From contig OZ005697.1 of assembly GCA_963930775.1 (NCBI GenBank), positions 5,168,292 to 5,232,291 of the forward strand: a DNA stretch of 64,000 nucleotides, in the 5' to 3' direction. The stretch is from Cliona cf. orientalis (Eukaryota > Porifera > Demospongiae > Clionaida > Clionaidae). Shown here in pieces: positions 1 to 64,000 of the stretch. The notes under the pieces are model-generated. The model searched no databases, had not been told where the DNA came from, and worked only from the letters and a program-made list of their open reading frames with translations. The translations under genes were made by a program, and so were the position numbers. Each line of letters begins with the position of its first letter. The first letter of the stretch is position 1.

Positions 1-1539
1 GAAAATGATAAACATTGAAGTAGATGTAATTGTCCATCCAGTGCTATCTAAATATTTATGTAATATAGCATATTAACAGTTTCAATATGGATATTACAAC
101 TTACTACTGATGAAAGAACTTTTATATTGTCATAGTGAAATCCTAATTCCATTGCCTGTGCAGCTTCCTGCGTAAAGGGCAGACTACATGCACAAAGCAT
201 ACAGTACATGAACTACAGTAATTTGAGTTAATTTCGTTTGCAAAATATTATTTGCACTAGAGATTTTAGCTTAAAATAATTTGCAGTACTAAATTTTGCA
301 ATTTGTGCGTGAAACTGGTGCAAGATCAACAAATTTTGATGTTCTATAGTGCACAGAATTATTATAGTTAAGTACAAACATGCGTCTTTGGACCAATCCA
401 CAGAAATATATTATTATTATTGTACTATAGACGACTAGCTGAAAGATCAAAGGTACCACCAATAGTATAATATTATAATATATTAAGAAAACCGATCTCT
501 GCCTACTACACTGTGGCCATGGTACATGCTCTAGGGTATAACTGCCATAATTTTATATCACTTTTACATAGTTTTTTTAGGACAGTTATTCTTAATATAC
601 TGCATGCTAAGTGTGGAATATTAATCCCCTTATGGTGTATGTGCAATATTAATTCCTTTAGGATATACTGTGTAATAATGATACTGCGGTAGCTAACAGG
701 AAGTGTTATAATGGGTGTAAGGTAGGTGATCACTTGGTCAAGAGTGCAGTAAGCTAGCCAGCTAGCTTGTACATACATACCAACAGACTGTACTGCAGAC
801 TCGGGTACAGGAAGCATACGCATGCTTATTGACACCACACAGGATACAATTTAGCCATCATTCAATTGACACTTGTCACATGGCTATAGCTACTGGCACA
901 TTTCATCAAAATTAATATTCTAATAAAGGAGGCTTCAAGATGCAATTTAGTCTGTTCTGTAAATATCCATTAAGCGGTTGTGGAGATATGGCTATTTTAA
1001 AATTTCTAAACATTTCTGCCAGGCATGTGTGTACTGGAGCATGGCATATTGATTGCTTTGGGGGCCTATAACTAAAAAACTACACTACCAATTGACTCCA
1101 AACTTGAAATATAACATGTAAATACCTCAGCTTATTCTACTGATGAATTTAACACGTTGAAGAATAATTATAACAAGTTGGTGTGCATGTCTGTTTGGCT
1201 GCTATTGTATGTAACACTCGCAATTCCAGAAGCTGCCTTTATGCATGATAGCTAGTTTCTAGTTTAAATGTCTGCTCAAACAGATGTATAAGCTCTCATA
1301 GTGATACACACGTGTTCATATGCAGACGTGCACATAACATTTTCTGAAGTGGAATCTAGCTACTTTTGAAGTGTAAGACGAGCCCTGGGTTATAGTAATA
1401 GTTTTAAGTGGATGCACTTTCTGTGGGGCATATTTTTTGATGGAAATAGTCTAGCTAGAGCCAAAAATTCCATTTTTCACAGTTTCAATGGATTTTCTCA
1501 TACATACATAATAATATTATGTTCTTTCGCCACACAAAT
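1..1539. other. non-coding stretch, no gene seen
   Basis: AT-rich DNA with stops in all frames. The longest open frame (506-838, minus) has no recognisable domain, no coding bias and no convincing splice context. I see nothing functional here. Confidence 0.5.
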
Positions 1540-1806
1540 CAGGGTTTCATCTAGCGACAAAAATTTGGGGTGGAAGCGAGATAAATGAATGGGCGTATTT
1601 AGCACGCCAAGTTCTTGGGACGTATTTATAGGAGAATTTCTTTAATTCCTCCAGATGGTTTCGGGTAATTTTTGATCAAAAACAAATGCTAGTGGTTCGA
1701 TTTGGTGACTTATGATATTTTGATGCTTAATTTAATTAAAGTCAAATTCTTGGGGGGGGGGGGGAGCTTCCCCCCTGTCCCCCCCCCCCAACTGGATGAA
1801 ACCCTG
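1540..1806. mobile_element. short TIR transposon (MITE), CAGGGTTTCAT family, 5-bp TSD
   Basis: A 267-bp element starts CAGGGTTTCATCTAG and ends with the complement (CTGGATGAAACCCTG). It is flanked on both sides by the direct repeat caaat (1535-1539 and 1807-1811). The right half carries long runs of G and C. It has no coding capacity. The CAGGG terminus and short TSD suggest a hAT-like origin, but that is inference. A second copy with the same ends sits inside the Gypsy gag gene at 58528-59013. Confidence 0.8.
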
Positions 1807-2838
1807 CAAATCTTCATAAGATTATTTGAGCTTGTGTGAACAATGATATTTAAATATCAGCTCCTAAACCTTACAAAATTAAGCATCAACCCCCACTTTA
1901 GCCACACCAATGTTCATGGGCTAGCTATGCCCCTGCTTTTACTCAAAATAAACTGCTTATTGAGCTGTTTTCAACCAAATACTTCAGAAAATTTAATGGT
2001 TGAAACTACTAAAAATTGAAATCAGCACCTTGAGTTACCCCTAAAGAAACATAAAACCCGGAGGAGTGAACACCACAGAGCAAATTGAAGTTATCCATTA
2101 GCAATATTTGTGTGCCATTGTAGTTGATCATGATTGTGTGGTATTTTATGGAGTTTCCCTGAAGCCCTGCAATACAGAAAGTGGTTACAACTTAATTAAC
2201 ACTTCAGGTACTGGGAAGCCTGTGGTGCAAATTTGGTGTTCATAGCATGTAGTTATGATCCCTAAAACTTCATAATATTTAGATGTGTGCAGGTTTTTTA
2301 TAGGCAATTTTTTTTATTCTGACCTGCCTATAGCTAGTACATACAGTGAACCACGCTTCTCTTGATTGAGAAACTAAAAGGATGCATTAGTGTACATAGG
2401 TACAATTAAGCTGCTTAGACTATGGCCTTATCGTGGTTTATTTGATATTGTACACTTGAGGCACTATAATGTACCCGCAAAAAAGTCACCCTAAGGTAAC
2501 AACTTCAAATATTTTGGTTCAAACGCACGCTGTATATCTACTTGCTATATATAATAGTATTATTAGACATTTTTTGACCAATTTTGCCACCTGCTCTCAT
2601 TAGCGAAAATTTTAATACCCTGTGCATGCATATGCACAGCAAGGGGTAAAGCAATCAGTTCTATCTGTCTGTTTGCCTTTACAAAAACGTGCACAACGAA
2701 TCTGTCAAAACGGTCGAAACCTTGCTCTGGTGAAAAATGTTTCTGCAATACAAAGGTAGCTGGGCTTGGTGAAACTTTTATCCAGCAAAAATTTCATGTA
2801 TACGGTATATTTAAGTTACGTAGTACAAATAAACTATA
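1807..2838. other. non-coding stretch with old repeat fragments
   Basis: No gene recognised. Around 2625-2660 is the phrase GGGTAAAGCAATCAGTT, an end motif shared with the element at about 22020-22452. The stretch 2735-2800 resembles 56145-56215 (fCTGCAATACAAAGGT-type words followed by TTTTATCCA), so old repeat fragments are present. Confidence 0.35.
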
Positions 2839-2841
2839 ATA

Positions 2842-3105
2842 TACCGCAGAATCCCACAATTGTGCCCCCCTCCCCCCATACACTTTTAGCTAAGTTCCCT
2901 AAAGTCCAAAACCCAATAAAAGCAAAGCTACAGCTAGCACACTAGCTGTTTGTGTAATATTATGCCCTTTGTCGTTCTTTTAGCCAGAGAAAGCGTAGAG
3001 ACGCATTTATCAATCAGTAATGGTTATCAAGTGAGTGTCACTGTTCCATGTATACATACACCCCCTCAGCATGCAAAAATAAGAACATAATCGTGGGATT
3101 CTATC
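2842..3105. mobile_element. degenerate MITE of the TACCGTAGAATCCCGCG family
   Basis: The left end reads taccgcagaatcccaca followed by a C-run. The right end is the approximate complement (aatcgtgggattctat). Better-preserved copies are at 48059-48460 and about 43240-43620; all share an internal segment with the words CTAGCTGTTTGTGT and TTTGTCGTTCTTTT. It is non-coding and diverged, so the limits are approximate. Confidence 0.5.
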
Positions 3106-3821
3106 ATATATTTTTACTGCAAAACGATGATTTTTTAACAATAAAAATTCGCGGTTTACAGTGTACTACAGTAATCCAGTGGCAATTTATTTTTCTGTGG
3201 TTATGAGGTAATTATGATAAATTTAGTGCATATTTGGAGCCTTTCTGGGACCTGAAAATCAGTAAATATGTGTAGAGTACCATAGTATTATGTGTGTATC
3301 CAGTGAATACCGGTACTTTACAAGCAGTGTGTTACCTTCAAATTGGCTTACAGTTATGTATCCCGTGGACAAATAAAGCTAATATAAGCCTTGCAAGCAC
3401 GATGCATTAAATGATCATGTGCCATGCAATGACCGAGCTTAAGTTCAGAAGCTGTCACAGTACTGCGCTGTCAAATTCATCTCTGCAAGAGTAAATAAGG
3501 AGGGAATCTCTGTGATTGAAGCATCAAAACTTATTACTATTAATTTTGAGGTCAAGAACCAATCTCAGACTCCCTCACTCTGTGATTGAGGTGCTGGTAT
3601 CAATATAGTCTCGCGCAAGACTACTACATAGTATCGTTATATTGACAATCATTTACCACATGCACCATTACTACTGGAAATATTATGGTCAAGTGTTTCA
3701 TACTTTTATTGTAGTGATTGAGACCAAGCCATCTTTACTTGATTTCTTTGCTAAAATTGACTTGAAAGATGGCAAAATAATATATTAATGCATGAGTCAA
3801 GTATCACAGAATCAAGTTTAC

Positions 3822-3869
3822 CATGAAGAATGCAAGGACATCAATGAAATTTTCTTTCAACTGATACTT
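3822..3869 (-). CDS. tentative further exon of the EF-hand gene
   Basis: On the minus strand an AG (tttacgcag) is followed by a 48-nt open block ending ATG|GTAAAC. It starts and ends in phase 0, matching the phase 0 donor of the exon at 4093-4171. Its translation is KYQLKENFIDVLAFFM, hydrophobic and EF-helix-like. The acceptor has a poor pyrimidine tract and the exon is very short, so it may be spurious. I found no certain stop exon further down; a phase-compatible open block ending in TAA at about 3700-3750 is possible. Confidence 0.3.
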
Positions 3870-4092
3870 CTGCGTAAACCTATCAATGCTATCCATTTAA
3901 CCGTAAATTATTATCAAATCTATAGTGAACCTGGTTTAGTACCTTAATGATCGTTTGGACAAAATTTCAGCTACATAATATCCCAAAGTGAACTCCTTAG
4001 TACCAAAAAATGTTTCAATACTAAGCCTGGTATACAACTGTGGGAGGCAAGAACGTACATCATAGTCAACAACTTGAGCAATAATTATTTAC

Positions 4093-6988
4093 CTGCTTTA
4101 TGAATTCTACATCATTCTTATGTGCATCTAAACCAGGAAGGCAACCCATAAATTCCACCAGGGAAAGGTGCCTATGATTCAATGGTTAAAATTAATGAAG
4201 TATTATAAATATGGTTGACACTTACCCATCGCCATCTGCATCAAAATGTTTAAAAAGTTGATAAAGTTCACTTTTCTTACTGTGGGGAATGAACTCTACA
4301 AGGTCTACCAGCTACAGTGCAATGATACTGGTATTATGATTATAAGCTACCATATAAACACATGACATTGTACTTTATAGATGTCTGTTCTTGGTGCCTT
4401 CAGCTTCTGATGATGGGCAATTTCATGTCCCCCAGTTTTCCTATTGAGCAAATATTGGGTCTTAAGAGGACATAGGAAAGATCATAATCAATACAGAGGT
4501 CTGCCATAGTGCCTTTTGTTGGCCACCGTAGCCACGCCAGGCCTATTGACATTGATATCTAGTGCCTACTCAACGCATAATGCATGCACATTGTGCTTCC
4601 TACTCAAGCGCACAATTAAGTGGCATGAACTAGTAAAGATCGTTGAAATGTTCTAAATAATGCTCGTGACACTGTTTGGCTATCCATATACGCTGACTGC
4701 TCTATGGAATTAATCAAATCAGAACATAAGAATTACTGGGTATTACAACAAACTAGTACAAGTTCCTATCTTCCTAATCCAAGTCTGCCACAGAGCTCTA
4801 GTTGTTGTCGGCATAAAAATCGCCAGATCCTCAAGATTTAGGTATCTGAACAACTTGTAAGCACAATGAATCCATTGAAATCCTTGCTTCAGTATGTTTG
4901 ATAAGGCCCACGAGCATTGCAAGTGCTGCGTTTTTTTGTTGGCCATGCCTAACTATCAACTGCACCCCCATGTGCTACTGCTCATGCACACAACCTACTA
5001 CAATATCATAACTAGAGCTCTGAAGAGCACATACCCCGCACGCACATTGCGCAATCTATAGATTTACTTTCGGTGCATGGTTTGTGAACTTCAGAGAAAT
5101 AGAAATGCTGCTTTAATAGCCTACAGGGGGTTCCGGTGACACTCTCTGCACCCAGACCTAGCCCAGACTAGGAAGATATGAATTTCTACCTATATTTTTG
5201 TAGCAATAGTAGTATAGCTGTCTTACATTATGATTGGTTCCAGCATAGACAATAGAGAAGGGAAGATGGACTGGAAACGGGTGGACGATGTTCAGTTTGG
5301 TTGAGCATGACCACCTAATACTTCATATATGGATTTTAGAAAAGTGCACCATTACATTCTATGTCATAATTCGGATTATACCAGCCATTAATGCCATATA
5401 GATTAATTACTAAAATTTTTCGTAAAAGCTACGAATAAATTTTTGTATAGAAAAACATATTGAAATATAAAGGTTGTGGCTTTATGGCTTATGGTGAAAA
5501 TAAACACAACCGATACAACCCCCAAATATCTTGCCATTACATTATCCTTGTGTTACTGAATGTTCTATGGAGAGTTTTGGCCAGAAAAAAGCCATTAGTA
5601 ACTCATAAAAACTACAAAAGAATGTATTAAAAATCCCTATACAACAGAATTGAACCAAACTGAACATGTGCCACACTTTTCCTATATATAATATATGGAC
5701 GTTTCCAGTCCCTTTCCCCTTCTACTGTCTATGGTTCCAGATTCATAACATTTCAGTCACTATGGACTCATCACGAGCATTATTTAGAACATCGACGATC
5801 TTTACCAGTCATATGCTTGGCCATTAAATTTAGTTGTGCACATGAGCAGAAAGCACAATAATTATTATTGGTATGCATATGCATTGATGGGCACTGTCAA
5901 TAGGCGTGGCTACGGTGGCCAATAAAAAGGCACTATTTATGACCCTCGTAGACCGTATCCCTCGATTTGACACACACTGAAGCCAGTTTTTCGCCGAATT
6001 CGATTGATTCGTTGTGATTACGAGTCGCTTAGACGCTTATATCTCGAGATATGGCGATTTTTGTGGTAACGACAACAACAACGACGACACGACCGATTAC
6101 TTTACCCCTTGCGCATAATTATAGGCAAGGGTCATCAACAAGCACACGACTACTGCTATGTGCAGATAGATGCATTGCAGGATGCAGATGCAGCACGTGG
6201 GGTATGTGCTCTAGAGAGTTCTAGTTTAGATTGAATTTTTTCCAACTTAGGATGTAAGTCGGTGGATCCAAGAAACATCTAATTAAATTGATGTGGCCTA
6301 GTTGTAAAAATTTAATATTATGATGAGTATACAAAATTTCACAATAGCGTATCCTTGGGTGCGTCAGCGAAGGACTTTGCTTTAGCTAGCTAGCTATCAT
6401 TGTTGTTGGTAAGGGTTGATGCATGCACATGCAGTGGTTACCAGCCCCTCCCCCCCGAAGAGACATGGGGACGATTATTATTAGTGACCACCTTGAATAA
6501 TTAAATATACACCTGCTTTGTGGTAGTAACTTGGGCAATGATAACGTCTCCAGTGCTGTTGCTGATGGAGCATTCACCTGTGAACCTTGTGTCTCCAGGT
6601 TGCTGTATCCATTAATATCTGTTGCCACTACCACTGGTGGAAAATCTGCTACCAAAGACGGTCGTTCAAAAATACGTGGTAAAGTGATCTGCCGGTCAGA
6701 TCTAGATGTTGTATGTACACTCTGCTTCTGACTATCACTGCGTATTGATGGAGATATAAAGTGACTCGTTGTACACAAAACACTTCGTACATTTGTATAA
6801 GAATCAGGTTTTGGTTCAGGAATGTTTATGAGAACAGAGGACACTTGTGCCATAGATTCTTGATTTGTCTTTGAAAATCGATGGCATCGACAACGGGTGT
6901 AGGCAAGAGTTTTGTGGATAGAAGTACATGTACCTCTTGCTCTTATAGCAACTTTTTTACATCTGGAGCAAACATGATTGTTATCCAT
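4093..6988 (-). CDS. Cys-rich N-terminus plus EF-hand protein (multi-exon, 3' end uncertain)
   Basis: Proposed exons on the minus strand are 6513-6988 (start), 4374-4440, 4226-4311 and 4093-4171. Every junction is GT/AG and all phases agree (2, 0, 2, 0). The start ATG at 6988 opens MDNNHVCSRCKK; Cys at residues 7, 10, 21, 33 and 35 plus His25 could bind zinc. A Ser/Thr-rich linker of roughly 120 residues follows. The last two exons form one canonical EF-hand loop, DADGDGHLSLVE, with acidic residues at positions 1, 3, 5 and 12, split by an intron after the second Gly codon begins. Calcium binding is therefore likely. I do not recognise the full protein. Linking the 476-nt first exon to the EF-hand exons is inferred from phase alone, across a 2.07-kb repeat-filled intron. 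A CpG-richer stretch lies just upstream (7020-7200). Confidence 0.6.
4495..5950. mobile_element. large inverted-repeat element in the first intron of the EF-hand gene
   Basis: The arms 4495-4760 and about 5730-5950 are complementary: a block reading GGCCACCGTAGCCACGCC on the left returns inverted on the right, and both continue through words such as AATAATGCTCGTGA. A related single-armed copy is at about 37650-38000, and fragments lie at 21240-21400 and 22060-22290. There is no transposase ORF. The interior holds a second, nested element (5244-5733). Confidence 0.65.
5244..5733. mobile_element. nested MITE with CATAGAC termini and 7-bp TSD
   Basis: A 490-bp element begins CATAGACAATAGAGAAGGG and ends with the imperfect complement (CTTCTACTGTCTATG). 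The direct repeat gttccag flanks it (5237-5243 and 5734-5740). It is non-coding. The 7-8-bp duplication would suit hAT or P-like transposition; the superfamily is not established. Confidence 0.7.
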
Positions 6989-7019
6989 CTTAGCAAAACC
7001 ATGGAGTTTCACAGTCCTA

Positions 7020-7200
7020 CTATGTCACGATCATCTCTGTCTGACCGGCACCTATCCGCTCGCACTTGACAAGGTGGCTGATTTGTCATAGCAACTGTAT
7101 GCTGCATGCCACACCCACACAGCTACTGTCGTCTGTCAGACCCCGCCTTCGGACCGCGGAGTTTGGGGGAGGGGGTGGGGTTCGGGGGCCGGGACGTCTA
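7020..7200 (-). promoter_or_regulatory. candidate CpG-rich 5' region of the EF-hand gene
   Basis: This stretch, just upstream of the proposed ATG at 6988, is richer in G+C and CpG than its surroundings (for example CTTCGGACCGCGGAG at about 7146-7160). No TATA box is evident. The promoter role rests on position and composition only. Confidence 0.25.
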
Positions 7201-7649
7201 GCTTGTGAAGTTTCTGAAGATCGTAACTACACGTGCGCGAAGTGAAATGTCATACTTAGGGAGATTGGACCGTGTCAGGGTAATTATTGTTAGAAGACGT
7301 ATCTGTGAAGTATAAACATGTACATTTTTCATACAGGTTTTCGGAAAGGCTAAAATTTCTATAGTTGGTGCTTCCCAATTTTTATGCACTTGGACGGATA
7401 AACTAAAAAGGAGATGGCAGTCTGAATCCAGTTCGCATGAAACCAAGGTAGCACTTTAATAGCATAATATTTGAGACTAATACACATATAATTTAAATCT
7501 CTAAAGTATCTGATTGTAGCAAATTGTCTATAGCGTATAATTGTGGTGATGCAATATATTAGGATTGACTCGACCCACACTTTGCTCGGGATTCTATGCC
7601 CATCAGTCTTCTAAATCACAGAAACCTCCTAAACAGTGTCTAATTATTA
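7201..7649. other. non-coding, contains a repeat shared with 54200-54360
   Basis: No gene recognised. The segment 7560-7645 (CTCGGGATTCTAT, GTCTTCTAAATCAC, CCTAAACAGTGTCTAA) recurs at 54300-54362, so this is dispersed repeat sequence. Minus-strand open frames of 73-82 codons here have no domain and overlap the repeat. Confidence 0.4.
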
Positions 7650-7872
7650 GGCCCCTCCAAATCAATTAGTAGTTTCTCATCCCCTCTGAGCTCAAAATTG
7701 ATGCGGGCAGGCAGTGGTAATGGTAGTCAATATGTAATTTTTGATGGAAATGGTCGTCAAAATCGCTTGCAAAAAAGGAGGCGGTATACTTTTGCATTGT
7801 GCTCCTAATCACAAAATGCATGCGGGCGAAAATTAAGAGGGATGAGAAATTACTAATTGATTTGGAGGGGCC
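7650..7872. mobile_element. MITE with GGCCCCTCCAAATC termini and TTA duplication (PIF/Harbinger-like)
   Basis: A 223-bp element with about 30-bp near-perfect terminal inverted repeats. The left begins GGCCCCTCCAAATCAATTAG and the right is the complement. TTA flanks both sides (7647-7649 and 7873-7875). A three-base TWA duplication is typical of PIF/Harbinger elements; that assignment is inference. It is non-coding. Confidence 0.8.
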
Positions 7873-7965
7873 TTATGTAAAGATGCACCCCCGGGCCAAA
7901 TTTTAGGTGAATCCCCCTGCCTGCATGGACCTAAACCCTCGGGTGGGACATTGATACTTTCATTT

Positions 7966-8247
7966 ACTGTATTCATTATAATTTAAGCGCCAGGAAAAAA
8001 TAGTTCCGACCTCGCTTGGCGCTTACATTTAAGCATTAAAAATAGCTTTGATGGCGAATGGCGCTTATATTAGAGTGGCGCTTAGTAATAACAGTGGCGT
8101 GTAGTACATAGTACCGCATTGTAATTACTAAGCGCCACCTAAAAGTAATTCCATCGACGTTTGGCGCTATATTTAGAAGGTAAATAATACCATAAATGGC
8201 CAGACAGCGCTTATATTACAGTGGCGCCTAAATTACATAAGTACAGT
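7966..8247. mobile_element. MITE rich in GGCGCTTA words
   Basis: The ends are inverted: left ACTGTATTCATTATAATTTA then AGCGCCA; right TGGCGCC then TAAATTACATAAGTACAGT. The interior repeats TGGCGCTTA / TAAGCGCCA several times on both strands, so the single strand would fold into several stems. It is non-coding. It abuts the next MITE directly. Confidence 0.65.
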
Positions 8248-8625
8248 AAAGGTGCTCTGAAACGGAAATCATTATGTAATCGAACAATGCGTGAAAGCGT
8301 TAAGCGCATGCATGGCATGTTGCGTACTATCGTAGTGTAAAAAGTTCACAAGCACATGGCCAGCTCCTGGATGCCTACAACCCATCTTGATGTCGACGAC
8401 AACAGGATCGTGCGTCATCTCTTCTATCTTTCACCTCGTGAATCGATCTATCGCTCATGTTGTGCATCTTATCTCTCAATCAGCACAAGCACAAGCGCGA
8501 AAATATCGCTTGGTTACGCCTTCGCAATGACATTGGATTGACCAATCAGGTTTGAGCTTTGAAAACTGGGTCAGGAATTCAAAAATGTTGGCAGGCGGTT
8601 TGACTTCTGTTTCAGAGCACCTTTA
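8247..8625. mobile_element. MITE with AAGGTGCTCTGAAAC termini and TA duplication
   Basis: The left end TA-AAGGTGCTCTGAAACGG pairs with the right end CTGTTTCAGAGCACCTT-TA. TA is duplicated, as in Tc1/mariner-type insertion. An open frame of 61 codons inside (8356-8541) has no recognisable domain and is probably incidental. Confidence 0.75.
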
Positions 8626-9117
8626 ATAAGGCACAGTAAAACCGCCATGCTGAACCCCCAAGTGCAAGTGACACATGGATCACGTGTACGGACTATGAAA
8701 ATGCCCCATCCCTGGGGCAGAGCTTTTTGGTACAGGACGTGCTAACCCCCATCCTATCCCGGGAGGCATTTCATTGATACCCGCATAATGTGTGTACTTG
8801 TACCGACACTCCATGACTGCAATTATCGACATTGTACATGTATGACCTATTTTATCGCCTTGAATGTTGTTTGTCTCAAAATTCGATGTTTAGCAAAGGA
8901 GTCGATGTTTACAAGAGACAGACTATACTTGGTGGGTGTGTCCGTCAACCCCACTAAACATGCTGAACATTGATCTTGACAAGGGATCTATCTGTCATAT
9001 AAACATTGATTCTGAATGCTGCAGCCTCCAGCAAACATTGACTGGGATACCAGACATCAACTCCTTTACTAAACATCCATGTCTAAATGTACATGCATGT
9101 GTGACTATTTATAGTAT
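8626..9117. other. non-coding stretch
   Basis: No gene or clear repeat border recognised. Open frames up to 68 codons occur but show no domain, splice support or coding bias. Confidence 0.35.
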
Positions 9118-9445
9118 CACAAGTATAAAAACAATTGAATAATATTGAAGGATGAAGTAGAGATGGCAGGGTCAAAAACTACACAAACAAGATTTATAGC
9201 CGGTATAACTTATCACATCCACTGTACATCCCTATGCTTGCTTTTCTCGATATATTATAATTATTATCAGGCACCTCTGATTCAGCTGTATGTATATATA
9301 ATGCTATACTTTGATCTTGACTCTGTGTATGTGGGAGAATTCCAAGGGTAGTCAGTGTTGATTGTCCATTCCTGCATGTGCCCCATAATATAGCTAGCTA
9401 CTCATTGACAAAAAGCAAGCGTAGGGATGTACAGTGGAAGTGATA
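9118..9445. mobile_element. element of the ACAAGTATAAAAACA family
   Basis: It starts ACAAGTATAAAAACAATTG and continues with TTGAAGGATGAAGTAGAGATG. The right end carries the inverse words GCAAGCGTAGGGATGTACAG. The same sequence forms long inverted arms at 36653-37036, and a half copy is at 17675-17785. The right limit is approximate; no transposase is visible. Confidence 0.55.
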
Positions 9446-9914
9446 AGCACATAGAAGCTGCTCAAGGTTAGTAACACAGAGGTTAGCAATTCTGCCGCAC
9501 TTGTAGTGCTATAGCTAGCTTTTAGCTCTTCTTGCTATTTGTTTTACAAGCCAGTCTCTACAGACTGTTCGCCAAGTGTCTGCTATGAAGGTGAGTGTTA
9601 CTACGAAATCTGCTGCCTACATGCACTGCATTTTTATGTCAAATTCAACGTTTTGTCTTTGCTTTGTTCAAGAGTTCTGGTATCATTTGCTGGTCACCGC
9701 CACCTATCTTGCTCCCTGACGAGCTTTTGATGGATAAAAGGGACAGCAATATGGCTTCTTTTCGACTCAAATGGTATGTATGGTCAGTGATTGATAGATC
9801 CAACAACACGACTGGTTCATCACTATTTGTAGCACACTGGCAGATGCCGCATGGTGGGTAATTTTCGGGGTGCTAATTTTCATGGAAAGTCAGAGAGGGC
9901 CCTCAGAATTAATT

Positions 9915-10677
9915 AACCCTCGGCGCATGCGCGAGGGTTATGGTAGTTGGTTTGTCTGTCTGTCTGTCTGTCTGTTACCACGCTAGCTGCTACATGTACA
10001 TACCTCGTTTGCGAGTCCAATTTGCGGTGTTGCAAGGTTCCTTATGGCGTTCCCAATTCATGGTTTGTGTGGATTTCTCCGAAAACACTTTGTTCGCCAG
10101 TTTTGGCATCATTTGCCGATTCTAAACTTCTTAACTTTGCTTAAGCTAGCGATAGCATGACTTAACATATAAATAGGTTGCGCGCTATATACGGTATGTA
10201 CGTATATAACCCTCTCAGTGCATGCGCGGTTGCATCAATCCCGCCACTCAGTCCACCAGCGAGCTTTTGACTATCGTGGCTTCTTTTCAATTCTAAGGCT
10301 TAGCTGCCTGTATTCTTGTGGTACTGGACATGCAATATTGCTCAATGTACTTCAGTCTTGTACCAAGGCTTTGCATCATAGTCCTTCAAGTTAAGATGTA
10401 GCTAGCTAAGTCCCCAAGAATTGGAGGTTAGGCTACAGTGAGGGAGGTTGAGTTGACGTCAACACCACAGTGTGGAGTTCGATACAACACGCTAGAGTTG
10501 TTGCTGCTATGAGCTGTTGACCCGTCTTGAATAACACTGCTGTGCAAGTATAACATTAGCCTCATCCTTGTCTCGCCCTGGCCCCAGCCCTTTAGGTACC
10601 CCCTTTTCTGCATGCTGAATCATGTAGCTAATACCATGCAGCGCGCCGAGGGTTTTGTGCTCGAGAGAGCTCTAGTT
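9915..10677. mobile_element. copy A of the AACCCTCGGCGC repeat (~760 bp)
   Basis: It starts AACCCTCGGCGCATGCGCGA, then has a (TGTC)n tract, then CCACGCTAGCTGCTACATG. It ends GCCGAGGGTTTTGTGCTCG and AGAGAGCTCTAGTT, so its ends are inverted (ACCCTCGGCGC / GCGCCGAGGGT). Internal words such as GGCTTCTTTTCAA recur in all copies. Other copies: 11334-11793, 13205-14736, about 39866-40380, from 43682, from 53674, and 3' fragments at 9600-9860, 11070-11296 and 24690-24833. It is non-coding; short open frames inside it are not genes. Confidence 0.7.
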
Positions 10678-11333
10678 TTTATGGCTTTAAATTTCGTGAC
10701 AGCAATCCAGTCCAGGGTCATGGTGCTGCACAAATGATGATGTAATCGATACATGTGCTCAATCTCGCTCGCAATCTTTATTACTAAGCCCTATCTGCAA
10801 AGAGACTTGGACAAATAGCAAGAGATAGAAGAATATTAGTGTCGAAGATGCCATCAGCTAGATGACAGTGGCTACTGTTGTTTGCTAACACTGAGAACAA
10901 TTGACCGTGCTGCCACGATGTTTTGGCCGTGCCCATCATCTGGGACTTGCATAATATTAGACTATCACTGTAGGCATTAATTTTCATGGGTGGGAAATTT
11001 TCGTGACTGCCAAATCAACCATAAAAATATAACAAAAATTACCCGCCATACGGTAAACTTCATGGCTATCTGTGTATGCTAACACAGCACTGCTACATTG
11101 TATATGGCACACATGATATATACTGCTGGACATTATGCGTGCAATTACGTACAGTGTGCATTCTTGTGGTTACTCCTTTGAGCTTGTGTATGTATTACTT
11201 GACTATAATGCATATGCTTCAATCCTTGAGAGTACTACTGTTGGGCATGCAATACTGTGCTAAGTGCACTGCTTGTGCCGAGGGTTTTGCACGATAGTGT
11301 TTCATTATGTACCAGGGATAGATTAACCCTCGG

Positions 11334-11793
11334 CTGCCGTAGTCATTTTGTGTGAGAGTGTGTCTGTCTGTTAATACTAATTAAGCTAACTGCTACATAC
11401 CTTGTTTGCGAGTCCAAAGTGCACCAAACGTGCAATTTGTGTGAATTTTGCCGAAAACACTTTGTTTGCCAGTTTTAGTACCACTTGCTGATTCTAAGCT
11501 TCTTGACTTCTCCAGAGCTGTGTACTGATAGCATGACTTTACGTATAAATAGAACATTGTGTATTGCGTGCTATATACAATATGTACGTACAACCCTCAG
11601 CACATCTGCTTTAGGCACGGTAGTCAAAAGCTGGTCACCCTCGCTCAGTCTATGATCCACTGGCGAGCTTTCGACAATCATGGGATGACATGCAGTGACT
11701 TCTTTTCAACTCTTAAGGATATGCATGTTAGCTACTATGCTATATGCATTCTTGGTGTTGGCCGAGGGTTTTATGCTTGAGAAAGCTCTAGGT
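11334..11793. mobile_element. copy B of the AACCCTCGGCGC repeat (shorter)
   Basis: It starts AACCCTCGGCTGCC and ends GCCGAGGGTTTTATGCTTG then AGAAAGCTCTAG. It is internally deleted relative to copy A. It sits about 190 bp before the first recognised grpE exon. Confidence 0.65.
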
Positions 11794-11983
11794 AGAAGGG
11801 GGAAATTCTGGCGTGTGATAGCTTACACATACTAGAGCATGTATTATACATACTCCCCCAAAACTTAACATTAGGGAAGTACGCTGCAGAGTCTATATGT
11901 GTAGCTAAAACAGGGTACTTCATGCATTCTAATGTTACAGTAGTGATAACTAATGTCATTACTGTACATATTTATGATATCAG

Positions 11984-14900
11984 GAAAGTGTCAAAAACTG
12001 TACTTTAACAGAAGAATTAAGTGATGAAAGTTCTTGTGACATTAAAGATACAATAACAGAACCATCACAAGAAATGAAGGAGTTTGAGTTATTGCTAGAG
12101 AAGAAGGAGGAGCAATTGAAAGAACAAAGAAAGACAGCAGAAGAATTCAAGGTGTGTTTCATGTACATGTAAGTATACAAATAATACCTACTGTACCGTA
12201 TAGCGGGAAACTTTGGCAAGGTTGTTAACCCTTAGCACATGCGTTAGGGTTATCAGTGTTCTCGCTAAAGCGTGGTAGAGTGGCGCCCCACCACACTATA
12301 GAATACGAAAAGGGGTGGAGCTCTAATGTTGTGATCCTGTATACAAGCTATAGCAATACATGTAACTATAGTAGTGGAGTGCATATAGCATTAAAATTTG
12401 CTAGACGGTGCTAAGTGTGCAGTACAAGTACACAACCACAAATACCTAGCTGTACTAACCACGAGTAGTGGGCTTGTGTAAACTAGTGTCATGCAGGGCC
12501 TGTTTGGGGTGAGCCTGAGCTGAGCCTCTGAAAGTCTCTGTCAGTAGCTGAGACTTGAAAACTTTAACAAAGCCATAGCACAATAGATCATGAAGACCAC
12601 TGACACATATCCAAGCATCTGCCAACAGTCACTGAAGAGAAAATATAATTTTAGCCTGCCTGAATTGTCGGAGTCAGTTAGCAGCACGTCTATCTTTATC
12701 GCGTTCTTAGCTGGTCCTTGCGCTGTTGAGCTGACGACGAGCTCTGTCTCACTCTCTCCTCCTTTGGAGCCCGGCGAGGTACGGTATAGCTTGATACCAA
12801 TGGTAGCTTACAATACAGCAAGGCACGAGTGTAAATTTGCAATTCGCTAAATTAGAACGGCGTATATACGGCGCGTAGCCCAGACATGAGAATGCGCAAT
12901 AGAATATTTCGCGCTTAAGTCCATAGAGCCATACTGGGCATATATTTCGCGTGACCGACGTACCATAATAATAATAATAATATATATATATACAATTCGC
13001 GCACAGCTGTACCGTTTATGTGGGGCTCGCTCAGGCTCGCCCCAACTAGCTGCCCACTACACATGAGCTGCTGTGTATATATTTAGCCAAGCTGCAGACA
13101 TTATTACATGTACTTGATTTTATTAAAAGTAAAAATATTAGTATACCTTCCCCTTCCCCCCCCCCCCCCCCCCCCCCCACTCTATAAAAAAGTTCTGGCT
13201 AGAACACTGGGTTATGGTAGTCGTTCTGTCTGTCTATTACCACACTACATGTAGCTGCTACGTACCTCATTTGCAAGCCCAATTTGCGGTGTTGTAAGGT
13301 TCCTTACAGCATTTCAAGCGCATGATTTGTGTGGACTTCACTGAGAATGCTTCGTTTGCCAGTTTAGGTGTCATTTGCGGATTCTAAGCTTCTTCACTTT
13401 TCCAGGCTAGCGTAGAGGAGGTTGGACATGACGCACATTTACGCTATAGTCACAAGACCTTGGTATGCAATTATGCTGCCACACTTTCAAAAGAATGCCA
13501 TTTGCGAGTGTAGCTGGTAGCTAAAATGTTTGCGTTTGTAAACTATGGCCAAATCTGAAGCTGAAACGGAGATGAATCGTGTAGATCTAATGTTATAACA
13601 GCAAAAGAAGCCAACTGCGATCGACAAATACTGTTTTTGTTGTTACCATTTTGAGAAACGACTTTTCTCGATTTGCAAGAAGTATATGGGGTGGACGGGC
13701 GGGGTATATGGCACTGGATCTTCTTTTCTTATGGATTTCAATTGCAACTTGCTTTTATATTTAAAACTGTCTTCAAGGCTTTAAATCATGACTTACATTT
13801 TGTACAGTGTTACATACATGTATGGGACATGGGACAACATGCCCACTTTTTGTACGCACGTGATCATGTCCAATTAACCTCCTCTGAGGCTATAGTCTCA
13901 TCCCCAGATCCCTCCCCCAAATGGAGGAAAGGGTCTGGTACACATTGAGCGCTTTCTGGGGCTTGCTGACGTGGCATTTCTAAATTCTGTTGCACCAATC
14001 AGATTATGCCATGTGGCTTGCACATGATTATTATGTGACACCGCGCTATAGCCAACTATTGCTGCCATTGATGTATTGCCATGCCAAGATGATGCGTTGT
14101 CATGACATCACAGCATCCTGTGCGCCCAAAAAGTGCTCAATGTGCACCAGACACTTTCCTCCTTCTGGGGATGAGACTACTGAGGTTAGCGATAGCATGA
14201 CTTTACGTATAAATAGAATGTAGTGTGTCACGCGCTATACATGGTATGTAGATATTAACGCATGCGCAGTAGGTACGGTTACAATAGTCACTGATGCTGT
14301 ACTTGCTTGCTGGCGAGCTTTCAACCATAGATGATGCTGACGACAGTGGCTTCTTTTCAACTCGAAGGGTATGTACACTAGCTATGGTTAGCTATGGATC
14401 CAATAAGTCGACTAGCTCATCACTGATTGGGAGCACAGTGGCAGTGCTGACTTGGCCAGCATGATAGTCATTGTCCCCAAGGAGGCTGGAAGCTGACTTG
14501 ACGTAGGCACCACCATGGGTGTGGAGTTTGATTAACATAATGTACCAAGGTGGTCACATGTTGCTGTGAGCCGTTAATCTTTGAACAACACTGCTACTCA
14601 TGCAGCCAGTCCTTTTCCCTTTTCTACGTGCAACATTGAAAGTGGGTAAAGGGAAGCTACTATAACATTGTATTATCATTGTCTGCTAAATGCTATGCAA
14701 CACGCCAAGAATTTTTTTGCTCTAGAGAGTTCTAGTTAATTTGGCGATTTGGCAAGTTTGGTATAGATCGCCAAATTAAAAGCTCGCCAATTGAACTCAG
14801 TGCACACACGCCTATGGCAATAAGCATAAATCGCCCAAGTTAAACTTTGCCAGTACCAATGGAGAGCTATTTCTCCAAATTTAATGTTTGCCAAATTTAC

Positions 14901-17900
14901 CCGCTACAGCTGTTAAGCCAGCAGTCCAATTGTTGCAGATCCAGGAAGTGCATCCAGTGGCACATTCCAGTGCATGCAAGTTTTGCCGTTTTTATCTATT
15001 TTTCTTACTTGTTCTATCTAGGCCATCTTTCACTCCTAGGACTCCAAACAAAGACCAAAAGTCAGAGAAACTCTTCTACTTTCTGTTCGTTCAAGTCCTA
15101 TAATCCGGAGACATTCATGAGCTCCGCGGCAAGCGCTTTTGTGCATGCTACTTGCAAGCGCTCACAAAAAGTGCCTCGCGCAAAAAGTGATACATTTTGG
15201 TTCCCCTAGATGATTCAAGCACCATTCAATAGCTCTTGTGTTGCTCTACAATATAACACTGGAACGAAGTTTTTCCATCGAGCAGTTCCAGAGGTACACG
15301 GCATAAAAAATCAGAAAATTTCAGTACAACCGTGTGGCATTCTTCTGTATCTTCACACGATTTCTCCAAGAATGAGCCAAGGAGAAGAGTGCTCACTATG
15401 AAGCTTCAAGTTTCTAGGGCCTTCTAAGCTAGTGAGGAGGCGTCATCCAGATGGATAGTTTCTGTACTGGAGTGAAGGTTGGTAGTACATTCTATATTCT
15501 TATAATCGAGTGCACCGCGTGTGAGGCAAGTAACTATAGCTAGATTTATATGTAGATCTATAGATCAGGCAAGTAATAAAGTACAGGGATGAGGGCGAGC
15601 CTTACCAGCTGAAATGGCTAAAGAATAGAAAGGAATCTCAGTGTTGTACCTGTGCCATAATTGTTTGACATCGATGCTGAACTTAAAGCACGAGTTCACT
15701 TGGGGTCTATTCAGTAAATTATCTAGGTGATCGGCACTCTCCCACCTGTCTGTATCTCACCCCACCCCCTCTCTCCCTCCCTCTCTCTCTCTCTCCCTCT
15801 CTCTCTCCCTCTCCCCCCCCCCCCCCTCTCTCTCTCTCTCCCTCTCTCTCTCTCCCCCTCTCCCTCTCTCTCTCAAAGTGCTGAGAGAACTCAATTTACT
15901 GAGGTACTCAGTCATACTGCCTGCAGCTGCTTGAGCAGTTTCTCTGTCAACCAATGGCTGTCATGATGGCATAGGAGACTGGTTATGAAAGCTTCAACAA
16001 TCTTCAAGAAGGCCTTTGATAGCTTGAAAGCCTTGTATCACCTAGAAAGATCTGTGTTATCATTGATTTGTACATAAATTATACAATATTTTTACGTTGA
16101 AAATACAGTTTTTGCACTATGTTTAATAGGGTGTAACTTTGGAACCGCTCGATGGAAAAACTTCATTCCAGTCTTATAATATTGTAGAGCAACACAAGAG
16201 CTATTGAATGGTGCTTGAATCATGGGAATCCATCCAGGGAAACCAAAACGTACCACTTTTTGCGCGAGGCACTTTTTGTGAGCACTTGCGAGTAGCATGC
16301 ACAAAAGCGTTTGCCGCAGAGCTCATGAATGTCTCCAGATTATGGGACTTGAACAAGCAGAAAGTAGAAGAGTTTCTCTGTCTTCTGGTCTTTGTTTGGA
16401 GTCTTAAAAGTGAAAGATGGCCTAGATAGAACAAGTAAGAAAAATAGATAAAAACGGCAAAAATTGCATGCACTGGAATGTGCCACCGGATGCACTTCCT
16501 GGATCTGCAATGCTTGTACGTGTTTTGGACCACTGGCTTAACGACTGGCTATACAGTATATTTAAGGGTGGTGGACACTGGGATAATTTCACTCCCTTGA
16601 GAGAGTCTTGCCCTCCAAGTCCATGTATATTATAGTATACATGTAGCTCATGGTGCATGGAACCTGCAGGACACACATGTAGGAGTATCCTGTATTCAGT
16701 GTTAAGTTCTATCATATAGAGTGTATACACGTGCAATTTGTACATTGTAGCAATATGTTCAAGTAGTTGACTGTTCGATACTACATTATACTTCATCATT
16801 TGAGTTGTCACTACTCGACTTCATTAATCATGATGTAGGGATGTCTCCCATAGTATTAGTCTTCCATCACTACCACCCTTGTTTTGGTGCCCTGCAATGT
16901 CATAGTATCATCAAGGGCTTATAGACCCCTTAGGAGTCTATAAGCCTGGTATCATAATTATACTGAACTAATTACTGAGCTAGCTACATGTACTCACTAC
17001 AGAAGATGCCATTATTTTGTTACATGTAGATGTACATGTACTACCGTAGATCGGGAAATTTGCATCATTAAAAATGTTTTCGTCGACGATCTTTCCCAAC
17101 GAAAATTAAATACACGAAATATTGTGCATGTTAATGTACAATGATTTATCGTATATTGAACTTTTACCCGTAATACAAACATATGGGAAATGCGTGGGTG
17201 GCAACACGTATGATAATTTCCCATATCAGTCGTGTTCGTCACGTGCAAAATCCATATCAGTCGTGTTCATCACATGATCGCCATATATAGTGTTGAAACG
17301 TTGAACACATTGAACACCATTCACTTGCACAGAGGAGAAAGTGAGTTGCTGCTATCAGTCATTTTCGTTGCCCGAGTTAGATAAATGAGCCACGGTGCCG
17401 CTGCCCTTACCTTACTTAGCTATGCCTTAGTCTTCGGTGCCTGAAATGACAGCGGCCATTGCCAAAACTTAAGCAGTCCCTTCTTAGCTTTGCTGCTCGA
17501 TTATCATGCACCTGTCGATGGTGACCCATTGGTGCTATCCTTATACTATTTCAAATATTGTATGCATGTGGGAGAAATTCGCTATCCTCAAAAAGAGGGT
17601 ACTGCGGTGAGGGATAATCGGTTTAATCATCGCATTATTGACTGGGTTGTTAGCTTAATTCCTGCACCTACTCAAAAAGCAAGCGTAGGGATGTATAGTG
17701 GATGTGATTATCCCTACAAATCTTATTTGTGTACTTTTTTACCCTGCCATCCCTACTTCATCTTTCAATTACATTATTTTTTATGCTTGTTTCTGTTCTT
17801 TTTTTATTCGATAATTCATGAATGAACACAGTTTTCCCATTAACTCATATATATTTCCAGACAGAGGCAGCTGCAGTTAAGGTTACGGGATAGTGTTCCG

Positions 17901-20900
17901 CCCACGCATGGTCAAAGTTCACATGAATAATAAATAAGACAGTTATATTCCAGTTTTTGTCCACGTTCTTTGCACAGTCAAGGCACAGGTAAGTAGCTCT
18001 CCTGATGCCTGCCCCATGGTCCACAAAAACTAAAAGCAAACCTGCCACTGTCTGTCTGCAAGCACGGGTAAGTTTTGCAATTTTCTGCGTCAGTTTTTGC
18101 CAAGATAGCTTACGAGTCTCTAGAGGGCCAAGTATAGCGTTTGAACTCTGTCGAGCTATACGAACAGGAAGCGAACATAAAAACTTACTGCTCAGCTGCC
18201 ATGTGACTCGCTTAATGGCGGCCCTCCAGGACAAAAGTTTATCTGACGACTCACCATCTTAGAGTTTTCGAAAAAGCGCTATACTTGGTCCTGCTCCGAT
18301 CGATGGACTATCATGAACGACAGTGAAGTTAGTTCGTTCGAGTCTCTGGTCTTCAAAAGTTGACGCAGAAATTCGAACTCTTGTTTACAACTGGAAATGG
18401 TCGACGTTCGTTCGCGTTTCCGACTAAACTGCATTAAAACATACATGAACTGTGTCCGTGCGCAATCATTTATAAATTGCGCGTCGAATACTATCCCGTA
18501 ACCTTAACGGATGCCTTGCAAATAATGTATGTATATGTAATCCTTCACCACTTGCCATGAGGCAGGGGCAATGTAAGTACTATTCTGAATCTCATGTTGG
18601 TGGGCCAGGGGTGCATCCACATGGAAGCTACACATGCAGCACCATGCACTCGAAGCAATTGCAAATTTTGTTGTCTAAAAACTGTTTTCTGATGGTGGCT
18701 AAGATTTCTAATAATTTGCAGACCACACCAAGCCATCAGTTTTTAAAGGATTATCATAATTAAGCATAAACCAGGGTTTTTTTTTGGAAAGAGGTAGTTA
18801 TGGACAATGTAAGTATTGCGTATTCATATTCTGTTTCACACAATTTTAGATGGATCTTCAAATCTAAAAGCAGGATGCAAGGAGAATGCCTTCTACGATG
18901 CGTTGGATGCCATTTACGTGTTATGTATTTTTTTATGTAAAATTATCATCCTTGTCCAGTGATGGCATGCACCATTTCCAGGGCGTAGCCAGAAATTTTT
19001 TATATTGAGGCAGGTAATAAAAATTGACGAATTTTTAGCCACACCCCCTTAATGGACAAACCACACCCATTTTCGGGTGTCTACCGCGATCGTAACAACA
19101 TAGAAAGTCTTCTCGAGTCTAGAACGGTGCACAAAGTTGTTTTATTGACATTACATCATCTCAGAGAGAGACATCCATCTTGCTCTCTTAGAGATGGAGC
19201 TACACATGCAGTGAAAGTTCAAGTGCTTAGTCAGCTAACAAACTTGTCATGGCATGCACGCGGCTCGGTGAGTGTTGTTATGTATTTAAGTATATAGCTG
19301 GCTGAGTTGATGACCGAGGCAGCTGCCTCGGTTGCCTCAATGGTAGCTACGCCCTTGCCATTTTCAGCTCTTTACCAGCTGTAATATAATACATATGTGC
19401 ATGTGCTTGGTATTTGCATCCCGCATGCACTAACAGAGGTGGGTGGAGACATGGGTAAGGGGTCTTTCTATAGCAGTGTAGGTTGTACTCGAGTCTGTTA
19501 TTTGCAATCTAGTGCTGCTCCTTTTGTTGGTGATAGTGCTATCTTTCCTTCTCTACCCTATCAAGGATAGCGAGTGCGCAACAGTCGTAGCCACGTCCCT
19601 CATTAGTTTGTCGTTTAATATCTAGCCTCGTATCACGGCCGCACCCCGCATGGCCCCTGAGCTCTAGAACAGTCAGCTCAGTGACTACTCGTTCCCAGAC
19701 TCAGAGAAGCTACTATCAACAATAAACTTACTGGCCTCTAAGATTGACTAAGTTTTTCACGATCTTGCGCGCTAGCACCTTCTTTTAGCTCTGCATTAGC
19801 GCTCACGCACACACTATGGCACGCGCGGCGCCACTGACTCCTGTCACATGACTTCACCATAGCAACACATTGTGAGCGTGCGCATTATATGACAAGATGG
19901 CGAATCAGACACACCCACTCTCAAAATGCGCTGTACTCAACCTACGATTAAATGGCTGTCATGATACCACAAAACTAGCGTGCCACAGACGTGCACGCTA
20001 CAAAATGGAGTAGATTTATAGTCAAACCAAGGTTAGCGGCCCAGGGAGTCTTGAGTTAGCCCTGGTAATGAAAAGGAAAGAATGAGAAAATGCACTTTCT
20101 TTACAATTTTAAAAACAGCTAGTTCAGGCATACCTGATTGTTTCCATGGATGTTTCAGGGCTTGATAGATAGACATTTTGGCGTAGATCATGAATATGTA
20201 AGTTAAAAATCTTAAAAATTTTTCTGCTCTGAGTTATTGTTTTATATTACATGTATGGCATATCCGGGCCATCCCTACTTATAGAGTCAGTATTACACAT
20301 ACGTACGTTAGTGTATGGAACGAAAATTAGACTACACGAAAATTTAACAAGTGAAATATTTTACCGGCGAAAATATCCTGATCTATGATATTTTATGAAG
20401 TTAGTATAATTATATAGAATTTGGAATAATGCCGACAAAAGGTGATAAGTAAGCCGACTGTAGGGCTCACCTGCCTGGCTCATGATCAGCCTCTTTACAG
20501 CATTATGCACGCAAATTTGTTAATTTCGCAGCAATTCTGTGCACGAGCTACACCGCCTGGATCATAGAAGCACTTGATCGTGGGTATGTTAGTTAAAACT
20601 TGATTGCGTACATACATGTATATGCATAGGAGTACATTGCCGCAGCGCCGTACTCGAAAACGCTTACTCGAAGATGCTTGACCAACAATGAAACCAACAG
20701 GCTTTTGCATAGTCGCTTCTGAAACTGAACCAAATAAGTACATGTAGCTCAATTAAGTTGTTGATGTGGCGGTGCATGGGATACACTCACTGTTGCAAGA
20801 AGAAAGAAGAAAAATGCGAAAGCACTATTTATGTCCCCCTTGGGTTCCGTATATAAATGACCCTTTCAGTGCATATCAATAGATTTTCTAAGTGTAAAAG

Positions 20901-23900
20901 AATTCACGATGGTCAAGATTAGATTTCGAAGTTCTGAAACTTCCGTTCTGGAGAAATGTTCATTTGTGTAATGTACGTGCATGTATTACATATATGTAAC
21001 ATCTGGGCCATCCCTACTAATACATATACATGCATGTACAATGTTACAGTACTTAACTGTCTAGCGTACGAACAAAAGTAAGTAGGGACATCTATTCTCT
21101 TTTCATCACTATTAACTTTTATGATTCATTCCCTCTTTAAGCATTACAATGGAGCTACATTGTACATGAGTAAATGTACTCCTTGAACAATTAACATTTC
21201 TTTGTTAGACCAACATTAAATTTCAGCTGAGAAAGACTGAATCATACTGGACTCATCATTAACTAGATATAGAGCTGCTATCGTCGTCAGCACAAAAATC
21301 ACCAGATCTGGAAATCTAGGCGACTTGCAAGTACTGCATATCCGTCGATATCATTGAAAGACTGGCTTCATTATGCTTTGAATTGTTTAGATTTTAGATG
21401 GCCATAATTTTCCACCTGTGTAATAGGGAAACTTTTAGAGAAAAGTACATATAAACATAAAGCAATAAAAAAATATATCGTATACAGACAGTTGCGTTGG
21501 TAGAAATTTGGCTGTACTTATCTGCATAGACACATTAATTAATAGAAGATACTGTGCTTCAGAGATCAATATATTATAACTCTAGTTAAAATTAATGGTT
21601 CACTGGCAGACAGGCTACCTACAGTATAGATCACAAGCAACTTAACCCTCAGAGTGGAGAACTGATAGAGCTTTATTATAAACGTAGTTCTTTGATAATC
21701 AGCAATAATACAGTATTATTGCTGATTATCAAATTAATAATGAAGCTCTATCAGTTCTCCACTCTAACAATAGAAACGTAGTTATGAGCATCTACTCTAT
21801 TAACTTAACCCTCGCTCACGTGCAACTCGCGCAGGTGGTCCAGGTGCTTGTGAGATGCTAGCGAGTATTTATGAACAAAGTACGAGCACCCACGAGTGTG
21901 GCGAGTACGTGTACACGTGTGCATATGGGTGGGGCCAGGAACTTGGTACCACACGAGCACATCATAACAATTTTGATCATGCACCAGTGGAACACTATCC
22001 CATAACCTTAATTGGTTTCATCTGTAATCCCGCGCGCACGTGCAAAGGGTAAAGCAATCAGTTTATTCATCTGTCGTCGTCGTCGTTGGCACTAAAATTG
22101 CCAGATCTATAGCTCTACATGTACTTCTAGGCATCTGTGCATGCTGTAAGCACAACCAGTCGGTAGACATCGGTGACAAAACTGCACTTCAAATTGCTGA
22201 AAATGGCTTACTAGTGCTACAAATAATTTGTTCAGCATGCCTGTGGTTTATCGATCACACCCACTCTGCTGGTACATGTATATGCTGATGTGACTGCACA
22301 TGTTCGAGCTCAGTGTAGGATATGGTTAAGTCATAACAACTCTGATCAGAGTGTAGTAGAGTGCTGCAATGCTACAGTGGCTACAGAGCACGTGGGGTAT
22401 GTAGACAAAACTGATTACTTTACCCCGGCCTTGCGTATGCGCGCAGGGTAACTACTATCCATAAAACAGTATCTCTGTTATGGTATCAATTGTGCTTACA
22501 GTTTTGTCATGATGGCAGCTTTTGTACAGCCATTATTCGATTTTTGTTTCATTTTTGCCAACTTGGTTTTTTTGTACGATTTTGGGGTGGTCCATGCCTA
22601 GAGTTCTGTGGTACACAGGTCACCCATGCCTTAGTTCACAATTTTTCGAGAAACGGAGCGTTTTGTACGTACATAGCTCAACGTTCAATGTTTCCATATA
22701 CGCTCCACATTACACCATGCGGTTTGCACCATAATGAATTTGCCGGGAAAGATGGCCACAGAGAGAGCGCCAGTACAGCAGTCTTGGACTTAGGGAGAAG
22801 ATATCGAGAGAAGCGATGGTCTCTACACTTTGTAAGTTATCTATGATTGTTCTTATAGCCAAGGCTGCATGTAATAAACACCTGCTGGGTGTGATTTAGC
22901 CTCGTACCCAGGCCCTTGAAGAGGAGGAGGAGAAAGGGCCTGGTACGCACCGCACGCGCATGCGCCGGGGGCCCCCAGAAAAATGTGGGGTAATCGGATA
23001 CTATCGTATACTCTCTGTTTTTTGTCCATAGAACTGTACGTCATGCAGAACCTGTGAACGATCACTATGGTAATGTGACTGGTCACCATGGAAACCCCGA
23101 CGCATGCATGCGCAGTGTGTACCAGGCCCTTTCTCCTCCTCTTCAAAGGCCTGGGTACGAAACTAGGTGTGATTCAACATGAAGTACTTCTGGCAAAGTA
23201 CGAAGGAGTCTGACTCATGAGATAGCCATTCGTAGCCGTACAAGTAACATGCATGTCAAATTATCCGTGTATGTACATGTATGTCCATGTAATTTAACTC
23301 TGTATTTACCTCCTCTCTCTTACTCTCTCTCTCACTCACTCTCTCTCTGTCTGTTTTCCCCCCACTCTCCCCCCATTCCATCTGTCTCTTTCTCTCTTCT
23401 CCCCCCCCCCCCTCTTAGATTCTCTGAGTCTTCAACTAGCTCAAGGCAGTGTTGTGCTCAAGGCTGTGGGCTCCCTCAGGCAGGAGTGGGCTGCTGCTGT
23501 TGAGCTCTGCCGGTCTACTGATTTCAATAAACAATTCTATTTAGTATTGCATAGGCTCCAACTGTCCCTGAATCTCCGGGACAGTCCCGGATTTTTAGCA
23601 ATTGTCCCGCGTCCGGAAAGCTCTTCTATAATTGTATTATTGGTCCTGGAAGAGGTCCAGACACTAGCATAAACACTGTAGTAATAGTACAACTAATCAC
23701 TTATTGGTGGTAAAATGAACAACCTGCTTGTGGTAGTGCCTTACAAACTTTGGTTTTTGCAGTAGCAACACTACAAGAGCTCTACTAGGCTTGCAAATTC
23801 ATGCTCTAGAAAGTATATTTTGGGCATTGTGGTCATCAAATTCAATCATATTGGGTGGTGTGGGTGGAGTTTTAATTAATGATGGCCACATCTAGTGGGT

Positions 23901-25352
23901 GTGGTCTATGTCCCTGGAGCTGTTCAGGAAAAGTTGGAGCCTATGGTATTGTGACAGTGTATTCTATGATTAGGGGGTGGGGTGGATGGGTGGGACTGTT
24001 CTTGATTGACTTCTGGTGCCGTCGATCATAGAGACGAGGGTGAGCGGCTACTCTGTGTAGGATCGAAAGCAAGGCAAGGGCCTTGAGTCGGCCATTGCTG
24101 ATTTACTGTGTTATGCTCGCTAAGCACGGGTATCGTCATGGTGATTGACCACGACATGTAGATATCCATAATTATCACTGTAGGTCCCGTTCACGTAGCT
24201 AGGTGAAACTGAATGCCATTCTTTCTTTCAAACGGTACACACACTAAACAAACTCGGATAGTGTTGAAATTTTATAAATGGTGCGCAAAGGACCACACTT
24301 TCAGAATATCCAAAGAAAAAAAATTCGAAAAAATAACGTTGAGTCTATGGAACCCCCTACTGCAGAATCATATTTTAGCGCGAGTGGTCGATTTTTCCGT
24401 AGCGGGTCACATATTAAACAGCTGAGAGAGAGGACCTGGGGAGTAGCTACAGTGATGTACATGATACACTTGAATATAAATACTTACCAGGGAAGATAAG
24501 CTAGCATACATTTTAAGTATAGCAGTGGACTGTATATTTTTGCTATCTACTGTGCACAGGAACTAAAAATATTTTATTTCAGTAGTCAAGATTAAGTATG
24601 AATTTAATTACACTCATTAGTGGTTAACATACTACAAGTCAGTTACAGGATCCAGCCTCATGCAAATGTATAGCAAACCTACAACAGTGCATGCATGTGG
24701 TACTATTACATAACAATTGTGTGCAGTCGGGTACATGTATTAGTGTGGTTACTCTCTACAACAGTGCTGGCAAATTTGCAACATGTAGACTAGCTATAGC
24801 TATATTGCTATTGCCATGTGCGGAGGGTTTTGCATGCATACGTAAGTGTTCATATTACCATGTTAAGTAGTAATTATATCTTTATATAATTAGTAATTAT
24901 ATCTTTCATTGACTTATACATTTCAGGATAAGTTTTTGAGAACACTTGCTGAAATAGAAAATGTTAGAAAAAGAATGGGGAAACAAGTTGAAGAGGCTAA
25001 ATTGTTTGGAATTCAAGATTTTGCTGAGGATATCCTAGAAGTGGCAGATGTTTTAGAGAAAGCAACAGAAAGTATAGCAAAGGAAAGCCTGGATAAGAAT
25101 GCTAATCCTCCTCTTGTCTCCCTTTATGATGGCTTAAAGTTAACTGAAGCTCAGTTACAGAAGGTATTATTGAAGAATGGAGTGACCAAGATTCATACAA
25201 CAGGTGATATGTTTGATCCCAAGATTCACGAGGCATTGTTTGAAGTGCCTGGTGATAAACCTGGAACAATTGCAGTAGTATCAAGGGTTGGCTATCTTCT
25301 CAATGGGCGGACAATACGAGCAGCTAAAGTTGGAGTGGTGAAAGCAGATTAA
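11984..25352 (+). CDS. mitochondrial GrpE nucleotide-exchange factor (GRPEL-like), first exon(s) not placed
   Basis: Two exons are clear: 11984-12151 (56 codons, AG before, GTGTGT after) and 24927-25352 (141 codons plus TAA), joined in phase 0. The first encodes an acidic, Lys/Glu-rich coiled coil (EFELLLEKKEEQLKEQRK). The second continues the GrpE helix (AEIENVRKRMGKQVEEAKL), the linker IQDFAEDILEVADVLEKA, and the beta-rich C-terminal head ending GRTIRAAKVGVVKAD. This order and the GYLLNGR-type ending are diagnostic of GrpE. The family releases ADP from mitochondrial Hsp70 and acts as a matrix dimer. A presequence exon must lie upstream; 3'-ends such as ...VRQVSAMK before GTGAGT at 9591 are phase-compatible but lack an ATG, so I do not call one. 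The 12.8-kb intron is packed with transposons. Confidence 0.88.
12492..13047. mobile_element. inverted-repeat element with GGGGTGAGCCTGAG ends
   Basis: The left end GTTTGGGGTGAGCCTGAGC and the right end GCTCAGGCTCGCCCCAACTA are near complements. The interior contains an open frame (12590-12850) without a recognisable domain. The duplication is not clear, so limits are approximate. Confidence 0.45.
13205..14736. mobile_element. copy C of the AACCCTCGGCGC repeat with two nested insertions
   Basis: The left part (GGTTATGGTAGTCGTTCTG, then ACCACACTACATGTAGCTGC) and right part (GGCTTCTTTTCAACTCG ... GCTCTAGAGAGTTCTAGTT) match copies A and B. Two foreign pieces interrupt it. One at about 13413-13890 has ends GAGGAGGTTGGACATGA and TCATGTCC then TTAACCTCCTC. 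The other is the TAGTCTC element at 13893-14179. The GTTAGCGATAGCATGACTT continuation after the second piece matches copy A. Confidence 0.6.
13893..14179. mobile_element. TAGTCTC MITE with 9-bp TSD (same ends as the RecQ element)
   Basis: A 287-bp element begins TAGTCTCATCCCCAGATCCC and ends GGGGATGAGACTA. The TIRs continue through AAAGGGTCTGGTACACATTG and its complement. It is flanked by ctgaggcta (13884-13892) and ctgaggtta (14180-14188), a 9-bp duplication with one mismatch. The terminal bases match the right end of the 4.4-kb element at 48996-53380. It is non-coding. Confidence 0.8.
14900..16560. repeat. ~440-bp inverted repeat pair around a microsatellite core
   Basis: The arm 14900-15340 returns inverted at about 16095-16560 (shared words include AAAGATGGCCTAGATAGAAC, GCTCATGAATGTCTCC and GCTATTGAATGGTGCTTGA). 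Open frames of 110-129 codons appear in both arms in the same relative frame (with FAVFIYFSYLFYLGHLSLL), but there is no known domain and I regard them as unproven. The 750-bp loop contains a CT-rich tract (15770-15875). It could be a foldback transposon or two opposed copies of one element. Confidence 0.6.
15770..15875. repeat. CT-rich microsatellite
   Basis: Over 100 bases of (CT)n/(CCCT)n with a C-run in the middle. Similar tracts are at 23310-23415 and, as (GA)n, at 50190-50220. The Ser/Pro/Leu and Arg/Glu open frames here are translation of the repeat. Confidence 0.9.
17881..18503. mobile_element. TTAA-flanked MITE, GGTTACGGGATAGT family, copy 1 (intact)
   Basis: A 623-bp element with ends GGTTACGGGATAGTGTTC and ATACTATCCCGTAACC. 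It is bordered by TTAA on both sides (17877-17880 and 18504-18507). The interior carries ACTCGCTTAATGGCGGCCCT, the site that in copy 2 has been split. TTAA targeting fits piggyBac or Kolobok-type transposases. The 85- and 129-codon open frames within also occur, in part, in the other copies, but no transposase motif is visible. Confidence 0.85.
18979..19357 (+). mobile_element. CAGGGCGTAGC MITE carrying an exon-like ORF
   Basis: The left end CAGGGCGTAGCCAGAAATTT and right end ATGGTAGCTACGCCCTTG are inverted relatives. Imperfect copies of (c)catt(t)ttc border it, like a diverged 8-bp hAT duplication. Inside, plus-strand 19052-19267 is open and reads like coding sequence (HKVVLLTLHHLRERHPSC ... 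VKVQVLSQLTNLSWHARGS) up to a consensus donor GTGAGTG at 19268. This may be a captured gene fragment. I do not recognise the source protein. Confidence 0.5.
19620..20085. repeat. dispersed segment, second copy (inverted) at 35690-35960
   Basis: The words CACATGACTTCACCATAGC, GTGCCACAGACGTG, AAAATGGAGTAGATTTATA and GTCTTGAGTTAGCCC recur inverted around 35690-35900. The 35574-35882 minus-strand frame there is open for 102 codons. Here the equivalent frame is interrupted. This is a repeat; a decayed coding origin is possible but no family is recognised. Confidence 0.5.
21652..21771. repeat. 120-bp near-perfect hairpin
   Basis: AGAGTGGAGAACTGATAGAG at the left returns as its complement at the right end. 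The centre TGATAATCAGCAATAATAC pairs with TATTATTGCTGATTATCA. A small asymmetric bulge (ACGTAGTTCT) interrupts one arm. It is non-coding. It could be a tiny foldback element or a structured RNA if transcribed. Confidence 0.8.
22020..22452. mobile_element. MITE with GGGTAAAGCAATCAGT ends
   Basis: The left end GCAAAGGGTAAAGCAATCAG is the approximate complement of the right end CTGATTACTTTACCCCGG. The interior resembles parts of 4790-4930 and 21290-21390 (AAATTGCCAGATCT). Just upstream (21988-22013) is a lone TTAA-family terminus CACTATCCCATAACC. Limits are approximate. Confidence 0.5.
22897..23165. mobile_element. TAGCCTCG MITE, 269 bp, exact 9-bp TSD
   Basis: It begins TAGCCTCGTACCCAGGCCC and ends GGGCCTGGGTACGAAACTA-like (GGCCTGGGTACGAAACTA). 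The TIRs continue with GGAGGAGAAAGGGCCTGG. The direct repeat ggtgtgatt flanks it exactly (22888-22896 and 23166-23174). The copy at 32739-33007 has the same 269-bp length and closely similar interior (ATGTGGGGTAATCGGATAC). It is non-coding. Confidence 0.88.
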
Positions 25353-26546
25353 TCATAAGTGTATTGTACTTATTAATAATTATTGTTTTTTGTTGTTTTT
25401 TTCAAGAGAGCCGACACACTAAGCAGAAAATAAGAATTGTCTGAAAACCACCTCGAAGTTGAGGCACATTGCATGGTAGTCGTATTATATTGTAAGCAGA
25501 GCAGTATACAGCATGGGGTCATCAACATACCCCGTGTACCCGTAATATTTTTATGGGCAAACAATGCAAATGCACGGCTTCCCATACGAACATATAGGGA
25601 AACTTCAAAGTGCTGTAATTTTAATTAAGGCGTGAATCAAAATAATTATTCTATCAGATCAAAATAATGTCCAGTTCTGACCTGACCTGCATGCCCATAT
25701 AAAAATATGCTTTATAGACTTTTTCTTCTTCCCTATTCCTTTTTTCTTTTTTTTCAAGCGAGCCAACACACTAAGCAGAAAAAGAATTGTCCAAAAACCA
25801 CCTCAAAGTTGAGCTACGTTGCAAACTAGACCCATACAATGCAAGCAGGCTCAATTTTACACGAATGAGGTAAAGATCGTCTTGTATATATACGCACGTA
25901 GCGCGTGGGTGAAAAACATTACAAATGCATGGTTTCCCTACATAAACATAGGGAAATTCTCAAAGGGGGCTGTAACTTTGATTTTCTAGGGTACATGTGA
26001 ATCAAAATTCTGTCACATCAAATGTCTAGTTTCAACCCATTCTGCGTGCCCATATAAAAATTGTGGCATTTCTTCTTTCCTGTTCCTTTTTTCTTTCTCA
26101 AGGAGACTGCACACTAAGCAGAAAAATTGTTCAGAAACCACGACAGTTGAGCTGGATGCTTGGTAGAGCCATACAATGCAGGCTGCGTATACTCCAATTT
26201 TGGCCAAATTGGGTAAAGATCGTAAAGTATATGTGCGCGCGTAGCGCGTGGGCGGAAACATTGCAAATGCATGGCTTCCCTATACAAACATATGGGGAAA
26301 CTTCAAAGGGCTATAACTTTAATTGTAAGGTGTGAATCAAAAATCTATCTGGTCAAATCTCTAGTTTCAACCCATTCATGTAAAAATTGTCCCCCCAAGT
26401 GTCATTAGATTATTTAACTATTTAAGTTTGCTTTTTCCCAAGAGGCAGACACACTGTAAGCAAACAAATTGTCCAGAAAACACCACAAAGTACTGATGGA
26501 ATGCATAGGAGAGCCATAAAGTGCAAGAAAACTCTTAGTAGAACCT

Positions 26547-26742
26547 TATATCATAAATCGCGAATATTTCAATGTTACAAATTTTCGGACAGCATGGCTT
26601 GTGCGAAAATTAAACGCACGAAATACATGCATGCGCAATATTAACGACAATGCAGTACAGGGTCATTTGTTCGAAAATTATTTAACATGAAAAACTATCG
26701 CATGAAATATTTTAGACACGAAATATTCGCGATTTATGGTAA
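26547..26742. mobile_element. MITE of the CGAAAATT family inside array unit 4
   Basis: The ends ATAAATCGCGAATATTTC and AAATATTCGCGATTTATGG are inverted. The interior is a series of CGAAAATT / ACGAAATA words. Related sequences are at 17043-17160, 20305-20390 and 34262-34401. It is non-coding. Confidence 0.65.
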
Positions 26743-27114
26743 TGCAAGAAAAACTCAGAGTAGGGCCATAGGAGCAATATAAACAATGTTCGGTAAAGGG
26801 TCGTCAACGTACCCTGCACACCCGTAATTTTTTTATGGGCAAACATTGCAAATGCATGGCTTCCTATACAAACATGGGAACCTGTAAAGAGCCATAACTT
26901 TAATTCTAAGGTGTGAATCAAACTTCCTAAAGGTCAAATCTCTGCATTCGATCCATTCTGTGCGCCCGTACAAAAATTATGTCCCTAAGTGCTCCCAATT
27001 CCACCATGAATAATTAATTGAACTACTTAGTAATTTTTCAAGGGGACCACACACTAAGCGGAAAAAAATTGTCCAGCAACCACCATATAATAGAGCTGGA
27101 TGCATAGTAGAACC

Positions 27115-27324
27115 TGTAAGGACACGGGTAGTGAGGAAACGAGGTAGCGACGGTGATACTAGCAATAGTAGCACAATATATTATTAGATAGCAATATAAC
27201 TACATACACTTCACTGATAGAATAAACACTGGCCTAATAACTGTACTCAGACTAAACAAGCATGGTTCCAGTCCAGATCACATGACCAGTTCACATGATC
27301 TCACGTGATCATACTGTTCTTACA
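27115..27324 (-). repeat. 3' LTR of minus-strand Gypsy element
   Basis: Read on the minus strand the segment begins TGTAAGAACAGTATGATC and ends CCGTGTCCTTACA, so it has TG...CA borders and is 210 bp. It is immediately preceded (27325-27340) by a purine tract GAGCTTGAGGGGGAGATG, the expected polypurine tract. The matching 5' LTR is absent at the other end. Confidence 0.75.
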
Positions 27325-29460
27325 TCTCCCCCTCAAGCTCCTGTGGACGAAGGGCAGAGGAGCTTGGAATTGACATCCACTGTGAGTCTTCGGATAGGCG
27401 TACTGGCCTTCGCATTACCCTGGTTGATTTTCGACTCGGGGTTGAGGTTGTGTTTGTTGGGAGTGGTGTTTGAACAGGCTTCCTGTTGGGTGCTGCTATG
27501 GAGGGGGGACATCTCTTTCTAATGAACCTTCTATTACGAGCAAGTACACGTCCACTGTGTGTTTTGATGAGGTAGCGTCTGTATGGCCCTACTGTGACGA
27601 TGGTGCCATATATATCCCATAGCTTAGATTGTGGGTGTTGGATTGCCACTTGGCTGCCAACATGAATATCTTTCAAGGGGTGTGCATGTTCATTGTATAT
27701 ACGCTCCGTTTCCTTTTGAGACGATTCCCGCATCTCATCTGATTGTTGTGATGCCCTCTGCCATTCCTGTGCAAAGGAACGCCTGTGAGCTGGGAGATGA
27801 TCCTGTACTGGATGTCCAAACAACTTCTGCGCTGGAGAAAGGCCATCTTTTCGGGATGGAGTATTGCGATATTGTAATAATGAACGATAAAGTTTCTCCC
27901 AGTCGACATAGCGGCCTATCCAGGCTGATGAGATTAGCTTTTTCATCGATTTGACTGTAGCCTCAGCTTTGCCATTGCTTTGGTGGTAGTGCGGTGATGA
28001 TATCTGGTGTGTGACTCCCCATGTTGTGAGAAAACTTTTCAATTTTGACGATGTGAATTGTGGTCCACTGTCTGACCACAGTAGGTCAGGCACTGCAGTG
28101 CGACAGAATTGGTCTCGTAGAGATTCGATCAGGTGTGGTGCAGTGGTGTCTTTACCGAGGTCAATGATATCGGACCAATCTGTTTTGCAATCCACTACAA
28201 TCAGGTATTGTCGGCCTGCATGAGATCCAATGTCAGCAGCGATTTGCTGAAATGGTCGCTCTGGTAGGGGCTTCGAAATCAAAGGTTCCTTGCCTTGGGA
28301 CGGTAGATGGTCCTGGCAATAACGACAACCTCGAACATAGTTCTCAATATCACGGTCGATTCCTGGCCAATAAAGTGTGAGTCGAGCTCTTGTTTGAGAC
28401 CGAGAGACTCCTTGATGCCCTTCATGAAGGCGGTTGAGCATTGTTGCACGAAAGTTGGCCAGGATGAAGAGACGACATCCGTGTACGATGAGGTTATCGT
28501 CGATTGTGAGATGATCTTTGACACCCCAAAACTTCTTCTGAGAAGCCGGCAACAAGGATTTCTGGTTGGGGAAACCGCTTGTGATGAGCTGTTTGAGATC
28601 TTGATATTCTTGATCTTCATCTGCATACTTTCTCAGCTCCTGCAGGTGCAAATTCTCTGGCTGTGGTGTGCCAGACGCAGTGCTTCGTAACTGAGATATG
28701 GTTAGTGCTCGACCTACCATTGGTTGAACCTCGTGTGTGTCAATTTCGTGTTGTGCAAGGTTATCATCAGCATCTGGAGCCTGGTGTGGGTGGCGGGACA
28801 GTGCGTCAGCAGCATGGTTGTCTTCACCTTTTAGCCACTGGGTGGTGAAATTGTAGGCCATGAGGTTGGTTCTTAAGCGTTGTAGGCGGGGATTTTCAAT
28901 TTCGTCTAGTCGGTGGTTGTTGAGAATCGGAACGAGGGGATTGTGGTCAGTGACGACTGTGAAGTGGTCCAATCCAGAGAGGAAGATGTGGCATTTCTTT
29001 ACAGCCCAAGCTACAGCAAGACACTCAAGTTCTATAACAGCGTATCTGCTCTCAGTGTTGGTGAGGAATCTTGAGCCTGCCTGTACTGTTTTCCAGCTTT
29101 GTTGAGAACCTTTCGGTCTCTGCATGAGGACGAATCCAATTCCAACAGTGCTCGCATCTGTGTGGAGGCGGGTCTCCTTCGAAACGTCAAAGTATGCCAA
29201 CGTTGGGGCAGTCACAAGGATCTTCTTAGCGTGAGTGAATGCTTCCTCATGGATTGGTGTCCATGTAAAGTCGTTGCGGGTGCTCAGTAGAGGACGTAGT
29301 GGCGCTAGTACTGTGGCTAAGTCGTTTGTGCTGGAGGCGAGTTGATTGACTAGACCAAAGAATGACCTAAGGTCAGTGCGGCTGCTAGGGGTTGGGAATT
29401 TCGTGATTGCGTTGGTGATGTCCTTGCTGATGGTGTAGCCATCGGCAGATAACTCAAATC
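27320..29460 (-). pseudogene. Ty3/Gypsy pol: RNase H and integrase (part of defective element)
   Basis: An open frame of about 700 codons. RNase H comes first (TRLHTDASTVGIGFVL, then YAVIELECLAVAWAVKKC and DHNPL), then a zinc-binding H2C2 region (HEGHQGVSRSQTRARL ... CRYCQ). The integrase core has D at ADIGSHAG / VVDCKTDW, D at WSDSGPQFTS and E at NGKAEATVKS. A basic C-terminal tail ends close to the polypurine tract. The frame continues upstream to about 29460 (FGLVNQLAS region) where it is broken from the RT frame. Integrase motifs look intact, but the element as a whole is dead. Confidence 0.85.
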
Positions 29461-29469
29461 CAGCAAAGG

Positions 29470-30250
29470 TTATCTCAGTTTGGCAGAATCTGAACTGCTA
29501 TTCAGGGTGATTTTTTTCTCTTCACAGCGGTGTAGGAATTGTCGGACGTGCTTAATGTGCTCTGATTTGTCTTCATCGAAAATGACCACGTCATCGACCA
29601 TCTTGCGAAAGTTGTGCATGCCGACGAAGGCCTCGTCTGTACGTCGGTTATAGTGCTCACTGATTGAGGATATGCCATAAGGGGCACGCAGGTACTTGAA
29701 ATGACCAAACGGTGTGATGAACGTCGTGAGATTCTGGCTCGCTTCGTCGAGTGGGCACTGATATCCTTTTAGCGCATCGAATACTGTGAAATACTTGGCT
29801 TTAGCTTGTGCAATGTCTGCAACGGCTTCAGCTGGTGTAGTGGAGGGATATCTCTCACGCTGGACAAACTTGTTTAGCTTGGATAGATCCACGCACATAC
29901 GAATTCTGTCCGAGTTCTTCTTTGGGGTGACAACGATCGGGGCACACCATTCAGTGGGTTCGGTCACTGGGGCTATGATTTCTTGGCTGACGAGTAGGTC
30001 GATTTCATTCTTAAGTTTATCCCTATATGCGAAAGGGATGGTGCGAGGTGTCGTAACACAGAAGGGGTGCGCGTTTTCCGTAAGGGGGATCTGAAACTTT
30101 TCTCCCGGCATGGTGCAAATCTGTCCATTGAAAACTGATGGGAATTCGGATATGATAGCTTCTGCAGATAGCGGAAGTGATTCTTCCAGGTTGATTGATT
30201 GTACCTGGGTTGGTTCGTAAATGTGAGGAGCATCTACCATTGAGCTCAAA
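29470..30250 (-). pseudogene. Ty3/Gypsy reverse transcriptase (frameshifted)
   Basis: RT motifs in order are PTEWCAPIVVTPKKN, RMCVDLSKLN, FTVFDALKGYQCPLD, TPFGHFKYLRAPYGI and the catalytic box MVDDVVIF (V-D-D rather than the commoner Y-x-D-D). The frame is cut from the protease frame near 30240 and from the RNase H frame near 29480, each looking like a single-base indel. No functional polyprotein can be read through. Confidence 0.85.
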
Positions 30251-31080
30251 TGTGACGTTGGGGATCTTTCCCGTCGGGTGTAGTAGGGAGCCGTTAATGG
30301 CTTTTGGGGTGACTGTGGACTCTGCCAGGTTGTCCATGTGTTCCCCAAGGGCGTGAACGAGGTGTGGCCCAGCGGCACATATGTCTGCTCCAGAGTCAGG
30401 CAATACCTGGAGTGTAGCCTGTCCATCAGGGGTACTAACTTCCATGGCTATGGTAGGTGCGGTCTTGACAGACCTGGAGGTTACTTGAACAAAGGGGAGT
30501 TCGGAGATGCTTAGAGTGTAAGTGCGTGGTGGGTTCTGTACTCCTTGAGTGTGGCCTTTAGGGCTATTGGTTGCGAGACCTTGTCGGCAGACTTTGCTGA
30601 ATTGGCCTATTTTTCCACATCTTCGGCATGCTCGCTTATATGCTGGGCAATTCTTGCGGCCTCCCTCGTGTGTTTTGCCCCCACAACCAATGCACGTGTG
30701 TGTCTGTGACATAACTTGGACGGAGTATGTATCAGGTGTGTGCTGAATTTCTGCACGAGATTTCTTCGCTGCCGCCAATCCTCGACACTTGGTGATTGTT
30801 TGATCCAGCGTGAGGTCTTTTGTTTGAAGCAGTTCTTGGATCATGTCGCCATCGAGGAGGCCTTCAATTATTTGATCTCTGAGGGCTTTTTGCAAGCAGT
30901 CATTATTACAGAAATTGCATGTCTTAGCGAGTTCATGGAGTGACACGAGAAAATCATCGAAAGACTCTCCACTTTGTTGCTTGCGTTGTCGAAGGTTTCT
31001 CCGTTCTATGGTTTCATTGATGCGACCATCAACGTGTGCTTTTAAGGCTGCGATGATTTGCAACCAGGCGGCCTAATCTT
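30023..31080 (-). pseudogene. Ty3/Gypsy gag fragment with zinc knuckles and protease
   Basis: The C-terminal part of gag contains RNLRQRKQQSGESFDDFLVS, the CX2C-type knuckles CIGCGGKTHEGGRKNCPA and CRRCGKIGQFSKVC, and an aspartic protease active site LPDSGADICAAG. The 5' part of gag, the primer-binding site and the 5' LTR are missing. At about 31083 the sequence passes straight into the tandem array, and a stop lies in frame just before the break. Confidence 0.8.
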
Positions 31081-31370
31081 CGATTTTGTCAAAAGTTGGT
31101 AAAGGTCGTCTCGTTTATGTGTGCACAAAGCCCCGCCCCTCACGTAGTGCGTGGGCGGAAAACATTGCAAACGCATGGCTTCCCTATACAAACATGGGAA
31201 TACTTTAAAGTGCCATAACTTTAATTCTAAGGTGTAAATCAAAATTCCACGCCATCAAATTTTGTATTTTGACCCATTCTACGTGCCTGTATAAAAATTA
31301 CATCCCCAAGTGCTCCCAGTTCCTCCACGAATTATTTTTTCTACTTAGTGTGTACTTTGAAAATTCTGCC

Positions 31371-32309
31371 CTGTACGCCAAAGGCAACGTCTGTGGGTCC
31401 CTGCATTAATTCTCTTGAGGCTAATAGACAACCAAAAAATGCACACACTCGTTGAGTAGGTAACCGTTTCTGTGATTTACGCCACAGCTATTAACCATCA
31501 GACCATTTCCATAGTGAATGTGAATTGTTCCGTCAATAACGATTACCGTACCCTCGCGAAAGAGGGCTCATGGGCGGTGCATCTTACATTGGGCCAAGAT
31601 TCAGGGTGGGCCGATATTCGAAGTATCAGTAGCGCGTTTAGACGCGAAAGAGCGCCCAGGTAAGTTACCCACGCTATCTTCATAATTTGAATAGTAGCAG
31701 CGGCTACTATTGTATTCAAGCAATCCAGAGGAAGGGCAGCCGTGATACTTCACCGTGTATCGTTGATTGCAGCCGTATTAAGTGGGCGTGATTACGATCG
31801 TTTGTGACATTAAGCCAGCTAGGCTTAGTTTACGGCTGTTTATTTATCAACCTTAGATTATGCGAAGTTCAGTCCTCATAAACCAGCTCTATGGTATCCC
31901 TTTTGATCGTGGTAGTACTCCACAATTTGCAACTTTTTTTACACCATCCCATTCACTTATAATCGAATCGGTCATGGCCATGAAATCGGGTGCTGCACTG
32001 CACGCACATACTGATACATCCCATTCCCTACTTCACATCGGTCATGGCCATGAAATCAATTTGATCATGATTAAATGAATAATCGGATGAGATCGGCCAC
32101 CTGAACTGCGCTGCACTGCACGTACTGATCCCATTCCCTTATAATGCAATTCAATCGCGATTAAAAATCGGATCGAATCGATCTGAGCTGCGCTGCATAC
32201 TAGTAGGTATACTAGTACTGCACGTACTGATATAATATCCAACACGTGCAAGTAACCCTGTGACCTTTGACCTTTCCCCTTGATCACGAAGCCAGCTGTA
32301 CAGATGAGG
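31371..32309. other. non-coding stretch with local duplications
   Basis: No gene recognised. The phrase TCGGTCATGGCCATGAAATC occurs twice (about 31970 and 32035) with flanking ATCCCATTCCCT words. A GGGCGGTGCATCTTACATTGGGCC phrase near 31575 recurs at 33388. These are repeat traces. Confidence 0.4.
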
Positions 32310-32314
32310 TACCG

Positions 32315-32703
32315 TAGAAACTGGTTGTTAAGCGCATGCGCTTATAACACGCGGCAGCAAGAAAATATGCGTTTAACAAAAAGTATGCGCTTAACAGGAA
32401 GCATGCGCTTAATTAAAAGTGCTAAAACACGGTAGGTGGGGTGTGCGTAAAGAACGTGTCGAGGGTAGATAGACCTACAACGATGGTCAAGAAGCAACCA
32501 GAGAGCATAATTCTCGACGTTTTCTTCTCCAGTATACTTCTATCCTTTCTGGGCTCATGTAACCGATCGCTCGTCGTTCAGGTGGCCTGCTGGACATATG
32601 CACCTAACAAAGAGCGGTAAGGCTCGCACAAAACTATGCGCTTAATAAAAAGTATGTGCTTAACAGCGAGCAGCGCTTAACAACCAGTTTCTACGGTACT
32701 ATA
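32315..32703. mobile_element. MITE with CCGTAGAAACTGGTTG ends, TA duplication
   Basis: The left end TA-CCGTAGAAACTGGTTGTTA and right end TAACAACCAGTTTCTACGG-TA are perfect complements. The interior repeats ATGCGCTTAA words like the element at 7966-8247. It is non-coding. Confidence 0.8.
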
Positions 32704-32738
32704 GAGCATATCGTTTCTGGGTCAATATGGGTCCACCC

Positions 32739-33007
32739 TAGCCTCGTTCCCAGGCCCTTCAAGAGGAGGAGAAAGGGCCTGGTACACACTGCATGCACAT
32801 GCACCGGGGGACCCCAGAAAAATGTGGGGTAATCGGATACAATCGTATACTCTCCGTTTATCGTCCATAGAACAGTACGTCATGCAGAACCCGCGAACGA
32901 TCTCTATGGTAACGCGACCGATCGCTATGGAGACCCCCGCGCATGCGCGTGCAGTGTGTACCAGGCCCTTTCTCCTCCTCCTCTATAAGGGCCTGGGTAC
33001 GAGGCTA
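32739..33007. mobile_element. TAGCCTCG MITE, 269 bp, second copy
   Basis: It begins TAGCCTCGTTCCCAGGCCC and ends GGGCCTGGGTACGAGGCTA. It has the same length and similar interior to 22897-23165. The flanks (ggtccaccc / gggcccaca) do not form a convincing 9-bp duplication, so this copy is older or rearranged. Confidence 0.8.
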
Positions 33008-33129
33008 GGGCCCACACATGCTTGAGGCTAATGGCTGTGTCTACAGTCCCGGCACTGGTACTGGAAATTTTACGCTTTGAGTACCGGCAACTAGCCTGCC
33101 AAAAAACTTAGAAAGTTTTTGAAAGCGAG

Positions 33130-33222
33130 AGAAAAAAAAAAAATTCATAGATCAAGCGGGATTCGAATCCATGACCACCGTACCGCCAGCCCGCTCAGCC
33201 AACCCAGCTCGCCGCTGCTGTA
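33130..33222 (-). repeat. tRNA-derived SINE-like Pol III module
   Basis: On the minus strand an A-box-like TGGCTGAGCGG (33191-33201) is followed about 25 bp later by a B-box-like GGATTCGAATCC (33159-33170), then by T12 (33132-33143), a Pol III terminator. The spacing suits a tRNA, but the T-stem and acceptor stem do not pair, so I call it a tRNA-derived SINE or tRNA pseudogene rather than a functional tRNA. Confidence 0.5.
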
Positions 33223-33407
33223 TGTCGTTTTTTTGCCAAATTTATACACCTTACCACTATAATACTAACCCAACCGTACCTGAAACCCAAATTCCTCGTA
33301 ACCAACCGATTATCGGAACCCAACCCCCCCCCGCCACTAGCCGTCTTGCGCTCAGTATTATAAATTTTTATTATTAGAGGGCCCATGGGCGGTGCACCTT
33401 ACATTGG

Positions 33408-35376
33408 GCCACAGGGTGGTGCTGTTTTGGGCGTGGCCTGGCCCGGCTTGGCTTCCAGTCCATTGAGAACATTAAGGTATCACCAAAGTGCATGGGCATG
33501 ATGTGGGAGATATGACACCTAAACCACATCAGTCATAAGTGAGGTGCATGTTGTGACCACGCCCTTTTAATTGCCCAGGTCTCAGGGGTGTGGCTGCTAG
33601 AGCCGGAAGTGTTCATTTAATCTTCTCAATGGACCGGAAGGTGAGCTGGAAGGGAGGAGCCAGGCTACGCCCAAAACAGCACCACCCTGTGCCTCAAGGA
33701 CCACCATTCTCAATCAAGTGCTGACTGGCCATCGGATGTCCACTGGAAGCCCACAATCAATCCCAATTAAAACACACAGCTTCCTCAAGGTCAAAACACA
33801 CACAAACACTTCAAGGCCGTTCTGTCACACTGCCCACACTAGAGCTCACCTTATTTTCTGTGTGGGCGGGGTAACAACACGTCATTGCAACCACATTCGT
33901 CGTCAGCTTCCATCTGGCCGTACATTCCTCGCAATCACACTGGCGTACAGTGTGGCATGGCCTCACCTTTGACTTCCTGCCACGCCCCCACAGCCATATG
34001 GCGGGGTTCAAAGGTCACACCGCATCCGGGACACGCCCACCTATCACCGCGGCCCAGTCCTATGCCCCAATGTCCAAGCATTGGCTTGTGAAACCACGCC
34101 CAATCGGAAGCAATAAAACCTGCATTAATGCACACAGTGCCTAGAACACGCCCACATGCTTAATTAAGCCTAATTAGCCCTTTTTTTCGTCATTGTGGTT
34201 AATAGTTACGAAAGAATGCTTTGATCTTGCTTTAATGTGGGCAATTACCGGTCGTTAATTATGGCTACGAGAATTAATCTTATGAAAGTTAGCATGCACT
34301 ATTAACGCTAATGCGGTAAGGGGTCGTTCCTACAAAAATTTGTTTACACGAAAATTTCATACGAAAGTTTCTTTGCACGAAAATTTCCAGATCTGCGGTA
34401 CTTAAGGTACCATTAAATTGCGTGGGCGTGAGCGTGAGCATTGGCTAATTCAATTAGCGAATCGTGAAGGGGCGTGGCCGAAGAGGCCATACGAGTGCTT
34501 TTGTAAGGTGGGCGTGTCCAGAATCGGCCAGGGATGATTATGCGCGTGTAATTAGCGACCGGAAGTGGCCCCTGAAGAAAATACCGGTAATTGCCCACAT
34601 CAAAGCATTCTTTCTGAACTATTAAGTGCAACGACAAAAAAAAAAAGCTAATTAAGCATGTGGGCGTGTTCCTGGCACTGTGTGCAGTGTGTGCGTGTGC
34701 GTTAATGCAGGTTTTATAGCTTCCGATTGGGCGTGGCTTCACGGGCCAGTGCTTGGACATCGGCGCCTGGGACTTGGCCGTGGCGATAGGTGGGCGTGTC
34801 CCGGAAGCGGTGGTGACCTTTGAACCCCGAGAGGAGGCTTTGGGGGCGTGGCAGGAGGTCAAAGGTGAGGCCATGTCAGTTAATGAGGCACTGTACGCCG
34901 GTGCAATGGAGGGGACCGTACGGCTGGACGGAAGCTGACGATGGTTTGAAGCGGATGTGGTTGCGATGACGTATTGTTACCCCGCCCACACAGGAAATGA
35001 GGTGAGCCCTTGTGTCGGAGAACGGCCTTGAAGTGTTTGTGTGTTTCGGCCTTGAGGAAGCTGTGTGTTTTAATTGGGATTGATTGTGGGCTTCCAGTGG
35101 ACATCCGGTGACCAGTCGGCACTTGATAGAGAATGGTGGTCCTTGAGGCACAGGGTGGTGCTGTTTTGGGCGTGGCCTGGCCCCTCCCTTCCGGCTCGGC
35201 TTCCGGTCCATTGAGGATATTAAATGAACACTTCCGGCTCTAGCAGCCACACCCCTGAGACCTGAGCAATCAAAAGGGCGTGGTCACACAGCATGCATGC
35301 ACCTCCCTTAAGACTTTGATGTGGTTTAGGTGTCATATTCCCCACCTCACGCCCACACAATTTGATGGTACCTTAA
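33408..35376. mobile_element. pair of inverted TTAA-flanked elements forming a ~1.9-kb palindrome
   Basis: The right-hand copy is complete: TTAA-GGTACCATTAAATTGC (34402) to AATTTGATGGTACC-TTAA (35376). A left-hand copy in opposite orientation starts TTAA-GGTATCACCAAAGTG (33472) and runs to about 34261, where it breaks off into a CGAAAATT-family MITE. The arms share long blocks (GGGCGTGGCCTGG, GCTTCCAGTGGACATC, GCAATTACCGG). A third short piece (33408-33471) repeats the internal GGTGGTGCTGTTTTGGGCG. Numerous open frames of 60-150 codons are mirror images of one another with no domain; I do not call genes. Confidence 0.7.
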
Positions 35377-35573
35377 CAGCATTATTCAAGCCAATGTGAA
35401 AAGTATCATCTCCCATTGTACACAAATTTGTACATATCAGAGTCGGTAGACTCTGTAAGTAGGGATGGCACGGATACTCCATATATATAATACATTATAA
35501 AAATACAAATATCTCAAAACAGGTAACTTTGTGAACTTTCTAAGTGTCAAAATCAGAATCTACAGCAAATTAT

Positions 35574-35882
35574 CTATCTAATAAGACCAAGATCATCCAT
35601 CAAATCAATTATATATACCAGAACCAGATGTTCAAAAAAAATAGCCATTGTCAATCTTTCTTTCTTTCTGTTTTCCTGGGCTAACACAAGACTATCATGG
35701 CCGCTCACCTTAGTTCGAATATAAATCCACTCCATTTTGGAGCGCACACGTCTGTGGCACGCTCGTTTTGTGTTATCAGGAAAGCGATTTAATTGTGGGT
35801 GTGTACAGCACGCGTTTTGCGAGTGGGTGTGTCCAATTAGCCATTTTGTCATATAATGCGCATGCTCATACAGTGTTGCCAT
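35574..35882 (-). other. unrecognised 102-codon ORF in a dispersed repeat
   Basis: Opens MATLYEHAHYMTKWLIG on the minus strand. The DNA is repeated inverted at about 19840-20085, where the frame is not maintained. I see no domain and no splice context. It may be a remnant of a repeat-borne gene. Confidence 0.2.
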
Positions 35883-35960
35883 GGTGAAGTCATGTGACCG
35901 ATGTAAGTGGCGCGCATGCGCCGGCGCATCCAGGACCTGCTCGATCGAGCGCTCAGCTGA

Positions 35961-36652
35961 TCAGCACAGCAGCCCAGTGAACTGTTGATTATGGTGGCTA
36001 CTTACCAACAGTAAGCTTACTGGCCTATAAAATATGCTCCACGAACCGAAAGTTTTCGTCACTTCTTGGTTCTAAACAGCCTTCTTTCAAGTTTGCCGGT
36101 CGAATCAGCCCTGGCAGCTTCAGGATCGAGATAACGAGGGGCGTGGCTTTATTCGCAGGTCAAATCTGGACGCTGGTTACCTGACCTGTCTCGAGAACCC
36201 CACTGATGGACGTTCCAGTAGTGTGTGATGCAAAAGAAGTCCTAGCTATAGGCATCAAAAGACTGCCTGGGATTTACATTTACAGGAGTATTCAAGTTTG
36301 AACTTATGGTGTGTTTGGGGTACCATAGCTGCCTGACTCAAAGGCTAAGATCACACAAACATGATGAATCAGTGGTGTACTTGCTTCCGCTATAATAATA
36401 TTGTATTATTGCTGGAGCACGTTTGGATGCAGCTAGGTCCAGAAAACGTTTTTGAAGTTGTAGCTCTGAGTTGACTGTTCCATGCATTAATTATTTAACA
36501 ATGAATAGGCAAACGGTTGCCATGGTGCATGTATAGTCTCATGCCCAGCCTCTGTCCCCACAAGAATAGTTAGCTAGGAGGCATTGATGAAAATAATAAT
36601 TAATGACAATCATGAACTACCAGGCCCTGAGGGCACTAAAAAAAGAACAGTA
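35961..36652. other. non-coding stretch
   Basis: No gene seen. At 36532 a lone TAGTCTCATGCCCAGCC resembles the terminus of the 9-bp-TSD family, but I found no partner end or duplication. Confidence 0.35.
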
Positions 36653-37036
36653 ACAAGTATAAAAACAAAATTGAAGGATGAAGTAGGGATGGCAAGGCCA
36701 AAAAATACACAAACAAGATTCGTCACAGTAGGGATAACGCATCATATCCACTATACATCCCTACGCTTGCTTTTTAAGTAGCCGTGCACACACATATTAT
36801 ATGGGGCACATGCTTGCATCCAGTTGCATGAATGGAAAAGCAATACTGCAACCCATGGATCAATATCAAAATATAGCGACACTTTATAGAATCAGAAGTG
36901 GATGAGAAAAGCAAGCGTAGGGATGTATAGTGGATGTGATGCGTTATCCCTACTGTGACGAATCTTGTTTGCGTATTTTTTGGCCTTGCCATCCCTACTT
37001 CATCCTTCAATTTTATTCAATTGTTTTTATACTTGT
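36653..37036. mobile_element. MITE with ~130-bp terminal inverted repeats, ACAAGTATAAAAACA family
   Basis: The left arm (ACAAGTATAAAAACAAAATTG, GAAGGATGAAGTAGGGATGG, CATCCCTACGCTTGC) is mirrored by the right arm (36905-37036). The short loop (36780-36904) is unique. Target duplication is unclear. Relatives are at 9118-9445 and 17675-17785. Confidence 0.75.
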
Positions 37037-40000
37037 ACACCTATAATAGTAACAGAATACATTTATAGAATGCACTGTACAAATACTTTTATTAGTCATC
37101 CTGCATGTTATATAGTGCATACCAATCTATAATTGAGGTGCTGTTTATTAAACTAGTCTTGATTTTGGACAATTCTACTGTGGTCATACATAAACACTGG
37201 TTACTCCAAATATTACTAGCATCCCATATAGACAGTTGCAACATCTGGCTGTTAAGAGCTGATGGGGGTAGAGTATAGGTGAACTGTATTGAAAATGTAT
37301 ACATTTTTTGTCCACTGTGGTTATACATACATGTAAATGTATATTCCCTACTCAAAATGGAGCGTCTGAAACATGCACATTATTTTCATGCATGGAAGCA
37401 ACTTTCATGCATGTAATTAGTATATGCACGCATGAATTAAATTTTGAACCACTCCTGAACTATGCATATTACATGCATGAAGTTCCGTATTTATAGTATG
37501 ATTAGAAGCAGCGGCTTTGCAGATTTAATTGAACTTTTCATGCTCCAAGTTAAGGTGAGTAGCTGCTAGCCTAACTTAGAGAGCCATATTTAACACATTC
37601 TTTCATATACTCCATGTAGAGATATAGAAGAATATAAAAAACTAAAGCTCTATAGAGCACATACCCTGCGCACACGTTATGCAGTTTGTAGATCTTTTAT
37701 AACTCTCTTACAATCGGATTTGGTTCCACAGAGCTTTAGATTTCAGTCAGCAGATCCGAATAGCTACCAGCCAAACACCATGCCATTGATGCAACGAGCA
37801 TTATTTACAACATTTTGACCATCTTCATCAGTTCATGCATACAATATCTGGCCACAGTTACAGAGCAGAAAGCACAATGTGCATGCATTTAATATGCATC
37901 GAGTAGGCACCCTTGATAGGCGTGGCTACGGTGGCAATAAAATGGCACTATTTGCATGTGACGTTTGTGGACCATGTTATTAATTTTGACACACATGTTC
38001 GTGAGGTGAGCATAGACTTCCATTTCGCTTGCACAGCCTTCCTCTTGTCCAGGCTAATTTCTGTAATCCTTCGTCAAAAGTTTTCATCATAGCGTCATTG
38101 GACTGGTGTCTGCTCGTTGCTTTCTAGGCCCTGAGCTACCCGTGACAAATCATTCATTATCTCCACCATTTCTGCTAGCCAGTTTTTTGCCAAATTCTTG
38201 TTGTTTACGAGTGCTTACATGGTGATATTATGCTAACGAAAACGACACGATCAATTACTTTATCCCTTGAGCATGTGAGTGGGTGCTAATGACACGACTG
38301 ATGTGTGCAGGGTAAAAGGTTCTTTAGTTTGAAAGTAGTCCCAACTAGCAATACAGATCTCAAGATTACAGCTAAAAATCTGGCCCTTTCAGTCCTTTTG
38401 GGCTGCTACCATTGACTAGAATCCTATAAAGTAAATACTAGGGGGGTAGTACAATGCCATGTAGCTACATTTATTATACACTGATTATGGTTCAGCTGCT
38501 AATCAGAGGGTAGCAACATACAGTTGATGTATGTTTATGTAGCTGTAGTTATAATGGGGACAGACCTGTATATCGTTAAATTTATGTACATATGTAAGAG
38601 CTGCTCTAAATGTGATGTCTTACAGCATACTACGCATGTGTACATCTACCAACAAGCTTCGTCTATTCTCCTGTGATAGTAGTAATGAAAGCCCATATTT
38701 ATTAACTTTTAATAAACATACTTGCCTATGCATGTGCGTATACCTTATGCTTGTGTATAACATTATAGCAATTATTACAAGTACTCTGCCAAATATATAC
38801 AAGGAATATGTCTAATGTGCATGGTCGCATGCATGGAGTATGCCTGTACTTTGCCCTCGGTCAATAAATCACTGAACTGTCTCGCTCTTGTAGTACTGAA
38901 CAAACGAAAACTACAAGGTGCAAATCACAGCTAGTGTACATGGCTACAAGATGCTTTCCCTGGCTGCTACAGGTCAATAACAAGTCAGTTATATGCCTTG
39001 TGGGAGTTATTTGTCCTGAAGGAAGACGGTTATGTGGTAAGTGATTTTAGCTATTGTAGGTATCCTTTGATTTGTATGGCTTCAGTACTACTTGTACTAG
39101 GTATACAGTGCATGGGTGTATCAAAGGCATCACGTAGTGTTTATCTAGCGTAGACCACCAAGGTATAGTCTGCCAATTAGAGGTCGGTGTCTATTTGCAC
39201 AACCACCTCGTGTATGTATGTATGTATGTATGTGTGATAACCACAGTAGCGTGTCATTTGTCTGTAATGAATATGCATCCATACCACGTATGCTCGAATA
39301 TAAGCCCGGGTTTCTATTTCCTTTGTGGCTCTCGAGACCTGGCTTCAAACCGAGACCAGTATTTATGCAGTACCGTGCTGATTCCTGGCCATATGGTGCA
39401 CACAGCGCCATATATCGGTAACGCAGCAACCTCTTTAGATCGAGTTTGTGCCTCCTCTATAGCCTTTACCTTGCAGAAATGCCTTTCTTTTCTGGGCCAT
39501 TGTGTTGATAAAGCTTACAGAAGCAGCTGCAGAAGCTCATTCGCACACATGATTGTGAGTACATGCGACTACAAAGACTACACCCCCAGTTAATGGCTAG
39601 AGCAATAAGTGTCACGCCCCCTTGGAGACACCCGGCCTCTATTTGACGTGGCATTTTTGAGACACTGGCAAAGCCCTGGCTTCTAATTGAGACCAGTGTT
39701 CATTTGGGGAAGGCTATTATTCAAGCATATTATATATAATACATGGAACATGCAAGTTTCATGCATGAAAATTATGCAGGTCTCTCTTACCTGAAAACTG
39801 CTTGCATGTTACATGCATGTTTCAGGAATCATGCATGTCTCATGCACGAACTCTTCAATATTTAAGCCTCGGCGCATGTGCTGTAGGGTTACGTTCTGTC
39901 TGTCTGTCGCCACAAAATCAGCTGCCTATCTCATTTTACGTCACAAACTAAGTCTTATTGGGTTCGTTATGGTGTTTTCAACGTTTTCACCGTGCGGCTT

Positions 40001-40853
40001 TCCCTGAAAATGCTTCGTTTAAGAGTTCTGGCGTCATTTGCTTTCCATGAAAACACTTCGTTTAAGATGTCACGGCCACCTTCCTCGCTCTCTTTCGACG
40101 GACAGACAAGACAGCGATGACTTTTTTCCAACTTGAAAAGTATAATATTATGTGGTTAGTCATAGATCCAACAACATGACTGGCTCATCACTGATTGTAG
40201 CACACTGACTGAGAAGCTCTGTGTATGCTAATATGGCATTGCACATGTGATACTGTTGGAATAGCGTGCAATATGCATTCTTGTGGTTACTCCTTTGACT
40301 CTTGAATTGTGCTTGGATCCATGTGAGTGACATGCAGTACTGCTCAGTGCTTGCGTTTTGTACTATAGTGCTTCATGTTACTGGAAATTTTATGCATGAA
40401 ACTTTCTGGGTGATGAATGTTATCTTGGGCTCAAATTGGGAGGTGGCCAACATTATAGTATTATGGTGCATGTACTACCAAGTACATAGCTCAGAGTGGT
40501 GCAAATATATAGTGCGTGACATCGTAGACTAAGCCTCCTGTACTGTAGACCTCTGGTTTTAGCATGAAACATGGCACTCGATTTCAAGCAGGGCTATTGA
40601 CTTACTGTTTCATTATAGGTGGGACTCAAAGTTCTCTTTGCTACCGTGGTCTTTCTCTTTGTTTCCTTGCTGTGATCAGGTAGGAGGTAAAGCTTTACAT
40701 ATGGATCTGCATTTTCGCAACCTTCACGAGGAACCTGTATGTGAATTAGCAAAATTTGCTAGGAAAGTCCTTAATCCCAGACATATTATGTGCAAGCGGT
40801 AAAGCAGTCGGTAAAGTTACTGTCCATGAATCACTCATAGCAATATTATAGTA
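37037..40853. other. non-coding stretch with repeat copies
   Basis: No gene recognised in 3.8 kb. A single-armed relative of the 4495-5950 element lies at about 37647-38000 (GCTCTATAGAGCACATACC ... GGCGTGGCTACGGTGGC). Copy D of the AACCCTCGGCGC repeat lies at about 39866-40380. Tetranucleotide GTAT repeats occur at 39211-39232. Confidence 0.4.
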
Positions 40854-41772
40854 CAGTCTACACTAAGACCACCGGAAGTCCATATACGTACAATACATTT
40901 TAATGTCAATGCGCGGTTTGCATGGCGCCTATGGGCGTTAATGATATGCATGCCATGCACGTGGGGGCAAAAATAATGTATGTGTATATACAACTGTATC
41001 TCCTAGTGTGAGTTAGCTATTGTTCTATCTAAAGTACCATTGGAAAGAAGAGCTGAGCTTCACATTGATACCAAGAATGCGACTAAGTGTGCCGAAATGA
41101 CCGATGTAGAGATCATCAAGATTTCTGCTGCGTATGGCTGAGGGCACCTTTGAATTGGGGGCAAATCAGTAACTATCAAATCAGCGCTAGGGCACTTGGT
41201 CAACAAGTAGGTAAGTACCAGAGCAGTTATTCCGCTGAATCTCAAGTCCTCCAGGATCACTCTGCCACCAGAGCGCACATTGAAGATCAATAATAATTTA
41301 TCACTTTAGTCTGTTCTATTTCCTTAGTAGTAGCTAGCTAGACTGTCAATCAAAGAAAATACTAAACTTTAGCTACTAAACTAGCTAGGTTCTGGCTACC
41401 AACTCTTCGTCTTGAGTACTTTCTTCGTGATACTTCAACTCGCTCGTCCATTTTTCGATCTTCTCTGGCTGAATGGAACTTTGAATTGGTGGCATTCCAG
41501 AACGAAAAATGAGGCATCGTTGACGTCTTACCATAGTGGCAGTGTATAGCAGTAGCGTGGAACAGAACCGTTCGAGGCGCTTCGAGAAATGAGCCTTCGA
41601 AAGAGAGAAAAATTCATTCTGTCCTGGGTAGGGTGCAGTACACGGATAGATATGCGGACATATACGAGATTATTGCGTATACCCGCGTAATATGTACGCA
41701 CGCGTGCATAATCATACGCAGGTAAACATCATTTCCGTTTTACCATTAAACGGGAGATCTTAGTGTAGACTG
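40854..41772 (+). mobile_element. 919-bp TIR element (CAGTCTACACTAAGA) carrying exon-like sequence
   Basis: The left end CAGTCTACACTAAGACC and right end GATCTTAGTGTAGACTG are inverted, with agta on both sides (40850-40853 and 41773-41776). Inside, the plus-strand block 41031-41290 reads in one frame as coding-like segments (LERRAELHIDTKNATKC, TDVEIIKISAAYG, KSVTIKSALGHLVNK, AVIPLNLKSSRITLPPER) interrupted by three stops. The opposite strand is open for 76 codons over the same DNA. It is a decayed captured exon or decayed transposase; the family is not recognised. Confidence 0.5.
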
Positions 41773-42736
41773 AGTAGCTCAGCTAGCAGACAATTACAAC
41801 TAAAGCACGCTAAAGGACTTGAATGTGACCACTGACTCCAATCGGTATAGGTGTGGTCAAATATCCTTATGCGCATGCGTTTTGAAAATTGCTGGTAATA
41901 TCCCAAGTCTTATTAGCCTCCCCTCCCCCACAAAAATTACAGTGCTACACAGCAAAAGAGTAGATTTTTTCTAACTTTGCATGCACACTCAATTTTACCT
42001 ATAATAAATAGAAATACCACTTTTAGCAGCAGTATTAGTGTGCAAAGTGTCAAACAAAGACCACTCCGTAGCAGAAGCTATGACGAACTATGATGTTGGT
42101 CTGGTATCATGTGCACAATACATATAATTATAGCAATACAAATGATCAAAAATCGCAGGATAGAAGGCTATAGACAAGATTAGGTAAGTTTCTGAAGGTA
42201 GAGAATCGCTCAGATATGTCTACTTATACATAGTATTACCGTACGTAGCTAACACAAGTGACTGTCGGACCGCCTAGAGGTGGTGACTATCAACCCCACA
42301 AAAAAACTTTGGAGCATTAAAAAGGCTTTGGGCTGCCTATTGTTATAATCTTATCTCAGTTGGATGCCTTAGAAGTGAAGTGCTCCACGCATTCAACGCT
42401 AACAACTCTGTTTTCGCTGCCTTCTCGTTCTTAGATTGCTAGTGGGCATGGTCAATGAAAACATCACTGTTGTACACGTGCGTTGGGTACTATGTCATCA
42501 GGCAAACTTCGACCCATCTGGAGCAATTGGCGGAAATGTTTGCTTCCGGATTGGACGTTTCCTGCAAAACATTTGCAGTTCCACATATACACTAGTTTTG
42601 TTAATGCACAAGGATGCATATAGCACAATATTGACTATTAACATGTAAGATTCTGTGCCTATGTAAATAGAGGTTATTTTGGTCAATATCTCCGTGACCC
42701 TTTGTAGAACTTTAAGACTTATTTGGTACAAAGATG
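41773..42736. other. non-coding stretch
   Basis: No gene recognised. Opposed open frames of 70-77 codons at 42436-42731 show no domain. Confidence 0.35.
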
Positions 42737-42737
42737 T

Positions 42738-42946
42738 ACCGTATAGCCGGAAATATTGGTGGGAATTAAATTTGGCGGTTGAGCCACAAATCGCTATTAC
42801 AAGAATATTGGCAGATTAAAATTTGGCGGTTCGGTACGGGATCGCCATACGTATATTATATGCAAGTAGGAAATTTTGGCGGATTTTAATTTGGTGATTG
42901 TAATATAGACCGCCAAACCGCCAAATTTTCCGGCTATACAGTATCT
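42738..42946. mobile_element. MITE with TACCGTATAGCCGGAAA ends
   Basis: The left end TACCGTATAGCCGGAAATATT and right end AAATTTTCCGGCTATACAGTA are inverted. Internal words TTTGGCGGTT and ATCGCCA repeat on both strands. Related word content is at 14735-14880. It is non-coding. Confidence 0.7.
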
Positions 42947-43239
42947 AGTTGGTATGTATCTTCATCTAAAATCTGGATTCTTAACTATAATCCAATCCCG
43001 TGAAATTGTGCATATAACATAAGAATTGGAAAATTTTGGCCATTTTTGCATGCTGAAGCCATATAGAAGGTGACATCAACCTTCCACTGCATAGCTAGTC
43101 CGTCCATTGACCTAACTGGGTATCAAATCAAATGCAAGTTTAACCACAAAACACGTACAGCAAAATCCAGTGGTAAAAATCTACTCTCTTGCTGTGGACC
43201 CTCCCAAAAAAGGAACCCTGACTCTCAATGTACACCCCC

Positions 43240-43620
43240 CACACACAAATGATTACCCCTATCCAGCTTCAATCATGCACTCACGAAGAAAAGACCACAC
43301 CTTCCCAAAGTTATCTAGTCCTCCAAAAATATAACCACACCGCTGTGCAATTTTGATACCACCAGTAAAAACAATAGCTACAGCTAGCAAACTAGCTTTT
43401 AGTGTCATATTATTGTGTCTTACTTTGTCGTTTTTATACAATTTTGCCTATCAAACAGCCAGTGAAAGTGCAGAGATCGTGTGCCCATGAGGCATTTGAC
43501 AGTCGGTAAAGGTCATCACACGGAAATGTAACAACCCTGCGTATAATCCCCCTCCCCACTTTTGCCCAATAGTAGTGTGCATGAAGGTGGGGGGGGCGTG
43601 ATTGCGGGACTCTACGGTAC
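43240..43620. mobile_element. TACCGTAGAATCCCGCG-family MITE, copy with one clear end
   Basis: The right end GGGGGCGTGATTGCGGGAC then TCTACGGTA and the interior (GACAGTCGGTAAAGGTCATC, ACTAGCTTTTAGTGTCAT) match the copy at 48059-48460 inverted. The left end is degenerate, so its limit is approximate. Confidence 0.55.
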
Positions 43621-44048
43621 ATGTTCAAGCTCTATAGAATCAAATAGCAACCCCGAAAGATGACAAATGGGTTTCATTAACATTCGGTGCATGCGTGAGG
43701 GGTACAGTAGTTGTTCTGTGTGTGAGTGTGTGTGTCTGTTACCATGCCAGCTGCTACATACCTTGTTTATACGGTGTCATTAGACTTTTTACGGCATTTT
43801 CAAGGTATATATGCATTTTGTGGATTTCGTTGAAAACGCTTCATTCAAAAGTTCTGGCAACGTTAGCTGACCACCATGGCCTTCTTCGCTTCTTGACGAG
43901 CTGTTGATCGATAAAAAAGACAGCAATGGCTGCATTTCAAGATTAGTAGTATGTAGCTCTAGCGATAGTTCTTAGAACTTGACTGACTCTTCACTGATTT
44001 AAGTAGGCTATCAACTATGCTTCTTGGCTTTACTTTGTACTAGATCTG

Positions 44049-44600
44049 TAGCCTCGTCCCCAGGCCGGCCACTCCCACGTTTTCAATGTTGTGCACAGAA
44101 TTAAGAGGGAGAGCCTGGGAGGCGAAATCATGTGAGCATTATTGTGCAATCGCTTTGTACAGCGAGGTATAGAACCATAAACAAACCGTAGCATTAAGCA
44201 GTCTCCAATGAGTCGCCATCTGATTCGCTTCGCTATAGCCTAGTATAGGTTTGTAGGTATAATTTAGTATGGATGTATATTGTCACCATGAGCAATTTAA
44301 TTCGTCTTTACCTCTGTCGCTATCTCAACAGTGCCCAAGGCCATCACCGAGTTTCTGCATACTCTTGGAGTTGTCTTCGCTGCTAGGAACATCACATTCA
44401 ATTCACAAAACACAGGTCAGATAGTGTCTAAGCTCTCTTAAGATTTGTTTTGTATGGTTTGTGTACGGTTCTATACCATGCTGTACAAAGTAATTGCGCA
44501 ATAGCACTCACATGATTTCGCCTCTCCCTAGGGCCAGGGCTACGGCCCTCTTTTCTGTGTGGAATATTGAAAACGTGGGAGTGACCTGGGGACGAGGCTA
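44049..44600. mobile_element. TAGCCTCG element, 552 bp, exact 9-bp TSD, ~150-bp TIRs
   Basis: It begins TAGCCTCGTCCCCAGGCC and ends GACCTGGGGACGAGGCTA. The TIRs extend through CTCCCACGTTTTCAAT and GGCGAAATCATGTGAG. It is flanked exactly by ctagatctg (44040-44048 and 44601-44609). The uninterrupted target can be recognised in the related repeat at 53674-54545 (TTTGTACTAG ... AGATCTGCTGATCTGGCA). The unique centre (about 44332-44417) is open between a CAG and a GTCAGA and reads PKAITEFLHTLGVVFAARN; it could be a captured exon. Confidence 0.88.
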
Positions 44601-44991
44601 CTAGATCTGCTGATCTGGCATGCATGTGGTACTATTATTACATAATTGCGCAGTGCTCAAATTAATGGTCAGACATCGGACATTTTCCGGTCAATTTTTG
44701 ACTATGTCAGACCATTATCAACTTAGGCTAACGTAATGTCCTGTCAAATTAACTCTCACCTGATTGTATGCCTGCACTACACTATACTGGACTCGAGTAC
44801 AGTCAGCTGATTGTATGTTTATGGCATGCAGACTATTGCCACGTGTACAGTATTTGTGAGATTTTCAAGGCACCTGATTGTATGCATGCAGACTACTGCC
44901 AAGTGTACAGTATTTATGAGGTTTGATTGTATGCATGCACTCTAACTGTAGACTATTGCCATTTGTACAGTACTGCAGTAGTATTACTATT

Positions 44992-45084
44992 TTAGTGATG
45001 TACAGAAAGAGAAGTTCTGAAGAGACAGACGCTGGTACTTCCAGCACTAGTGAGGACTTTGATAAGCCACCCTGGAAAAAGTGA
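44992..45084 (+). other. possible short terminal exon
   Basis: After TGATGTACAG a plus-strand frame reads RSSEETDAGTSSTSEDFDK then PPWKK and stop (TGA, 45082-45084). The composition is protein-like and there is an AG acceptor, but no partner exon was found. It lies in repeat-rich DNA. Confidence 0.2.
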
Positions 45085-45915
45085 CTGTCAGTTAGTCTGA
45101 TCATTTATTGTGGATGTCAGTCCATTTTTGATGTGCACTTTCAAAAATTACTTGGAGCACTGAATTGCGTGCACTCCGTATTAGTGCATTCTTGTGGTTA
45201 CTCTCTACAGCTGCAGTAAACTGAACTGTTGTACACTGTACAGTAACAGTATTGCTTGGCTTTACAAATTTGCAACATGCAGACTAGCTATATATATATA
45301 TAGCTAACAAGTATGTTTAATGTCACAATCATGGGATAATGTGCATGGCTAGCATGCATAATCATCTATTAACAATAAAACATAGAGACGTAGTTCATGC
45401 ACAAATAGTACTGTGCACATGCGCAGATGGAAGCGGTTGTAGAGGCCACACCCCTTCATAGCAAGCAGCTCCAACTAAGTGACTACTGACAGGCATGACA
45501 AAGAACAGACCTCGCCTCTCACTTCGCTCGAGGCTCGGTGGCTAGCGCTAGCGCCTGCTTAGCAGGCCAAGCCTTTCTAAACGCATGGTTGTTTCGTGCT
45601 TATCATTCGATAAATTATGTGTCTCTAGCTGTATCTATGGCCTGAGGCATTAAGGCCACTCTTCTTTGTGCACACGACCCTACAGTTCTGACCAATCCTG
45701 AGCCTTGTAGTGTGGACTTTCTCTCTGCCCGCGCCACGTATTCATAGCAACCGTGCGTATCCACGCCCTCATGTAATGACACGGACTATATAAGAAAAAG
45801 GATCGTCTGAAAATATTTTTCGTTGTATATAGTATAATTATAAGGGTTTTGCACTATAATGCTTCATTTCTACAGCATACATGTAATTTGTATCAATCAT
45901 AACCAATTCACTTAC

Positions 45916-47585
<1,670 letters not shown>

Positions 47586-48058
47586 CTGTTACAAAAATTT
47601 AATAGTACAGTATATATAATTGTATTCTGCATGCAAAATATTACATTGGCAGATACTACACATGAATTAAGATGTGGAGAGTAATTAAGGCATCAGTCAT
47701 CAGTTAGTAGTACTTATAATTAGTCTATCAAACTATCACAAACAGTGAAACACTGTATCTTTCCACATTTGTAATTGACACAGGCTATAAACCATACGTG
47801 TGCTTCTATTGGCCATACCTATCCACCACATTGAATAATGCCCATAGACGGTGGGAACGGAGGGGGGGGGGGCTTCCCCACCTATGATGCCTGTGCTACT
47901 TCTACTGCACATGCTCAAGCACAGGTTGTAGAGTTAGAAGTTATCCCTAAGTGACTCACATGCAGCATACATAGTACCATTTCAGAGATGCAATAAATAT
48001 CATAGAGTCAGTAGGCTCCACAAGTAGGGACGGGCCAGACACTCCCATACAATTAATA

Positions 48059-48460
48059 TACCGTAGAATCCCGCGATTACGCCCCCCCCCCCCTTTGTGC
48101 ATGCTAGGATCAGGATTGGGCAAAAGTGGGGAGGGGGCTTATACGCGGGATCCTTACATTTCCGTGTGACGACCATTACCGACTGTCGAATGCCACGTGG
48201 GCGCGTGATCTCTGTACTTTCTCTGGCTGTTTGGTAGGCAAAACTCGAGAAAAATGACAAAGTAAGGCATAATATGACACAAATAGCTAGTTTGCTAGCT
48301 GTAGCTACTGTTTTTGTTGATTTATGGGCTTCATTTTACAGTCAGGGAGGGGGGGGGGGCTTATACACGAGACTAAACTACCTATGCAGGAACTTCAGCT
48401 AAAAATGGAGGGGGGGCTTATGCGCGAGGGGGGGGGGCGTAATCGCGGGATTCTACGGTA
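48059..48460. mobile_element. TACCGTAGAATCCCGCG MITE, best copy
   Basis: The left TACCGTAGAATCCCGCGATT and right AATCGCGGGATTCTACGGTA are perfect complements and sit in TA-rich flanks (TA duplication). C and G runs follow each end. The interior is shared with 2842-3105 and 43240-43620. It is non-coding. Confidence 0.85.
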
Positions 48461-48986
48461 ATATACAAAAAGCCCCGAAAAACTTAGTCCAAATCTTTTA
48501 AGCTTACTAACGGACTTGACTTTGCTTTCCAGACATTTTGAGAGCATCTTGGAAAACCAGTACCAACCAGGCGGTATCAAAGACTTCATTTCTATAACTT
48601 TATTCCACTTTACAATGTACAGATCTGATAATTATTAAGGTTACGGGATAGTGTTCCGCCCACGCATGGTCAAAGTTCACGTAAATAATAAATGAGACAG
48701 TTATATTCCAGTTTTTGTCCACATTCTTTGCACAGTCAAGGCACAGGTAAGTAGCTCTCCTGATGCCTGCCCCATGGTCCACAAAAACAAAAAGCAAACC
48801 TGCCACTTTCTGTCTGCAAGTGCGGGTAAGTTTTGCAATTTTCTGCGTCAGTTTTTGCCAAGGTAAACAGTTTCTATGTAATGACATACAAATGAAATGA
48901 TAGCTTACGAGTCTCTACAGGGCCGAGTTATACGAACAGAAAGCAAACATAAAAACTTACTGCTCAGCTGCCATGCGACTCGCTTA

Positions 48987-48995
48987 ATGGCGACC
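48987..48995. repeat. left 9-bp target-site duplication of the DUF6589/RecQ element
   Basis: atggcgacc, repeated at 53381-53389. Extending outward, taatggcgacc (11 bp) is shared if the two terminal TA bases are counted as target rather than element. Confidence 0.85.
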
Positions 48996-49068
48996 TAGTC
49001 ATACAAATGCTAATAATAATTTATTACGCGTTTTATTTTGCGCTTGCGCATCTAAGAACCGTGGCAAA

Positions 49069-50188
49069 ATGTCCGTGTTCTGTCTCGCGTGTGGACAAGC
49101 CGTTGCGGCAAATGATCGACGAATCCTCCGCAATGAAGCTTCAAGTTACGTACGCGTGATGTGGCAGCGCCTTCTTGATGATAAGCTGGAGCAAAACAGC
49201 CTGTCTTTTTTCTGGAGTGGGCCTATCTTCAGCCCTATGGGCGTTCTTAGTGGTCTTTGACCCATCACTGTGCCTGTGCCTACCTTATATAGTTTATTTG
49301 ATTCACCTCCAGGCATAGCTCACTTATGTGGGCACCCTTGCTCCAATATAATATATTATTTTTTAGATTTCAGAGGCTTGCTTGGAGAGACTGTCTGGGG
49401 GTGCTGTATCCACAATGTTCACTTCTGACGTTGACGCTAGATCAGACAATGAGGAATCCATTCATGATGCCACCTTGGAGTTTTCCTTTGATTTATCTGG
49501 TGATTTAGACCTTACCTCTACTCCTGCTAAATCAACCAGCATTGAAGATGACTTGAGATCTGCTTCAGAAGCCTCTTCACCTGTATCCTTTATTGCTCCA
49601 CCATTTTCTCCTCTACCAACCCTGGGCTCACCCTTGAGTGAGCTTCAAACCAATGATCAGAGCAGCACCGTAGCTTCAGGTGGTGATTCCAATCTGCAAG
49701 TAGCAACAGCTCCAGAAGAGAACAACATCCAGTCTTCAGAAAAGGAGCGAGGAATGAAGATAGTTGGTGATAATATTGACAAGACTGTCCACACCAGGTT
49801 CATGCGGGTGGACAAGCAAGGTTCATCCCTACACTATTTCAATGCTTATGCTGCACAGGATAGATTTGATTTAACAATGCCTGAAGATGTTCCTGCAATT
49901 CCAGATGATCCGAAGCTATTTGAAGACTTGCTACCATCCAACAGTGACAAAATCACCCTAAAGGAATATTTTGCGATTCATGTTGCACGCATTTTGTGCA
50001 AGTATATACCTTTCTTTGCAGAAGATTTCGGTGATGTCATCCCGGAACACCTTGATCATCCAATGTCCTCAGAGATGAGACAGAAATCCCAAGTGGTTAG
50101 TATCACATTATGTGCATATCCTCAAATTTATTGCATGTGTGCTACAGCAAGCATATTATTGTAACAAGCGACAGGGAGGGAGAGTATC

Positions 50189-50219
<31 letters not shown>

Positions 50220-51760
50220 TGAGGGATATCTGTTGCTGCATCTGTACTCATAATTATGTGTGAGATTTAGCACTTTTCAATCAGACTTAATAATTGTATT
50301 TGCTAAATGAGCAGCTGCAGTTAATGCATAATATTACACTTATAATATCTGCATACAATGCTTACATTGCATATATTATAGGCACCTCTCGGAGTGTTCC
50401 TCAAAAATGAGAACAAACTAGATGAAATGGTTGACATTCTACAGCACCTCCAGAAATATGCTCCATCCACATCTCACACCAGAGAGGTATCAGTTCCCAC
50501 CACCAATGAAGGAAGATCCTTGACTGAAATTGCTTTTCATCGGCTGCTATTTGGTGGTGACCAGCTCACAGCTAAACGTGCTAGAGGAGGAGTACGCATC
50601 AGGAATAATTCAACGAATAGTGCAGATCGCCTGGAAGGACTACTTCCTGTTGCTGAAGATTGGCACGCAAAAGTGATATTTTTGGAGGTAATTAATTTTA
50701 ACAATTAAATTTTGTTTAACAAAATAATTATCATAATTAAATTTTAATTGTTAAGGTAATCTGGAAAAGATTGTACAAAGCAGCTTCTGCTAAAGACTTA
50801 GGAACAATTTTTCAGCTCAGGAATGTCATCAATAGGAAGAATATTGGGAAGAAGCCAAAGAAAGATGTGAATGCTCATGAAGATTTTTTCCAACAAGTAG
50901 TTGAGAGTCATGTGCTGGCTGCTGCAATGGAATTTTTTGGAATGGACGACATTGAAGATGACCCAAATGCAGAAATATTTCCCCCTACTCTGTGGATGCT
51001 TGAAAAAGAAGAGCGCTATGCAATCTTGCTCTCAGTATGTGGAAGCATTGTTGATGAGTTCACAGACATCCACACATTTGAAACAAGCCCAGATCAAGGC
51101 GACAAAGGGAAGCAAGATCAGATACTTGCATATGCAAAGGAGGTTATGTCGTTTGGGCTATTGTACACAGAATTAGTTGATGCAGTCCGTGAAGGTGATG
51201 GATTACGTGTTCTTAGATGGTGGAGGTTTATGCTGCTGATTTTTAAAGCTACCAGCCGAAAGAATTACAGCATAGAAGCTTTCATATTATTAGCCCAGTA
51301 TCAGTATCTACTCAGTCCTAGAGAGAAATCTCAGCTCTTATACAGTCGATTTATCAATACACACGGTCTTCCAGGACGAAACATCAGTTGCGACTTATAT
51401 ATGGAGCACTTAAACTGACTGCTCAAGGACGCCATCAAAGCCCTAGGAGCTAATAAGACTCCTAAAGCTATTGATCGTGTTAGTGAATGTATTGCTCCAC
51501 TTGATGAACTTTTGGAGAGATTTGATACCATACATAACTATTCTCCACAGTCTGATTGTCACAAAAATCCTAGTGCAACAAAGGATATTACCATTATGTT
51601 GGAGCAACTACGCAAAGCAGATGTATTCCACAGTACACATGGGCGCAAACATCACGCGTTCAGCAACTTTAGTAATAATCCTGTCATATCCTTGAAACAA
51701 AAAGATGTCAGTGAATTGATGAAATCACAATGGACAAATTTGTTAGCAGGATTGCTATAA
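49069..51760 (+). CDS. DUF6589-like protein, candidate transposase (one in-frame stop)
   Basis: The start ATG at 49069 opens MSVFCLACGQAVAANDRR. This Cys-x2-Cys beginning suits the zinc-binding N-terminus of the family. Exon 1's donor is uncertain (between about 49218 and 49260). Then come exons 49367-50095, 50382-50687 and 50756-51760, joined in phase 0. Exon 2 has an acidic Ser/Thr/Pro linker and then GDNIDKTVHTRFMRV with SLHYFNAYAAQDR. Exon 3 has LGVFLKNENKLDEM, FGGDQLTAKRARG and LLPVAEDWHAK. Exon 4 has IWKRLYK, LRNVINRKNIGKK and VVESHVLAAAMEFFGM. The conserved acids in GDN-D and GGDQL plus a downstream Glu suggest an RNase H-fold DDE enzyme (inference). A TGA at 51416-51418 interrupts exon 4, but the same frame stays open and coding-like for 113 more codons to the TAA at 51758-51760. 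The gene lies inside the element at 48996-53380. Confidence 0.78.
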
Positions 51761-51772
51761 TCAACCTCATAA

Positions 51773-53142
51773 TTAGTTAAACAACACCTGAGTTTCACAA
51801 TTGTTACAGTCACAGCTAGTACTACAGATATCACAACATGAACAACCACTATTTGTTGAGTTAAAATCATCAAAGTCACAAAATAAAGTATGCCTACGAC
51901 AGTTATCTTGATTTGTACAATACTTGACCATGGATTCATCTACATGTCTCTTTAATCCTTTACTGAATAACATTATGGCATGCGAAATTTTGCCATCTCT
52001 ACCTGCTCTTCCTGTTGCCTGTACATACTGTTCAACATCTCCTGGTGGTCCCCAATGCACAACATACCGGATATCAGGGGTATCAATACCCATGCCAAAA
52101 GCTATTGTAGCTATGACAATTCGTAGAGGTGATGATGGCTGTGTAAAAGCTTTCAGTACGCAATCTTTGATAGACGCATGTGTGGCACTCGTGAAGTAAT
52201 CAAAGAGACGAAATTCGGGTAGATCTGGTGCACCAATAGGTTCCAAACGCTCTTCCTTTAATGTTAACTTCATGAGCAAATAGAGTTGGGCACAATTATC
52301 TTGGTTTTGACAGTAGATAATGGTCCTAGGCATGTTAATACGCTCATTCCTCAATCTTTCCATTAAGGTGTTAAAAGTAGTCTCCATAGATTCAAAAGGG
52401 AGCACACTATAAATGATATTAGGCTTATCAACATTTTCACTCACAATTAAGGTATTAATCATGCCAAGGGTCTTGATGACACATTTTCTTAGGGACACAG
52501 TGGCTGTTGCGGTCATAGCAAGAATGTGTACACCATCAGGCAAAATACTTCTCAGCTCCCCCAGGCGTGAGAACTCCCTTCTGAATTCTTCTCCCCTACA
52601 TGTTTATTGTGATAATAATTGTGTCCTTAGCTCTGTAGTTACTTGGTGATTTACCATTTTTTGACGCAATGTGCCTCGTCAACTACGAGTGCAATAAGTT
52701 TATCTTGGTAATATTCACTTTGGCACATACAACGAAATCTTCTATTGTTAATCAGCTGTTCAGGACTTATGAACACAAGTTGATACTTCCCTTCCAAGAT
52801 ACCAGCTTTCATATCCTCATATTCTACATCACCATCTGAAGTCACATACGCCGTAGAAACGCCCCCCTTTCTGAAAGATTGGACTTGGTCCTTCATCAGT
52901 GCTATCAATGGTGAAACTATGAGTACGATTGAGCCTTGGGTTCCCAGCAACCTATCACGGGCTAGAGGTAGACAACCATAGCAAAGACTTTTTCCATACC
53001 CGGTAGGGAGAGCAGCGAAAACATCACGACCAGACAAGAACGATGTGATAACTTCTAGCTGTTTCTCCTTCAATGACATATAGCCTAACTCAGCGCTTGC
53101 TGTCTTCACTGCGTCCTCGAGCTTCTCCACCGTTCCCGACAA
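51773..53142 (-). CDS. RecQ-type superfamily 2 DNA helicase borne by a transposon
   Basis: Two minus-strand exons, 52655-53142 and 51773-52595, separated by a 59-bp GT/AG intron, give 436 residues with no internal stop. Motifs in order: Q-like motif at 21-38 (LKEKQLEVI), Walker A ALPTGYGKS (44-52), motif Ia VSPLIALMKDQV, DEAH (about 156-159), TATAT (191-195), motif V ATIAFGMGID, motif VI QATGRAGRDG (355-364). A Cys cluster (CTNQDNCRRHTLFCDFD ... CSCCDIC) matches the RecQ zinc-binding region. There is no winged-helix or HRDC extension, so it is a minimal RecQ. Host RecQ enzymes unwind 3'-5' at forks and recombination intermediates; here it sits inside a transposon and probably helps its replication or excision (inference). 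The start ATG at 53142 is 13 bp from an internal TAGTCTCG motif. Confidence 0.9.
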
Positions 53143-53154
53143 GATAGCGCGTAA

Positions 53155-53380
53155 CTAGTCTCGCGGGCCAGCCTCTCTTACGAGTAACCGCGAACTTTAT
53201 TGTATACGCGTACTATTTAAGCAGCTACTTCGCGTGTTGCGTACGTCCCGGATGGTCATGTGACTAGATTCTGCCATTTCATTGGTAGTTCATATAGCCT
53301 ACACGGGGACAAGCGGATGTAACATTATTTACCAGACCCTTTCTCCCTCTTTGGGTAGGAGGGGCTGGCGAGCGAGACTA
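53155..53380. repeat. subterminal inverted repeat at the right end of the RecQ element
   Basis: TAGTCTCGCGGGCCAGCC then TCTCTTAC (53155 onward) is complementary to the extreme right end GTAGGAGGGGCTGGCGAGC then GAGACTA. The whole 226 bp looks like a MITE of the same family, but its left flank (gcgcgtaac) does not match the right flank (atggcgacc), so it did not insert separately. It overlaps the likely RecQ promoter. Confidence 0.65.
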
Positions 53381-53673
53381 ATGGCGACCCTCCAGGACAA
53401 AACCTTGTCTGACGACTCACCATCTTAAGAGTTTTTGAAAAAGCGCTATACTTGGCCCTGCTCCGATCAATGGACTATCGTGAACGATAGTGAAGTCAGT
53501 TCGTTTGAGTCTCTGGTCTTCAAAAGTTGACGCAGAAACTTGGACTTTGTTTACATCTGGAAATGGTCGACGTTCGTTCGCGTTTCCAACTAAACCACAT
53601 TAAAACATACATGAATTGTGTCCGTGCATAATCATTTATAAATTGCGCATCGAATACTATCCCGTAACCTTAA

Positions 53674-54545
53674 CCCTCGGTGCATGTGGGAGGGGTACGG
53701 TAGTTGTTCTGTGTATGTGTCCGTGTGTGTGTGTCTGTTACTGCGCCAGCTGCTACATGTCTGTTTTATATGTTGAAAACAAAGTGCCATTAGGCTTTTT
53801 GTGGTAGTTTCAAGATCTGAATTGTGTGGATTCGTTGAAAACGCTTTGTTCAAAAGTTCTGGCGACATTTGCTGACCACCGCTGCCTTCTTCACTTCTTG
53901 TCGAGCTCTCGATCAACCAAAATGACAGCAACCGCTTCATTTCAAGAAGATTAGTGTGTAGGTCTAGCGATAGTTCTTATAACTCAACCGACTCATCACT
54001 AGTCACTGTAGGCTATCAACGACACTTCTTGGCTTTACTTTGTACTAGTATTAGATCCTACTTGTGACAAATACAGTGATCTGATTGGTTGAACTGCAGT
54101 ATCTAAAAAACCTTGTAACCTCCATAAAAACCTGGTAAATTTTTTTGCCTATGGCTAGTTTGTTGCTAGGCATTAATTTTGTTCATATACAAAGCTTTTG
54201 GGCATTGTTGCTAGGATCTAAAGTAGTTAGATACTTTTTAGTCGGTTTCTACGTGATTTAGAAGACCTCGGGGCTGAGTAGAACCCTCGCTTCACTCGGG
54301 ATTCTACATACAGCCCTTCGGTCTTCTAAATCACGTAGAAACCTCTTAAACAGTGTCTAACTATTATTAGATCTGCTGATCTGGCACGTACGTGGTACTA
54401 TTACGTAATGCTGTGCAATCTGTACAGTACAGTGCATTCTTGTGGTTACTCCAACAGTGTTGCTGGCTTACAAATTTGCAACATGTAGAGTAGCTGTACT
54501 CTGTCACTACTAGTAGTGCAATAAATGTCACAGCGCCGAGGGTTT
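53674..54545. mobile_element. copy F of the AACCCTCGGCGC repeat with internal insertion
   Basis: It begins CCCTCGGTGCATGTGGGAGG directly at the TTAA of the preceding MITE and ends GCGCCGAGGGTTTTGCACC. About 54049-54362 is a separate insertion containing the hairpin at 54244-54352. The flanks of that insertion reveal the unoccupied target of the 44049-44600 element in copy E. Confidence 0.6.
54244..54352. repeat. hairpin with 24-bp perfect stem
   Basis: GGTTTCTACGTGATTTAGAA then GACC pairs with GGTC then TTCTAAATCACGTAGAAACC across a ~60-base loop. A relative at 7560-7645 preserves part of it. It is non-coding. Confidence 0.75.
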
Positions 54546-54644
54546 TGCACCAATGGTGTTCATTATCAAAAGCAGTCTGAATGTTTTCTCGGAGCATTTG
54601 GTTACTAGGCTCATTGTAGGACGCCATTCTGGTACCATTTGCAC

Positions 54645-54968
54645 TATAGCCTTGTGCCCAGGCCCGGAAAGAGGAGGAAGAAGGGCCTGGCCATGGTACC
54701 TATTGCACATGTATGCACGAACTACCCCAAGAAAACCTGGGGTGCCGCCAACAACTGTATACTTTCTTTGCCCTCGTCCCGCAGCCTAGGGTATGAGGCT
54801 ACATCGATAATATGACATCGCCTTGTACCCTAGGCCACGGGAGGAGGGCAAAAAAGCGCAGAGTCATTCGTGGCATCCCAGGTTTTCTTGGGGTAGTTCA
54901 CACACGTGTGTGCAATAGGTACCTGCAGGCCCTTTCTCCTCCCCCTCAAAGGCCTGGGTACAAGGCTA
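54645..54968. mobile_element. TAGCCTTG MITE, 9-bp TSD catttgcac
   Basis: The left end (TA)TAGCCTTGTGCCCAGGCCC and right end GGCCTGGGTACAAGGCTA are inverted. catttgcac flanks exactly (54636-54644 and 54969-54977), with two extra bases TA at the left. Internally a second inverted pair (AACTACCCCAAGAAAACC and its complement) makes the whole element almost fully palindromic. It is non-coding. Confidence 0.8.
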
Positions 54969-54977
54969 CATTTGCAC

Positions 54978-55382
54978 ATGCTCAAAATGCATGGAGAGCA
55001 CAATATGTAAAAATAACCACGGGTATATGATATATCAATCGACTGCTCATGAAGATGCTTGAATATTATACCTTGAGAGCAATCAACTGAACAGTATCAT
55101 GAACCTTAAGGTGATCGACTATATAGCCTTTGGTGATACTTACACTCTTGAGTGTTTACTGAGTCATGGCCTTCAAATTATAGTCAGAATTTGATCATGC
55201 CCTTTGGTGACTTTGTAATTGTACGATTAGGTACTGAATTATGATGTAAATAGCAAAAGAATGCAGGTTGAATATACTATAATTAACCCTATTACCTTAT
55301 CCATTTATGTACTACCATCTTTACACTATAATCATAGAGTCATGCAGTACTTGTACAGTATGTGCTTCAGACAGCTCCATAC
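54978..55382. other. non-coding stretch
   Basis: AT-rich DNA with stops in all frames; nothing recognised. Confidence 0.4.
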
Positions 55383-55386
55383 TTAA

Positions 55387-56028
55387 GGTTACGGGATAGT
55401 ATTCGATGCGCAATTTATAAATGATTGCGCACGGACACAATTCACGTATGTTTTAATGCGGTTTAGTTGGAAACGCGAACGAACGTCGACCATTTCCAAA
55501 AGTCCAAGTTTCCTGCGTCAATTTTTGAAGACCAGAGACTCGAACGAACTGACTTCGCTGTCATTCACGATAGTCCATTGATCGGAGCAGGGCCACGTAT
55601 AGAAAAACTCTAAGATGGTGAGTCGTCTGACGAGGTTTTGTCCTGGAGGGCCGCCATTAAGCGAGTCACATGGCAGCTGAGCAGTAAGTTTTTATGTTCG
55701 CTTTCTGTTCGTATAACTCGACAGAGTTCAAACGCTATACCTGGCCCTGTAGAGACTCGTAAGCTATCGTTTCGTTTGTATGTCATTACATAGAGGCTGT
55801 TTACCTTGGCAAAAACTGACGCAGGAAATTGCAAAACTTACCCGCACTTGCAGACAGACAGTGACAGGTTTGCTTTTCGTTTTTGTGGACCATGGGGCAG
55901 GCATCAGGAGAGCTACTTACCTGTGCCTTGACTATGCAAAGAGCGTGGACAAAAACTGGAATATAACTGTCCCATTTATTATTCATGTGAACTTTGACCA
56001 TGTGTGGGCGGAACACTATCCCGTAACC
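55387..56028. mobile_element. TTAA-flanked MITE copy 3 (intact, inverted)
   Basis: A 642-bp element with ends GGTTACGGGATAGTATTCG and CACTATCCCGTAACC, with TTAA on both sides (55383-55386 and 56029-56032). It is in the opposite orientation to copy 1. It preserves GGGCCGCCATTAAGCGAGTC, the unbroken form of the site occupied by the 4.4-kb element in copy 2. Confidence 0.88.
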
Positions 56029-56032
56029 TTAA

Positions 56033-56770
56033 ATGTGCGAGCTAGGTACTTCGTACAGAGAAAAATTTTTGGCTTGTGCTAAACATTACGTTGAGGATAT
56101 GGGGACCTTTACCGCATTGGCAAAAAAATTTTCCACAAACTTTTTCTACAATACAAAGGTAAATGGGATTGGCGAAATGTTTTATCCAACGAATTTATGC
56201 ATACGGTATACCGTATTTTCCCATTGATAGGTGAGATGTGACTAACAAAACAATATCTACATCCAAGTATGCATGCACATCCGCAGGCATATTTAAGGGG
56301 TGCGGTCAGTCGCTTGATCAATTGCACAAACATTCGCGTTGTACATTACTGTACTCCAACACGCTCAAAATGGAGCTCATGCACTCCTTTAAAAAACCTG
56401 AGAATTGACTGTAGCCATTGTAATTTTGATTACTAGCAAGCAAGCATGCAGATATACAGGTCAAGGGTCACATATGCACTTCCAGGCGAAATGTACCTAA
56501 TACACAGCTGTGGCTTGTACTACTCCACTATCGGATGACATCACGTCTAGCCGCTAATTGGCCACAAATTTGCAAGCTAAGTGGCCATTAGTACAGCGCG
56601 CGCGATAAGATTTGAGACAGTCCTTAAACGCACCGAGTAGCGGGCAGCAAAAGAAATCCAGAGCTGGGGGCAAAAGACACTCAACCTGAGGCTCCGCCCT
56701 TACGCCATAGATCACATAAACTACATAACGTAGTCTATATGATCTATGTACATGTGAACCTACCCCACAG
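56033..56770. other. non-coding stretch
   Basis: No gene recognised. Part (56145-56215) resembles 2735-2800. A short palindrome ACATAAACTACATAACGTAG lies near 56715. The 104-codon minus-strand frame at 56554-56868 has no domain. Confidence 0.35.
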
Positions 56771-57088
56771 AAATCCAGCGATTCTGAAGTGGATACTGGC
56801 AGCCAGGAATCTCCCAGCAGAGAGCAAGGCAGCCCCAAGAGTCCACCCAGTGGTGGTTGCAAAAGCAAGTCCTATAGGGCAATACTGTATGCAAGGCACC
56901 ATGGCAGACAGTGCTCTCGCAGCACCTCATGAGAGGAAGATTCGCTTAGTGACAGCCAATCCAGTGCATCCAGTAGGGAGCACAGCACTAGAGCACGGAA
57001 GTGCCATGCAAGTCGCTCTCATGTGCCGTCGCCAAAACATTGGAGGTACAGATATTTGCGCAGCACTTCATCCGAGTCACCACATTGA
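56771..57088 (+). other. possible SR-rich exon, interrupted by one stop
   Basis: After ACCTACCCCACAG a plus-strand frame runs KSSDSEVDTGSQESPSREQG, a Ser/Arg/Pro-rich stretch, to a TGA at 56930-56932. The same frame continues EEDSLSDSQSSASSREHS and more SR content to a second TGA at 57086-57088. It abuts the likely 5' LTR at 57093. It may be the tail of a host SR-type protein or pseudogene. No partner exon was found. Confidence 0.3.
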
Positions 57089-57092
57089 CGCA

Positions 57093-57305
57093 TGTAAGAC
57101 TACATTATGTACATGTATGTTTTTGCATTATTCATAATTATGTCATCATTTATGGTGTGGTGCTCACGTGATTCGATAAATCTCTACCATGTGCTTTTTG
57201 TGATCACTATGATTTTTGGTGAGCTGTTATTCTCTGCATTTTATCTCTCTCTAGATAATGAAATATAACTGTTTACACTAACTACTAAAGACCCTGGTAG
57301 TTACA
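57093..57305 (+). repeat. putative 5' LTR of plus-strand Gypsy element
   Basis: A 213-bp segment starts TGTAAGACTACATTATG and ends CCCTGGTAGTTACA (TG...CA). It is followed two bases later by a TGG-initial block that fits a primer-binding site. Only one copy can be seen because the element runs off the window, so the LTR call rests on border bases and position. Confidence 0.5.
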
Positions 57306-57307
57306 AT

Positions 57308-57325
57308 TGGCGACCTCGCCAGGAT
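57308..57325 (+). other. putative primer-binding site
   Basis: TGGCGACCTCGCCAGGAT begins with TGG, complementary to a tRNA CCA end, and lies 2 bp after the LTR border. The tRNA was not identified. Confidence 0.45.
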
Positions 57326-57337
57326 CAGCTGACCTGA

Positions 57338-59463
57338 ATGTCACAGCGTGAGCTGAAGGCCCTGACAGAAAAAGGGGATCTAACTCAAGAAAAGCGACTC
57401 AGATCTGGGAGACTCAGAACCAGAAGAGACGACGCTATGGCTGAGGAAAATTCCAGCAAGCTGGAAGAGCTTCAGACACAGTTACAGGAAGCCCGAGCTA
57501 GGCTCGAGGCACAGAGCCGACAACTGGCAGACGCCCAGAGGGGCATGAGTGACGCTCAGAGTGAAGCTGAATCAGCAAGGCAATGCGCTGACGAGCTAGA
57601 AAACGAACTCCGTGCTACAGCGCTACGGGCAGAACTTGACAAGCTATGGGCGCTGGAGACATTGAGAGAAAAGTTCGGCGAAGAACGCGAGAAGTTGAGG
57701 GACGATCGCACTCAAGACGGAGCACGATTCTCTGAGTGGAAAGCTACGGCAGACACGGAGAAAAGGGAACTTACAGAGCAGGTACAGCAGCTAAAAGAAG
57801 AGCTGGAGAAGGCCAAAAGTAAGCCTAGATCCAGATCTAGGTCTGGTAGCAGTAGTGGAGGCCACACCCCCGAAGATACAGGTGGGCGCGGGCCCCCGAC
57901 GGAGCCAGCTCACAGCGGCCACACCCCCGATTCCGGCGATGGACACGCCCCCCAACGCGCGTGATGGCCACACCCACGACGATAATGTCACCCCTCCAGG
58001 TGATGCTGATGCCACTGCTAGTATTGGTGCTGGTGCTGGTGAGCCTACTACAACCACTGGAGGTTCAGCTACCGGAGAGGCCTCTGCTACAGCCGAAGCA
58101 GGCATAATGCAGAAGCCCAGAGACAGATGATGATGGTGCAAGTACAGGCAATGGCAGCCCAGAGTTTTCCCCCACTCGACAAGTTCATAGGTGAGGACTG
58201 TAGCACTGATGAAGGTAGCTTCGAACGCTGGATTGAATGTTTCGAGGAGAGAGCAAAGATAGCCGGTTGGAAAGGAGAACAAAAGCTACTACAGTTGAAA
58301 GCACACCTCAAGAAGACAGCCGAGCACGCATTTCGCATGATGCCAGATGAAGAGAAAGCTGACTATGATTTGGCTGTGAAGTCGCTCCGCCAGAGGTTCC
58401 TCTTCCTCGATATCGAAGAACTTCGTGGGCTGAAATTCCACCAGCTCGTCCAAGAAAAGCAGACCGTGGAACAACTCGGCATGGAATTGCAGAAGTTAGC
58501 CCGTAAAGCGTTCCCTAAGATGGACTTCAGGGTTTCATTTAGGGGGGGGCGGGAGGGGTCATTCGCCCCCCCCCCTTGGAAGCTGCCTGCCCCGCCTTGA
58601 GAGTAGCCACCGTCCATACATGCACAAGTAAAAGATTTAAATGGTGAAAGTGTCGAAAGCGGCAGTTTTGCTCATTTTGAAGCCATAAATTAGCTAAAGC
58701 TTCGTGCTACGCGCGGTAGGAAACATATCCCACATCCTTGCAACATTTGACTTGAAATAGAGGAGAACCAGTGGATATTACTGACAGACTTTCCCCATCC
58801 GAGTGCTCAGAAGCCACCAGAAACAGTCTCAGAGGTTGAAACATTAAAAAATTTTCCTGGGTGAGCATACCCCCAGACTCCCCTAATATAATGAAGTCAA
58901 TGACCACGATGTCATTCTTCACGGATGGAAAAACATACTATAGTCTTTGCCCCCCCTTAACTCTGGAATTGTCGAGTTTGCCCCCCTTGACGAAAATCCT
59001 AAATGAAACCCTGGACTTGAAGGAATTCAATCGCCTCCTCAAGGGGCGTTTCTACCAAGCGCTGCTGCCTAAATGGCAACGTAAACTGGGAGCACCGAAA
59101 GCTGCAGAGAGTTTCGAGGACCTGTTCGCGAGAGCACGTACCTTTGAGAGGCACGAGCAACAGTTTAGTGCCAACTCCGCTAGTCGCAGTGACACTGGTC
59201 AAAAAGGAGAAAAGAAGCGTAACAAGGACGAATCCCAAAGCAAGCCACAAGCGAGTAATGAGCCGAAGAGCGAAGCCGCTACGAGCCAGAGTAGTGGTGG
59301 ACCCAAGAAGAGACGAGGAGAGTGCTACAATTGCCATGAGCGAGGGCACATAGCTAAGTACTGCCCCAGAGCAAAGGAATCTCCGGGACGATCCAACAGC
59401 AGCAACGTCTCCATGTTGACGACAGAAGTGCTGGAGAACCTATCTGGAACAGATATTGGCTAA
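57338..59463 (+). pseudogene. Ty3/Gypsy gag, broken by a MITE and indels
   Basis: The N-terminal part (57338-57964) is a long Glu/Arg/Gln coiled coil followed by SR/Gly/Pro-rich sequence. The frame then shifts near 57950 and back near 58095. The retrotransposon capsid-like part (58127-58527) contains FERWIECFEERAKIAGWKG and RQRFLFLDIEEL. A 486-bp MITE (58528-59013) interrupts it, after which EFNRLLKGRFYQALLPKW and one CCHC knuckle CYNCHERGHIAKYC complete gag. Gag and pol frames differ at about 59456; a programmed shift or another indel is possible. Confidence 0.8.
58528..59013. mobile_element. CAGGGTTTCAT MITE inserted in gag, TSD gactt
   Basis: A 486-bp element with ends CAGGGTTTCATTTAGG and CCTAAATGAAACCCTG. 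The duplication gactt is at 58523-58527 and 59014-59018. The gag reading resumes exactly after removal of element plus one duplication. A G-run and C-run sit near the left end, as in the copy at 1540-1806. Confidence 0.88.
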
Positions 59464-61275
59464 AAGTAAACTGCAAGTAGAGAAGAAATTACTGGAAGGA
59501 GAGACAGCCAACGTCAATGCACTAAAGGGCGAAAGTATCTCCACGTCGACTGCAGTTGGCCCCGTACTCCATTTGGATATTGAAATTGAAGGAGTTCCGG
59601 TCAAAGCCGTTGTTGACTCGGGAGCTCAATCTACGGTGATCTCGTGTGATTTATTGCACCACGTGAACAGACGCATGAGAGAGCAAGGTCGTTCGTCGCC
59701 TACGTTGGAGTTACCGAGTATCACCCTCTATGGTAAAGGCGGCAGAGACAGTAGCGAGTTGTGTGTCACAGCCCAGACAGACCTACAGCTATCAGTGGAT
59801 GGTTTAACTGTGATTGCTCCTGTCTTCGTCCAGCCGTCAAGCAGCATACCTTGTCTGCTAGGCACAAATGTCCTACCTGAATTGGGAGTGAGAATCATGA
59901 GAGCCAATGGGCAGCCGCTGGGTGAGCCATCCCTAGTGAGGGGAGTTCCCATGTCATCACGAGTCTGTGTCGTTCAGTCAACCTACATACCCAGCCACCG
60001 AGCAACCTTTATCGAAGCTGAGATGCAACTCCCACTCACTGGAAGAGACACTGTGGTGTTCGAGCCAGATCAGACGGAATTGGAGGCAATTGGACTTACT
60101 GCTGATGATTGTTTGTTGACGAGGAGACCCGACGGACACTTGTGGATTCCAATCGAAAACAGTGCCTCTGTATCCACTCGGTTAGTGCTGGGAACGTGCA
60201 TCGGTGCGGTCTCTAGTGTTGTAAACACACCCCAAAGTGCTGAGTCAACACCTATTGTTCCAGAAGCACAATGCTTTAGTGTCAATGCCAAGTCTCCTGA
60301 GTGGATAGACCGATTGTTTGAGGCCCTCAAGTTGACACGAGGATCTCTCGATGCTGAACAGTGTACCCGTCTGAAGAGCTAATAGCGAGCAATGCTGACG
60401 TGTTTGCACTTGACGACACTGAGTTGGGATACACCGACTTAGTCCAACACCACGTAGACACCAGTGACCACCCACCTATTAAGCAACCAGTGAGACGTGT
60501 ACCCTTTATATACAGAGATGGGATTGCCAAGATGGTTGCCAATATGGAAGAACAAGGTGTTGTCAAACCGTCAACCAGCCCCTGGGCTAGCCCAGTTGTG
60601 TTGGTACCCAAGAAAGCCGGCCAGTATAGATTTTGCATCGACTACCGTCGCCTTAACAGTGTTACACAGAAAGATGTGTACCCTCCACCGAGGATTGATG
60701 ACATTCTGGATACACTCGGTGGAATGAAATTCTACTCTTCGCTAGACCTCGCATCCGGGTACTGGAAAATCGGTATGGACGACGAGTCAAGAGCCAAGTC
60801 CGCTTTCATTACACACCGAGGACTGTACGAATTCACACGTATGCCTTTTGGAATGTGTAACGCCACCATAACGTTCCAGCGATTGATGGAATGTGTACTC
60901 TCTGGAATGATTTGGAAGTCTTATTTTGCATACATCGATGATGTGCTAGTCGGCTCACTTACATTCGACGACCACCTAGACCATTTACAGGAAGTATTTT
61001 CCAGGCTGCACAAGGCTGGCCTACGCTTGAAGGCCAGGAAGTGCTTGTTTTTGAGGGAAGAGGTGCCCTACTTAGGCCACATCGTAACCAAGCATGGGAT
61101 CAAGCCGGACCCTGAGAAGATTCACACCGTCAAGCAGTATCCCGTTCCTGTCGACACTACCCAAGTCCGACAATTTTTAGGGCTTACGTCATACTACCGC
61201 CGGTTTGTACCGCAGTTCTCAATAATCGCAGCCCCACTTCATTTGCTACTCAAGAAGGACGCCACTTTCCAATGA
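59456..61275 (+). pseudogene. Ty3/Gypsy protease and reverse transcriptase (frameshift and stop)
   Basis: The protease has VKAVVDSGAQSTVIS and CLLGTNVLPELG. At about 60375 the frame is lost by what looks like a one-base deletion. RT follows in another frame: PWASPVVLVPKKAGQYRFC, FYSSLDLASGYWKIGMD, TPFG-equivalent TRMPFGMCNATITFQRLM, catalytic YIDDVLV, and the connection LRLKARKCLFLREEVPYLGH. A TGA at 61273-61275 ends this part where the family normally has Trp. Confidence 0.85.
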
Positions 61276-63792
61276 ACTAACTCGTGTCAGGAAGCATTCG
61301 AGCGCCTGAAAGAGTTGCTGGTTAGTAGTCCTGTGCTCGCGTATCCACAGTTCCATTCAGAGCACCCCTTTATTGTGGAGACGGATGCTAGCGCCAGAGG
61401 ACTCGGAACTGTGTTGGCCCAACAGCAGGCAGACGGTCAAGTCCACCCTATAGCCTTTGCATCCCGTTCTTTGACAGTTCCCAAGCGCAATTATGCCATA
61501 ACGGAGTTGGAGACTCTTGGATTGGTGTGGGCACTGAAGATATTCCGCGCTTACTTGCTCGGACACCGTTGCATCGTCTTCACCGACCATGCCGCTTGTA
61601 CCTCACTCCTTACAAATCAGCATCCCTCACCCAAGCTCGCCAGATGGAGCATGACTATCCAGGAGCTAGATCTAGACATTCGTCACCGTTCTGGCAAGAG
61701 TAATCTCGTCGCCGACGCCCTGTCCAGGAATCCACTTCCGACTGCTGAAGTACTGCAGATTGATATTGGATCACCTCCTCAGCGTGGCACCAATGACGTG
61801 GAGACTTTGCAGAGACAGGATGAAGAATTAGAGCCCATGTTCCACTTTCTAGAAGATGGAGTTGTCCCCAGTGATGATCACCGCGCAAAGAGACTTGCAC
61901 TGGAGAAATTGTCTTTCAAAGTGATAGACAGAGTACTCTACCACAAGAACCCTAGTGTTCCCGGTGTGTGGCGGATCGTTGTGCCGAAAGCTTTGAGAGA
62001 GACTCTGGTCAAGGAATCACACAGTGGCAAGTTTGCTGGCCACTTCGCGGAGCGGAAGCTGTATGCGACTCTGAGAACCAAGTATTGGTGGGACAAGATG
62101 CGATCAGATGTACGCAAACACTGTAGGAGTTGCCTGACCTGTGTGTCTCGCAAGGGCCCTGGGAGAGCTCCACGTCCGAAGTTGCAACCGATCCCAGTGG
62201 GTGGCCCCTTCCACCGAGTTGGTATTGATGTCCTACAACTTCCTCTGTCCCACGAAGGTAAACAGTACGCCATGGTTTTCATGGACTACCTCACGAAATG
62301 GCTGGAAGTCTTTGCTGTGCCCAACCAGAAGGCTGAAACAATAGCCCGACTGGGGTGCGTACAATTTTACACTAATAAAAAACATTGCCTCTATACTATA
62401 GGGGCCATTCAGTGTACCCCTACACTGTTTGTTCCCAATAGTTACTATAGGAAACGAACAGTGTACCCCCACTGAAGGTGTCCTATATTACTATAGGGGA
62501 CAAACAGTGTAGGGGTACACTGTTTGTCCCCTATAGTATAGGGGGGCTCGACACTAATATGGCCAGTATTGCATCCACATTTACTGCCCAAGTATATAGG
62601 AGACGGACAGCGTAGGGGTACACTGTTTGTGCTACGCACCCTGTGAACATGTCAGTTGGTAATGAGCATTTACCACTTTCTAGACTACAGCTTGATCCTG
62701 TGCATGTACTAAGGCCCGGCTGACAGGTTGCTTGTCCTGCCCTGGCACGGTCGGGCTCACCCTCCAAGGAAAGTAGAGGTATAAGGGTTGCTCACTCCAT
62801 GCATGGTAGATGTAATATTAAGCGCATGCCTGCGGCACGACCCTTTGTGGCATCTCAGCATAATTAGTGGTTAATTCTGGAATTGACACCTTCAAAATTG
62901 ATATCAAATTTGACACATTAAATTAGCAGAAATCATACCCAGTTGCTAGCTTACTCTCAGCAGAGTCCCAGAAAATAGAATACTACTTTCTTACAGCCTC
63001 CTTTAATACTATAGGGGATAAATAGTGTAGGGGTACACTATTTGTCCCCTATAGTAACACAGGACACCTTCAGTGGGGGTACACTGTTCGTTCCCTATAG
63101 TAACTATTGGGAACAAACAGTGTAGGGGTACACTGAATGGCCCCTATAGTATAGAGGCAATGTTTTTCATCAGTGTAATTTTATCTTAACCCGCCCGACT
63201 GTTTGTGGAGCACGTGATAGCGAGACATGGAGTTCCCGAACACCTTCTTTCTGACCGCGGAGCAAATTTCCTATCGTCCCTAGTGCAGGAGGTCTGCAAG
63301 CTGGTGGGTACGATTAAGTTAAACACGTCTGGCTACCACCCGCAGTGCAACGGCCTTGTGGAGAAGTTTAATAGCACCCTGGTGAATATGCTATCTAAAA
63401 GTGTCAGTAAGTACGGTCGTGATTGGGATCAGCATTTGCCGTATCTTCTATTCGTGTACAGAGTAGCCGTGCAAGAATCGACGCAAATGTCACCTTTTTA
63501 CCTACTGTACGGTCGAGAACCGCGAGTTCCAACGGAAACTGCATTGAACCAACCTCGTACTGCGTACCAGATCGATTTTCCTGATTATTGTTCGGAGTTA
63601 GTTGCACACCTTTCCGATGCGTGGGCCTTGGCTCATCAGAATATCAAGAAAGCTCAAAGTAAACAAAAGGCTCAATACGACAAACGTTGCAGGACACCAG
63701 CAATCAAGGTTGGCGACAAAGTTATGGTGTGCTTCCCTGATCAGGTGAAGGGGAAAGCGTGGAAGCTGGCCCGGCCTTACCATGGCCCCTAA
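61276..63792 (+). pseudogene. Ty3/Gypsy RNase H and integrase, split by an 840-bp element
   Basis: RNase H: FIVETDASARGLGTVLAQQ, KRNYAITELETLGLVWALK, FTDHAACTSL. The H2C2 zinc region is HSGKFAGHFAERKLYATLR ... CRSCLTC. The integrase core is interrupted after QKAETIAR at 62352 and resumes at 63202 with ARHGVPEHLLSDRGANF, then NGLVEKFNSTLV. A TAA at 63790-63792 lies in frame; coding-like sequence continues (LTPTNAEVRLASSPQDGA) to about 63999. Confidence 0.85.
62353..63192. mobile_element. 840-bp multi-hairpin element in integrase, GGGT...ACCC ends, 9-bp TSD
   Basis: It is flanked by gcccgactg (62344-62352 and 63193-63201). The terminal sequences GGGTGCGTACAATTTTACAC and TGTAATTTTATCTTAACCC are inverted. 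Subterminal arms of about 150 bp carry repeats of CAGTGTAGGGGTACACTG with TTTGTCCCCTATAGT. Two hairpins with ~46-base palindromes lie at 62491-62541 and 63003-63055. The unique centre (62640-62990) is non-coding. A 9-bp duplication fits MULE-like elements, but its ends differ from the TAGYCTC family. Confidence 0.82.
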
Positions 63793-64000
63793 AAAGTGCT
63801 AGCGCTGACTCCGACGAACGCTGAGGTACGTCTTGCAAGCTCTCCTCAGGATGGAGCGATCTTTGTTGCGTTAGACCGCATACGTATTTGTCCGGAAGAA
63901 ATGTCCAACAAAACTTGGACTGGACTGAAACCAGCTAAAACTAAACAGAACTCTAAGAAGAAGGCGCCTCGTACCAGTAAAGTAGACGAGTCCACTGAGT

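Follow-up and report, generated by a model that had tools for sequence, protein, structure and literature searches.

Does the segment between positions 48,996 and 53,380 of the window (the whole 64,000-nt stretch of Cliona cf. orientalis DNA that was analysed) constitute a self-contained transposon, and is the protein domain filed as DUF6589, which it encodes next to a RecQ helicase, its transposase? The earlier note took the first to be so and suggested the second. We find a bounded insertion with a 9-bp duplication, an empty site, bounded relatives and a recurrent convergent pairing of the two genes. With a probability of about 0.88 we are dealing with a defective AcademH-type DNA transposon, as judged by helicase and duplication length from the published description. 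Coordinates are collected in Table 1.

Table 1. Features of the insertion and of its target repeat. Positions are those of the window. Exon structures are predicted from sequence. Column Support denotes the comparison from which the feature was drawn.
Feature	Positions	Strand	Support
Element, AcademH-type transposon copy (probable), 4,385 bp, internally deleted and decayed	48996..53380		
Left 9-bp target-site duplication, ATGGCGACC	48987..48995		Empty-site copies
Right 9-bp target-site duplication, ATGGCGACC	53381..53389		
Target repeat, interrupted, left half	48635..48995		Joined flanks vs window, 89%
Target repeat, interrupted, right half	53390..53674		
Target repeat, unbroken copy (empty site)	17877..18508		
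Target repeat, second unbroken copy (empty site)	55383..56032	-	
TAGTC, sole remnant of left terminal inverted repeat	48996..49000	+	
Transposase exon 1, 5' part (MSVFCLACGQAV..., Cys-containing N-terminus), truncated by deletion	49069..49199	+	L047 exon 1
Filler DNA, about 150 bp, at internal deletion	49200..49344 (about)		
Transposase exon 4, GDN-D motif, first catalytic Asp candidate	49367..50095	+	Motif rows of relatives
Transposase exon 5, GGDQL motif, second Asp candidate	50382..50687	+	Motif rows of relatives
Transposase exon 6, DUF6589 helical part and MEHLN Glu candidate	50756..51760	+	Motif rows of relatives
RecQ helicase exon 2, Helicase_C and RecQ zinc-binding part	51773..52595	-	
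RecQ predicted intron, 59 bp	52596..52654	-	
RecQ helicase exon 1, DEAD domain	52655..53130	-	
Right terminal block with inner inverted repeat (53156-53181 vs 53355-53380)	53156..53380		
Right terminal inverted repeat, 79 bp, ends GACTA	53302..53380	-	

The borders proposed earlier, with their 9-bp duplication, proved exact, since 48996 and 53380 are flanked by ATGGCGACC on each side. The sequence AATGGCGACC is found at these two places and nowhere else in the window, and two matches were seen in none of 100 shuffles. It had also been claimed that the element splits a repeat of which unbroken copies stand at two other places in the window. This is borne out by the joined flanks of the element, which align to 17877-18508 and 56032-55383 at 89%, and in both unbroken copies the empty-site sequence is TTAATGGCGGCCCTCC, with the target read through.

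Two parts of the earlier description have to be given up. The ends are not merely TAGTC and GACTA, as the terminal inverted repeats of relatives are roughly 65-100 bp long and the left one is deleted here after TAGTC, where about 160 bp of the sister copy L009 (about 563-721) are absent; the right one is common to the window copy, L009, L047/L068 and short derivatives. Nor is the copy self-contained, having lost the left inverted repeat and, compared with L009, about 1.5 kb of transposase exons, in place of which stands filler (about 49200-49344) that matches C1:14045249 and C17:3833636 at 95-99%. A TGA at 51416-51418 breaks the DUF6589 frame in exon 6 where L009, L010 and L011 have arginine, and the RecQ start at 53128-53130 is GTG where L009 and L010 have ATG. 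The window copy is most likely immobile now; loss of the left end and of a portion of the transposase gene may have come after insertion, or when gap repair failed.

The two genes are convergent as described, with 12 bp between stops (51760/51773). The first does encode a DUF6589-like protein: two of its exons match the Pfam family (at 1.4e-9 and 1.9e-28); the score of the first open reading frame alone is under the cut-off (E 0.16). A fuller picture is given by the transposase of L047, with 1,111 aa in six predicted exons, all open, and a Pfam DUF6589 match of 4.5e-59. At E <= 1 no family besides DUF6589 was found by Pfam on this protein, so a DNA-binding role for the Cys-containing N-terminus is unsupported. 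The second gene had been called a complete minimal RecQ. It is open across 440 codons, stop to stop, after removal of the predicted intron, and it matches the solved helicase 1oyw at 1.7e-53, but completeness has to be qualified on account of the changed start codon and of a zinc-binding part that scores 21.3 bits, just under the Pfam cut-off of 25 bits. The dN/dS ratio is 0.21 for the window RecQ exon 2 against L009 and 0.46 for the transposases of L062 and L064, both from few changes and of little weight. Between lineages synonymous differences were saturated (five of seven codon comparisons), and therefore no ratio is given there.

Relatives of the element carry the argument beyond this single decayed copy. 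Two-ended full-length relatives measure 5.5-7.0 kb, and their terminal inverted repeats start with TAGTCTCG (the lineage of the window element) or TAGCCTCG (a second lineage). Exact 9-bp duplications were found in 7 of the 8 that were assessed, namely L009 (GGTGAGAAC), L047/L068 (CTAAAAACG; element of 6,023 bp), L050/L066 (GGTAAAGGG), L051/L067 (GTTGGCCAC), L056, L069 and L064, the remaining one, L062, having 8 bp. Among short two-ended derivatives, 15 of 27 are exact at 9 bp against 1/702 in a cross-pair control, and every other duplication length from 2 to 14 is found in 0-2 of the 27. Nine of the 27 lack a 9-bp duplication at the chosen ends even if one mismatch is allowed; when ends were shifted by up to 3 bases, exact 9-mers were obtained in 19. 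Stops and a RecQ frameshift occur in L009, the L047/L068 copy has a broken RecQ frame, and none of the copies inspected was shown to have both genes intact.

The genome search returned 102 DUF6589 loci on many contigs. A RecQ gene lies within 3 kb in 73 of them, convergent in all 73, where chance would give 0.4% per locus. At the loci lacking a nearby RecQ, Pfam alone gave only weak RecQ matches and one weak match to another family. We first considered a helicase-free DUF6589 lineage for these 29 loci; a RecQ profile applied to 12 of them detected a sequence-divergent, convergent RecQ in all 12. Among the other 17, L069 shares 98.7% identity with L055 across a 5.4-kb stretch that takes in the RecQ region. 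Convergent pairing is thus recurrent, in copies bounded by inverted repeats and 9-bp duplications, which disposes of the refutation named beforehand, that the two genes are never linked or never bounded. The suggested division of roles within one mobile unit, DUF6589 as transposase and RecQ as an accessory protein, has good support from this pairing (73/102 and 12/12) and from the bounded relatives, and the analysis indicates that the domain filed as DUF6589 is the transposase.

In order to place the element, we compared it with published systems. According to the part of PMC10045372 that treats them, AcademH elements encode a helicase and make 9- or 10-bp duplications; the source cited there and in PMC10799480 is Kojima 2020 (Mob DNA 11:15), whose title names animals and fungi. 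Both features recur here, a helicase (RecQ-type, convergent with DUF6589) together with the transposase in one element, and a duplication of 9 bp in the window copy and in 7/8 full-length relatives. Apart from the decay of the window copy, we found no difference from AcademH in a comparison that covers the description of helicase and duplication only. AcademX, of the same Academ superfamily, was rejected, since the same part of PMC10045372 gives it a nuclease and 3- or 4-bp duplications, whereas the partner here is a helicase and duplications are 9 bp.

That these helicase-encoding transposons form a superfamily of their own outside Academ, with just the helicase partner and the 9-bp duplication in common, seems to us improbable. 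The likeness to Academ does rest on description and not on transposase sequence. The Pfam entry PF20231 still carries the name DUF6589 and no assigned function, and the literature searched gave no text match for DUF6589. The four papers listed for PF20231 concern, by their titles, unrelated subjects. However, a helicase combined with 9-10-bp duplications is the very pair of features that PMC10045372, in the part mentioned above, gives for AcademH.

Even less can be said for a KolobokH-type element, in which a Kolobok transposase would be accompanied by an accessory RecQ helicase; we hold this to be very improbable. Kolobok elements duplicate TTAA, whereas the duplications here are 9 bp long and of varied sequence, and the assignment was rejected on this ground. 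The relevant part of PMC9587614 does describe a RecQ helicase alongside a DDD/E transposase, with RecQ downstream of the transposase and, in Kolobok-1_CCri, on the complementary strand, but it states that KolobokH occurs in fungi only. The C/DxxH motif that it gives for Kolobok corresponds to no conserved column by eye in the stretches inspected, outside which lie residues 716-764 of P0001, an Ephydatia homologue.

That DUF6589 and RecQ are host genes brought by chance into a repeat or segmental duplication can practically be dismissed. In favour of it, hosts normally have RecQ proteins, 59 of the 132 RecQ-like loci have no DUF6589 match beside them, and among 149 matches several of the weakest cover only a short part of a long frame, a pattern expected of general helicases. 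Against it stand the many DUF6589 loci with their recurrent convergent pairing, the inverted repeats, duplications and empty site, and, decisively for its rejection, bounded full-length copies at unrelated places.

Returning to the AcademH-type reading, two-ended full-length relatives of the element encode a convergent minimal RecQ helicase and a transposase about 1,100 aa long (six predicted exons). The transposase would bind the inverted repeats, cut by means of three residues (Asp in GDN-D, Asp in GGDQL, Glu in MEHLN) and join at positions staggered by 9 bp; RecQ may open the ends, or may aid strand transfer or gap repair. The three residues are conserved in DUF6589 among the alignment rows listed, as expected of a DDE transposase, and the DUF6589 region is taken to be the putative DDE catalytic domain. 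In a search for an RNase H-like core, models of P0001 by AlphaFold2 had mean pLDDT values of 56.3 (32 alignment rows) and 62.5 (38 rows), and in both much of the motif region was under 50, that is, of low confidence around the motifs. Foldseek and VIA-align on the second, low-confidence model returned no confident match (best Foldseek E 0.13). Searching the PDB by profile with alignment A5 produced no match at E <= 10. A profile search with A1 gave 11 proteins, all named Ephydatia muelleri or carrying Em gene ids.

Helicase-encoding transposons with 9-10-bp duplications are already published as AcademH; the DUF6589-RecQ idea is therefore not new and the find is largely ordinary. A wider proposal, which we regard as rather doubtful, is that PF20231 as a whole is a DDE transposase domain coevolving with a dedicated convergent RecQ over several deeply divergent lineages, the helicase being obligatory and strand opening setting the 9-bp stagger. 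In the part of PMC10045372 concerned, the helicase "seems related" to duplication length, a link inferred there from sequence only. This link would become testable in a genome where several DUF6589/RecQ lineages have bounded copies. The results suggest what this Pfam family does, which is at present listed as of unknown function. DUF6589 proteins in sponge gene sets, such as that of Ephydatia muelleri, are most likely transposases and should accordingly be masked as such.

The window copy is flanked on each side by ATGGCGACC, and the target repeat is found unbroken twice elsewhere in the window (17877-18508 and 56032-55383, each 89% identical when the joined flanks were compared with the window), with TTAATGGCGGCCCTCC running across the insertion point in both. 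These features mark the copy as an insertion that carries a 9-bp target-site duplication and has an empty site for comparison. The element borders of the earlier note, 48996 and 53380, are correct on the same grounds. The 10-mer AATGGCGACC has no further occurrence within the window. An inner inverted repeat (53156-53181 against 53355-53380) sets off the last 225 bp of the copy as a unit that has its own TAGTC-like ends, and no 9-bp duplication flanks this inner unit.

Features of the window copy. Column Position denotes coordinates in the window.
Feature	Position	Remarks
Target-site duplication, 9 bp, ATGGCGACC	48987-48995 and 53381-53389	flanks of the window copy
Transposase exon 4	49367-50095	retained
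Transposase exon 5	50382-50687	retained
Transposase exon 6	50756-51760	retained
RecQ gene	51773-53130	strand opposite to transposase; two exons, predicted 59-bp intron

The window copy is damaged. We compared it to L009, a sister copy on contig C2 that matches it at 94-99% over shared parts, has both ends, starts with TAGTCTTGCGCGCCAGCC, finishes with the same repeat inverted and is flanked on both sides by GGTGAGAAC. Relative to L009, approximately 160 bp comprising the left inverted repeat and adjoining sequence are missing immediately after TAGTC, and a further stretch of approximately 1.5 kb is missing, with approximately 150 bp matching other places (contigs C1 and C17) in its stead. The TAGTC/GACTA ends previously assigned to the element are present, but they are not whole ends: given the left repeat absent by comparison to L009 and the long repeats of relatives, they are remnants of longer inverted repeats. 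The inverted-repeat match is 70 bp in L009, 77-78 bp in L047/L068, 80 bp in L062/L064, 97 bp in L056 and L069, and approximately 65 bp at 82% in L050. L009 is likewise decayed: stops interrupt its transposase frame, its RecQ frame is shifted, and it contains foreign inserted DNA. An insert of approximately 390 bp (1490-1875) breaks its transposase exon 2. One transposase intron contains a GA microsatellite, short in the window element (about 50188-50220) but expanded to approximately 140 bp in L009 (about 3300-3447).

Of transposase exon 1, the window copy retains the beginning alone, and its frame has TGA at 51416-51418 where the related loci L009, L010 and L011 have arginine. The transposase of L047 has 1,111 aa in six predicted exons, all open; Pfam assigns DUF6589 (4.5e-59) to residues 585-1046 and no other family at E <= 1. 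The closest relatives that bear a species name come from Ephydatia muelleri, Amphimedon queenslandica and Dysidea avara, which makes a sponge the most likely source of the window. DUF6589 reading frames of a further lineage (L070-L072) have each of the three motifs in variant form: GDNVD, SGGDQ/SGGDH and NEHINK/NEHVNK. The RecQ stop lies 12 bp from the transposase stop. The window RecQ has DEAD and Helicase_C domains, a zinc-binding match slightly below the Pfam cut-off, and a match at 1.7e-53 to the solved helicase 1oyw, which we take to be E. coli RecQ. It has GTG where sister copies have ATG, and in the L047/L068 copy the RecQ frame is broken.

Among the two-ended full-length relatives checked, a set that excludes L048, L049, L052, L053 and others, an exact 9-bp duplication was found for L009, L047/L068, L050/L066, L051/L067, L056 (given by the outer of two tandem right ends), L064 and L069, and an 8-bp duplication for L062. 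The right end of L055 was not found in the stretch retrieved around it. The near-identity of L050 and L051 (99.5%) and of L055 and L069 (98.7%) points to recent movement. The short, internally deleted derivatives are one multi-copy non-autonomous family with the RecQ 5' end between inverted repeats: the left inverted repeat is kept, as are ~365 bp at the right, of which ~115 bp come from the 5' end of RecQ. The best 40 of 657 candidates were scored in the genome search, and both ends were present in 27 of the 32 loci examined (L013-L015, L017-L045), with lengths of 420-500 bp in 24 of the 27. The 9-bp duplication was exact in 15 of these 27 and had at most one mismatch in 18, every other length from 2 to 14 being exact in at most 2. 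As a control, the left flank of one derivative was compared to the right flank of another, which gave 1 exact match in 702. In a looser pass, with ends allowed to shift by up to 3 bases, 19 of these loci had exact 9-mers.

AcademH, as described in a passage of PMC10045372, encodes a helicase and makes 9- or 10-bp duplications; the source cited there is Kojima 2020, a paper with animals and fungi in its title. The window element, compared with AcademH by description, agrees with it on the two clearly testable features, the helicase partner and the 9-bp duplication. KolobokH, the other RecQ-bearing lineage according to a passage of PMC9587614, is mismatched by the duplications of these elements and was rejected. 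The papers searched make no use of the name DUF6589, and a reading of this Pfam family as the transposase was not encountered in print.

The searched genome comprised 216.8 Mb, and as the best candidates were scored all match counts are lower bounds. At least 122 DUF6589 matches merged into at least 102 loci and at least 149 RecQ matches into at least 132. RecQ lies within 3 kb in 73 of the 102 DUF6589 loci found, always convergent, against a chance expectation of 0.4% per locus; 59 of the 132 RecQ-like loci found had no adjoining DUF6589 match. A purpose-built RecQ profile was applied to 12 of the remaining 29 DUF6589 loci, the scan leaving out L069 and 16 others. Every one of the 12 proved to have a more distant RecQ, which lies downstream of its transposase on the other strand. 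These 12 belong to a divergent lineage with 23-36% identity to the Ephydatia homologue P0001 over matched exons. L069, a thirteenth of the 29, is 98.7% identical to L055 across the RecQ region. Together, L054-L065 and L069 form a second DUF6589/RecQ lineage, whose RecQ was missed by ordinary protein search; all four copies with ends read (L056, L062, L064 and L069) start with TAGCCTCGTCCCCAG. Taking both sets, 85 of the 102 DUF6589 loci have an accompanying RecQ (73 plus 12, the other 17 lying outside the profile scan).

The most likely mechanism is cut-and-paste, in which a DDE transposase would act on the inverted repeats and make cuts staggered by 9 bp. Failed gap repair after excision is a behaviour of other transposons, and on that basis its products may include both the filler that replaces the deleted interior of this copy and the numerous derivatives with internal deletions, which resemble such products. 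The presence of RecQ beside DUF6589 in so large a share of the loci argues that the helicase is useful to the element, perhaps by opening its ends or guiding repair.
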